A stretch of DNA of 64,000 bases from NCBI GenBank assembly GCA_944470555.2, contig OX104130.1, positions 64,113,160-64,177,159 of the forward strand. The letters run 5' to 3'. Below the pieces are notes generated by a model. The model had not been told where the DNA came from. It saw only the letters and a list, made by a program, of their open reading frames with translations, and ran no database searches. This DNA comes from Heterobilharzia americana. Taxonomy: Eukaryota; Platyhelminthes; Trematoda; Strigeidida; Schistosomatidae. The position numbers and the translations under genes were made by a program. Within the stretch, counting starts at the first letter, position 1. The number at the start of each line of letters is the position of its first letter. Positions 1 to 64,000 of the stretch are shown piece after piece.

Positions 1-200
1 GGGTAAACACGGAAGGTTGGGCATACGGCTAGCAACCCTACACCGGAAAACAAATCTAACCACTAAACAAACTACAAAGCACAAACAAAATATATAAAAT
101 AATAACAAACTTATTCCCCACTGGAATCGGAGAGGCGAAATTACACCAGCTGGTGAAAGCCTTCGGCAAGCCGATTGGCCGATGTGTCTCCTCTCACTCG

Positions 201-1075
201 ATGAACGCAAAAGTAAACGTGTGGATATGGAATGTCCACACCATGTATGAACCTAGCAAGGCAGTCCAGATTGCAAACGAGATGAGAAGATATAACATAG
301 AAGTGCTTGGAATATGCCAGGAATCTGCAGATGGAATGGAAGTGGACTCTCCAAACTCTCAACTGCACAATCGATAGTCTACTCCGATATTGTCAACCAG
401 ACGACAACCACGAGCACACTGAGTCTTCGAGTGGCTATCATGATATCCCCTCTCAACAGCATCGAAGGCTGTCATGCAGTGGGAACCAATCTCCTCCTCC
501 AGGATCATGACAGCAAGCTTCAACTCAAAAGGAAGGAAGGGAGGAAGAAAGGAAGGTGACAATCATTCAGTGCTACGCTACACTACGCTAGGCTACGCTA
601 CGCACCTACAAATAATGCAGAGCAAGAGAAGAAGGAGGAATTCCACAGACAACTGCAATCAACACTGGACAAGACCCCACCTCAGTTGGCGATATCAAAA
701 TTGTAATGTGTGGGGTGACATGAATGCCAGCCGAACTGGGAGCAGACAACACAGGAAGAGAAGTAAGCATGCGTCGAGAAGCGCTCAGTGAAATGATGAG
801 TGAGAATGGAGAACTGTTTGCAGATTTGTGCACATTCAACGATTTGGTGATTGGAGTCAGGCAGTGTGTTCAAACACAAGGATATCCACAAAGCGAGCGA
901 CATGGATTTGATCTCACCAGACACCGGGACACACTAAAAATCAGATCGACTTCATCTCAGTGTGAAGAAAGTGGAGACACAGTCAGCCCACTTGACACAA
1001 GGTCAAGAAGAGGAGGGGATGTAAGCTCACACCACTCACTATCCAGTGCAAGGAACCTACCTTCCAAATCAAGTT
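201..1075 (+). pseudogene. Apurinic-type endonuclease domain of RTE copy A, frameshifted
   Basis: The reading frame starts convincingly at ATG 201 (MNAKVNVWIWNVHTMYEPSK) and matches the start in copy B (MKVKVRIETWNVRIMYEPRK). The conserved endonuclease pieces then appear in different frames: IEVLGICQES, then WNGSGLSKL (frame change near 320), RIMTASFNSKGRK near 500, the CYAP-type strand near 570-605 destroyed by a pentanucleotide expansion, GDMNA near 718, and DVSSHHSLS near 1020-1050, where the catalytic SDHH motif reads SSHH. The SDHH aspartate is lost, so the domain would be dead even if the frame were restored. In such elements this domain nicks target DNA to prime reverse transcription. 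Confidence 0.75.
570..608 (+). repeat. CTACG pentanucleotide expansion inside the endonuclease frame
   Basis: Several imperfect CTACG(C) units occur in a row exactly where the undamaged element would encode the conserved Cys-Tyr-Ala-Pro segment. Copy B at 43093-43113 has a single unit-like stretch at this place. The tract breaks the reading frame in copy A. Confidence 0.6.
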
Positions 1076-1630
1076 GAAAGCCTTCAAGGAGGTTAGTGAT
1101 GGGCCACAGTTCAAGTTGAACACCCGCTGAGAACACAAACTGCACTGAAGGACGAAACTACAAAGGAAATCTTCACGTCAGTCAATCATCAAGATAAAAT
1201 GGGAGATATCGAGCAACATCCGTGAAGAAACGTGTGTGTATGAGCACTGGAAGTCTTTGAAATCTGTGTGGAAAGAAACCTGCATAACTGTATTGGAAGG
1301 GAGGAAGAAAGAAGATAGGATAAGGAATGGTTCTCGATGGACACATGGAAGCTGATGTGTGAGGGAGAGGAGGATGGTGGAGCAGAAGATGAACCAATGC
1401 AAGGATGCACAACGACGAGAAGAGGAACTGAGTACAATGTGTAGAACACTAGACTGGGCAAAGAAGTGAAGGAGATTGCACGGAAAGACCAAAGACACTT
1501 CTACGACACATTGGCAAGTGAAGCAGAACAGGCTGTTGGCTGTTAGGAGTGATAGACACCTGACAACATCACATCAAATAACTAGGTTACTTACTATCCT
1601 GTAGATGAGAGATCAACGCAGAAGAAACCG

Positions 1631-3200
1631 ATGAAAGATGATGACGGAAATTTAATTACGAGTGAAGAGAAAGAGAGGAAAGGATGGATCGACCACTTGA
1701 AGAAGCTCTTGAATCGAACACCACCACCTGCACTTCGGCCAGAAATACCACCTGCAGCCACTAAACTACAAGTGGACGCATGCCCTCCGACGAAAGTCGA
1801 AGTCGTGAACGCTATAAAGCTACTGAAACGCGGAGAAGCAGCAGGACCAGTTGGAATCCCGCCAGAAGAAGCACAGAGAACAGACGGAGATACAACAGCG
1901 GACATGCTCACACTACACCACTATTGCAGAAGGTGTGGAAGTAAGGGAAGGTACCTGCAGATTGGAAAACGGGTAACCTTGTCAAACTGTGGAAGAAGGG
2001 AGACCTCAGTGTTTGCAAGAATTGATGGGGAATCACTCTCCTGTCCACCCCAAGCAAAATATTAGGCCGGATCATCCTGGGGAGGCTAAAGGATGCGCTA
2101 GATTCAAAACTACGACCGGAACAGGCAGGCTTCAGGAAGTACAAATCGTGTGCGGACCAAATTGCAACGCTTCGCTACACACCATCATAGAACAGAGTAT
2201 AGAATGGCGGTCAGTCAACTCTCTACCTCAACTTTATCGACGTTGAGGAGGCCTTTGACAGTGTCGACAGAGAGCTTATTTGGAAACTGCTTCAATACTA
2301 TGGAATACCGCAAACCTTTATCAGCCTCATTCAACAATTATATGAAGACGTCACACACCAAGTAATTCACAGTGGGAAGCTCAGTGATGATTTTGCAGTG
2401 AAGACAGGAGTGAAACAAGGTTGCCACCTACTATCACCGATGATCTTCCTGATTGTGGTCGACTGGATCATGCAGCAAACAGTGGGGAGCGAGAGGAGGG
2501 GGATACGCTGAACAGCGGAAAAGAACCTAGAAGATTTGGATTTCGCGGATGACTTGTATCTTATGTCACACAAACTTGAAGATCTACAGGCAAAAACTAA
2601 CAAGTTGGCAGAAAAAGCAGCGAAGACGGGATATGCTCCAGGTGAACGTAGAGAAGGCAGAGGTGATGAAGATACCCAACCAGCAACAAGCACCAGTCAC
2701 CATCAATGGGGAAACTTGAAGGAATTAGCCTCTTTCACCTATCTAGGCAGCACTGTTTCAACTACAGGTGGCACAAACGAGGATGACAAAGTCAGCCAGG
2801 ATAGGAAAAGCAAGAGGGGCGTTCATTAGCCTGAAACCAGTGTGGAGATCTTACGCACTCCACTCAGCATAAAGCGTCAACGAGATCCAGATTTTCAACT
2901 CCAACGTCAAGTCAGTGCTTCTGTATGGTTCAGAGACTTGGCCGGTTAAGAAAGGCGTTTCCAATAAACTACAGATATTCATCAACAACTGCCTACGCTG
3001 GCTCGATACTGAAGATCAGAGGGATGTCCAGAAGGAATAAGTAACAAGAAACTCTGAGAACGAACCAACCAAGAACCTATCACCCAACAAATATGCAGGA
3101 GGAAGTGGAGATGGATTCTGCATACACTGAGAAGGCCGACTGGGGACATCACGCGTCAGGCCAGTCACTCGAGTGGAACCCAAATGGGGAGCAATGAGTT
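1631..3200 (+). pseudogene. Reverse transcriptase and C-terminal region of RTE copy A, frameshifted
   Basis: The frame from 1631 encodes the linker (PPTKVEVVNAIKLLK), then the fingers drop out of frame near 1860-2050. RT motif A is visible at about 2232-2268 (LNFIDVEEAFDSVDRE), motif B near 2410-2440 (GVKQGCHLLSPM, with an extra His codon compared with QGCLLSP), and the catalytic FADD at about 2543-2555. A C-terminal region follows: LKELASFTYLGSTVSTTGGT near 2715-2775 and VKSVLLYGSETW near 2910-2945. Stops lie at 2509-2511 and elsewhere. This domain copies the element RNA into DNA at the nicked target; this copy cannot make a full protein. Confidence 0.8.
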
Positions 3201-3286
3201 GGGCGTCCGAGGCGAGGGTGACATGGAGGAGATCGTGCCCTATGTTCCACTAGGAACCCAAAGGACTAATAATTATAATAATAAAT

Positions 3287-3992
3287 CAGTACAGCAACTT
3301 AACTATGGGATAAAAATCGTGTAGCATTTTATTTTACTAGATCCCGAACAATTAATGTGTGAAGTGACTAACAGACGTAGAGATTATCAGTAAAGACTAA
3401 ATTCAGATGAAAATTTTAAAAATTTCACGCAGAAAACTATGGCAAGCGGAATGGAATAGCCAGTCTTCACCTCTGATAGGGAGTAAATATTCATCAACCT
3501 CTCTCTTAATGAAGATAATCGAGCTGAAATCATTACAAACAGACTTCAACTTTTATAAAAGATGTTGCCTACAGCGCTTCTGACACTGATGTTCTTCAGT
3601 GGACGCATCTTTTCACTACGTCTGAAAGATTGGATCTCCTATATATACATCTCAATGTGCATCTGTGAAACCAACTACTCCAGTAGAGTCAGCAACTTAG
3701 GGAAAATTACGAGGATCCCTTCACAACGGGCGAAAGAATATCGATCTAAATGGCTTGCAGAAGGACAGTCCAGTACCACCTAACTGACACTATCCACAAT
3801 GTTGAGATTAAGTCTACTTTCTCGATAATCCATAAGATACCAAGTCAAATGGGACAAGCAGTAAATGTTCTTCAGACTTAAGGCTAATGCAGTAAAAATC
3901 ATGAAACCTGGGCTGTATATGAAAACAAGTCAAGCATTCTCTTATTATTCCTTAGCCATCTGCAAAGAAAGAATCTAAGGAAACCAGGTAAA
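3287..3992. other. AT-rich spacer, no gene recognised
   Basis: A 73-codon open frame at 3562-3783 has no recognisable domain, no convincing splice sites and no match to neighbouring elements. I see nothing else here. Confidence 0.5.
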
Positions 3993-4178
3993 TAACAAGT
4001 TAAATAATATAAGTGAAAAACTTGGGCACTGTGGTAGAATGTAGTTCCATATTAGATTTGTTTATTTGATATAAAGCGCACAGTGATACAGTATTATTTA
4101 CTTGATCAAGTAAATAATACTGTATCACTGTGCGCTTTATATCAAATAAACAAATCTAATATGGAACAAGTTAAATAA
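3993..4178 (+). mobile_element. Short fold-back mobile element, copy 1, with 14 bp target-site duplication
   Basis: The unit 4007-4164 is flanked by perfect 14 bp direct repeats AACAAGTTAAATAA at 3993-4006 and 4165-4178. It begins TATAAGTGAAAAACTTGGGC and ends CTAATATGG. Its distal part is a perfect palindrome. A second copy in inverted orientation (5309-5469) shares both ends and has its own duplication, so this is a transposed unit. It encodes no protein. The two duplications differ in length (14 and 11 bp), which fits target-primed reverse transcription better than a cut-and-paste transposase with a fixed stagger. No A box, B box or hammerhead core was recognised in it. The family name is unknown to me. 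Confidence 0.75.
4044..4167. repeat. Perfect 124 bp palindrome (62 bp arms, no spacer)
   Basis: The sequence reads identically on both strands from 4044 to 4167, with its centre between 4105 and 4106 in CTTGATCAAG. Extending one base each way breaks the symmetry. A spacerless palindrome this long can extrude as a cruciform and is usually unstable, so it is either recent or an assembly or copying product. Confidence 0.9.
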
Positions 4179-5297
4179 CTCATCCTTAATAATCTAATTT
4201 GGCGTTTTTTCGTTGTTGCTTTTGTTATTGTTTGTTTGTTTTCTCCGCCTTAATGAACATTCGTAAAATTTTTACATTTCTAATTTTCATTCGACCCAAT
4301 ATACCATAGTTACTGACAGCCAGTTATGATTTTCAGCATAATGGTTACGTTAATTGTGACTAATAATCCATATACCTCTTATTCATTTTATACATTAATT
4401 ATTCGAGACCTTGTGAAATAAACATTTGTAGGATTTTTATCCCATAATTAGTTTAACGTACAGATAGTTGTCCAAAAATTCACGTAGCCACTCAGTGTGA
4501 TTGTTTCTCAGTGTAAAATATTGTATTTCAAGGTAGGGCGTGATGAAACTTTATTCACTCAAACTCCTGTCTTTTATAACGTAATTGTTAGAAAGAGGTA
4601 ATCTTTATCATATGCTTAAGCTTATATTTCATTCACTGTCCAATATCAAGATATACTTCAATAGCTATCACTGTGGATATGCAAAATGGCTTAGGGAATA
4701 GTTTCTTTTCAATGTTGAACTCATTAAATGGGTACTAAGTTGTTCAAATGAGATTCCTGTACCGCCTGTCCATGAAAGCGAGACAAAAGATCCACATTCA
4801 TGCTTTTTTCGATAGCAGTCCCGACATCAGCTTGTAGAATACTTAAGAGTTATTCAACGATACTAGTTGATCAGAGTTCCTTGTTAATATAGATGAAATT
4901 TCAAGTATAACTTCGGTTTACAGTAAAATAAGACTATCATATTTTATTATTATTGAATTACTTAGCTTGTTGTAATTATAATGTATTTGCTAGTTAAACA
5001 GCCTCTCTACAGCTAATTTGGTTATTCATACATCCGTAAAGAGTAATTTTGTGGCCAGATAAATAATATTTTTAAAAATTCTCCTCAACATCATACATAA
5101 CTTCTGATGACATTATACTCAGTAAGCAAAGATAACAGAAATTTAGTTCTTAAATGATACAGCGACTACACTATAAATTTACTAAAATTAGACATGTATT
5201 GAACTGAAGGGAGTTTTTTTAAAAATTTCGTTCTTCTTTTAATCAGTCTTATTTACAGATAAGTTAAGCTGCTTTCAATTTGTAAATTGAAAAAACT
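4179..5297. other. AT-rich spacer between two fold-back elements
   Basis: No coding region, RNA gene or recognisable repeat was seen. Small homopolymer runs only. Confidence 0.5.
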
Positions 5298-5480
5298 AAA
5301 TATGCTTAATTCCATATTAGATCTGTTTATTTGATATGATTATGAGCAATAATTTATGCTCGAAACGTAATCAAGTAAATAATACTGTATCACTGTACGC
5401 TTTATATCAAATAAACAAATCTAATATGAAATTACATTCTACCACAGTGCCCAAGTTTTTCACTTATACAAATATGCTTA
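5298..5480 (-). mobile_element. Short fold-back mobile element, copy 2, with 11 bp target-site duplication
   Basis: Inverted relative to copy 1. Direct repeats AAATATGCTTA occur at 5298-5308 and 5470-5480. Read on the minus strand it has the same start (TATAAGTGAAAAACTTGGGC) and the same end (CTAATATGG) as copy 1. The arms (about 5312-5338 and 5407-5432) pair with two mismatches and enclose a loop that contains a small inner inverted repeat (GAGCATAAATTATTGCTC on the minus strand). In copy 1 this loop is replaced by an exact complement of the proximal arm. Confidence 0.75.
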
Positions 5481-5935
5481 AGTCAAAAAACAGCATTTTA
5501 ATGGAAATAATGCACTAAGTGAAGAAAGACAGGCTTTTAATTATTAGTTTATAAGTGACCAACTTACAGATTTTGTGCAAGACATGAAACCAAAACCATG
5601 AATACTTATTTTCTGGAACAATGTTTAGTCCTATAGTTCATTTACATTTACATCTGTGAGTTATTTGACTTATTTAAATAGTATCATGTATCATTAACTT
5701 ACCGCTTTCAAAAACCTAAATGAAACTTGTTACCTATAAAGTGAAAAGTGAAATAAGTCACTACTTGACATATTAACAAGACCATTACTTCATGAAGAGT
5801 TTTGAGAAATAGTAACCTTCAGGAAGCCTGATGATGGTTACACTAAACTGAACTGAAAGGTCTGAGTTGGCGTATGAACTTCTGAAACGACAACACTGAT
5901 ACCCCCTTCAAGTTTCATCCTGATATTATTCATTT
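5481..5935. other. AT-rich spacer, no gene recognised
   Basis: No coding or RNA feature could be supported. Confidence 0.5.
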
Positions 5936-6025
5936 GGTGGTGGGCACATCATCACTCATTGGGATGCAGACGTATCTGTTTGGTTAATCAGAATGTGACT
6001 GAACGCATGTCCTGGATTCTAATAC
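5936..6025 (+). repeat. Degenerate Sm-alpha-like repeat with remnant of a hammerhead ribozyme
   Basis: The stretch has the order seen in the schistosome Sm-alpha family: a TGGGCACATC..CACTCATTGGGA..GCAG segment, then a 49-nt segment (5971-6019) that aligns without gaps to the Sm-alpha hammerhead as I remember it, ending GCATGTCCTGGATTC. The cleavage triplet GTC and the 3' strand of stem I (CTGGAT) are kept, but the core CUGANGA reads TTTGGTT and GAAA reads TGAA. The ribozyme is dead. It shares its order with the better-preserved copy at 61890-61995. Confidence 0.6.
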
Positions 6026-8959
6026 AAGATACTAAGCAAATAATATGAATCCCAAACTTCAGTCAAGAAATCGTGGATAAGTTATGACGAGATGGTCAAG
6101 GGGATTCTGACCATAGTCATTAACTCAATATTGTTTTCTGTAAGTAAACACAGTTTAGTGTTTCAGGTTGCAGTCGAAGCAACAATTTTTATTTTCCAAT
6201 TCAAAAATTAGCTAGAACCATAATCAAAGCCTAGTAAGTAAGATAAAAGTACAGACATAAGTTCCCTTATTTTTGAGCATATCGACTATCTTATCAACAA
6301 GAACAACACAGCTCGAAATAAATGTGGTTGTGGCTGTGATGAATCAGTTTCCTTCGCAATTTAAAAGAGAAAGAACGATAATAAGTGGACCAGTTTTGAA
6401 AAAACATTTTCAAAGAATATTTTTGCATGATCTCAGCAATAGACAAAAGATAGTTACATAAGTAAATCTTACACCAGAGAAGACAGTTTTAAATGTGCAG
6501 CGTCAGACTTTTTCTTTCAAATATATTTCTGAAAACTCGTTGAATACTGATACAATTATCTAGCCCAATTTAACGCTCATAACTGCTGCTATGGCTTCCA
6601 TGAATACATTAGACGTACCTTTCTTGAAGCCATTACAACCCGAACAGTGTAGAGTCTGTATGACTAACTAAAATAAGCATACTTAAAATTTTGTTGACAG
6701 ATGGTTTGACTGAGCACAACTTTGTAGCTTAAGATGAAAGCTAATACCTGTCCTTGCTCAATCGGTTGACAAATACATCGATACACACCAAGTATCATTT
6801 AAAACCAAATTTACTTCAACAGCTTAAATTTTAAACCGTCAGTGTTTTGGAATAGTTATGGCTTGTTATTATCTGCATATTGTTACTAAAATCTTCAGGG
6901 CTGATGTATGATAGTCCAGGCAGGTTACAAAACTAATTCTATTAGGGACTGCAAACATGTTTAGAACAAAACTGCTGCTACCTATTTGATATGCATGAGA
7001 TATGAGAACTTATAGACTGAAATTTATCCATGATATACCAAAAAGTATCCCACTACATAACAAGTAAACTGGTAATTTATGTCAAGCCAAACTAGGAAAT
7101 TTCGTTGTTTTAACCGTGCGTTCCGCTTCACTGTAAGTACCACCTTTTGTAAATGATAATTATCTCCTTTCAAAACTACAACTTTGGGGATTTTTAGATT
7201 TTTGATAAGGCCACAAAGTGTTTTATATACTTTGTACTTCCAGAAATTTTACTACTTCAAACTCTTCCTTTGAAAATAACTACAGTAGCCACTAAAAAAT
7301 AATAGAGACAAAGTGATCACCATCAGAACAACTGTCATTATATTTCAAAAGTTCATTCAGCTGTGAGCAATACGTTGAATTCGAATAAAACTTCAGCAGT
7401 GAATAACGATTTTGTTTGTGTTTTGTATATAGCAACAACTTTTGAAGCTACTTCAGAGTATGATGCGTTTAGTTATAATACGATATCATGTGTAGAAAAT
7501 AATTTGAATTGAAAACTAAATTTCACACTGTGTTTAAAAAATGCTATCATATTTAGTTGCTCAGCATCTGATAGCAGCTGTAGTGTGATACAAACATTAA
7601 TATCTCCAATTTTACTGATCTTAAGATGTCTAATACAAACGAAGGAAGATGTGAATGAATAGTAGCACCTGGAAGTTTATTTTTGGTCAGTGTCTGAAAA
7701 CACAGGTCAGAAATACTGAAAGAAATGAAAACAGAAGTTGAGCAAGTGTCAACCGTCTATCATTTCATCCCACAGAAGTAAAGTGAATTCTCCAGTATGA
7801 AGCAAATTAAGGGAGAGTAGTAATTTCTGAATAAGTTGATCATTGTCAAAAACATTTGCCTTTCAATAAATGTTTACAAGGTCTAAATCACGGTCTACAT
7901 TTGTTGACATGGTGAACAAGTTTATATCACCAGCTCCCGTGAAAGCCTATCATGAACTGCAAAGCGAGGTAACCACATAGTTTTCATGTAATAAATGTGT
8001 GTGCATTGGTCAAATGTTCTTCTTCATCTGTGTTTTACCGATCCACATTTCTAGTTTTTAAGCACAACTTGGATCTTTTCGTCAAGATTTGCTATGACAA
8101 TGTAGGAATACTTGGAGACTATTAGGCAAATATTTTCCCACACTTGAGAAAAAGAAATTCACCACACTAGACATGACCAATCTCCTCGTCAACATTCAAG
8201 TCTATTACAGAATTACTGAGGGATGGCAGAAGATGTGCTTCATAGATTCATACATTCGTGTTTATAGAGATCGATTAAAAGTTATATAATCTAAAAACTT
8301 TGCTAGGCAAAATTTGTTGTATGCCGAGGATTGTGCTTTTGACCGCTTTAATTTAATATTATTCAACCTTCAAAGTAATAGAACCATAGTAAATGAAAAA
8401 ATTAAAATCATCGTTTCTTTTTGAGCAAGTGTGCGCAAGTGATAAAGATCATGTATTTGAAAAAAAAATGTTTGCAATTCCGAAAGTGTATAAAAACATT
8501 TGCAAACAGTGATACCTCTGATAACTGGAAAAAATTGATTTGCACATCCTCCAATAACTGTCAGACTTGAACATTTAATTTGGATGATATTCGTAACTTA
8601 AAGCTTTCACATTGTTAGCATTGTCAGCAAGTATCCTGAACGGAATGATGATAAGTTAAAAGCTGTTGGTTTAAACTGTCGAATTCTGCAATTTTTTTGA
8701 GCCAATGAGTTTGCACCTGTTCCTGACTAGGATGATTGCAACAGATGTTGTGTAAATCAACCTACCGTTTGCACTTATACTAGGTACTAGCTTAAGTTAA
8801 ATAAGATTTAAAAGGAATGCGACTTCAAAGACCGAAATATGATACCGATCAATAATGTATGATTTCTGTTCTGAGATGTGTAAGTGGCTTCAGTCTGGTT
8901 TGTGATACTTTGCTTGAAGTTATGCCTTGTTAATTCTGTTCGTACCTGAAATTATTTGA
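6026..8959. other. Long AT-rich intergenic or intronic stretch
   Basis: A 62-codon frame at 6273-6461 shows no domain and no convincing splice signals. I recognise no RNA gene or repeat family in this stretch. Confidence 0.45.
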
Positions 8960-9109
8960 ATGGGATCGGCAGCAGCATCCATCCGTCTTGTAAATTTAAT
9001 TCTGCTTATTTTGATATCATTGTCTATACTAATTTTCGCTGCACAATGTAATCCTGCACAAAGACTAGAACAACCAGATTCATATGTGGACTTTCAATTT
9101 TGTGTCCAG
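8960..9109 (+). CDS. Possible first coding exon: hydrophobic N-terminus of a membrane or secreted protein
   Basis: ATG 8960 opens a 50-codon frame that ends at a consensus donor CAG/GTATAT (GT at 9110). If not spliced, the frame stops four codons later. The protein starts MGSAAASIRL, then a strongly hydrophobic run (LVNLILLILISLSILIF, residues 10-26), then AAQCNPAQRL and a hydrophilic stretch with two cysteines (residues 30 and 48). This looks like a signal anchor or signal peptide with a possible cleavage after AAQ. A first exon of a membrane protein or of a secreted micro-exon gene product would fit. I do not recognise the family, and no downstream exon could be joined with confidence; a hydrophobic frame at 11323-11541 is one possibility, lying beyond RTE copy D. 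Confidence 0.35.
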
Positions 9110-10012
9110 GTATATGCTGTTTAATTGAACAATTATTGTCATGTTCAAACACTATGCGAATCTCAAAAGTGTGTGGACCGTATTCATCTTAAAATCAAAA
9201 ATGAAATCATAGACGAGAATACTTTTATCTAATCTGCGTGTTAAGCCAACAGTTTTGAATGCAGAGGGTAAATGATGAAGCAGAGTAGATGAACTTACTT
9301 TTATACAATTCATTTCTCGCAGATTAGCTGAAGTTTTGACCACTTTTATTAAGTAAGGTCAATCACGAACTTATAATATTCACGAGGTTGCAAGAAGTAA
9401 ACAGTAAATAAAGTGATGAAGTGATTTGACGCTATTTTTGTCGTTTAAAAATTATCATTAACTCTGAAACATGAAATATTACGTTTTGATTTATAGACTA
9501 TTGCAAACCAATCTTCTAAAATGTGTCCACCGTCGTAATATAAAGTAACCGACTATTCTGCATTCATGTTGACTGAGCACTGTTGGAAGCTGTAGGCGTT
9601 ATCATTGCTTTATACGTCTTTGAACTAAACAAAAGAAAATAAACTATGTATCTTGCAAAAAAGGATCAACACTGCAAGTTTAGCTTCATCTACGGCAGTT
9701 CATTAAAGCTAACAAGTAATGCATGCGAAATAGATAAGAATGATCAAGAAATTTACATTGTAAAAACCCGGCCTATTTCAATAGTTCCTTGAGAAATGTT
9801 AAAATGAGTTAAATGCCAAGCACAAGAACCAAGCAGTTTCAGGTGTATACAGGATAGTCCTAAGTTGGCCGACTACAGATTTTTACTCTTCATTTCCTTA
9901 GCTCACTGGCCCTGTGGCTAAACAAACTCAGTTCACAAACCGAATTGCCTCTGATACTAGATATGCCTGTACTTGTTATTTTCTACAAATTATTAGGTTC
10001 CTGATATTTGTT
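9110..10012. other. AT-rich stretch, possible intron of the preceding exon
   Basis: A 63-codon minus-strand frame (9152-9343) has no recognisable domain. Nothing else supported. Confidence 0.4.
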
Positions 10013-11216
10013 TATATAACTGTCCTTTGAGTTCCTAGTGGAATATAGGGATTCAGCAGCACGTCACCATTTCACTCTCCACTTCTCTATAGTCTTTCGA
10101 AACTGGCTCTATGACTGCCGACAACATTCCATTTCTTCCTCACACAACCTCTACTATATCAACCTCACCTCAGACACCCAAATCGTCGTTTCCCAAGTGA
10201 GTTACACTCGACGGGCTGGCCTGGCCTGGCCTTCCATATGATGTATCAAATCGGTCTTCTCAGAGTATGCACAATCCAATCCATCTCCACTTCATTCTGC
10301 ATATTTGCTGGCCAATGTGTTCTCGCTTAGTTCGTTGCCAGACACAGTTTTTGATGTCATGTATGTCCGTAGTCTGTAGGAAATGCCTTTCGTGACGTCT
10401 CAAGTCTCTCAACCATCACATAGAAGTACAGACTTGGCTGACATTAGTGTCAAAAATCCCCATCTGGTTCACGCCTCACGTTGAGTGGAGTGTGGTGGAG
10501 TAAATCTCCACACTGATTTCAGGTTGATGAAGGCCTGCCATGCTGTCTCTCCGATTCTGACTTTGGCGTGCTCATTTGTGCCTGTGCCGCCTGTAGTTGA
10601 AATGATGCTGCCTAGGTAGGTAGGTAGGTAGGTAGGTAGGTAGGTAAAGGAGATAACTTTCTTCAGATTTCTCCCCTTCATGGAGGATGGTGCCTCTTTT
10701 TGTTATTGTCGTTGTTGTTGGTTTGGTATCTTCATCACGTCTATCTCCTCTACATTCGCTTGAAGTCTCCTCTTCACTTCCCTGCCTCTTCTGTCAATCT
10801 GATGGATTCTGCCTGTATATCTTCGAGTTTGTGTGACGTTCAGACATGAATCATGATTGGTGAAATCCAAATCTTCTTAAGTCCTTTCATCAGTCAAATA
10901 ACGTATGCTCCTCTTCTCGCTCCTCACAGTGTGTTGGATGATCTAGGCGACCATAATCAGGAAGATCGCTGGTGATAGTAGGCAGCAACCTTGTCTTACT
11001 CCTGTCTTCACTTCAAAGACATCGCTTAATATTTATGCTTAGTGTGGAGAAGAGCATGATTCCTCGTCATTTTTTTGCAAAGTCTTACGGCATCCTTCTT
11101 TTGAACTTTGACAGGGTAGCTTTTCTTTGAATAATAGCCAGGTACCTTTCCTTCCTTCCTCTCGAACCCTCTGCAATAGTGGTGTGAGCATGTCCGCTGT
11201 TGTCTCTGTGTCTGTT
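10013..11216 (-). mobile_element. RTE-like element copy D, 5' truncated, internally deleted
   Basis: The 3' end on the minus strand is at the left edge (complement of the TTCCACTAGGAAC motif at 10030-10044). Matches continue to 11216, corresponding to about base 1870 of copy A. Compared with copy C it lacks the segment equivalent to C 20758-21081, which contains RT motif A; the junction reads AAAGACATCGCTTAATATT at about 11015-11033. The catalytic FADD is replaced by a sequence reading Phe-Thr-Asn-His-Asp (10865-10880). It therefore cannot have moved itself after these changes. It shares deletion, tetranucleotide tract and many substitutions with copy E. Confidence 0.8.
10613..10646. repeat. 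(TAGG)n microsatellite, about 8.5 units
   Basis: A pure tetranucleotide tract inside copy D, at the position where copies A and C have the non-repetitive codons for Thr-Tyr-Leu-Gly (CACCTATCTAGG in A, 2745-2756). On the coding strand it reads as CCTA units, giving a Leu-Pro-Thr-Tyr repeat. Confidence 0.95.
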
Positions 11217-14200
11217 ACTTTCCTGATAGCTGACTTAAGATTTATTTTTTCTGTACTTCGAAATTATAAGCAACCAATGTCCAGGTTGTTCATGGAAATG
11301 AATATCCAGTATTTCAATATTTGTGAATGAATCCATGGTAAAAACATTTTTATCTGTAGTATTGCTAGTCATTAACTTGCATTACTTTGATAGTAATAAC
11401 AGATTCAACACTACAACTGTTGTTGTCTCTGTAAATGTGACAGCCTCAACAATATTCTTTGCAGTTGTTGTTGTATTCAAAATGTCATTTGTCGTATATT
11501 TATTAGTACGAAATCATGCTAAGTTATATCTCAAGAAGTAGGAAGCAAATCAACAGAGATTTCGTGGCAATTGCCACATTTCTCAGAAATTATCAACAAA
11601 TATCTTAGGTAAGTTTGTGTTTTTTTAGGTGATTTAAATTCAGATTACCTAATGTTGGAGTGACAGGTTTCAATTCTTTTTTCAGTCATAAGCTATAATG
11701 TTTTATTACCTCAAGTTTCAGGCTTCAATTCACAGATTTTTGTTGATATTTTTAGGTGATGATATCATGTCAATAATACTCTAATAAACTATTAATAAGT
11801 TTTTAATGACATTACATTACTCCATTTCACAATTCACAAACTTTTCACTAGTAAATAAAACAATGGCAGTTTCGGAAATTTTTGTAAGAATCTCTTTTCA
11901 AAGTTATTACTTGCTCGTCTTTCTATTTCTACAGATATTTTCAACCTTCTTTCAAATTCTTCAATAAGAAGCAATTCTAAAACCTGATCAATTTTTGAAG
12001 CTAGGTATTATAGGCAAAAAAAGGTCATCAAAATAGATTTTTTGACTACAAATGAATTAACTTTATACACTACAACTGATATTTATGTCATAGTGAAAAG
12101 CATAGAGAACTAAAAGTGATTTATTCGTCAATGGTATTTGGTAAGAGAAAGTATAATTTGATTTTGACATTAAATAATACTTTATATGTTGTTTCAATTT
12201 ACAAAACTAAACAATTGTTTATATATGAATCTATAAGTTCAAATTCACTTTTGAGATTTGTCATAAAACAATCTGAAAATAATGCTCAGTAGCCCAAAAG
12301 ACGTCACAGCATCTTATTCTCAAGAAACTTAACCTCCTTATTAAAAATAAGTCTTAATTGACTGTCTTATCATATGGAAAAATTAAATTCATAAATCATT
12401 CGCTTTAGAAATGAAGTTATATGGATATCGAACAGGTAAGTTGTTGATGTTTTTCATCTGGAAAAACAAATGACAAATACAACATCCATCTTGTACTTTA
12501 ACTGCCAATTTTAAAGTAGGATTTGTTTAATTCAAAATATTTTGTCTACTTTTAGGTATGTTTCATATGTAAACTGATATATGGGATCAATCCTCAAAGA
12601 TCACTTCAAGTAACCTAAAAATATTTGATATCTATACTTTCATTCTAATGATCGATATTGGATTTATTATTCAATAGAATAAAAGACAGTCTTTTATGAT
12701 CGCTTCAAGTTATGTATGATTTATATATAAAGAATCAACAAAATGAGAAAAATATGTTGATTTAAATTTAAATTAGCTTTATGAAATATACATAACAACT
12801 CTTGTATAAAACCAGAAATATTTCGACTGAAACTGATTGTTGTTTTTCTTTTCACTCATATCTTTCTTTTAATGTCAGTTGTTTGGAATTCATAAATTTT
12901 TGAACTGTCGTCTTCCATAAACTCTTCTGTACTTGTATTACAACTTGTTACTGACATTCTTCATAAACTAATAAAAACATTTAATGATAAATTTTTTGAA
13001 GCTTTGATAAAACATATTCGACATTAAGTTTGGTTATATATGTTGACGATAAAATTAGTTTATGTTTTATATGTATTTGTTAGGGTTATTTCTACTGATT
13101 TAAGTAGCATATATATGGCTAGTTCTTCTTGTTCATCATTAACTAATCTTCAAAACGAAAAAACTGCTTGGTTTCTTATGGAGTTAGACTGAGTCAAATT
13201 TCGGTATAAAGACACACCGGTGACATAACTGGCTTGAGTCTACAGGTCTGGAAAAATATCGAAGAAATTTTCATGAAGTTTTAAAACTGAAATAACCGAT
13301 TCAGCAGAAAACATTCACTTTTATTGAATAACTGTACATATGTACTAACTAATGGTACACGTTGGATCTCAAATAAACTGAACATAAAAATATATAATGA
13401 TGAAAATAACATACTGAAGAAAACAAGAAGTTAGGAAAAGATATCGCGTTCAGTGGTTTCATTCTATACAACTGTAAAATCTCATTTTTATACACTTTTT
13501 TCCCACTACATTCCACAGCTACAAACACTACTTAAATAAATCTAGTAACAGATATTAGGTAAAGTGAAATTTATAAACGTTAATTCAAATCAAAATATCA
13601 CAGGTAGGATGCAAGTTGAAGATTATTCACATAGAGATTAACTAAAACGAACAAAAGGAATATAAAGTTGCATAACCATCAAATATAATAATCCACTGTC
13701 AGGTTCCTTTCATCATTACTGAGCGGGACCATATCCTTCCTAAAACACGCAAAATGCTGTATCACATCATCATTATTTTATTTTTTTATGACTAAAAATT
13801 TCTTTCCAAATCAGAGAAATTATGATAAATTATAGCACTACCGATTGTGGGACATTCTTATTTTTCACTTAAATGCTTCAGTATGGCCATGCGTTCATTA
13901 CCTCTAGCAACGATACCCTATCCATTTTCCTTAAGAATTGCAAGTGTTTTCGCAAAACTGATTCGACAACAATGAAAAGTATTCATTTATCACAGGGTGA
14001 GGATTTGTGCACATTGGAACAGGAAAAGCACAATTACAAGCCACTGGTTTACAGAATATAGAAAATATCAATGATGTACGAAACTATCACGGTCATGGTC
14101 ATTAACAGAAATGTAACACTGGACCATGCTGAGCTGCATTACGGATATCACATCAAGTAAAAGGTTTGAAGGTTGTTCAGAGCGTCTAGACAAATTCCTA

Positions 14201-15400
14201 GCTTTTACACAACTTATGGTGATATATTTAGGCAGTTATGGTTATAGAGAATAAAGTTTACTTACCGGTCATCAACAGTACAAAACCTTACCTCATTTCT
14301 CAACTTTTTTACTCCACTAATGTTTGCGTATTTTTATGGGGTCTGTGTTGTTCTGTTTTCGTCATTCTCACACATGTAGCTTTGTAAGTGCTTCGAATCT
14401 TGATTTCTGTCTTGTTTAAAGTCCTTTAACAATCAAAATTCCAGATGGTCTCCTATAGATATATCTTTAATAACGTTCTGAAATAAAATCTGTTTTCCTG
14501 AAAACAACTTTGTCTACGTGCTCAGAAGTATGTATAATGTGTGACTTACTCAGGACTAGGTAGTATTAGTACTTGCTTTTGCTGATACCAGTGTCTTACT
14601 TTGCTAGATCTAACAGAGGTGCTGGTTGACTGGAAACTCAGTAACAGTCATCTGTATATTCTTAGGCTAGAAGTATCGGTTAGGATAGGGAATAACTTAT
14701 AAGCTTAGAGAACTCTTTCCGTCAGCCCCGCTAGACTGAAGTCTAGATCCATCTGGAAATAAGTACCATCATAAACTTTACGGCTACAAGGTTTTGCGCT
14801 TGGATGATATCGCAGTGCTTCCCAAGAACTGGATGGGCGTCTGGATATATTTGAAACTATTTTAAAAAGTCGGTAGAATTAAGGTATAGTTTATATTATG
14901 CAGATAAGCGGCAGTACCTTTGAGTGAATTAGAACATTTTTCGGTAGAAATACTGTTCGACACAGTCATTCATATTGCACCGTTAGTGTCCTCCCTCTGC
15001 CAGTTAAACCTGAGGCTAAACAGATTATAACTGCAAACTTTTGCGGTTTTTCCACTGCACTTTTTCGGCCTCTACTTATACTTTAGTTTGTAGTAAGTTA
15101 ACTTTGTGCTTTTTCACCCTGAGGAGTAGTCATCACAAACAGATTGTTGCAGAAATTTGTTTCCAACTCATATAAAAAACGAATAATAAACTAAGTTAAA
15201 TATACTACTAACTACTGAGCCTGCAGAAAACTTATGTAAGCATTGCAATCAAGTATGAGTAATAACACTACTGGTAATTAATTAGTGAATCACCGTGAAT
15301 TTATTGAAACCTTTTGTTTTGTTTATTTTAAGGTAGGTGGTGAATTCAGTGACAACTACAATATTTTATTCTTCTAATCAAATTACGGATGCTAAGAGTT
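11217..15400. other. AT-rich intergenic or intronic stretch with weak exon hints
   Basis: A hydrophobic frame at 11323-11541 (for example VTASTIFFAVVVVFKMSFVVY, ending KLYLKK) could encode a membrane segment but has no clear splice sites. At 12409-12435 a 27 bp segment is bounded by CGCTTTAG and a perfect donor CAG/GTAAGT. Neither is strong enough to call a gene. A 62-codon frame at 13873-14061 shows no domain. Confidence 0.35.
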
Positions 15401-18400
15401 AATGATTCAAGTGAGATGGAAGCAGTGAATGAAGTCGGCGACGTCCAGGTTGTATTCAAGTTTATTCCAACCTCTACCACATAAAAAGTAAGAGTTTATG
15501 ATACCCTCTTGCAGGTCGTATCCTTATCAGCACTCATCAAGGATTAGCGAGTTGCCAAATGCAGTAATTCGAAAGGTGACGAAGCTAGCCTACTGCTCCA
15601 GCAGCTTCAGATTCATTTTTCTATATTTGATTACCGATTAACTGTGACCCACCGAACAGCTTAAGTTTGGAATGAACTAAGTTTGTTGAAGAGATATAAG
15701 CCATATAACTCCATCTGTTCGCCTATTTTAAGGACGGAAATAATACAGTAGATAAGGAACATATTAAGTGCTTAAAAGCATACAGAAGACTGAATGTTCT
15801 ATCACTCTATAATAAAGGGGTCATTTTTCCAACTTTAATTATAACCTATGTGACTTATATGACCATCGTCAGGATATCAGTTTGTTAGTAGCTAAATGGA
15901 GCCTAAACGCTACTATTAAAACTCCCAGGCTTTGAATAATGGGTTGATTAGCATGGGACAGCCCTAGTGTGATCACCGTTACGGATACATCCATCACGTT
16001 GTAGACCAAAATGATGTTTTTTAAACCAGGGACTGACTCTGAGATGGTCGTTAGCATCCTGATTTCCCTATGTACAAGCCTCAAAGATGAAGTACGTGTA
16101 TACATCCACCTTACTTCACTATTTTAAATCACTACTGCAGCAAGATAAAGAGTATCCTTTTTTGTCATTTTCTAAAACCAGCTTTCGTCTACATTCTGAA
16201 AGCAGCTTTTAGGGACGTACATGTTATTAATTCAGATCTACTTTTAAAATAATGACTGTTTGACCTTGATCGCGTAAATGAGTCACGATACTGTGCATTA
16301 ACAATCAGTTTTTACAAATGCAGATGAACATGTGACATTCAGTATCCGTAAATATGGTGTTGGTTTTACGCCTATGAATTGCAAATCATTTTTTTCAATT
16401 TTGGTAGGACTTTGAACCTAGACTCATTTCTGACGACCAGTCAATGCAAGAATTAGACATCTTCACTTATCTGAGTAGGTGTTGCTGACGAGATTTAGTA
16501 CCTTCCATCAAAAGAAAAAGTTACACATCAAGCAATGTCACCATTTGTTGTTAAAATACTCGACTGACTGTAAAATGTTGATTTTTTTATAAGACTTCTG
16601 TAAGAGAAATTCTACTCAATAACCAAGGAATCTGACATATCTCAGCTGAAGATTTCCAATGGCCTTGCATACTCAGTCATCTTTGGCTCCCAAATATCAC
16701 AACTATTAAGCGGAATCCCTGTGAAAATGATTCTGACTTGTGGGGGCCTATGTCAAGTAGTGATCACGACCATCGTCCATAGGGTGATAAAATGTAATTG
16801 AGTACAAGTTAACTGTACTCTTCCCTTCAGGAAAATAGAAATACTTCAGGGATTTACATACTTTTGGTTTCAATTCTTCACTTAGTTTTGGTTGAGATTG
16901 CTCTATGCAAATGAACATACATTTCTTTCAAAATCTTGTCTGTTTTTATATCACTTTCATTTCTGTACGAAAATTAATTCACTAACCGTAGTTCCTTTCC
17001 ATCAACACGATTGAGTTCTGGTTTTTTTCGAATTTTCAGTCAAGCTTAATCAATATTTCTTCTCGCATTAGATTTTTCAAACACCCTAACTCATAAATAA
17101 TAATGTACAACTCATTTGATGTCATTTTGATGCGCAGATACTGAAATGAAATGATTCGAAATGTTTACACATAGATTTCCAGCAAGAAGAGATAATCAAT
17201 AATGTAAACTTTTACAGAAGCCGGAAAAAATATTCACCGATGATGATGAACTGAAATTAAATCTATTAGTGACTTACTTCCAAATTCATATTTTGAATGG
17301 TAACCACTCTACCGGTAAAGTTGAACGTTTTGAGTTTGATCTTTAAGAGATATTCGCATATGTTTCGTAATTTATTTCTTCCCTCATACATCAGGGATTT
17401 TCAATCCACGATAAAACTATTTTTCTAGTCAAAATTTGATAAGCCCAGTTTTGTTAATTTGCTTGGAAGATAATGATTTTCGTTAACTGAAAAACTTAAA
17501 CTTTATATCAAAAATAAAGAGATCTCTTGAACTAAACCAAAGCTGGAAATATTTGTAAACTAATTAATATAGATTGTTTATTCACACATTTCTGCCGATT
17601 TTCTCTCTGTTACGTATTGTATATCAGAATATTTGAAAAACCAACGTATTATCGTCTTAAAACATTCTGCTTCATTTCTTACTAAAACTTGATATCTTTC
17701 CAGAACAGACAGGAAATCGATTTGATAAGTGTTTGACGTTGATTCTCTGTGAATGGTAATCCCTACTTCATTTTTTGGTTAACTTCTGATCTTTTCATTG
17801 AAATTTTCTATGAGTAAACAAAAGTCTTTTTACTCATTTCCATTTTTGATGAAGTCAAGCCTTTTCTTCCACTTTCTTACCTTTAATATACTGTCAAACA
17901 TATCACTATGTATCAACAAGTTTTTTGTATTCGGACAGCGATATAGTTTCCATCTGTCAACAGCTGATAAGAAGCTTAAAAATGAGATGAAATAATGTCA
18001 TTCGGTTAAAACTTCCATTCAGAATGTAAGCATTATAGATAATTATCATGTAATGATCTTGACACCGAAATTGCAATACTGTATTGAAGTTTGGTAAATT
18101 GTAATCTCGCTGTTTAAGAAATGTTTTTCACAGAAAGCAACAAATCGTATCACTCTCTCTCTCTGACCGCGTTAAGTTTAAGGAGTTATTGTTCGCAGAG
18201 TGTTTCAAACTTTAAAAAGCCTTAAAGTTCAGTGAGTAAAAGGTTGCTTTTGAAGACGTCATTTACAACAGCTACATAGCCTTATTTATAAATAGTAGAA
18301 CTGATAAACAATTTAATATCAACCCATGAAGTCATACGGTCCCCAACATGTTCAAGAGTAAAATCAAACTTTATTTCTAAAGATATAGCGAAATCGCTCA

Positions 18401-19765
18401 ATAATGTATTAGTATTAAGATCGTAGTAAAAGAAGAGACCTTACTTATTTCTTCTATACAAAGAGTTTGGGCATGAATTGGGTGGATTACCTGCTCTTCT
18501 GTCACATGAAAGTTACCTAACTGTAGTCTTCCGAAAGAAAATTTCTTCTGAAGGATTGTTTATTAGATTCAGGAGTTTTTAGTCACCTTGATATAGAGTT
18601 GGTAGTGGTAGTAACACTACACTACTGACTTGGTGACTTTATACTGAACTTTACTCACTTTAGTTTTCACTATAAATGTACTAGCTTTGCCTATATAGCT
18701 CCTATCCATCATAAAATTTATTTGAAAATGTCAGTTTTCACAATAAGGATATTAAAACAATCTTAGACTTCTTGTTTATAAGCACAGATTCTTCTGGTTT
18801 TCTATTGAAGGTGATAATTATCGTTTTGTTACTTTGAACACGGTTGTGATCACAGATTTTACATCTGATTTACTTACAATTGGTTTTCATGATGTCGCAT
18901 GCTGATACTTTTTCTAAGTTTCAATTGACTGTTGGTCTTCACATTTGAACCTTTAATTTGGGTTTTCTTAGGCCGGAAATAAAATATAAGGGGATGATTC
19001 TCGGTCAAAAATTCATTGTCTGGTTCAATTGATGGGATGCTAATTGAAAAGCAGAAATAATGTGACTTCAACAGCGTTTTCTGAGTATTCTAATGTTATG
19101 CTAAACATCGCTAACGGAAATAAAATAACCAAGTGGTTATCAGGCGGTATGAAAACTAATTTATCTGTTGGCGAATAAATAAGAAACATTTCTGTCAAAC
19201 AAATGGCCTGAAATATCAAAATTTTCTGCAAGTCAAGATGTGGATGTTAAAGTGTTTAGTGCATAGATTTTTACTGACATATAACACTCGCCTCAGAACA
19301 GATGATGATAATGACTTTTCTAAAATACCTATCCTAATCCATTCTTCTGAAATAGTCAGTCGTCTAAGCTGGTACTCACAAAGCAATCCGATTCCAGCGT
19401 GTCAAAATTCCTGAAAAAGTGTCGGGTAGTGTGGGTATGATGACTCTATTTTTCGCTCAGTATTCCAAAAAGCAGAACTGTATAGTTTGCCGTTTCATAT
19501 CTAATAGAATGAATAATACTTAATGATAGTCAACTATAGTGAGCTACTTCTACTTTCCTATGCTTACTCAGTAGTTGGTTTATTATAGTTCAGCAGCTTT
19601 CACAAACTGCTGCATTTTGATTTGCCTGCTTCGCTAACTTAATTGGATGTTTGAGCGTTGGCTTTTAGCGATCCTCTGATTTTCAAGATGGCTGACTATA
19701 AAGCTTTCTCTTCTTTTTCAGTTCAGAAGGTCATGGTCAGAAACTTCATTTTTTGGTTGAGACAT
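15401..19765. other. AT-rich stretch, no gene recognised
   Basis: A 78-codon minus-strand frame at 15869-16105 lies in a slightly more GC-rich patch (15860-16110) that may be an old repeat. Short frames at 17798-17995, 18874-19071 and 19040-19231 have no recognisable domain. A short CT run sits at 18154-18165. Confidence 0.4.
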
Positions 19766-22204
19766 TTATTATTATTATGACGATGATGATTTGTCCCTTG
19801 GGTTCCCAGTGGAACATAGGGCTTCAGTGCACTCTGTTGTCTGCAATCTTATCAACCCGGCTCCATGACAGCCCAAAACCTCTCATCTCCTCCTCGCACG
19901 ATCTCCTCCATGTCACCCTCGCCACGGACCCCCAACTCGTCGCTTCCCATCCAAGTTCCACTGCAGCAACTGACCTGGCGCTTGATGTCAAAGAATGGTC
20001 TTCACGGTGTATGCCCAATCCGCCTCCACTCCCTTCAACTGCATATTTGTTCAGCGATAGGTTCTTGGTTGGTCCGTTGCCATAGTTCTTTGTTGCTTAT
20101 TCTTTCTGGCCATCTGAGCTTCAGTAACGAGCCAGCGTAGGCAGCTGTTGATGAATATCTGTAGTTTGTTGGAAACGCCTTTCGTGACCCGCCAAGTCTC
20201 TGAACCATACAGAAGCACTGACTTGACGTTGGTGTTGAAAATCTGGATCGCGTTGACGCTTTATGCTGAGTGGAGTGCAGAAGATCTCTACACTGGTTTC
20301 AGGCTAATGAACGCCTCCCTTGCTTTTCCTATCCTGGCTGACTTTGTCATCCTCGTTTGTGCCACCTGTGGTTGAAACAGTGCTGTCTAGATAGGTGAAA
20401 GAGGCTAATTCCTTCAGGTTTCTCCGTTGATGGTGATTGGAGTTTGTTGTTGTTGTTGGTTGGGTATCTTCATCACCTCTGCCTTCTCTACGTTCACCTG
20501 GAGCATGTCCCGTCTTCGCTGCTTCTTCTGCCAACTTGTTAGTTTTTGCCTGTAGGTCTTCAAGTTTGTGTGACATTAGACAGAAGTCATCGTTGGCGAA
20601 ATCCAAATCTTCCAGGTTCTTTTCCCCGCTCCAACGTATCCCCCTTTTCTCGCTCCTCACTGTTTGTTGCATGATCCAGTCGACCACAATCAGGAATATC
20701 ATGGGTGATAGTAGGTGGCAACCTTGTTTCACTCCTGTCTCCACTTCAAAATCATCACTGAGCTTCCCATTGTGAATTACTTGGCTGGCATGTGACGTCT
20801 TCATATAATTATCGAATAAGGCTGATAAAGGTTTATGGTATTCCGTAGTGTTAAAGCAGGTGCCTGCCAAATTACTTCTCGGTCGACGCTGTCAAGGGCC
20901 TTAACAAAGTCGATGAAGTTGAGGTAGAAAGTTGACTGTCATTCTATGCTCTGTTCCATGATGATGCGTAGTATGGCGTTGCAATTTGGTCCGCACATGA
21001 TTTGTACTCCCTGAAGGCAGCCAGCCCGTTCTGGTTGTAATTTTGAATCCAGTGCATCCTTTAGCCTCTCCAGGATGATGCGGCTTAATATTTTACTTGG
21101 GGTGGACAGGAGAGTGATTCCACGCCAGTTCTTGCAAGCACTGAGGTCTCCCTTCTTCGGCAGTTTGACAAGGTAACCCTTCTTCCAATCACCAGGTACC
21201 TTTCCTTCCTTCCACACCTTCTGCAATAGTGGTGTAGTGTGAGCATGTCCGCTGTTGTCTCTGCATCTGTTTTGAGTGCTTCTGGTGGGAGTCCATCTGA
21301 CCCTGCTGCTTTCGCACATTTCAGTAGCTTTATGGCGCTGAGGACTTCATTTTTCATCTGAGGGCTTGTGTTTTCTTGTAGTTCTGTGGCTGAAGGTGAA
21401 ATGTCTGGATGAAGTGCAGGTGGTGGTGATGGTCGATTCAAGAGCTTTTTGAAGTAGTCAGCCCACTGTTTCTTATGGTGCTTTTCTTTGGTAATTAAGT
21501 TCCCTTCATCATTTTTTATTGGTTTCGTCTGCCTTGATCTCTTCCCTACCAGAAACTAAGTAACCTGGTTATTTGATATAATGTTGTCAGGTGTCTATCA
21601 CTCCTACCAGCCAACAGCCTGTTCTGCTTCACTTGCCAATGTGTCGTAGAAGTGTCTTTGGTCTTTCCGTGCAACCTCCTTCACTTCTTTGTCCAGTCTA
21701 GTGTTCTATACATTGTACTCAGTTCCTCTTCTCGTCGTTCATCCTTGCACTGGATCATCTTCACCACCACCATCTTCTTCTCCCTGCTCTATCAGCTTCC
21801 ACATGTCCGTTGAGATCCTTTCCTTGTCTTGTTTCATCTTCCTTCCTAATACGATTGTGCAGGTTTCTTTCCACACAGCTTCCAAAGAGTACCAGTGTTC
21901 ACCCATATTTTGTTCTGATGGCTGACGTAAAAATTTCCTTTATGGTTTTTCTTTCAGTTTCTGTTCTAGGCGTTGAACTTGAACTGTGGCCCATCACCAA
22001 CTTCCTCGAAGGCTTTCAACTTGATTTGAAAGGTAGGTTCCTTGCACTAGATAGCGAGTGGTGTGAACCTACATCTGCTCGCCTTCTTGATCTTGTGTCA
22101 AGTAGGCTGCGTCTCCATTTTCTTCAGATTGAAATCGTGTCGATCTGATTTTTAGTGTGTCCTGATGTCTGGTGAAATCGATGTCGGTTTGTGGATATCC
22201 TTGT
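19766..22204 (-). mobile_element. RTE-like element copy C, 5' truncated
   Basis: Minus-strand copy. Its 3' end is at the left: an ATT/AAT repeat tail at 19766-19779, then the complement of GTTCCACTGGGAACCC. Its 5' end stops at 22204, inside the endonuclease region (equivalent to about base 876 of copy A), the usual 5' truncation. It keeps the C-terminal Arg-rich segment (frame 20018-19824, including VTWRRSCEEEMRGFGLSWS), which is deleted in A and B, so it is the best witness for that domain. Frames are broken in several places. Confidence 0.85.
20304..21441 (-). pseudogene. Reverse transcriptase region of RTE copy C, frameshifted
   Basis: The fingers are well preserved in the frame 21319-20939: KKGYLVKLPKKGDLSACKNW, then RGITLLSTPSKILSRIILER. 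Motif A lies in another frame near 20900-20930 (NFVKALDSVDRE in spirit, Phe-to-Leu in KAFDS). The frame 20870-20304 has motif B as GVKQGCHLLSPM, with the same extra His as copy A. The catalytic box reads FANDD instead of FADD (near 20600), an extra codon that should inactivate it. LKELASFTYLDSTVSTTGGT follows near 20425-20366. Confidence 0.8.
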
Positions 22205-23690
22205 AAGTGAAGTTAACTACAATTTAATATGAAATTTTTAAGGATGAATCAGATGCATAGGTGTTGTAATATTCTTTTATTTTGAAAATTCTTCCCTATT
22301 TTCATTATCATTGTAACTAGCGTGCTGAAATATTCGTGACTTCATTTTGAGTAAATTCTAGCTTTTTTAGCAAACATTTAGTCTTCTTATCCTACTCTCT
22401 ACTTTTTGTTATTACCCATGATACCAGTCAATATTTCACGATATTGTTTTAATGCTAAGGAATGTGTTTAGGAGAAATTAAAACTAATTTCTATACGAAC
22501 AAAATAAACAGTTTTCAAAATACTTAACTGTCTTCACTACTTATTCTGAAGTAGTTTAAGTGTTACAATATTCTTCACTTTTTTTCTCAGAAAGTGGTTT
22601 CCGTGATCTCAAAAAAAACGTTACACCCTTACTTTTTCAACTGAGAATGCAATTAAGATTGTTTTATTAATTCGCATGACTTCATCTTAAAATTAATTAT
22701 GAATATTGGTTGTTTGTTTTCTCATGCACGATACGACCAACTTCATTCTCCTTGTTTCACAGCCAAACAACATAGCTATGATGACATTATGTATGCATAT
22801 AGTTACATAAAGACTTTTAGAAACTTCCTATGTCACCCAACATTTTGTGAGGCTCACTTAGAAAACAGTGTAATCACTTGGTTGTTTAAATTTAGTTGAG
22901 TAGTACTCTAACAATTCATTGTTCTTTTCTAATCCAAAAAAGTCCTAACTTTATCTTCCTTCAACACAAAGTTATACCACCATCAGAAAAAAAATTCTTT
23001 TTCCCTGTTTGAACTTAACTACCCATCCTGTAATGAAGATTTTTGAATTATGCTTTTGACATTGGGAGAATTTTAAGCAACGTCAATAAATTGTGCAGAC
23101 TATAATTTCAAGAAAAAAAATTTATGTGGCGATTCCCATTTTAAATACTAAAAGTACTCATATAAAATAAAATCTCTTATAAAAAAGAAAATATAATAAC
23201 ACCATTATGAGTTGACTAATTAAGAAAAGTGCAGTTTCATTACTGCTTTTTTGCTTCGGTTTCTGTTTACTATCAGGTGGTACTTTAGCATATATATATG
23301 TACAATTGGCCGTACTCTTCCTTTGGTCACATTTTAACATTTCACATGATGTAAAATAGATCATGCATATCTGAGATGAAAAAGATCAAACTTTCAACTT
23401 TTACAGCTATATCAATTAGTAAGCATAAATACCCTTTGTTAAGAGAATAGTCTTTCATTCAATTCAAACGTTTGTAAGCTTGATGCATTTGATCTAACAT
23501 TTGAGGGGTATATTAGTGACGTGACCAAAGTAAAAAAGTTTTTCTTCCAATTATTAGTGAATCTAGCGAAATAACTTAGCAGAGGCTTCAGTTTTGTTTC
23601 ACATGTTTCAACTTCATTTAATACTCCTTCAATGGTTACTTTAATAACTAATAACTGTTTGAGATAGCTATGATTTGACAGCCTAATATT
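22205..23690. other. AT-rich stretch, no gene recognised
   Basis: Frames at 22699-22899 (+) and 23158-23364 (-) are short and featureless. Nothing else supported. Confidence 0.45.
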
Positions 23691-23825
23691 GATACTAGGT
23701 GATGACTGAAGGAGAAATGCATATCTGGGTTAAACTAGGATTCAAACCGACCGACTCCAGGTTACTCACCCAGTGATCTAACAACTGAGAAACAAAACCC
23801 AGCCGCCGACCATTTCCTAATTTCG
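23691..23825 (-). repeat. tRNA-derived SINE-like fragment
   Basis: On the minus strand a segment reads TTAGATCACTGGG (A-box-like), about 20 bases later GGTTTGAATCC (B box GGTTCRANTCC with one mismatch), preceded by CTCAGTTG as in the D arm of a tRNA. This is the expected layout of an internal RNA polymerase III promoter in a tRNA-derived SINE head. Its 3' part (ATTTCTCCTTCAGTCATCAC on the minus strand) resembles one arm of the hairpin at 24701-24808, suggesting one family. Confidence 0.5.
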
Positions 23826-24700
23826 CTTAACTTTACTGGTTTAAAAACCTTCGAGAGCACTATAAGAGGTCAATAGTTAGCAACAAACATTTGTTTGACT
23901 GTGAAACTCGAGTTCCGAAGATTCATTTTCAAATCAATGCCTTGTCAGTTTTATCACATCTGAGATGTGAACTCTACTGATGCTTATAATTTTTCACTAT
24001 CTGTTTTACTTAAGAGGATTGTTAGGCCACTTTTAACAGAGAGATTGATTAAGCAGACGTCTCGGTATTAATATGAATTTCCTTTGGATTGCTTTGGTTA
24101 TGAATAACCAGAATCAGAATTCGGGCGTATGTTTTGTCCAATTTTGAGTTAATGAAATGCATGTAACCGTATAGCAGTAGGTGAAAGTGTTCCTATCGTG
24201 ACGCTAATCCAGCAGACACTAAACTGTTACAGCATTATCCACTTTCCTATTTCACCATCGACAGCGGCAGATGCTGAGTTTCAACTTCAGTAAGGAGATA
24301 CAATGCAGAGAAGATCCATTGTCAAGCATATAAATAAAAGCCACTTAGTGTTTTTTCGGCTTTTTATATATGTAATGGTAAAAATTCTAAAGATTAAATA
24401 GTGTCATAGTATCCTGTTTACACATTAGATTTCTTTATGTTAGTGAATTGTTCATGAATCCATCATGCTTACAAATGAGAATTCAGGTACAAATAACCAA
24501 AGCTTTAAAAGTTCTAACCAATAACAAACGGTGAATTTTGGATTTTTATCTGAGTCAGCTACAAATAGTTGCGGAAACAAGCGTAGAAGCGATAGATAAA
24601 CCGCACAGGTAACGTCCCAGATCATTAAAGCGTTGAGAAACATTTCAGTGTCCTGTAGACTCTATACTACGCTTCTATAACTATCAAAAAATTTTTATTA
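23826..24700. other. AT-rich stretch, no gene recognised
   Basis: The only long frame (24452-24643, minus) shows no recognised domain or flanking splice sites. Confidence 0.4.
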
Positions 24701-24808
24701 TTTATACCGGGTGATGATTAAAGGTGAGATGAAAATCAGGACCTCAGCCGGAGTCAAACCACCGATCACCGGATTTTCACCTCACCTTAAATCATCACTC
24801 AGTATAAA
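24701..24808. repeat. Inverted repeat with 37 bp arms around a B-box-like loop
   Basis: Arms 24701-24737 and 24772-24808 pair with four mismatches. The 34-nt loop contains, on the minus strand, GGTTTGACTCC, close to a polymerase III B box. It looks like a SINE fragment whose 3' segment has been duplicated in inverted orientation. Confidence 0.7.
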
Positions 24809-25639
24809 TACTAATCTGCCAAACTATGACTATCTGAGATAGTCAAATGATAACTGCTTTTTATTGTTCACAATTTAGACTGAAAAAGTGATTTGAATTT
24901 AATGGCAACAATGAGTAACCTGGTTATCACATTTACCGAATAATCTAATGAATCTGTAAAATTAGTTCGTAAAACGTAAGAAAATGTATCAAAACACCTC
25001 AATTCGACTTCTGATACCTTATTTATGTCGAATGTGAAAACCTTATTACGTACACATAGAGAAAAATGGATTAGTTTATACTTTATTTTATGTGAAACTG
25101 CTTATTAAATGTGAACTTCCATAAAACAGTCAGATTTCAGATAATCAATTTTTAAGGTATTCATCTTCAAGTTCCAAATTTGTCATTTCTTATCAGTAAT
25201 AAATTCGTTGAATCCCCTCACCAGGATATAAGGCTCCAAGAATCTGATGTATTTTATTCCAGTAATATTACTGGTTGTTTAAATGTCGTAAATGAACGTC
25301 GATAGACTTACTCTTTTATTTCCTTTCATACTTCATTTCATGAACGACAACATTGACGTCAGATTGGATTTATTTTTCAGCTATAATAACTTACATCACA
25401 TGTGGTGTAATCAACTATTGTGTACAGAGCTGTAAAGAAGACAATTCTCTTTAAGTTATCAACAAGTTGTTAGTTAGACAAACATTTCATGTAACCTGAA
25501 AATGGAAACAGTTCGTGCATAATATTTTCTTCCATACACTTCATTCGATTGTTACATTTACAGAACACATTGCCCAACACATTATGTCTTCAGATGGTTT
25601 ATTCATTTGTTCACTTTTAATGAACAAGAACAACACTTT
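24809..25639. other. AT-rich stretch, no gene recognised
   Basis: No feature supported; it may contain more decayed 3' sequence of the Penelope-like copy that follows on the minus strand. Confidence 0.4.
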
Positions 25640-26340
25640 TTTATCTCTGGTAGGAATTCATTACTAACTTCTGTTTTCTCGTTCTGTCAACAAAAATTCT
25701 CAGAATTTCTTCTGTATCAAATATGTTACCATATATGATCGTGTCACTGACATCTCTTACATAGAGCCATTTGGTTGATCATTGACTTGCGGTTATTCTC
25801 TATGCTAACCACGTATAAATTGGCTAGTAATGGACCCAAATGAGACCCCATGACTACGTCAACTATTTTGTAGATACGTATCTTTGTTAGAGCAAAAATT
25901 TATATCCAGGGTTAGTTCAAAAAACGTTTTAAATAAGCAGTAGATATCTTAATATCTATATTGTTTGTGTCCAAATAGTCACATGTACAGCATGCAGTAA
26001 CTGGTACATTGGTGAATAAGGAATTGACATCCAATGATATCACTCTCACACTGAAAACACCAAGAATTTCTGTCGTATTAACGAATTCAAATGTACCATA
26101 AACAGAAACGGTTGAAGAATCTGCGACAGCTATCGTCCCATTTAATGATAGGAAGAAACTAATATATTGAGAATAGGACGTACTACCCATAGAAACTTCA
26201 TGCTTTGCTTGAGATTTTAAAACTTCATTACTGGATGTTTTACTAACGAAAAGAGACGATGGTAGGTTGAAGAGACCATATACAGAAAACCAGCAAGGAG
26301 TGGATAGTTCCACAAATTCTAATAATGGGTTTTATTAGTC
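25640..26340 (-). pseudogene. Penelope-like element reverse transcriptase, decayed
   Basis: The frame 26313-25912 carries the stretch GTFEFVNTTEILGV followed by SLDVNSLFTNVPV (near 26047-26009), which is the RT motif A form (FDVxSLFTNxP) typical of Penelope-like elements. Downstream, in another frame near 25860-25790, comes VVMGSHLGPLLANLYV, matching motif B (VAMGSPLGPLLAN). Near 25760-25730 LYVRDVSDTIIYG corresponds to the YVDD catalytic box, which is corrupted. The N-terminal part near 26285 (VYGLFNLPS) resembles the usual YGLPK(I/V)HK. Penelope-like RTs are relatives of telomerase RT and normally carry a GIY-YIG endonuclease; no such domain was found attached here. Confidence 0.75.
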
Positions 26341-27170
26341 TGACCTGTTCAGTATGGGCTTATCAGTTTATCTGCTTCTGTAGATATTGGTATGTAAGTC
26401 ATTCATCAAGGGCAATCCTTTGCGTCATTCAGTAATATCTCCCAGTATGGCTTAGTAAAATATAAGATCAATCAACTCATTTATTTTCCAGCGTATCCAC
26501 AGAGTACATTCAGCTTTGAATACTTCATTTGATATTATCTACAAAATCCAACCAAAACTTACGTTTTTGTGTCCACTTACCACATATCCAGGAAGGCTTG
26601 GCAATTTATAATTTGAAGCCAGAGCCATGTATACGAAATTACTTTTTTTAATCTCTTTCTTTACCATGATCCTAACGTGGTCCAACAATAAGGTATCTGA
26701 ATATTTTGAACATCAGTTACTCGCACTTCAAGTAGTCTCAGTTGTCTCCGGTTTTACTTTACTTGGAATTAATGGTGTTTCATACTGTTATTATAATTAT
26801 TATTCTTTTCTTGTTATATTTAAATTTCTTGGTTAACAGTCAGATTATACGAACTTAGGATAAAGCTGTCTCATTAGAAAATTGTGACTTACTGCTACCA
26901 CGTTCCCTTAAATTAATGAATAACACTAGATAAACAGATACCTTCCACATATTCCCATTTGTTTCTAAATATAACGAAAATTTTTAACCTACTGACGAAA
27001 CCGTGTACTCATTTTATACATAATTCACTATTATTACATCTCGTCAGAAACAGGCAAACAACCTATGATTCAAGATTTGACAAATATAAACATATATACA
27101 ACTTTGTAAACTTCCGGATCAAAATTTGATCTGACACAGTTGAATAAGTTGAGTATTGGGTAATTGGATT
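26341..27170. other. AT-rich stretch, no gene recognised
   Basis: The frame 26627-26836 (+) encodes a hydrophobic stretch but has no convincing splice sites or known motif. The left part may be decayed 5' sequence of the Penelope-like copy. Confidence 0.35.
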
Positions 27171-27243
27171 ATAAATGAAATATACTTTTTGTAAAATCCC
27201 AATGAAGTAGATTGGGATTTTACAAAAAATATATTTCATTTAT
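27171..27243. repeat. Near-perfect hairpin, 33 bp arms, 7-nt loop
   Basis: Arms 27171-27203 and 27211-27243 pair with a single mismatch around the loop GAAGTAG. The arms begin and end ATAAATGAAATATA. It could be a fold-back or MITE-like remnant, or a template-switch product. It lies about 140 bp from the 3' end of RTE copy E. Confidence 0.9.
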
Positions 27244-27383
27244 GTATACAGCTGTTGAAAATGAATTCATTGGAAAGGATTTTCTTTGTTGAACTGCTTT
27301 TCTATGACTTCGTAAATATATTCAGCCAAATACAAAACATATTAGAATTCAGCACCTTTTTGTCGGTTTAATTATGTAATTTT

Positions 27384-28970
27384 ATTATGATTATTTGTCC
27401 TTTGAGTTCCTAGTGGAACATAGGGATTCAGCAGCACGTCACCATTTCACTCTCCACTTCTCTGAAGTCCTTCGAACCTGGCTCCATGACTGCCCACAAC
27501 ATTCCATTTCTTCCTCACACAACCTCTACTATATCAACCTCACCTCAGACACCCAAATCGTCGTTTCCCATGCGGGTTCCACTCAACGGGATGGCCTGTC
27601 TGGCCTGCCGCATGATATCTCCAATCAGTCTTCTCAGTGAATGCACAATCCAATCCATCTCCACTTCATTCCGCATATTTGCTAGCCCATGTGTTCTTGC
27701 TTAGTTCGTTGCCAGACACAGTTTTTGATGTCATGTATGTCCGTAGTCTGTAGGAAATGCTTTACGTGACGTCTCAAGTCTCTCGACCATCACATAGAAG
27801 CACAGACTTGGCTGACACTAGTGTCAAAAATCCCCATCTGGTTCATGCTTCACGTTGAGTGGAGTGTGGTGGAGTAGATCTCCACACTGATTTCAGGTTG
27901 ATGAAGGCCTGTCATGCTGTCTTTCCAATCCTGACTTTGGCGTGCTCATTTGTGCCTGTGCCGCCTGTAGTTGAAACAATGTTGCCTAGGTAGGTAGGTA
28001 GGTAGGTAGGTAGGTAGGTAGGTAGGTAGGTAGGTAGGTAGGTAGGTAGGTAGGTAGGTAGGTAGGTAGGTAGGTAGGTAGGTGAAGGAGATAACTTTCT
28101 TCAGATTTCTCCCGTTCATGGGAGATAATGCCTCTTTTTGTTATTGTCGTTGTTGTTGGTTTGGTATCTTCATCACGTCTATCTCCTCTACATTCACTTG
28201 AAGTCACCTCTTCACTTCCCTGCCTCTTCTGTCAATCTGTTGAATTCTGCCTGTAGATCTTCGAGTTTGTGTGACGTTAGACATGAATCATGATTGGTGA
28301 AATCCAAATCTTCTTAGGTCCTTTCATCAGTCAAATAACGTATGCTCCTCTTCTCGCTCTTCACAGTGTGTTGGATGATCCAGTCGACCATAATCAGGAA
28401 GATCGCTGGTGATAGTAGGCAGCAACCTTGTCTTACTCCTGTCTTCACTTCAAAGACATCGCTTAATATTATGCTGAGTGTGGGCAAGAGCATGATTCCT
28501 CGTCAGTTTTGCAAAGTCTTACGGCATCCTTCTTTAGAAGCTTGACAAGGTACCACTTCTCCCAGTCAATCGCCAGATACCTTTCCTTCCTTCCTTCCAA
28601 ACCTTCTGCAATAGTGGTGTGAGCATGTCCGCTGTTGTCTCTGCATCTGTTTTCAATGTTTCTGGAGGAATTCCATCTGGTCCTGCTGCTTTCCTTCATT
28701 TCAGAAACTGTAGGGCGTGGGGTTCAGAACTTCACTTCTACTTTTGTCGGAGGGCTTGTGTTCACTGTTAGTTCATGCTTTGCTGGTGGTATTTCTGGAC
28801 GAGTTGGAGGTGGTGGTGGATTTGAGAATTTCTGATGTGGTCAACCCATCGTTTCCTCTGTTTCTTCTCTTTGTGGTAACTAAGTTTCATTCACATTTTT
28901 TATTGGCTCCATCTGAGTTATTCTATTCCCCACATAGTAACCTGGATATTTGATATAATGTTGTCGGTAA
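27384..28970 (-). mobile_element. RTE-like element copy E, 5' truncated, internally deleted
   Basis: Minus-strand copy whose 3' end lies at the left, next to TTTATTATGATTATT. It extends to about 28970, equivalent to roughly base 1560 of copy A. It is very similar to copy D along their common length and has the same internal deletion; the junction reads AAAGACATCGCTTAATATT at about 28452-28470. The missing part carries RT motif A. The catalytic box reads as in D (Phe-Thr-Asn-His-Asp, near 28290). A large tetranucleotide tract is inserted at 27987-28083. Confidence 0.85.
27987..28083. repeat. (TAGG)n microsatellite, about 24 units
   Basis: Pure TAGG units over 97 bp within copy E, at the same element position as the 8.5-unit tract in copy D. 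On the element's coding strand it would read as a Leu-Pro-Thr-Tyr tetrapeptide repeat. Confidence 0.95.
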
Positions 28971-29741
28971 GCTAGGAGATGTTTAATTATGTAATAAGTC
29001 AAAGTTACTGCTACATCCTTTATTAGGAATGTTGTCCGAAAACTGCGTCACGTATGAAGTAATGTCCGGTTATGGTTACTATACCGCATCTCTGGAAGTC
29101 TTCTGCGCTTATGTCATCATTCATTGTCATTGTCTACACAGTTATTTTGACCGACTATTTGGGTGCCCTGAACTCTAAACCTGTTATAAGTTTAGTAACC
29201 TTCTGATAGTGTAACTTTGTCTAACAGCAGAAGCGCTAATGATGTTATCATTTAGCAGTAGTAAAAATTTTTCGAGAACCCACAACCTAACTAATCATGT
29301 TGATTATGCAAATTTTAATTTCTTGTCAATTTAAAGTGTAACTTGGTAAATCTTCCTGTCAGCGGCACATAACACGCGATTTCTACAAAGTGAGTCAAAA
29401 TGACGACTTCAAATTTCGAAACCAAACAGTAATGGTCAAAACGAAAAGAAATTTCAATGGATTTTGATTGATAAATGGTAATTTAAGCGCAAATCAATAC
29501 TCCGATTGATCCCCTAAACTATTATCACAAGTACAACAATTGCCAGTTAATATTCCCATGTGACTTACCCAAAAGAATTCCAGCTGTCTGTAACTAAGTT
29601 TTATGAAGAGGAGTGGTAATGTCCTTATTCTGTTCTCTTGTTATTTATTATAACACAAACAGTCAGTTATCAAAGAAACCACTTGATTTTCAACTATACG
29701 CTACAGTTGCGTAATTATTTTGTTTATTTACTCTTTATATT
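28971..29741. other. AT-rich stretch, no gene recognised
   Basis: Nothing supported between RTE copy E and the Penelope-like fragment. Confidence 0.45.
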
Positions 29742-30485
29742 GTCTTGGTTGTATTGTGTTCTCTGAGCTGGGTTGTTGGATCCACTATTTCAAAGTCATA
29801 CGAGCATAACACACTTCACGTTATTCGAAGATTGGAGAACATATGCAAACGGCAAGCTTCCACGAAAGAACAACCACTCTTTCTCCATGATTGCCGACAT
29901 CAATATGAGTTTCAGATATAGACCACCGACTAACCGTCCAATGGAATGGAAAATAGCTGGACAAAGTGGAAGACAAATGATAAAAATGATGATCACAGAT
30001 GCGCATCATCGGATCCGGAAATACCAATCAATGATTAACCAGAAAGCATACTCACTACACAACATATGACAAAGTTGACAACTGCAATTGAAAAATCAAA
30101 CAGACGATACGAAAAACAGCGAAGAAAAGTTCTTGGGAAGAAGCTGCTCAAAATCTCGGAAACAGCTACAACCAAGGAAACAAATGACTGTGTTACCAAC
30201 TTATCAAAACAACCACTGACAAAAATGAAAGAATTGAATTACAGCACAAGAGATGCATCCAAACTAGAATTCTTTGCGGGGGGTGGAATCGTCGCACGAT
30301 TAAACAACCCAGCCCAGAGAACACAATACAACCAAGACCACATACCTGAGTTACAAGTATATGCCACTATTTTGAGTCTCTATATTGATTTCGTGACTTA
30401 TTCCTGCTCCCTTGAAACCTTGAAGATAATGGGGAGTCCCAAACTGGGGTGCGATAAACGTTCATTGCTTGCAGGCATTCAGTGA
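29742..30485 (+). mobile_element. Penelope-like element fragment (N-terminal part) with 36 bp inverted repeats
   Basis: Inverted repeats of 36 bp (29742-29777 and 30303-30338) match with one mismatch. Between them two overlapping frames (29773-30069 and 30066-30485) form one broken protein; the break at 30066 (ATATGAC) is a one-base frameshift. The protein contains HHRIRKYQSMINQKAYSLHN, then KLLKISETATTKETNDCVTN and LSKQPLTKMKELNYSTRDAS, which is the kind of basic N-terminal region that precedes the RT in Penelope-like elements. It then runs straight into terminal sequence (ARLNNPAQRTQYNQ, PELQVYATIL) that is also present at 48050-48130. The RT core is absent. Assignment rests on remembered motifs. 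Confidence 0.6.
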
Positions 30486-33400
30486 TCCTTCAAATGATTT
30501 GAGTTGATAAAATCTACTTTCCAACTAGTCGGTCCCTATATATCAGGTATTGAATTATTATTTACCAATTTCCAACTACGAGATTCGTTCATTATGTTAC
30601 ATTCCTTGAAAATATATACCCTTATTTCTGTTGGACTCTTAGTGCTACTCTTATTGAAACTTTTCCTCTAACCTTCTTGTTGTAATGAAATATTTCATCA
30701 GGTTTCCTGAACAAACAGCTGAATGTAGTTTAATGAAGAATACTTATTAACAAGAAATGTAGTTTTAAAGTAAACTTATTGATTTGCGTATTATTTTGTG
30801 ATGAAGAAAGTGATGACCATTTCATTCACTAGTTGCAATTTGGAATATACGCGGTTTGTAGAGAAGCTAAGTCGTTCAGGTGAACTTAATCTGGCTGGCT
30901 GACTTTGATAAATTCTTATGCTGTTAGACGACTAATAAGTTCGTAAATCATTTAGAAACTGTACCGTCCTCATTATCATCCAGCAGCCGCCATTGAACAA
31001 TCATAACAGAAACGTACGTGCATAAAAATTTAAACAATAATGTTTCGTATTTTGGATTACTACGTTATCATAGAATATTTACATTGCTGGTTGAAACAAA
31101 TTATCTAAATCTCCGGTCTTAATAACACAGGTAGTGTACTTCTAAGATGTGTGAAACGTTCGACAGTTGCAAACAAAAATTACAAACAAATATGTATATA
31201 TATATACTGCAAAACTAGCTATTCGAAAACGCTTCATGTAGAAAGGAAGTATAAAAATGTTCAATCTAAGCAGTGCATCAAAAATATTCCCGAATGGAAT
31301 TGGTTTTGCAGCATTTTGAAAAAAGTGAAGTAAATAATGATGAAGTTTCCGAACCCAGGGACCGCATGTTCAAGAACAAACCTGAAAGCTCAAAGAACTT
31401 CCAAATAATCTAGCTGAGAAAATTCATTTCATTCTCCATGAGTATTCTTTATTGTCGTTTATCAAATTATTTGTTTCGTAACTGAATGATAACCACTGTT
31501 GCAGTTTTACGTCTTGAACTATCTGAAGTATACTTGGTCATAAAGTGTCAGATGATTTAGCTTAATGAAACACTGTCATTCATCTTGTGGTGGCGTAGTG
31601 CCACGTCTTTGTGTGGAAGAGATTTAGCTGAACTACTTGGTAAGATTGTGGAAAATCCGTCGGTTCTTAAGGCTACTCTTGAACAAATAGATACATGAGG
31701 CAACTTCTTATTTTTAACTAAATACAATAAGAAATGATAATAACTTAGATGTAACTACAGCGATATTTAGTCGCAGTTAGCGTCATCAGTAGCTAGGTGA
31801 AAAGAACTGGTTGAAGCATTCCTTTTTTGAATTTATTAACGGAATTGGTTGGTGGATCTCAGTGGTTTCATCAGTTGTCTAAATATTATCGTGGCGATTT
31901 CAGTCATGAATGGGACACGCTAAGTCACCACTTGCCTGCCATTCAATTTTTTGTCATCTGATTCCACACTTACAACTTGAATAAAACGTTGTCAAAGAGC
32001 TTCCTTAAGTAATAAAGTTTCCTGCAACCCTACGTTCTTCAGCAACCGCACAGCTACTACTCTTTGTAAGACATTATTTGATTAAGCTGAGTACTTTGTT
32101 GGACGAATTTTCGATACATCAGTCAGGTTTTAAGCCTCTACTACTTTCTAGAACGTAAATATATTCGTCTGTGCCAGATGATGGTCAAATTTAGTTGTTT
32201 GAAAATGATACCTAACTTCTTTGGTCCAGTTTCTTATAATACCTATTCTTATCTAATTGTAAGCCTACCAAGTGTTCGATAACTAACAGACCACCTAGAC
32301 ATCTCTGGCTACATCTGAACCAACAAACAGCTATTTATTCAGGTGAATACATCAAGTCGTAATTGTTGTGGTTACCCACTCTGTCTTTCTTTACTTGCAA
32401 CCATTATTTATCATTAACATGCTTACTGAGTTCACTTCCCTATCCTCTGACTAACACGGCTGGTCACTTAACCGATAAATCTCCATATCGACTAATATTT
32501 CCTTATCGGGGAATGGAATTCATTTAGGCACCCTTGGTTGAGGGTATTGTAGCTAAATAAGCTGCGAAAATAAGCACTACATAGCATTTTTTAAGGTTGG
32601 TTTTCACGCTGAAGGCAGAACAAAATGATGCACAGTCTTCATTCACTTCTGCCATAAACTATTTGAATACAAAAGCAGCAATAAAAAGTCTTGTAGTTCA
32701 ACGGAAGTCAGTGGGTTATTTTACGTATCTAGAATAAACTATCATCCTTTATAAGGAAAGTGACAAAAACCTAAAGCAGTGACGTGATACTGAATATATC
32801 CAGTACTGTCATAGTAAGCAAAGTTTTTAACCTTCAAGAAGATTCTTATGATGATAAGCACTGTTTCGAGACATACCCAACAGTTCTAAGTTAACTGAAG
32901 CTTTGTTGATAGAGAAGCGAATAACACAGCATTTAAGGGATAGGAAGGTAGGAAAAGCTTGACTAGGATCTCTGGTATGAAAGTATAAACAACATTTTTT
33001 TGGACTAATGAATAACTAACTAGCAAACGAACTCCACTTCTATAATATGATGCTGAATAACGACTGTCTTCTGACATCAAAACTGTTGCAGTTTATATTC
33101 CAATGATCCTGTATGGCAAAATAAACTGTTTAAATCCAACAGAATGATGAAATCGTTAAAAAGGTTTTGAAGTGTGATTTAAACGGAACACAGCGTCAAA
33201 AAGTGGAATATTCACAAGAACCTTGTTAAAAAATAAATTTGCTTTAATAAGACAAAGAGAGAAAACAAAACGAATTACAAGACCTCATTACCATAAATGG
33301 ATAAGAATCTGTGAATATATTTACTGTAGTAAGCTTATTAGTATTCATTGGAAGACAGATGTACTTATGGTAATATGAAAATCCTTTGTACAAAAGGTAT

Positions 33401-35554
33401 TTTTTGCTTACTTTTATTGTCTCTATGGAAATATGAAACTATATCCTACCAACTATATATATGGACAGCAAGATATATGTTTGCAAACCACACCTCAACC
33501 CATTAGTAGTCAATAAGTGACCTCATTTACCTCAATATTCATCTTAATACAGAAATCTACAGTAACACCCACTTCGGATCATTTCACTAATTCATAAACC
33601 AATAGTTGTGAGAATATTCTATCCTTAAGCAAGTAGGCGAAAACGTGCACTATCATGAATGCAGATAAGTAAATCATCTTTATAACAGAGAAGAATTTCG
33701 ACAACTGTTCCAAATAAACTCTTGTTACGACTAGACCATTGTAGTAAAAACCAGCACTGAAAGACATTACAAGTAGTGAAGACAGATTTTTTAGTTCTTG
33801 CGGCAGTTCCACGTATCATACAGGAGTAGGACAATCTTGAAAATTTAAAAGGGACCCCTTTGTTTATATCAAATCGATTTTCTCCATTACTATTAAGGCT
33901 CATCTTCTACCAGCCCATCACTTCTTGTGTAAATCTTACAGTGGGTAAAACGTTTTAGCATAACAGACTACTGATCAGCGAGGCCATGTTTTATATTCTT
34001 GTTTAGAATAACGCTGAAACAATGATGACTGCTTTATAAGTACACAATGCATCTCAAACTTTTCCAATCAAAGATGATGTATAACTAGAAGAGGTCTCCA
34101 AATATCTGAGGTTACATATGGTTAAAATACCCTACCTGTGGGTATTAAATGCAGTAATTTGTTATCCCACTGATGAAAATCCCAACCTGAGTATATCGAA
34201 TGCCCTCAAAGTACTCTTTCTTCTCTCAATTCAGTAGAACAGCAACAAAAATATCTCAGCATCAATGTTGTACATAAATGAAGACCATCATGTACACATT
34301 TGCCCCTTCACGACAGTACTTTGATGTGGTTTCACCATCATGAATATCTATGGTCCATTAACTCCGAATAAATCTACTCCATTTTCCGATTTCTCTACAT
34401 CCTATTCGTTAATTATCTTTCTTAATCTTTCCGAATGATCCATTTCAATGTATACTTGATGCTATTTGTGAACTTTTTCTCCAACTGCTTGTAAATGCAA
34501 AGGCTTATTCTGCTGTCATTTGTATCACAATCTATTTCCGTCTCGTTTTATTATTCTTCATCACTCTTCATATTCCTTCTATATATCAAAATATACTCTG
34601 TTAGTTCCACCGTTTCATACCACTTTTAGATTGCTCATAGCTGCATAACAGATTCACACAAGCATGATATTACTTTTTTGGGATTCTAGTTGTGTTTGCT
34701 TGGATGAAAATGATCAAAGAAACATTTTAATAATGCATCTTTCGTGGTCCGACTAAAATGATAAGAACTGTATTGTATTTTTGTCACTGTTAGCGTCGCT
34801 TGAATGTGTGGACATGTTAGCAGTTGAGTCATTTTTCTCACAGTTTCCCTACTATTCCACTTTTGTATCTATGTATTATTTCATGGTATTCATTAGAAAA
34901 GGTCGAAGATGAGCCATCAATCAATGAGTCTGCAAAGCATATCTTTTTCAAAAGCAAGAATGTCAATATAGTCAAACTGAATGGTTATCACTTGAAACCT
35001 TCTTACTTCAAGTATATTTTAAGGCCTACGAATGCCCATCATTCAACTTTGAGTTGTAGAAACTATTGCAGTAACCTTTGATCAGACACTAAACTTGAAA
35101 AAAGATAAGACAGCGAAAACAAGGTAAACACTGTCAAATCCGTAGTGTTTTCAGCCAAATGGTTAGACTAATTTCAATGATTTATGTAAGCGGCATGAAG
35201 CTTTTGCAATGAAGCATTTTCAATCTGACGTACGAGCAAAAGAAACAACCGAATAATACTTTTACAAACTGTTAACTCAATGTCATCTTGATCACATCGT
35301 CTATTCTTTCAATTCTACTGATTTTTGATTACAATTATTTTGGCCTTTTCTAAACTGACATGGAATTATACGCTCTGTCAGTTGTTTGGCGACTCTCTTC
35401 CTTTATTTCTTTTTTCTTTTGAAGTTCTCTTAACAGTTATAGAATTATCTCACCTTGCGATAAATTTGAATTTAAAGTGTTTGTTTGCAAACTAAAATGT
35501 AAAATATGAATGTAGATACTTACTTTTGACAATAAAAATGTATGATTGCTAGTT
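30486..35554. other. Long AT-rich intergenic or intronic stretch
   Basis: Frames at 31151-31333, 32886-33080, 33579-33903 and 34824-35081 are short, have no recognised domain and no clear splice borders. A short TA-rich microsatellite-like tract lies near 31194-31206. Confidence 0.45.
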
Positions 35555-35725
35555 GCAGAGTTCAGGACAGGCATTTCGTCTTTTCTGAGGCTCGTCAGTC
35601 AGGTGTTCCTGCCTCCTAGTGAGTAATGTTGTTCCCCTATGCAGAAGCCTATATGCCAATAGAGGTCGGTTAATTCGGCTTTGTCAACGACTGGTAATTA
35701 CAAGTAATAGCGTAAATAGCATTTA
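35555..35725 (-). repeat. Short repeat with hammerhead-like core
   Basis: On the minus strand CTGACGA (35598-35592) is followed after a partly paired segment by GAAA (35577-35574), then a GTC triplet (35568-35566) and CTGAAC. That order (CUGANGA, stem II, GAAA, short stem III, NUH) is the type I hammerhead layout found in schistosome repeats. The stem II and stem I partners are poor here (only the closing G-C of stem II is clear), so activity is doubtful. The adjoining sequence to 35725 looks like a known type of repeat, not a gene; the 76-codon plus-strand frame over it (35619-35849) is not supported. Confidence 0.45.
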
Positions 35726-37956
35726 CTTTAGCTTGAGACAAAGACTAACACTTTTCGTAAATAAGCCAAAATGGGATTCTTATCTACGCGTTACACTTCC
35801 TTCCAAAATAAAATTTTTATATTCATTGCCCACATATCTTCAAACCTAGACAATGTGACTAAAATACGAATTTTGTACAAAAATCTAATGTTTTTCAACA
35901 ATGTCTTTCTACGAGTTTGACAAAACATCTGACTGTATAAAGGTTTCATATATCAATGACAATAAAATAACAGTCAGTAAAAAACATTAAAAGTGAGTAT
36001 TGAAGTATGGAATGTAATATGAGGAAAACAATATGTTCTGACTACTAGTGTTGATAATTAAATGCAGTTTACTAAAGTAAGCTTCGTAAACGTTGTACAT
36101 TTTTGAACATCAAAGGGGCTTACAACCAAGCATAACGGACAACAAAATGATTCTAGTCATCACTTATCAATACAATGTAAATGTACTCACACACATCTAA
36201 ACTGATGAGTGTATTCATAATAAAAATAGACTAACTTGACTCTGAATGACTGCTACAGCAATCAAATGACAGCTAAACTCATCATATTTGGAGGAGAAAT
36301 ATATGAGGCAAGATTTTAGACAAGGAACAGTTGGATAGTAGTATTAGGGAAAAAGCCCCAGATTTTTCATCGTACAGACACAATATATCTTTAGTTTTCA
36401 CAGATGAGAAAACAAAGAACATACTCTGGGATAATGTTCAACATGACATCACTTTCATCATGTTAACTGGTGTACATACATATATGCATCTTTTGGTACC
36501 GATGTCATCGTCTATTAAAATATTGCAGTGGTAGTACCTCTGACCTCAGCTTCACTTCCCTTGGAATCGGATGTCAAAAAGTACATCAGTTATCTTGATG
36601 TTGCAGATAATTCATAAGGCCACTAGCACCTCACCGGACGTCAATATGTAACAATACCAAAGGTGGACACAAAGGTTTTCAATTTCATTTAAACCTGCCT
36701 GTTTTTTCTCGATATTTTTTATTGTATATACTTTAAACAAATTACAGCAAAATAGCATATAATAATATTTTTCCTTTCATTTTTTTGACAAACACTAACA
36801 GGTTGTGCAGTAAGCTGAGTATAACAAAACACTAAATTAACCGGTGAAGTGGATAAAATTAAAGGTTTGGTCAACCAAATCAAACTGAATTCGCTTACTT
36901 GTTTATTTTTCTTAAACATTTTGTATTAGTATGGTTTTTATCATGGGATAAAATTTGCATAAGGTTAGTGTTTTGACAAACATATGAACCTGGGTTATTT
37001 TCACAACAGATGAACACATATCTTTTGTTTCGGGTGTTTCGTATGTCGACTATTTTAATGCTTCTTTGACTTTATTCTCTCAGTATGAACCAGTAATAGT
37101 ATTGGTAAGACTCTTCAAGCCCACACTGTTGACCTAATAAACTGAAAGTGTGAATAAATAAAATTTGCTTCTATTTAAGCTCATTTGAATGCATACTGAT
37201 TGAAGCGACTGTACTTTTGGTCTATATTTCCTGTATTGGTTTTTGCTTCAATGACCGGAGATTTGGTAATCATTCTATTTTATTCTGCATTGGTCTTTAA
37301 TACTATTCTTCCCCCTAGTTGTAATAGATTGCAATAGCTGAGGTTTTTTTTCATTTTTCGGTAGAAGTGAATTATATCGTTCCAAATTAAACTAAGCTTC
37401 TAGGCTGTGACAAAGCAGCTGACACATGGGCAGTTTAGATCTATATGTTTAAGAATGGTTCATCAACGATCATATATAGTACTCATAATCTACTTTTGGC
37501 TACACATACACTCTTGTTTCTGCATGACCTATATTGTCACAAGGGAATACATTAGACAAGCTGGTCACTACCAGCAAATTCCAAAAGAACTGTCGTTTGG
37601 AATGATTTTCCAGACTTTTTGACATTTGACAGGTTAAAGCGGTAGTCTGACTAATCTATGGTTGATTGCTGACTTTGTATCAAAAGTTTGCTTTTTTCGT
37701 TATTCTTACTTATAGACTATCATCAAAGATAATTTCTTATATTGAAACTTTTACAAACCACTAAATTCTTGAAGAAACTTGGTCTAGTAACGCGAACTCT
37801 GTAATTACTAGCCGCTTATCAACTGTCATACATGAGTTTTCCTATTATGTTCAGCGTAATTAGTTTAACTCAAAAGTTTTTGTATTCTGATCTCAATTTA
37901 GAGATTTGTGGGGTTTTATATATTGGTTTTAGGTCGATATTCATTATGAATAAATA
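35726..37956. other. AT-rich stretch, no gene recognised
   Basis: Frames at 36331-36534, 36719-36919 and 37407-37622 show no domain or splice support. Confidence 0.45.
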
Positions 37957-38130
37957 TCAAGTGACGAAAGGTTGGAGACCTGGGAGCACCAAATGGCTGT
38001 TTCGTCCTAGTATGAAACTCCTCAGCTGTGTGTGACCACTACTCCACCAGGGGTCAAACCCAGGACCTTCCGGTTCAGCGATCATTACGTTGGTGTTTAG
38101 TCGCTGGGTTGGCACCCAGTGATTCATTTT
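37957..38130 (-). repeat. tRNA-derived SINE-like repeat containing a hammerhead ribozyme core
   Basis: On the minus strand a tRNA-like head with GGGTTTGACCCC (B-box region, near 38060-38049) is followed by a hammerhead layout: CTGAGGA (38025-38019), stem II strand GTTT, loop CATACTA, stem II strand GGAC, then GAAA (38003-38000). All core residues CUGANGA and GAAA are intact, and stem II can still pair through two G-U wobbles. In the family as I remember it, stem III is a very short self-complementary ACGG/CCGT and the cleavage triplet is GTC; here stem III reads ACAG/CCAT and the triplet is ATT, so cleavage is probably weak or lost. An 82-codon minus-strand frame over this repeat (38205-37957) is not a gene. 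Confidence 0.6.
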
Positions 38131-41100
38131 TTCTACTTCTGTTACTTCACAATATAGTGCAATTTCCATCAAATGCCATCGCTGAGTAACTGTCTTCATG
38201 TTCAACTAGGTTGGCCCCAGCAGTCATCACGCCTTCTCATCAGAACTTTGGTAATCTCATCTCGAAGCAAGTCACTAATGAGCACTAGAATACTTCGCTT
38301 GATTGTAGTAATTAGGCTGTTATCTATAAATGTAGCAGAAATATGGATCCTGTTGTGATAAAAGTTTACACCTTAAAGTTGTTGTCATTGCTGAACTTCA
38401 CCGTGAATTCCTAAACCAATTAATTTCAAATATGAAAATCCTATTTAAGCTTTCAAGTTGTATTCTCAAGAATTTTATGGTGACTTCTGCTGTTGTCAGC
38501 AATCGTTTTCCTACTCAATGCTTATGTCTGGAATGGAGAAGAGGCAGTATAATGGCTTACAACAAGAACAGGCAGTAAGTTTTTATATGATTTCAAAATA
38601 ATTTATTGGATAACTTATCTTTTTTTAAAACATGAAGATTTAAAGCAGCTGATGATAAATTAAAGCCTTTTAAGATAACCACTACCTATGAAAACACCGT
38701 CAGCAAGTACTTGTTAGCCTGACTCGTAAAGGTGTATTCTTTTTATTTCATGTTTTATTTAATTATAATAAATTGTTTCAGTTCGCAATGTATAGACTTG
38801 CACTTATTACGAAAGCTGATGGTTCTAAAAATGATTTCTCATAAGATGGTAAATGTGCACTACTACAGATTTATACGTTCCTTTTAAAAAAATTTTCCAT
38901 CACTCATGAATCTTATTATGCCTTTCTTGTTTTGCTACAAAATGAGCCTTCTTTTTTTAATGGCATTTTCTGGTTAGATTTCCATGAAAATGCCAGGTGA
39001 TTTAATGTTATGTACTATTTAAAACCTCAAATGTGTCTTTATTTTTTATCTGAAACAGAATAAAAACATATTGATACCGACCGATGAGGTTTTCTTAGAC
39101 ACACCGTGGATTAATAAATCTTAACCGAAGTAGTCAAGTTGCAGTTGCACTGAGATACTTAAATTCCGTTGATGAATATAATCTTCTATCTGTAAGAAAT
39201 ATTTATATAAGTTTTCAGAAATGAACTTAATTCCCTTGTAATCTAAAATAATTTCCCATCAAATAATCTGAAACTTTTTTATCTGAAGTCATACATCCAA
39301 TTTCAAAAACGCACCATCATTTTGCCTTTTCAATAATACCATCATTTTATAAGTGACGTGCACTCTGCATTATAGTACAGTTTTCAAAAACTAGGAAATT
39401 AGGATTAAACGTAAAACACTGAAAAACAAAGTACCAACTGCTATAAAAAATTATTTTATTCAGGTATAATTTACAGTTTAATGATTGAGTTGGTTGACTG
39501 AATATGGGTGTGTTTCTTTGATTTTGTCTTGTAAAGGGCTATTCACAATGTATCAGGTAATAGAAATGTTCCGACATTATAAAATATCAACTAATAAATT
39601 ATCTCTCTTCCTATATTATGAACACGTCATACTCACATATACAATGTATACAACTAATGGTACTGTGACCTAATTAACTGGTTAAATATTTTCTAAATCA
39701 GTAGTGAACATTCATAAAGTTCTGTAAATAAATAACCTATAACTTCCTACTTTTCTCTGTGTAGACTTATTCAAGTTGATTCATTATAACCGAAAAATAA
39801 TGTAACTAAATATTGGACTTAATGATGAAGTTTTCTCATTTATCAAGATTGCCTCAGTATTTCTGGGTTTCTGTATGAAGTCAACAATATTTTAACAGCG
39901 AAACTATGTTAATTGATATTGATATTTCCAATAAAACTAATGCGAAAATGTTACCAATTGATTCTTTTCATTATTTTTACTAAGTTACGTCGAAAGTGAA
40001 ATACACTTTACATTTTGATTATTGCCAACAAATAATCTTTCAGTGGGTATTTTCATCAACTAAGAAGGGATTACAAGTAATCTTACTTTAAGTCTTTTTT
40101 CAAAAATATGCACAGTTTAAAAACATACAAGACAGTTATGAAGTAGTTACTAGGTTTGTATTCTTGTTTTATGGTATTCTTTCTAGATAATGAAGTGTAT
40201 GTTTCAACATCACACCAATTTTACATTGAATTGGCAGTTGTGCATCATGCATGTAGGTACAGTTAGAACTCCTGATTCGTTTCATAATCCAGTTGACAGT
40301 TTGACAACAAACAACTTTAATCATAACCTACACTTTGCAGTTTCAACTATCAATACGGAACAAATAAACTACTTATTTGGACAATACATCGCGCTGCAGA
40401 AACGTGTCAACTAGTTCAGTGAATAAATATGTTGCAAGACCTAGATGAAAGATTCCAACCAATCATGGGCACTAAGATCTAGATAGCTCCATAAGTTATC
40501 CACTTGTGACGTATTACGTACGTTATGGAGTCCTACAGGAAATCAGTCTTGGCCTGAATAGCTAAATAGTGAAGTGCCTAAATTCATCATTGGGTGACAC
40601 AAGTTGAAATTAACAACAGAACGACAGTTCTTTCACGGTTGCCCTACTAGTGAATGCCAAGTAGCATGAAAACTATGTTCTGGCTCTATCGTTATGTTAC
40701 TTCTGGTATCTTATTTCTAAATTCACTATTCTTTTACGACAGAGAGCTTAAAGATATGAATTAGTAAGTCAGTTCAATTTTAATTATTTGGTAACTTGCT
40801 TTTCGTCAATAATCGTTGTACCAAAATATGATCACTGTGTTTAAATGCACTATACCAGTAAAGTAAAAAAGATGTTTCCCATTAAAATTTAAGTATTTTT
40901 TCATGAGAATGAAACCCATAAGTAATATAAAAATGTTTAGCTTTTAGAACTCAAGTATGCGTTACTGAGAACTAAGATGCAGCACAAATCGAATTCTTTC
41001 TAATCTGTTTAACGTTAAGAAGCCAGTGAAGAATGTACTAATAATAAGACTTTGGAGGTAATATAGTTCGACTGTTTTGCAAATAAATTAGCGCTTAAAG

Positions 41101-42532
41101 TCATGATAATGGCAGAAATAAAATATCTGAGGTTGGTAAAATATTCCACTTTTTAAAATCATTGGGCAAACTCACTCGTGACATTGACCAATATTTGATA
41201 ATACTATGGTGAATTCAGCCAAAATTGAGGTGTTCTTTTCTACATAAGCAAACAGGTAAGACGGTGAAATTTACCAAATGATGGACAGTCATGTCAGCTT
41301 ATATGCATACTTCTCAAATGTAAGCAAAAGTATTTTCAAGTGATTTCTGTTACACAGGCAAACACCACTCTATAAAAATATGTAGTAGTCGCGATTAGCA
41401 CTGTTATGCTGAAAAATATCGCTGGTAAGCACAAAATGTTAGACTAAATAATCTTTGGAACATGTTCTAACAAAGACAGCCTATAACTTAACATAAACTT
41501 ATATATGATCAATGGGTTATGAGTTAGTACTATATTTCATCATAAAAGAAGGCCAACAGAAACTAAAACGTGTGTGTAATTTACTTGCTTGTAACTCAAT
41601 GACTAGATGATTACAAAACAAAACAAATAATTGTTTTAATATGAAAAATGCGGATATCAAGAGGCTAGAAATATATCACATAAAGCATATCTAGGAAAAT
41701 ACTTTGTTAACATATATGTATATATATAATTACTTCTGACGTTACGGTAAGTAGCCAACTTTGCTAAGCGTATAAATTCCTGGTTAGAAGCCTGCAAATA
41801 ATCACTAGCATGTGTGTCAAAAAGACGTTGACAATACTGTAATTTTCCCAGGTAAAAGTGTTAAAAAAGCCTCACTACAGCAGGTCTAAATATTCCGTAT
41901 CTTTAATTTCCTTCTTAATTACGGAAATCTTCACTGTGTTGTGTAGTAAATGAACTTGGAATATTTGAAAAAGGACAGGAAAAAGTATCTTTTCTAATGC
42001 AAGCTCCAACACGTAATATAATTCACAAGAGTGATATCTGAATTATAATTTCTCTCTCGTTTACATTGGGTTCCCAGAGAAAAGCCATTATGAAGTTCGC
42101 CTAATACCTATCGATATCAATATCCCAAACTTTGAAGAGTGGTTGGTGAACGCGGCCTTATAAAGATCTACTTACTTCTAATACTCTTATAACCATGTAT
42201 AAAAACGTCAGGTGAAATGAAAGAAACCATAAGAAATGCAAAGATAAAACAACAAACAAAATATATATATCGAAAGTCAATCTACCAGTCAATCATTGTG
42301 CTTAAATCATTAGTTAAAGTAGGACTGACTGCAGTTTACATTCGAAATTAAAAAAAACAGGATTTTGGTGGAAGAGTAGCAATTTCTTTATACCATAAGA
42401 TTGGCAGTTGAGATTGGCATATGACATTTATTATTAAATTAGAAACATCTTACTTGAAAAACAGTTTTAAATACAAACAGGTAAACCTCGCCTAGTCAAC
42501 TAGTTCACTAGTTACTAGCCAGTCATAAGCCC
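38131..42532. other. AT-rich stretch with one possible small exon
   Basis: The only hint of coding is 38500-38574 (+): preceded by CTTCTGCTGTTGTCAG, followed by donor GTAAGT, 75 bp and open in phase 0 (QSFSYSMLMSGMEKRQYNGL and five more residues). No other exon could be linked to it. Frames at 39485-39673 and 40190-40414 have no domain. Confidence 0.35.
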
Positions 42533-42731
42533 AGATAAAGAGAGAAGGTTGGACATAGGACTAGCAACACTAACACGTAAAATCAATTTAACCGCTAAAG
42601 AAACTTCAAAGCACAGAAGTAATATAAAAATAAAAATAAACCTATTCTTCGCTGGAATCAGAAAAACGAAATGATGCCGGTTGGTGAAAGCCTTCGGGAA
42701 GCCAGTCGGCCGATATGTTTCCTCTCCATAG

Positions 42732-43600
42732 ATGAAAGTGAAAGTAAGGATAGAAACATGGAATGTCCGCATCATGTATGAACCTAGAAAGGCTGCCCAG
42801 ATCGCAAAAGAGGTGAGAAGGTATAGCATAGAAGTGCTTGGAATCTGTGAGGAATCTACAGATGGGATGGAAGTGGACTCTCCAAACTGTCGACTGGAGA
42901 GGAGAGTCAACAATCTACTCCGATATCGTCACCCAGACGACAACCACCAGCACACTGAGTTTCTTAGTGGCTATCATGATGTCCTGAAGAGCATCAAAAG
43001 TTTTCATGCAGTGGGAACCAATCTCCTCCTGCAGAATGAGGATCATGACAGCAAGATGGATTCAAATCAAGAGGAAACAAAGTCACAATCATTCAATGCC
43101 AAGCTATGCACCTGCAAATAATGCAGATCAAGAGAAGAAGGAGAATTTCCACAGACAACTGCAATCAACACTGGACAAGACTCCAGTTGACGACATCAAA
43201 ATTCTAATAGGTGGGGCGACCTGAATGCCAAACTGTGAACAGACAACACTGGGAGATAACTTATCATAGGTCGAGAGGCACTCAGGGAAATGAATAAGAA
43301 TAGGGACTTGTTGTCAGACTTCTGCGCATCTAGTGATTTGATGATTGGAGGCAGTGTGTACAAAAGCAAGGATATTCATAAGGCAGCGACATGGATTTGA
43401 TTTCACCAGATGGACACACTACACTGAAAATCACATCGACTTGATTTCAATCTGAAGATAAAGGAGACGCAGTCTACTGGACACAAGATCAAGAAGATGA
43501 GCAGATGTAGGTTCACACCACTCACTATCTAGTGCGAGGAATCTACCTTCAAAATCAAGTTGAAAGCCTTCATGGAAGTTGGTGATAGACCACAGTTCAA
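42732..43600 (+). pseudogene. Endonuclease domain of RTE copy B, frameshifted
   Basis: ATG 42732 starts MKVKVRIETWNVRIMYEPRK and stays in the true frame for about 38 residues (IEVLGICEES). After that the frame is lost; the later part of the 129-codon frame is off-frame. The equivalent of the SDHH region (near 43505-43525) reads GSHHSLSS in spirit, so the catalytic Asp is missing as in copy A. Confidence 0.7.
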
Positions 43601-44068
43601 GTGCAACACCTAGAACATAAGCTGAAGGAAGAAACTACAAAAAACGTACTCACGCCAGCCATCAGGAAAAAATGGGAAACACTGAGCAATATCCCTGAAG
43701 GAACCTGCGTGTAAAAACACTGGGACTCTTTGAAAGCTATTTGGAAGGATACCTGCACAACTGTATTAGGAAGGAAGAAGAAGCAGGACAAGGAATGAAT
43801 CTCGACGGACACATGGAAGCTGATAGAGGATTGAGAGGAAGATGATGATGGTGAAGCAGAAGATGAACCAGTGTAATGCAGTGCAGGGATGAACAGCGAA
43901 GAGAGGAACTGAATGCAACATAAAAAAATACAACACTGGACAAAGAAGTCGAGAGTGCGCACAAAGATAAAAGACACTTTTACAACACATTGGCAAGTGA
44001 AGCACAACAGGCTGCAGGCTGGTATGAGAGACCTGACAACACTATATATGAACTAACCAGGTTACTAT

Positions 44069-45130
44069 GTGGGGAATAGATTAACTCAGATGAAGTCAAC
44101 GAAAAATAGTGAAGGAAACTTAGTTACCATGAAAAGAAGAAACAGAGGAAACAATGGGTTGACTGCATCAAAAAACTCGAATCAACCACAACCTCCAACT
44201 AGTCCAGAAATACCACCAGCAAAGCATGAACTAACAGTGAACACAAGCCCTCCGACAAAAGTAGAAGTGAAGTTCTGAACCCCACACCCTAAATTTGCTG
44301 AAATCTGGGCAGGCAGCAGGACCAGATGGAATCCCTCTAGAAGCACTGAGAACAGAGGCAGAGACAACAGCTGACATGTCCACACCACTGTTGCAGAAGG
44401 TTTGGAAGGAAGGAAAGGTATCTGGCGATTGACTGAAAGAAGGGCTATCTTGTCAAACTTCAAAAAGAGGATGACGCAAGTCTTCGCAAAAACTGACGAG
44501 GAATCATGCTTCTGTCCACCATAAGCAAAATGTTGAGACGTATTATCCTGGAGAGACTACAAAATGCTCTGCATTCAAAATTACCACCGAAACAGTCAGC
44601 TGGATTCATGGCTAACAAATCATATGCGGATCAAATCCCAACGCTACGCTACGCATCATCATATAACAGAGCACAGAATGGCAGTCAACTCTTTATCTCG
44701 CCTCAACTTCACCGACTTTGAAAAGGCCTTCGACAGCGTTGGTAGAGAAGTAGTTAGAAAACTGCTTCGACAATACGGAGTGACACAAACTTTTATCAAC
44801 CTCATTCAATAGCTGTATGCTATATGATGCTTTGTGCCAAGTGATTCACAATGAAAGGCTCAGTGATACCTTTAAAGTGAAGACAGGAGTAAGATAAAGT
44901 TGCTGCCTACTATCACCCGCGATCCTCCTGATTGTCGTGGACGAGATCATCCAACAAACTGCGTGGAGTGAGAAGATGGGCATACTCTGTTTGACCGATG
45001 AAAAGACCTTAAAAGATTTGGATTTTGCCCGTAGTTTGTGCCTAATATTGCACAAACTCGAAGATCTACAGGCGAAAACCAACAAGTCAGCAGAAGAAGA
45101 GAGGCAGCGAGGGCGGGACTTCAGGTGAAT
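44069..45130 (+). pseudogene. Reverse transcriptase region of RTE copy B, frameshifted
   Basis: A linker with PPTKVEVK near 44246-44276 is followed by fingers fragments (LLSTISKMLRRIILERLQ, 44506-44560) and motif A in the frame 44564-44812 (RLNFTDFEKAFDSVGREVVR). Motif B near 44890-44925 reads with a stop (codon TAA in place of Gln) before Ser-Cys-Cys-Leu-Leu-Ser-Pro. The FADD box near 45024-45033 reads as Phe-Ala-Arg-Ser, so the catalytic aspartates are lost. Confidence 0.75.
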
Positions 45131-45367
45131 TTAGAAAAGATAGAAGTTAGGCCAAGGCCTCGAGTGGAACCCACAGAGGAAACGACCAGCTGGTCGTCAG
45201 AGGGTGACGTGGAGGAGATTGTGTGAGGAGGAAATAAAAACTTTTGGTCAGTTGTGGAGCCAGGTTCAAAGGACTGCAGAGAACTGGAGAGTGGAATGAC
45301 GACGTGCTACTGAAGCCCTATGTTCCACTAGGAACCCAGGGGACAAATAACATAATAATAATAATAA

Positions 45368-47639
45368 ACCTATGTAAAGTGTAGACTACTGGAATATCTT
45401 CTACCAGCCCGATCCAATATAATGTTACAGGTGTACAGCGTGATAATTGTTGATTCAGTAACGTAATAGCCGTCTCTCACTCATAGATCAGCATTGGTTT
45501 TCTAACTGACGTCGAGATTTTATATGATATTAACTTGACATTACTCAACTTCCAACATGCCACTCAGCTGAAATGTCGATAGCTTGAAACAAAACATTCT
45601 AAAATTGTCTGGCAAAACCAAGCTTTTCTTAGTGGAAGAGACAAAAGAATGAAATTAATCATCTTAGGTTGTCACAGCAGTGTGCAGAAAATCATAAAGG
45701 CATCAGCTGTAAACTAGTAAGACTGAAAATCATTTCCTTCATGTGATACTCTGCGGTGCAAGATTTCCTTAGCGTGACTGACGGTAGTGGTTGTTATTCC
45801 AAACAAATAGTTTGGGAAATGAGTAGTTTTGAGACTGGTTTTAGATTATCTCTTCGGTTATTGTAAGTGTTTTAATTGAGAGTGCCACATTAAGCATGCG
45901 TGGCAACGTACCGGATACTGGCAGTGCCTGCAAATACATTTTCATAAGAGATTTGTAATGATCAGTTATATTTCCGGTCTGAGTGAGTGATTTTAGTAAT
46001 GTTGTATCCACTGCACTTAATGGTTGGTTTCAAAACACAGGATATTTATTATTCTATTATCCTCTTCATTTAGTGATCTACTAACGTCAAGAGGTTCATT
46101 TAATTCCAAGGATAAAATTGTTACTGAGATGATTAATTTTGAAAATTCTCCTTATTTCCTTTAGCTCTATTCATTGAAGCAGGTGGGAAAATTTGACAAC
46201 GCCATTGGACACCTTTTTAATGAGTGTCCAGTTTCGCAAACTTTAAAAAAATTTTAAGGTCATCCTCTTTTCAGAAATACCTATATACATTGTAAACAGT
46301 TAAAATGAAACATTTTAAAAATGAGGTGAACTGAGATGAATCACTTTTATAGCTAGGTCAGCCTACCTATCAAATAAGTTTAGGTATTTTCTTGTAATCA
46401 ATAACCTGTTCAGTATATAGTGACGGTGGTCGATAAGTTAACCTACTGTTTATTTTCTTATTTTAAACAGACAGTAAGTCCTTTTTATTGGATGATGGAC
46501 CAATTCAAAACTAGTACCAAACGTTTGTTTTCATGAAGATATGAAGAATTCAGAGAACTATGTGCAATAAAAACCATATGAAATCTATAGTTGTTTGAAT
46601 TATATTGATCAGTAGTTTTGACGAAAGCCCGTTTCAACAGAAATAATCTACTTTGTATGATACAATGAATGATTTGAATGCATGAAATAACTAGAAATGC
46701 CTAATGATTACGTTTCTGACTTCAGAACTGTGTCACTAAGGTAGTTGCAGAAATAACCATTTGGCCATGGATGTAGATATACCTCATCGATAAGTAACAA
46801 CGATCATAAAAATCTGTATATACCAGGATTTATTTTGATTGATTATCAACATTGAAAGTCAAATATAATGTATCTCTGAGTTGTATCACCGTTAGTGATC
46901 ACACTTCAAAGTCAATCCGACAGAATTCATTCAACACTTCATACACAGGAATTGACAGTTACATTATTTACCGTTCAGCAGGCAATCGAAATAAAAATAG
47001 AGTGAATTTCTCCAAGATGGATTATCTGAAGTAATAATGAAGGATCGACTCTTATGAGATCAACTAGGTAAGAATTGAGACAGCTGCCTACCAATGACAC
47101 TGAATGATGAACGCGCTATGTAGGATCACTAGATTCCAACTCAAGGATTAAATGATAATCAAATCACTAAGAAGTCTGACAGTCTTAATTTTGATTCTTC
47201 ACAGTGTATTGCATGTGTATTGCTTCGAAGGACTGAACTAGGACAAGACAGATGTTCAGTGCTTCAAACGATGTCAATACATGATGAAAGTTCAATGAAA
47301 CGTGATAGCTTCAACTACTTATAACAATAGTCGAGTTTTGTGTTAATAACTCTGAGAAGCCGCCTCCACTAACCTGCCGCAAATCAAAGTGCAAAAATTC
47401 ATAACTCTGGTACCACAAATTTCAGATAATTTTGGTAACAAAATATTTAATCAATGTTGTATGAATCCTGATAAGCACATTGACAACCCTAACAACTGTC
47501 ACAAAGCTGAAAATTGAAACGTGGATTTGGCGTATGGTTTGTCAACTTAAAAACAATTATTTTTATTAAGACCTTAAGAAAATATCATTGTGCTGAGTTA
47601 TTCCTTGGTTGCACTTAACATTCAGCCTAAGTGACACTG
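45368..47639. other. AT-rich stretch, no gene recognised
   Basis: A 60-codon frame at 46852-47034 is featureless. Nothing else supported. Confidence 0.45.
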
Positions 47640-48150
47640 CATGATATATTTTTGAATAAATGAATCCAATATACATTCAGAAATGTATTGCTGCAGTATC
47701 AAAAAATGACGTAGAAATCTTGAACGGAGAAAGCACAAAGAATATCAGAGAATTCCTGGAAGCTTGGCATTCAGGTCAGTCAATCAGCAATCAGCAGATG
47801 TATAGACATAGACCTAATCTGTCAACCAATAAGGAGGCTGATAAACCACAGAAAGGTTAGAGGTCAAGCAGAGGAACAGCCAGCAAGAAAATCTATACGG
47901 TCAATGACACACCAATCAAAGGAAATAACAAATCACTAAATAGTTCGTCACAGCAAGCTACTGAATCACTCATGGGGAGATACTGACAACTCACTTCATA
48001 CTGAAGTTAGGGCTGATGATGTCGTCCAGCAAGAAGTTGATAGCTCCTCGATTAAATAGCCTGGCTCAGAAAACATTGTACAACCAATATCATCCACCTG
48101 AGCTACAAGTATTCCCCACCACACTAAAGATCTACCTCTCATCTGTTCAG
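47640..48150 (+). mobile_element. Penelope-like element C-terminal fragment and terminal repeat
   Basis: The frame 47660-47860 contains NIREFLEAWHSGQSISN, a motif found just downstream of the GIY-YIG endonuclease core in Penelope-like proteins. It is followed by about 190 bp without a clear frame and then by terminal sequence (48050-48130: RLNSLAQKTLYNQYHPPELQ in the frame from 48016) that parallels the end of the fragment at 30290-30370. The GIY-YIG core and the RT are absent, so only the last part of the element remains. Confidence 0.5.
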
Positions 48151-48811
48151 ATACTTCTCCATATTTTTGATACTGTCTGGTGTGAATTTTATCGAATATG
48201 TGACAAAAAGATCCCTTACTTTATAGAATTCCTAGAAAAAGGTAATGTGATTGTTAGTTAACGGTATCAATATTTCGACTGTGACATCAACATTGTGCTT
48301 AATTTACAACTGGATCAAACGAGGAGCTTTGAGTTGCACATTGTGTTGCTGTGCAATCAAAGTAATGTTATTCAAAAGCTTAAACATGTGTCATAGTATA
48401 CAAAATAAACTAGTCTATACTGTGTTCATCCCAATTCTTATACCTGTAAATTGAAATGTGGACAGTATAGTTTTGCCTACTGAAAGTCTTCTTGAAGTCT
48501 TAAATCCACTTTTCTTTTCTCACTTATATAGAACACTGATGCAGCAGGCTTCGTGAGATAACATAATCGCTGTTCAGGTGCATTTGTGTTCACACACATA
48601 TTTCACCCTTGCAATTTTCTGAAAATTGAATGAATTTTGTTAGAAAAACGACCAATATTACAATGAGTTCATCTGATTGTAAAATCTACAACTGTACAGT
48701 AGTGAACTTTTATTGTTCCACTATCCATCGGTGACAATATTCACAAAACCTCATTAATACTGAGATCAACAGAAGGGAAAATATACTGAGAATTCAGGAA
48801 CTGTTACTTAC
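48151..48811. other. AT-rich stretch, possible intron (minus)
   Basis: Lies directly downstream of the donor site of the minus-strand exon at 48812-49009. The frame 48251-48454 has no recognised domain. Confidence 0.4.
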
Positions 48812-49009
48812 GGAAGTATCAAAAGTAATAAATTGACCTTTTTTCCAATGACCGGAGGTGAGCTGTTCACAGTTAGCACTTAGTACAGGTGAAACACCAA
48901 CAGTTGAAGATTGGCTCAGTTTAAACAATCCGTTATTATTATTATTATCCATTTTGTGTGTGAAGAATAATTGTTCTGTCTCCTTTAAATAATCCTGATA
49001 TACAATATC
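48812..49009 (-). CDS. Internal coding exon of an unidentified gene
   Basis: The exon is 198 bp (66 codons), open, and phase 0 at both ends. Upstream on the minus strand is a pyrimidine-rich tract ending TTTGTTCAG (acceptor AG at 49011-49010); at the other end the exon runs into a perfect donor, GATACTTCC/GTAAGT (GT at 48811-48810). The protein starts DIVYQDYLKETEQLFFTHKM, has a run of five Asn from AAT codons, then LFKLSQSSTVGVSPVL and ends KKGQFITFDTS. I do not recognise the family. It is a separate gene from the GPCR at 58639-59664, whose stop codon lies upstream of it on the same strand. Neighbouring exons were not found. Confidence comes from the matched splice sites. Confidence 0.55.
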
Positions 49010-49819
49010 CTGAACAAATTGATGATTTACAGAAGCAAACGAAAATGCACACAATCCTTCCTATTCACTCATCTGAATAAAGCATGCAGAACGAAAGCAG
49101 AATCAGAATGCATTTATTTCGTGGATTCTCCTCAACTACTTTACAACCCTAAGAATATCATGTTTATGATGAAAAATAAAGTACATAATGTAATTTGATA
49201 AATCTGACGAGGATGTGTTGATTGAAATGGAAGATAAAAAGGTTGTAGGCCAAGCGAAATAGATGAAGTTCGATGAAAATGTTAAAACTGCTCAAGGACT
49301 AAATACTTCAACGGTAGTAGAATGAGCACTTTAGAGGATATTACAGAGGCTGGGAGTGGGCTTTAAGGAATTTCAGTCTCGGTCAGGTTACATATTTCGT
49401 ATCCTTCCATTCGATCAAAACATTTTTGTCAAATTTATAAAACTATGTTGCACACTTTGCCATAAACCTTAAACTCTATAGGCTGTGACGCAACCCATCA
49501 GAATCCATAAAATAAACATATGCTTGTTCTGCTACTATTGTTCTCCTTGTACTTTTCAAACGAAATTAATTCTAATTGGGATAAGATAATTAGAAGACAT
49601 ATTTCATTTGAAAAATGTGGCATAAGTGCACCATGCACTATGAGTAATAGAATGAATAAAAGAAACCAGTTGTTTCAAAATTAATATCTATTTTCGATAA
49701 GCTTTATTGAAAAATGACTACTGAATGATTAACAATTTAGTGAAAATTGATCTTCTTGTGAGTTAATATAATTTGTAACCTACTGAAAGGAAGCTTGCCA
49801 ACCAGAAATAGATACATGG
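49010..49819. other. AT-rich stretch, possible intron (minus)
   Basis: Upstream intron of the exon at 48812-49009 if that call is right. Nothing else supported. Confidence 0.4.
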
Positions 49820-49995
49820 ATTTTTTATAAAATATGCTGTTGGTTGGTTCCGGGACCAGAATTCAAACAAGTCTTTGGAAGGATCTCCACCCATAATAAG
49901 TATAAACTTAAGTGTGCAACGCAACCTAGAGCTCGACCTTTACCAACTGTAGAAACCAAAAAAGTTAACACCAAGCAAGTTGACGCGCTTGACAG
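49820..49995 (-). repeat. Probable interspersed repeat of unknown family
   Basis: A more GC-rich patch with phrases that I associate with schistosome repeats (GGTTGGTTCCGGGACC, TCAAGCGCGTCAACTTGCTT on the minus strand). The 66-codon minus frame across it (50025-49825) is probably not a gene. No second copy is present in the window, so this rests on memory. Confidence 0.3.
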
Positions 49996-51410
49996 AAAGA
50001 AACAATTTGCATAATGTAATAACATGACGGAGGTTATCTTGTAAATGTTACGTATTTGCGAACTATATTTCGGACAGTCTGGTCACATATTTACTTGCCA
50101 AGGCATTTTATGTTAAGAATAAAAATAGGATACAGTATGGTAAATAAATTAACGTAATAAAAGATTTGGAAAATACAGGAAAAAAAAGGAGGAATAGTTC
50201 ATTTTCACATCCACCACGGCATTAAAATGAAATGAAGATTACCAAGGAAGGTTTAAGGTTAGGACAAATTATTTTAGAATACACAAAGGGGGTTGAACTT
50301 TTGTATAGCCAAGGAGTGAATGAACCCATGTATTTAGTCTTGGCAGCTCCTATTTAATAGTCTAAAAGCTGTTTTGGAGTCAATTCTATGACCTGTTTCT
50401 ATAATCCGCTTACCTATAAAGGATTATGTCTGTCTGCTGCCTGTATTTATCGGATCATTTGAATGTAATTGTTTTTGTAGCCGTTAAGGGATATATTTCA
50501 TAATCCTGTACTTCATAGTTCGATTACTCCTCCCAGTGTGTGTCACCGCACACATGCAAATTGTTATACCATTCAAGCTGTGCAGTAATCATCTACTTAC
50601 TGAGGAGGTTTATTTTGAAGCACAGGTTTCGTGTCGCAATAATAGTCTGCTTGGCTGCATGGTACGTCATTTCAATAACTGGGATAAACCTTCGTAACAA
50701 TACGCTATTTGATTCCCCCTGATACAGAAGCAAGATGCAAGTATCCTTCTATGGGACAGGATACTGATTAGTAAGCACCGTTTAGACGTTTTTATAACGA
50801 TTGCTTGACTTCAGAAGATACGCATTTTTCATCCCTGTCTCTGTTAAGGATTTAATTACCTCTTCTAATGAATCTGTTGTGCTGATATGTAGGATACTTT
50901 TGAAAAAGCATTGTAATAAACCTCGTTCGTACTGTGTTGAACAGAAACTATGAAAGTTTAGGTGCATCAGGTTTCTCAGATAAATCCCGTCTTCTTAAAA
51001 CATTATGCAGTTTTCTCAGAGGGACTAATTGTTTCACAAATATTCGAGTCAGGACAGATCATAATACGTGTACAGTTCCTAAGTTTTGTCTTAGTAATGG
51101 CTTAGAAATCAACTTACTAAAGGTAATGCTAGCTATATGGTCCAGAATGGTCTGATGAAGAGACGGTCATTTAAGTAATATGTGGTCAGATAGACAGACA
51201 AAATCAACGTAGAACCTCCCACACAAATGCATCGGTTCAAGTTGCCCTACTTTACAATGGCATACAAAGAACAGGTGGTTAGGATAAAAGTAATATCGAA
51301 GTAGACAAAGTTGTGTGCGGGAATAAGCAATTTGAAGATAGTGATTAGTGCAAATATTCAAGCTTTAGAAGACTTCAAAGGGTAGATACATCTATGCTAC
51401 TGCTACCGAT
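49996..51410. other. AT-rich stretch, no gene recognised
   Basis: Frames at 50540-50722, 50782-50967, 50934-51155 and 51167-51361 show no domain. Confidence 0.4.
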
Positions 51411-51625
51411 TTTCAGGCTTGTTACCAAGATACCTCAACCACTGACTCCTCTCTTCTCGAAGACCCCACTCAGGTAGTCAACAGCTCCTCATATGGCTCA
51501 GACCAATAGTAAAGGACTCCAACAACTGGTGCCAAGTCCTGGCCTGGCTATCGTGAACCCTCTCCCAACCCAATCTAACCTCCTCTAGCATGGCAAGTTG
51601 AAGTGGGAGGTGACTCAGCATGCGT
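51411..51625. repeat. GC-rich island, probable repeat fragment of unknown family
   Basis: About 215 bp of clearly higher GC than the surroundings (for example CCAAGTCCTGGCCTGGC, CCTCTCCCAACCC). No frame of useful length and no match elsewhere in the window. Most likely an inserted repeat fragment. Confidence 0.3.
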
Positions 51626-54600
51626 TACACACTTTGGTCAAGCTTGTCATCAATAAATCTTGACTGATTCTTCTCAGAAAGTGGTCAATCTTTTTAAATG
51701 CATTCAAAGTTAATCAACATCATGGTTCACGGTATGAACAGAAACTGCAAAATAATAAACTCAATTTTACTGGAAACTGTTTTAATCTCAAACTCTAACC
51801 TGTAGAAAGTCTTGTTTTAAATATTGATGTTTCAGACACCTAAAACAATTATAATCGCTATTATATTTTTTTCTAGCACAAAGGGCGTTTTAATGCTTGC
51901 TGTTTTGGTGCAGTACATCAAACATATTATTTCTAATGAAGCGTGATTCGGACAGCATCGAGTTAAGCAAAAGCAGTTCACAGATTATATGCATTTTCCA
52001 AAGGCATTAATGAATCTTTTTTTGGCTGGTATAAAAACGTTATGACCTTCTAGTGATTTGTATGCAATAAAACCAGCTTATTTTCGGCCAAATAAAAATG
52101 TTTTCGTTACATTAAAAAACATTTTTGAAGAAGCATATATTTTCCTTTAGAAGTTAGTGAAAAGAAAGTATAGTCAAGTATATCTAAAAAATGTTTACAA
52201 AGAATAGGAATCTAAAAAGATAACCTGTGTAGTCAAGCATACTCAATATCTGAAAAATATACTAACAGGTTTAGATCATACAAACAAGTAACAATGAACT
52301 AAACGCTTGATTTCAGAGCATTTTGATGTTCATCATTTTAAGAATCATTTCACGCACTCCCTTCATCAGAATATGTCTTAAGCAGTTCAGCAGCAAGTAT
52401 TATTTGTCTTTATTCTTCACACTCAAAAGTAGATCCTCAAAGACCTTAATAAAGTGACATGCTATCTTCGGAACAAATTTGGATTTTTAGTACTGACGAA
52501 ATATACCCATTTATTCATTAACAAGAACAAGGCATACATCAGCGAAGAAATATTTCTTTTCAACGGCTTCATTATCAAGCTGTACAGTCGTATTTATACT
52601 GAGTAAAATAACAGATAATCGCAGTAAAAAGTTGCTCAGTCAATATACAAAATATACAATCGGTGGAGGGGTGGTGGTATTTGTTCAAGTGGAAGAGATA
52701 GAAAATGGGTCACTGAATAAGGAGGAACGAATTGATAACAAGTGGTGAGATAAGCGACAAGCGCTGTCAAAGAACTGTAAAACGGTGATAATTAAGCTGA
52801 AACGTGTACAATAGGTCAATGATTAAGAAGTGAATTGATATTAAAGAGTAAAATATGGTTCAAGTGTTGTCAATGAAGTGAAAATTGGTGATAATGGTGA
52901 TTACCTTTCTGTTGTTTCATGTTACTGTCATCATAAAGCATTACCTACGTCGTATGGTCGTTTAAATATTCAATTCCAGTAACAATTGATTCTATGATTA
53001 ACGTTCGCACAAGACTTTTCTGAATCAATTTCCTAGACTGCTTAATAGCACTACAAAGCTAATATGTGAAATCTAAATTTTGTTCATACATATATAATTT
53101 CTCAAAATGTACATATAACTGTAGGACGTGAGGAAGAAGTTATCGAAAAGAATATCCTTTGTTCAGTCAAATGCCTTTTAAATCTAAGACGCCAATATTT
53201 TCCTGAACATAAACAGAATATGTTTCCAGATGCAATATAGATATGCACTCATTTCTCGTTCGCTGGTAAACAATGACCACAAGTTGGTTTGAAATTAGTG
53301 TTGTGAATTCTTGCATCTCTTCTTACGCTTAGTCTACTGTTAGTCGGGCACCTCTTAAATTCAGATAAGTAGTTTATAGATAGTAATTTATCTCAAACGG
53401 ACTGCTAAAAAATGATATCAACTAGAAATACACAAGGAGTTCAACCTGTTTCAGTTCTCAGCACTTCCTTTACCTATGGTATATGCTACCACAAAAACAG
53501 TCAGTTCCATACAGATTGTGCAGCTGAATAACAATATGGTATTCATTGATGACAACTTGAAGATGACATGCTCAGTTTTCTATGTTAACTTCTCACATTT
53601 TGAGCAAACTAACACTGATGTCAACGTAGACAGTCAGTAAAACGCTGGCAGACAGTCGCATTACTTGAAGAAGTAACAGAATATAATGATCACAGTAATG
53701 TAATTTAGAAGCCAAAAGATAATGGTCTCATTAAGAAGGCTTATAATAACAAGTTGTTACTCTTATAAGTCTGTAGATGTAAATTGAATAACCACCAAGA
53801 CTATTCTGTTACTCGATGATATAGCTCATTCTGCGATAAAAAGCATCTCAAATATCTAACAATATTAGAATGATCTTTTGGTTAATCAATTTAGCCCAAA
53901 TTATTCTAGAAAATTTCAGTCTATAGTGTCTCATAAAACTGGTTTGCTTCACTGTAGAGCTCTTTTCAGCATTGAATATGTTATGCAGAGAGAGGGAACA
54001 CTAACCCAAAATTTGATTGCTGCTGTTATTAGCCAAGTATTTTCAAAGCATACTGCTGTCGATCAGTTTATACTGTATATGAACCAAATATATGCAGGAC
54101 ACAGATTATGGATGGAGAAAAACTGCCGTTATCAGTAATTAAAATTCAAATGAGTAATAAAGAATACTTTAGGAAATACTTACAACTGAAATATGAAATA
54201 GTTCAATATTTTAAAAAAGCAAGCAGTTGTAAGTCCTGTAAGGCAGCCGTAGACTTACAAACACCATAAACTCTTCACCCGGCATTCTGGTCTACTTCTT
54301 ATAATGGAAACTGAAGTATTATGTGTAATAAAAATTACCACATTACTGTTCCGTTCAAAGAAGACAGAGCCGCCTGTTGAATATGCGAACAATATACTGT
54401 ATCCTACTAGAAAAGTTTCTGACTGATGTATTCAAGAACTTTGTTCATGTTCATGTTAAGAACATCTTTTTGCTAGTACTTAACATTTTTGTTTAGATAA
54501 TCTCATGCAAGGTTTTAAAAGCACTTATAACAACTTGGAATATATTTTACACTTTATTTGTATTAAGTAGTAATGGTAGAAAAACCTTTTCGTGGCCACC

Positions 54601-56478
54601 TATTCTATCCGTATCATGTAATTAGGCGGTTTTATTGTTGAAACTTGAAATTCACAATTTGAGCAGATATTCAACATCTGAAGTTAAATTTCCTGTTAGC
54701 ACTTAACTATAATATATAAAGAGTTCTTAGAGATAACGCTTCGCTGTCGTCAAAATTCCGAAATTAAAACTGCTAACAGATTGTTGAATAATTTGTTAGA
54801 TTGTGTTACATCTCCCAAAAAAGGAAAACGTTTCAAACGATAGCTAGTGAACTTTCTTGAAGGTTTAGCAGGTATTAACAATATCTGATAGAAATTTAAA
54901 TTTCTGTGTAAATAGATTGTTGAAAAAATCGGTTGTGTAAACACATTAGTCAAACAACTGAGAAGTCATTGTAGTACAGCTATGATGAGATAAACCAAAG
55001 AAAATAATCTTGAGACAATTTTTTTCTACAAGGATGGAATAAATGGAAAAGTATCAAATAACCCATAAGGAAAAACAGAAAGTTCACTGTCAACAAATGG
55101 ATAAATGCTTTTATCGTTTAGTTTGAATATTTGAGGAATCATAGGTATGATGTTTAAGTTAAAGACAATTAACGTTTTCTACCAGTCAATCAAACCGTCA
55201 AAATAAACATAATGCCACCACATAGTCTTCACAAGAAATCAGATATTATGGTTGTTATCCGCGGAAACAGCCATATGAACTTTGGGTATTGTTAAATTAA
55301 GAGAACTGGTCATTACTTTGGTGTCTCTCATTAACGAAATAACATAGACATCATCTTTTATGATTGTAGTAGTTTCCGGTTGAGAAAACACAGAAATACT
55401 AAACATTCCAAGTTTGCCAAGCAAATATCTTTAACTAAGTGATCAAATTTGAAATTGATGAATACACGTATTCAGATGAAACCGGTTCTCATGTCATTTA
55501 GAAAAAATAGTTGTATCAGCAACAGGTCAAATACCAGATAATAAAATCCAACTTATAACATCAATCTCCCTCCCATAACTCAACTGTAATCCAATATTTT
55601 CGGTGAATAAAATGAAATTACCTTCTAAACCATTGGTGCTGTAGTTGATTAACTAAGTTTTCCAAATGTCATATAACATGAAAGTAAGATATGCAAATTA
55701 GAGGTTCCATAAAATGATAATGCAAGAATATGTCAAAAATATCATCAGCATTTTAGGTTGTCGTCGCTTTAAAAATCCTCAGATTGGTAGAAAATCAAAG
55801 TATATAAATGAGATAAACCATTTACCTAAGAGGAGACAGGGATTCTAAAGTCAAATATGTTGACCGTTAGCAATCATCTTGATTAATTCTTTATAGTTCA
55901 TACAAGTATATGCACAATCCTTCGTTATCATTTTTAAATTCAAAAAGTGATGTTGATTGACATTTTTATGACTACCAATATACCTAACCACTGGTTAGTG
56001 TAAGAGATTGTTTCTTCACCTAAATTTTCAGTGTTGTACTGAAAACATGTGAAATTTCAGTAGAAATCTTTGAACATTAGAAAGTGTTTATGTCATTCTC
56101 GGATATTCCTTACAACTTAACATCAAAAATCATTTACGGGATGGATCTCCCAGCGAAAGAAACTTACTGAATGCAGGCAAAATGTTTGGCTTTAAAATCT
56201 AGCTACTATTTATTTTGCACTAACTTTAAAAATATTAATAATATATTTTCTTTATTACAGAATTCTCAACATATGATACTGTATTAGTTTACTCTTTGTA
56301 CACCATTTTTCAAATATATACAACCAATGGTGCTGTTTAACGATTCATGATAAGGAACAACAGGATTTTTAAAATGTTTAATGACTCCAGGTTAACAATG
56401 ACTGTTAGTTATTGCAAAGTTAAATGACAAGACTACGTCTGCAATGACTTTCTTTACACAATACACAAACTAAATAAC
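51626..56478. other. Long AT-rich stretch, no gene recognised
   Basis: The frame 53878-54138 (+, 86 codons) and the frame 55424-55239 (-, 61 codons) have no recognised domain or clear splice borders. Confidence 0.45.
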
Positions 56479-56700
56479 CTATGGTTGAATTTCGCATGTA
56501 GTCGTGCATGCAGAGAAAAAAATATATTTGGTTCTTACCTTTTCAAAGAATAGACTTGAAGAAAGGTATGGATGCAAAGGATTCTTGTCATCAGATAAAA
56601 TATTTTTAGCCAGCTGCCTACAAGAATTCAGATCTCTATACCCAACCTTCTTTCCCAGCACTGTTAGTAGTGTGCCACTCGATCTGATAACAGCCTTCAA
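56479..56700 (-). pseudogene. Possible 3' end of a LINE ORF2 (post-RT segment)
   Basis: The minus frame contains GYRDLNSCRQLAKNILSDDK followed by NPLHPYLSSS and KVRTKYIFFSACTT. The pattern of a basic helix, 'HPL', a short spacer and an Arg-rich strand resembles the last 60 residues of jockey/CR1-type LINE proteins. A sequence matching a splice donor (AAAAG/GTAAGA at about 56537) lies inside, so a host exon is an alternative. It is not part of the RTE copies. Confidence 0.35.
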
Positions 56701-58638
56701 AATCCTTCACAATACGGTATATTTTCTTTTTCAAGGAATCCAGCAAAGAATAAGAAATGAGGTTAAACATCATACTTTACCATTGCATACTGTTGTGTAT
56801 TACTGACTTATAGTTTCTAATTAACTCTTGTCTGCAACAACAGAACTAAATCTGATGTATTATTCAAATTATTGTATCATATCATAAGATTACTTAAAGT
56901 TGCAAAAGGTAGAAGCGATATTTGTCATTTCCACCAAATTAGCTAAATCATGTGAATATTATACACTCCTGAAATCTCGAAGAAACGTGATTATTAATTT
57001 AAGTGTACCGATTTGCACCTCAAACTCTTTTCGCACTAAGATTAAAATGCGAAAGCCAAAGATGGAAACTATACAATTTAAACTGAAATTAGGTCTAAAA
57101 ATTATATCTTAGATACATGGAACTTCTAAAAATTTCATCTGTAAAATCAAAATGAAGGAAAATAGTTTTCTAAAGTATGTTTCCTGATATACTGGTAAAA
57201 TATATTGAGAGTGTTTTTCACAAGTAAAATAATATGCTGAAAACCCTCAGTTTAAATCACTAATTATGTGCGTTGTGTAATAACGTGTGATTCAGCTGAA
57301 TAATCGAAAGTTCAAAAAAGGCAGTACAATGATTTCATATACTTTTCTTAATTTACTAACATACATTTAGGTTTAATTTCTTTCACCTAAGAAAGCTGCC
57401 GCTTAGAAATCAAAGAGACAACAAGAATGAAACCTAAGTTTAGGACTTACTACTGATTGTCTCCGATCACCTATACTCTTGTTGACTACTCACGCATAAC
57501 AAAATGAATATATTCTTTATGAAAGTTACTTTATAATTAAACTAACCGTACTTTTTAGATGAGAAAAGTGCAGAAGGCTCAATCTCTTCTTAGAATTATT
57601 TTGAAATTTTATCAATTTGCTAAGACTTCCAGTATTATTTGTAAGCGTGGGTTTAAAAAAGCTTCATTGAAAAAACCAAATAGTTGTGGACGTTAGAATC
57701 TAAAACTCATGAATGATATCACTAAAGTAGACATTACATCCTGAAATGTCGTTTTCGAGATAGTAGTAAGTATATCCTGCACAACTGTAATCTTTCAAAT
57801 GGTTAATATTTAATCTTCAAAAATATTACCAAAAGTCCTTATTTCAGTTCTGTGATAACCTGGTTGACGCAAGCTGAATATATTTGTTTCTGTTTCTACT
57901 GAAAACAAATAGTCCATGAACGCAGTGATCTAACTTAAAAGTTACCCTAACGAATAAATACCACTGGATTTCTCCACCAAAAGTGAGCTCACAACTATAG
58001 TATAATTGGAACTTATTTATATATCTACCTTAACTAGGAGAAACCAACTTCTATAAAAGATTCATAGTCTTTTCAGTCTTCTTTTCCAATTTTGAATAAA
58101 CTTGAAAAACTGTAATTCTAAGGTGATTAAATTTACAAGAATAGTATTCCAATGAAACCTAATTTTGAAAAACTCCATGATAAAAATGCACAGTCTGATA
58201 TGTATTACGATTTTATTTCTTCAACAAGTAACAACGTGAATATTTTTGATAAAAAATAGTTTGATTTCATGTACAAGCTTAGTTCTGAGTTGTTGTATAC
58301 ATTTCTTCTATTTTCACAATAATTTTCTGCTTAAACTTAACGGAAATTAACAACAATATTATTATTATCAGCACGAAACTTTCCATAGTATACATTTGAT
58401 ACTGAAAGAAAATATACATGTTATACGGTTTATCTAGAAACATAGAAACAATTTCACGAATCCATGATTCATTGACAGTCGATTACAATAAACACAAACA
58501 AATAAATACAAATATTGCCACATCCAATGCTTCAATGCAGAAAGTTTGTTTAAACACATTTTGCATTTACAAAATATCATCACACTGCAGCGAAATAAAG
58601 AGTAAGAAGATGAAAAAACAAAAATTTTCAAGAATATC
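56701..58638. other. AT-rich stretch; 3' flank of the GPCR exon at its right end
   Basis: The part just below 58639 should hold the 3' untranslated region of the minus-strand GPCR. The plus-strand frame 58418-58732 overlaps that exon antisense and is a shadow. Confidence 0.45.
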
Positions 58639-59664
58639 TTATAAAATATCTGCAGGATCTGGATTACTAGATATTTCCTCTAAACTATGCAGACAAACTT
58701 CTGGTGTCTTAGATATATCATTTTCATTATGATGATCAATAATAACATATTTATCTTTTTTACCAGAAGTGAATTTATCACAGTTATTAATTACTTTTGC
58801 GAAATGATCCACTTCTGCTTTATTATTAAAGCGTCTGCTTTTAATAAACCTAAAATCACTGATAGACGTCTTTCTGGAATGCACTGTTGGCATATGCTTA
58901 GATGGCTGGTTTTCAAATTCACATATTTGGAAGCTGACTGAAGAATTTGAACCACGATACGGTGATTTGTGAAAAGTGGACGATTTTGAGTTATTTTTAT
59001 TCTTATTATTACTAATCATGTTATGTGTACAACCAGTTTCATTCATAGAATCATGATTGTTTGGTCTAATTTCCTCATTTCTTTTATTTTCACTAAGTAA
59101 TACACTTCTTGGTGTTGCTTTTTCTTCTTCTATTGGCTTTACAGATTTTGATTCGTATGATAAACTTGACGTTTTTGACTTTTTCTGTCCTATGTGAAAC
59201 ATAGGCCTGAATATGTGGGAAAATAATCTTTGTGATTCACAACTTGATCTCACATTTGATGGAAGGCTAGGTCGTGATCGATAACTGGCACTGTTATTAC
59301 GATAAATACTTAAACGATAATTTGAATAATTTCGAACATTCGCTCTTGAATGGTGAGTATACAGTGTGGTTGTTGCAGCCATTTCCGACTCTTCTGCATC
59401 ATCATCGTTGTTCATTGATCTTGTAGCCCATTCAGGAATGTAGATACAATGGAGTCCATTGTCCCGAACACATCTGTACGGCCAAAATGTACGAATAAAA
59501 TGCCGGCGAAATTTACGGCTAAACATATAATATGGTAAAAGATTGATGGCTGAATTTACTACAATCAGTAAGTTTCCGATTTCATTCAATAAAAACCATG
59601 ACATTTTTTTACTGGATTCTAGTGTAATCAAGCCCCACGCAATATGACTCACAGCGGCTGGAAG
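58639..59664 (-). CDS. Last exon of a rhodopsin-class neuropeptide-type GPCR (TM7, helix 8, long cytoplasmic tail)
   Basis: The open frame runs from an acceptor (TTCTAG, exon from 59664 in phase 0; a second AG at 59659-59658 is possible) to stop TAA at 58641-58639. No ATG starts it, so it is an internal-to-last exon. The N-terminal part gives LPAAVSHIAWGLITLES, then TM7: NEIGNLLIVVNSAINLLPYY, where N-S-x-x-N-L-L-P-Y replaces the NPxxY signature, as in flatworm FMRFamide-type receptors whose TM7 has NSxxNxxxY. Helix 8 follows (FSRKFRRHFIRTF), with Cys residues shortly after (possible palmitoylation). About 290 tail residues follow, rich in Ser, Asn, Lys and Arg, without membrane segments. Class A GPCRs of this kind sit in the plasma membrane and signal through G proteins. 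TM1-6 should be encoded at higher coordinates; I could not find them before 64000. Ligand and subfamily are unknown. Confidence 0.85.
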   Translation of the reverse strand, partial: LPAAVSHIAWGLITLESSKKMSWFLLNEIGNLLIVVNSAINLLPYYMFSRKFRRHFIRTFWPYRCVRDNGLHCIYIPEWATRSMNNDDDAEESEMAATTTLYTHHSRANVRNYSNYRLSIYRNNSASYRSRPSLPSNVRSSCESQRLFSHIFRPMFHIGQKKSKTSSLSYESKSVKPIEEEKATPRSVLLSENKRNEEIRPNNHDSMNETGCTHNMISNNKNKNNSKSSTFHKSPYRGSNSSVSFQICEFENQPSKHMPTVHSRKTSISDFRFIKSRRFNNKAEVDHFAKVINNCDKFTSGKKDKYVIIDHHNENDISKTPEVCLHSLEEISSNPDPADIL

Positions 59665-61889
59665 CTAGAAGAAAGTAAGACAGAAGAAACTCAAAATAAG
59701 ACGTAATAGTTAAATAATGATGCAGATCTATTTCTCTTTGATGATATACTGTAATTTAAATAGCATTTCTGATGTGTACAGTAGCCTAATGTTACAAAAA
59801 TAAAAATTCCAAACTAAAATAGAAATTTTTGTACAATAAAATTCTCGTAATAAACTTTTTTCGTCACTGCAATGAAATATCACCATTTCATGAGTCAAAA
59901 CAATTATCTTTGATTGCTATATAATGTGGAACTGTAAGTGCACTTTGAAGAGTCGATAGAAACTCCCTAGTCTTTAGTTAATGATGAGTAATCAGTTCAT
60001 TACCTTTCATGCTTTTCAGAAGGCGTATCTTGGCATCAGCTGTTGAGATAAAGCAGTTTGGTTTACTCAAAAAAACCTTCTTAGGGAATATCAGCTGACA
60101 TGAATTCGCCCAAGTGTTTGCCATAAAAAATAAAGTTAAAATGTTATTTAGATAAAAGTTTATAAGCCCCATCAAAATGTTACTTCGCCTGCATTAATAA
60201 ATTTACTTTGAATGTGCTTAAAAGCAAAAATAAAGGTTTTCAGTGAACACCTTTAAGTTGAATTTCACAGTGCAAAAATTTTAACATTTATGATAGAACT
60301 CTTTAAACCATCATCTAGTCTAAAAGTCAGTACTAGACCAAGCATTCTCCAAATAACGATACCATTGCACGGTAGGTGCAGTTTTCCCTTTAGATTTGAT
60401 GATTATTCCAGAAATGGATATCATAGGTATATTAACTTATGAACTGTCAGATTATTAATGAACTGCATCTACAAGCGACTTCGTTAGAATAAGATTTACT
60501 GATTCTGTTTTAATTTGTGAATATTACTCAGGCAGTGCTACGTAGTAATATATACTAAAGTATAGTACAACATACTACACAACAAATGTTTCAGTTATAT
60601 TTCTGCTTATTATAATTTTGAAGGCCGAAATTGCCGGAAGTCACCAGTAAGTCAGTTTCTTGTTGTTTGGATAAAATAATGAAGTCGTGAAATAACTAAC
60701 TTGGATGATTTACTTATCCTAGCATTCCAGCTTGGAGCTTTTTTCTTCCAATTCCAATTGATAAAGGAGAACGTCGAATTCCAACCAGATGATGGAACGG
60801 TAACCTGCTTATAGCAAGATCAGACGTGAGCTTGATCTACTTCAAGGCCATAAAACTGCACTCCTGAGAAGTAATAATCGAGTAAAGGACATCTGTCCAA
60901 CACTTCTAGATTTCAAATGGTTTTCTAAAGTAAGTCATAAAAAGTAGATTGAACTTAATGGTCGCCGACCAAATCCCAAATCGATTCCTTAAAACAATAA
61001 TCTGTCAAATTGTTTGCTACCTTCAGACCCTATTTCTTCATCGCGTTGATTTATTTGAAACGTCAAACGAATGAAACTATCCCCATAAAAATTTTAACTG
61101 ATAGTTAGTAGGCCATTAGAAAGAAGATTCAAGTAGTCATCAGTCCGGAGTCTCTATTTTCGCTTAACAAAACACGTTCCAATAATATGGTGATAATCAA
61201 CATATGTTACTGCACCATATTTAGCAACATTCTCTAGTAGAGAATTTAGTTATACTTAGTTTGCCACTGAACTTCTACACTCCTTTTTGAAGTTATACGA
61301 TTTTTTAAGGTTTTATGAAGATAATGACTTCTGTCATGGAGTTACTTTGCATTTCTGAACTGTTATTCACCTAAACACCAGTTTAGCTACTCGTAAAGCG
61401 GAATATTTAGAAGTGCGTATATCTGACGATTTGAAATGATTCACGAAGCATTTGTTCCCATTTGCTTTAGTTTATTAAAATTATTGGGACTAAGAATACA
61501 GATAAACGTAGATTGTAGCTGGAAACTTTACCAGTTGAATCAACCTACAGCAGCATGTTGAGTAGAAATGTACTGGTAATAAATTAGACAGGAGAGTAGA
61601 TAGACAATGAGATAGAGTGAATAAATCAAGATCACCGAAAATGTGTAAATTCTTGAAGATTATAAGAAGAGTTAATTTATCACAGAATCATTTTTGCTGG
61701 GATGAGATAACTTACTGAATCTTTTCGTTTGTATCATAATTTTTGGTTACAAATATTAGTTTGCTATCAGCCTTATAAACATAGTGCACAAAGTAAAATG
61801 GAAAGTTAGTTTTGAAGACGGAAGCATATTTAATGGAAATACGTGATATGATAAAAGTAATGGAAACTGTTGGGACAAAATTGTTTTTA
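59665..61889. other. Intron upstream of the GPCR last exon (minus)
   Basis: No exon encoding TM6 or another membrane segment was recognised. One weak candidate, minus 61772-61717, has a pyrimidine-rich acceptor tract and donor ATTCA/GTAAGT, but its 56-nt length gives a phase that does not join to the GPCR exon and its protein is not hydrophobic. The minus frame 60175-59978 has no receptor motif. Confidence 0.4.
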
Positions 61890-61995
61890 TATCCCGGTGG
61901 AAACAACATCACTCACTGGGAAGCAGGTACATCTAGCTGACGAGTTCCAAATAGGACAAAACCCGCATCCCGGATTCCACTGCTAGCCACTATCC
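61890..61995 (+). repeat. Sm-alpha-like repeat with mutated hammerhead ribozyme
   Basis: The order of segments is that of the schistosome Sm-alpha repeat: TATATCCCGGTGG, a CATCACTCACTGGGAAGCAGG block, the hammerhead, then GGATTCCACTGCTAGCC. Stem I 5' strand ATCTAG (61931-61936), core CTGACGA (61937-61943, an allowed CUGANGA), stem II GTTC/GGAC around CAAATA (61944-61957), then AAAA (61958-61961) where GAAA is required, and an ATC triplet (61967-61969). The first G of GAAA, needed as the general base, is changed to A, so the ribozyme should be inactive. Stem I has one mismatch. Confidence 0.7.
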
Positions 61996-62735
61996 ATCAT
62001 TAGAACCGTTTGGAGGTTTGTCAGGAAAAGAATTATTTTCGAAATGAAATTAAGCGTCTCAGTGTCCGATTCACCGATTAAAATAAGCAAATAAAGGTTA
62101 AACGACCCCACTTAAAGTCTTAATTGTACACTAATAAAAGAAGATTGAGACAAAAAGGGGAATTAAGCAAACTAATTCTGTACACAGAGATCAAGGTTGG
62201 TTCTGTTGTTGGTCAGTTTCTCCGCAATACACATCTTTTCGAAGCATGCTGTTTTAGGATTCCTTTGTCCATGTCTTATGTAATTGTAAAAAGGTATTCC
62301 TATGACGTGAGCTATGAGAAATTCTCCACAAGTGACTCATAACTTGTCATGATGACATTGGGCAAAACTGGTAGTTCCTACCGTAAATTTGTTATCGTCT
62401 CCAAACGTATTCTGATTGAGTGATCTACTGATGTGAACTTTGACTTTCCTGTTGTTTCTCATTTTTGTTTATTGGTTGATGGACAGGGCAATAATCCTTA
62501 TGCTAACCGATCACTGACTGGTAAAAGTGCAAAAATCCTAGAAACACATTGGAATTCTTCGTATTTCCTGAGTTTCATATTTCAGCTTTCATCCTGTCTA
62601 CTCCATATCCACAAATGTCTAGATGCTTTGATATTAGCTAAGATATATAGTGATGCTTTGCAGCTCGTTGATGCTCTTGTAAAATAACAGGATTGGGGAG
62701 CTACGCAGCCTTATATATTGTTTTGTGCAGTTTCT
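61996..62735. other. Stretch with two short plus frames, no gene recognised
   Basis: Frames 62124-62342 and 62433-62687 (+) have no known domain. The region lies just downstream of the unidentified minus ORF that follows and may hold its 3' flank. Confidence 0.4.
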
Positions 62736-63062
62736 TCAACTTATCCTGTAGAAAACATGAAACTTGTTTTCCTTTCTGATTGTGTCGTTTGGGTTGTATA
62801 ACACAAAGTAAACAGATTTTGTAAGTTTGTGGACTAAAGCGACTGCCAAATCTTCAGCAGTCTTGTTACAATCTCCAAGATATCCCTTATGCGACATACG
62901 ACGATCCGTTCGCTGGTTTCCAAAGATGAAGTGTTCAGGAATTCTCAAGCATCCCTTCTTTTTAAAGTCTATGCCAGTTGTGTTGTCTAGAATGGAAACG
63001 AAAGCCTCGTGATTAAACATGTTTCCCATCATCTCAAAGAACCGTGTCTTACTTAAGTGCAC
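62736..63062 (-). CDS. Unidentified 108-codon ORF or exon
   Basis: An undamaged frame in a more balanced base composition than its surroundings. The nominal first codon is GTG (63062); the first ATG is ten codons further on. An intron border upstream is possible. The product contains GNMFNHEAFVSILDNTTGID, a basic segment FKKKGCLRIPEHFIFGNQR, then GDCNKTAEDLAVALVHKL and ends FHVFYRIS. No membrane segment, signal peptide or repeat is visible. I do not recognise it. It could be the last exon of a host gene or a fragment of a mobile-element protein; the lack of stops argues for recent origin or selection. Confidence 0.35.
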   Translation of the reverse strand: MHLSKTRFFEMMGNMFNHEAFVSILDNTTGIDFKKKGCLRIPEHFIFGNQRTDRRMSHKGYLGDCNKTAEDLAVALVHKLTKSVYFVLYNPNDTIRKENKFHVFYRIS

Positions 63063-64000
63063 ACTTTAAAAGTAGACGGTTCAAGTAGTCTACGTAACTA
63101 ACTCCGCAGACGCAAACAACGTTATTTATACACCCTTTTTCATTTCATAGAGCTAGTACATCCTTGAAATATTCATGAACCTACTTCCGACCAGAACTGA
63201 ACCGAAAATAAGAAAAAAGAATCCCCTTCTTAGCAATCTAACAGACACTACTTCGAGATATCTGACCCAATATCATTCCACAATCTGCTATAAAAATTCT
63301 CGCAATGTTTTGCTCGACTTTCCGGTTTTATTGTGATATTCTGTCTGCATCAATATTTTTGTTCTTTTAGTCCACTTTGAATTGTATCACTTTTACAGAT
63401 CCTTCCGTTGCTCGACCACAGATAGTGAATTCGATTTGTTTTCCTCCTCAATGTAGTACAGCTATAAAAGTGTGCATACTGACTTTCTCTTATCAGTTTC
63501 TTATAGACAGCTGTTCAAAAAGAACCACTTGGTGGACTTATAATTACTGTCAAACTTTTCATCTTTGTCTTAAATAACAGGATCTTTATCGCAGATGATG
63601 ATGAAGGTTTCGAATATATATCATCTATATAAATGGAAATCATCAACTATCAGGTGTAATGCTGTGTTTTCTATATTTGTCAAAAAGTATTCTGCTGGTA
63701 GGTTGCAATGTTTTGACCCTAATACCACTCAGATTTGTACGCATATAATTCCTTAGCAAATTTAACTGCCCGTAGAAAGTAAATCTTGAAAGTTCTTCGA
63801 AATATTATTTCGCAACAGTAATGTATAAATTATTTTCTATCGAGTCGTGTGGGCTGTCATTTTTTCGGTGAGTGAGATTTTTGTAAGGAGTGAGATAACA
63901 TCCAGAAAATTCGCTTATTTATTCGATATTTTGACTCAAGAGATTAAAGTAATGAGGCCAAATGAATCAGATACACTATGAATATTTAAGCGGTTCACTC
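63063..64000. other. AT-rich stretch to the window edge
   Basis: The frame 63377-63577 (+) has no recognised domain. No GPCR exon was recognised here. Confidence 0.4.

Follow-up and report, generated by a model that had tools for sequence, protein, structure and literature searches.

The 64,000-nucleotide stretch of contig OX104130.1 of Heterobilharzia americana analysed here (hereafter referred to as the window) carries near its left end a fold-back unit of 157 bp at positions 4008-4164, the components of which are listed in Table 1 together with those of a neighbouring unit. Positions within the unit and its relatives are given in T numbering, where T1 is window position 4008 and counting proceeds along the plus strand, the sense strand of the element being the window minus strand. 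A first-pass annotation of the sequence had placed the unit at 4007..4164 (about 158 bp) between identical 14 bp direct repeats; the repeats are as described, and the left edge had been set one base too far out. The perfect spacerless palindrome that it had recognised is an inverted repeat of 62+62 nt (4044-4105 and 4106-4167), 100% complementary and with a spacer of 0, of which 3 nt (4165-4167) overlap the right direct repeat. The palindrome makes up the right three quarters of the unit, while 4008-4043 lie outside the inverted arms. The predicted folding energy of the unit is -88.3 kcal/mol, while shuffled sequences average -26.5 (sd 3.2; z -19; 0 of 200 shuffles as good). The unit has no coding capacity, as had been noted earlier, being without an ORF. 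A tRNA-gene search on the window found 0 genes, an Rfam search on the fold-back unit gave no hammerhead and 23 matches, mostly on the palindrome and all below gathering scores, and the head, used as a pattern, had 0 matches in genome_contigs and viral_contigs.

Table 1. Components of the fold-back unit at 4008-4164 and of the neighbouring unit W2, in window positions
Feature	Position	Strand	Basis or remark
Left target-site duplication copy, 14 bp, AACAAGTTAAATAA	3994-4007		Exact match to right copy
36-nt 'tail' or head, T1-T36	4008-4043	-	Codons 3-15 of Penelope-like ORF; identical stretch at ORF start in L084
Tail-bearing arm, T37-T99, with start codon (T41-T43) and part of leader/pLTR	4044-4106	-	Longer copies continue into Penelope-like element
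Putative join of two cDNA 3' ends, 2-nt AT overlap, palindrome centre	4105-4106		Inverted-repeat and copy comparison
Inverted tailless arm, from T99 down to about T38-T40 (codon 2)	4105-4164	+	Inverted-repeat match to tailed arm
Right target-site duplication copy, 14 bp, AACAAGTTAAATAA	4165-4178		Exact match to left copy
W2 direct-repeat copy	5298-5309		Repeat pair of 12 bp
W2 tailless arm, T35-T65	5307-5337	-	Read as L048
W2 tail-bearing arm, T138 to T1	5331-5468	+	Read as L048
W2 other direct-repeat copy	5470-5481		Repeat pair of 12 bp

The second unit, W2, lies on the minus strand at 5468-5307, has its own 12-bp repeat and differs from the window unit in its middle. It had been noticed earlier as a related element with diverged arms and a loop; its existence is borne out, but it does not represent decay of the same palindrome, because the apparent loop belongs to a separate insertion with arms that end elsewhere (T1-T138 tailed, T35-T65 tailless). 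Other features of the window include broken retrotransposon ORFs at 1586-2065, 20304-21555 and 42732-43121, which we take to be derived from an RTE/SR2-like retrotransposon; repeats like these act as stub targets and unfilled sites. Perfect TAGG microsatellites are present at 10613-10646 (8.5 units) and 27987-28083 (24.2 units).

The host assembly (665 Mb, 337 contigs) was searched with the window copy as query and 40 of the 1,282 first-look candidates were scored, all 40 of which match the window unit. The same head, the same arm, a turn and then the inverted arm were found in all the 41 copies read (39 fetched and 2 in the window). Four of these (L022, L047, L026 and L030) were dropped for flanks shared with another copy, the groups being L021/L022/L047, L025/L026 and L029/L030, which leaves 37 independent insertions. 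Exact direct repeats in the 37 are 4-17 bp long with a mode of 13, and 30 of them have a repeat of 10-17 bp. Unfilled relatives of the target, in older repeats, span the junction for six (L009, L014, L016, L021, L025 and L029), the cleanest being that of L029, which matches window positions 5-218 without gaps at 80.4% identity; those of the other five have 67-84% identity and 0-27 gap positions. The first-pass annotation had proposed collecting genome copies with their flanks, and had regarded flanks shared far beyond the unit as the sign of a larger element or a segmental duplication; the figures of 30/37 own direct repeats, 6/37 unfilled relatives and 4/41 copies with shared flanks support its view of a multicopy sequence and a real target-site-duplicating insertion. 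Palindromes are often misassembled, and an assembly artefact or a segmental duplication would agree with the flanks common to the three groups above and to the pair L097/L109. However, the left flanks of 63 insertions tabulated from all the searches have no mutual match at E 1e-8, most of the insertions have direct repeats of their own and six have unfilled target relatives, which renders such an origin practically negligible.

The turning point varies among the copies. Junction strings were extracted for 29 of the 36 short copies (W2 being left out) and 28 of the 29 are distinct, the only recurring string being that of the window copy, found again in L010 with different flanks. Over 1,890 arm columns in the 37 copies, changes were observed in the outgoing arm only at 24, in the returning arm only at 23 and in both arms at 14, and 11 of the 14 correspond to a T94 C/A subfamily difference; the window copy has no changes. 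The palindrome had been thought to be recent or corrected by copying. Its identical arms are in agreement with a young age, whereas copy correction is not needed, because both arms can come from the same source sequence at insertion.

A few copies, including W2, extend beyond the usual turning point, and the parent element was searched for with the query T34-T124 taken from W2 (40 scored of 1,049 candidates, 30 given as loci). At some of these loci the sequence continues for at least 1.5 kb and leads, in antisense, to an ORF that has the motifs of a reverse transcriptase and of GIY-YIG. The reverse transcriptase of the ORF matches RVT_1 at 33.0 bits (cut-off 29.6), and related proteins number 2,916 at E 0.001 or better, including an S. 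japonicum reverse transcriptase (41%). Among named proteins, the ORF has its best relatives in Trichobilharzia and Schistosoma, with the best matches in Trichobilharzia regenti (75% over 73% of the query) and T. szidati (64% over 50%). Penelope-like reverse transcriptase sequences have been reported from Trichobilharzia szidati (PMC4465651). The GIY-YIG region that follows the reverse transcriptase has Y360, Y371, G373, R382, E385, H386, H412, E442 and N454 in common in all six aligned sequences, and the segment is 39% identical, with 99% covered, to P0027, which passes PF01541 at 26.2 bits. The score of the parent ORF itself against PF01541 is 15.4, under the cut-off of 22.6, as are those of its relatives P0006 and P0003, and a genome-wide PF01541 search (150 scored of 882 candidates) found two other places and not the parent ORF.

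The relation between the fold-back unit and this Penelope-like element (PLE) is seen in L084, where the tail and leader are repeated at both ends of the ORF and the head stands at the ORF start, M-E-LHSTTVPKFFTYI; L084 reads ...NTSNMELHSTTVPKFFTYINETYGLPVRRL... there. Judged by position, the start codon falls at T41-T43 and codons 3-15 at T1-T36. The head is therefore what is called the 'tail' in Penelope, and the arms consist of pLTR/leader sequence from the start codon to a hammerhead-like motif discussed below. The outer edge of the window tail, on the 4008 side, corresponds to a proposed reverse transcription start site, referred to here as site A, and the ORF start reads MELHSTTVPKFFTYI. 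Extra TAA or CATTAA letters to the left of the head in some copies were considered as a 3' repeat tail and rejected; the source reads TTTCATTAA there (L117), and the start of reverse transcription is therefore slightly variable. A tandem PLE array (L116 and L117) occupies C1:50457331-50470601, with six places at 2,654-bp spacing, and two further tandem pairs on C1 have a spacing of about 2,654 bp.

Judged by these sequence comparisons, the window unit is a stub of a Penelope-like retrotransposon, at the short end of the size range of its insertions. The first-pass annotation had suggested an undescribed type of short non-autonomous element, and this suggestion is withdrawn, as the longer copies run into the Penelope-like ORF. 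An independent SINE- or MITE-like fold-back family that spreads as hairpin RNA or DNA would be expected to be multicopy and ORF-less, with a constant head, direct repeats and many copies of similar size, all of which are observed, and the junction string common to the window copy and L010 is also in its favour. Yet the size range reaches long PLE copies with the same ends, 28 of the 29 extracted junction strings are distinct, the length of the direct repeat varies and the outer ends lack a matching inverted repeat, so that a family of this kind is considered very improbable. Its more specific forms were also examined and rejected: a hairpin-RNA family, as the junctions are nearly all different apart from the string recurring in L010; a SINE copied as a constant unit, for the same distinct junctions and the extension of copies into the PLE; and a MITE or Foldback DNA transposon, whose arms would have to include the left end (4008-4043 are outside) and whose direct repeats would be of fixed length rather than 4-17 bp.

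The arms of the insertions were examined in a set of 63 independent two-armed insertions with both outer ends visible, of which 37 were from the window-copy query, 20 from the query T34-T124 and six from a third query, T1-T93, which is without the second arm. The query T34-T124 holds just 3 nt of the tail, and the 20-pair set, with arm limits entered by hand, is thus unselected for the tail, in contrast to the 37 and the six. From the T34-T124 set were left out L050, L055, L056, L063, L065, L066, L071 and L075, which show a single arm in the stretch read (8 of 30 loci), and L057, in which the second arm is truncated; one-armed loci therefore exist. Among the 40 places of the T1-T93 search, ten in tandem arrays were not taken as insertions, two are L012 and L019, and 28 are L088-L115; from the latter, L088, L091, L092, L099, L102 and L111 (a single arm, or a second end beyond the stretch) and 16 loci running past T400, among them L097/L109 with shared flanks, were left out. 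L078-L087 are longer stretches of earlier loci. An exact single direct repeat of at least 8 bp surrounds the pair in 15 of the 20 T34-T124-query pairs, as compared to 3% of 358 shifted controls.

Arms in this set range from about 30 to 2,400 nt, and the tail is present on exactly one arm in all 63 insertions, with 0 of the 63 tabulated pairs having two tails or none. One arm starts from T1-T14 and the other from T30-T82, the start of the tailless arm being at T32-T45 in 58. For arms with long overlaps a common source is evident: in seven of the eight pairs overlapping by at least 250 nt the sister arm is the closest copy (the exception is L069), and private variants are common to sister arms, as in 11 of 12 in L070; both arms of a long pair therefore come from one source. 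In all the 24 overlapping pairs (L054, L098 and L107 were not included in the comparison), the sister arm gives the best match, alone or tied, in 13 and is surpassed by other copies in 11 (L049, L052, L061, L069, L073, L076, L079, L099, L100, L101 and L102), short overlaps saying little. In L079 (2868-3025) the tailed arm has four variants absent from its tailless partner and one that is shared, and its two arms may derive from different RNAs. L061 (1602-1655) has about 53 nt from T1384-T1436 at the turn of the two-armed insertion, probably a template jump.

Palindromic junctions of inverted Penelope copies have been attributed, as the preferred interpretation in a 2013 paper (PMC3846280), to snap-back self-priming, in which a single target-primed cDNA folds at its 3' end and copies itself into a palindrome. 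The perfect spacerless centres of several copies, arms that end within 10 nt of each other in 34 of the 63 pairs and the common source of long sister arms are all consistent with such self-priming, and the arms of the window copy itself are co-extensive; the case against it comes from the siblings. A copy cannot outgrow its template, yet in 17 of the 63 the tailless arm exceeds the tailed one by 10 nt or more (the reverse holds in 12), and the recurrent stop of the second arm at T32-T45 is left unexplained. In six insertions (L052, L058, L064, L077, L079 and L081) the excess of the tailless arm amounts to 454-1,983 nt, although 36 nt are present on the tailed arm only, and therefore neither arm could have been templated by the other. 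The direct repeats of these decisive insertions are 13 bp in L052, 10 in L079, 13 in L081, 7 in L077 and 5 in L064, with L058 having 9 bp at 10 nt off the edge; the weakest of the six could instead represent two adjacent insertions, and confidence in a two-ended origin is reduced, a direct repeat of at least 10 bp being present in only three of the six. Taken together, snap-back self-priming is regarded as improbable.

The window unit is very probably a single PLE insertion, with both ends of the target break having served as starting points for reverse transcription. The proposal builds on the continuity with the PLE, the identity of the tail with the first ORF codons, the presence of one tailed and one tailless arm, the independence of their lengths, the single direct repeat that encloses most pairs and the common source of the two arms in long pairs. 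The GIY-YIG endonuclease would nick the two target strands about 13 bp apart; one target 3' end would prime at RNA site A, about codon 15, and the other at a site B, about codon 2-3, some 37 nt nearer the RNA 5' end. Each cDNA would then grow in the direction of the RNA 5' end, unless synthesis ended prematurely, and the two 3' ends would be joined head-to-head. In the window copy both cDNAs would have ended at T97-T99 and been joined through the 2-nt AT overlap at T99, giving a perfect palindrome for which later correction is unnecessary. What we infer from the products is the order of these events, how the template is displaced or doubled and how the ends are joined. With sites A and B no more than about 60-100 nt away from what may be an RNA 5' end, short stubs would arise readily, and the stub, having no ORF, most likely does not spread by itself. 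In the study of a purified Anolis PLE, both strands are cleaved and extended, and reverse transcription starts at two internal sites with a spacing that matches the genomic tail (PMC11167929). No difference in start site between the strands is reported for it, whereas here the two ends always differ.

The lengths of the stubs may carry information on the RNA template. In the short set, fetched with the window copy as query, 63 of 74 arm ends lie at T91-T105, with 18 at T99, and 13 of the 37 tailed-arm ends are at T99, a figure partly biased by the query; the T99 peak is weaker in the T1-T93-query sample (L012, L088 and perhaps L098). In the T34-T124 and T1-T93 query sets, 16 of 52 arm ends lie at T131-T147, the query T34-T124 favouring ends beyond T124. 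T99/100 is the expected cut of a hammerhead without helix III (GAAAC-GUA/AUC), and the sense strand has a TATAAAA (T172-T166) whose first T precedes T131-T147 by 25-41 nt. The hammerhead-like motif includes GAGC/GCUC-GAAAC-GUA and can be folded (z -2.5); it has AUGAUUA(U) for the CUGAUGA box, and Rfam gave no hammerhead match. Compared with the CUGAUGA core box, AUGAUUA would, in hammerhead numbering, have A and U in place of C3 and G8, between which a pair is presumably still possible. Hammerhead C3 and G8 are known to matter, and a swapped pair partly restores cleavage (PMC11167929); PLE hammerheads are usually without helix III (PMC6155905), and in the Anolis PLE the hammerhead cut is 26 nt and the main reverse transcription start 111-118 nt into the ORF (PMC11167929). 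L088 (at about position 180) leaves the leader at exactly T99 and resumes in the same direction at about T1162, which would reflect either an internal deletion or a switch of template where the ribozyme is presumed to cut. The clusters at T91-T105 and T131-T147 are suggestive of cDNA ends that mark, by run-off, the hammerhead-like cut and the transcript 5' end, respectively. The lack of an Rfam hammerhead match and the altered core box count against this reading. A more tentative extension, to which we would give almost but not quite even weight, is that the asymmetry is obligate in vivo, with one of two protein/RNA units at the break starting at A and the other at B, and that ribozyme-cut RNAs (T99/100) and capped RNAs (near T140) both serve as templates, the cut yielding swarms of palindromic stubs.

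The insertion step of PLEs is still poorly understood, and the Anolis in vitro study of 2024 left open the steps after first-strand synthesis (PMC11167929). Sister copies record the mode of insertion, and the present genome is rich in small, fully readable integration products, with 63 tabulated here and more than 1,000 first-look candidates per search. These products indicate that each of the two ends has its own reverse transcription event, in a fixed asymmetric arrangement, which is an argument against self-priming, and with them second-end synthesis and the contribution of the ribozyme become countable, testable questions. The new elements of the present analysis are the one-tail rule over 63 insertions and the independent arm lengths as an argument against self-priming (six loci, three with a clear direct repeat), and possibly the link of stub length to RNA 5' ends; a literature search that covered part of the key papers found no PLE paper in which the pattern of a single tail is connected with priming at both ends. 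In genomes like this one, a short 'fold-back' repeat can turn out to be the stub of a PLE and not a new family, and annotation calls for caution.

Among the known systems, LINE-1 twin priming likewise involves priming on two strands, and the inverted part is normally derived from RNA upstream of the first cDNA. In the insertions described here, by contrast, the two cDNAs would be made on one and the same stretch of RNA, each from its own fixed start site; inverted, truncated copies within target-site duplications are common to both systems (PMC2837659). Schistosome Sm-alpha and the metazoan type I hammerhead retrozymes resemble the fold-back unit in being small, non-coding and repeated, with PLE machinery proposed for them (PMC7229834), but have a canonical type I hammerhead in tandem monomers, whereas the fold-back unit has no Rfam hammerhead. 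The window does contain one canonical type I hammerhead ribozyme at 61931-61975 on the plus strand (Rfam RF00163, Hammerhead_1, 43.4 bits), its single match at gathering score, which probably belongs to an Sm-alpha/retrozyme-like repeat. There is a close likeness to the Penelope/Poseidon PLEs, such as the Pen families of Adineta vaga (PMC3846280) and PAc of Anolis (PMC11167929), which have, as here, an ORF with reverse transcriptase and GIY-YIG and tandem pseudo-LTRs. Penelope elements are already known for head-to-head inverted pLTRs, for an optional tail of 30-40 nt on one pLTR that reads on into the beginning of the ORF, for direct repeats and for palindromic junctions, the last with the self-priming explanation of 2013 (PMC3846280), and two internal reverse transcription start sites with cleavage and extension of both strands are known in vitro from Anolis (PMC11167929). 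As against these known PLEs, the H. americana element has numerous stubs of about 160 bp, a one-tail rule counted in 63 of 63 insertions, arm lengths that point to two separate cDNAs and a hammerhead-like motif that departs from the canonical core.
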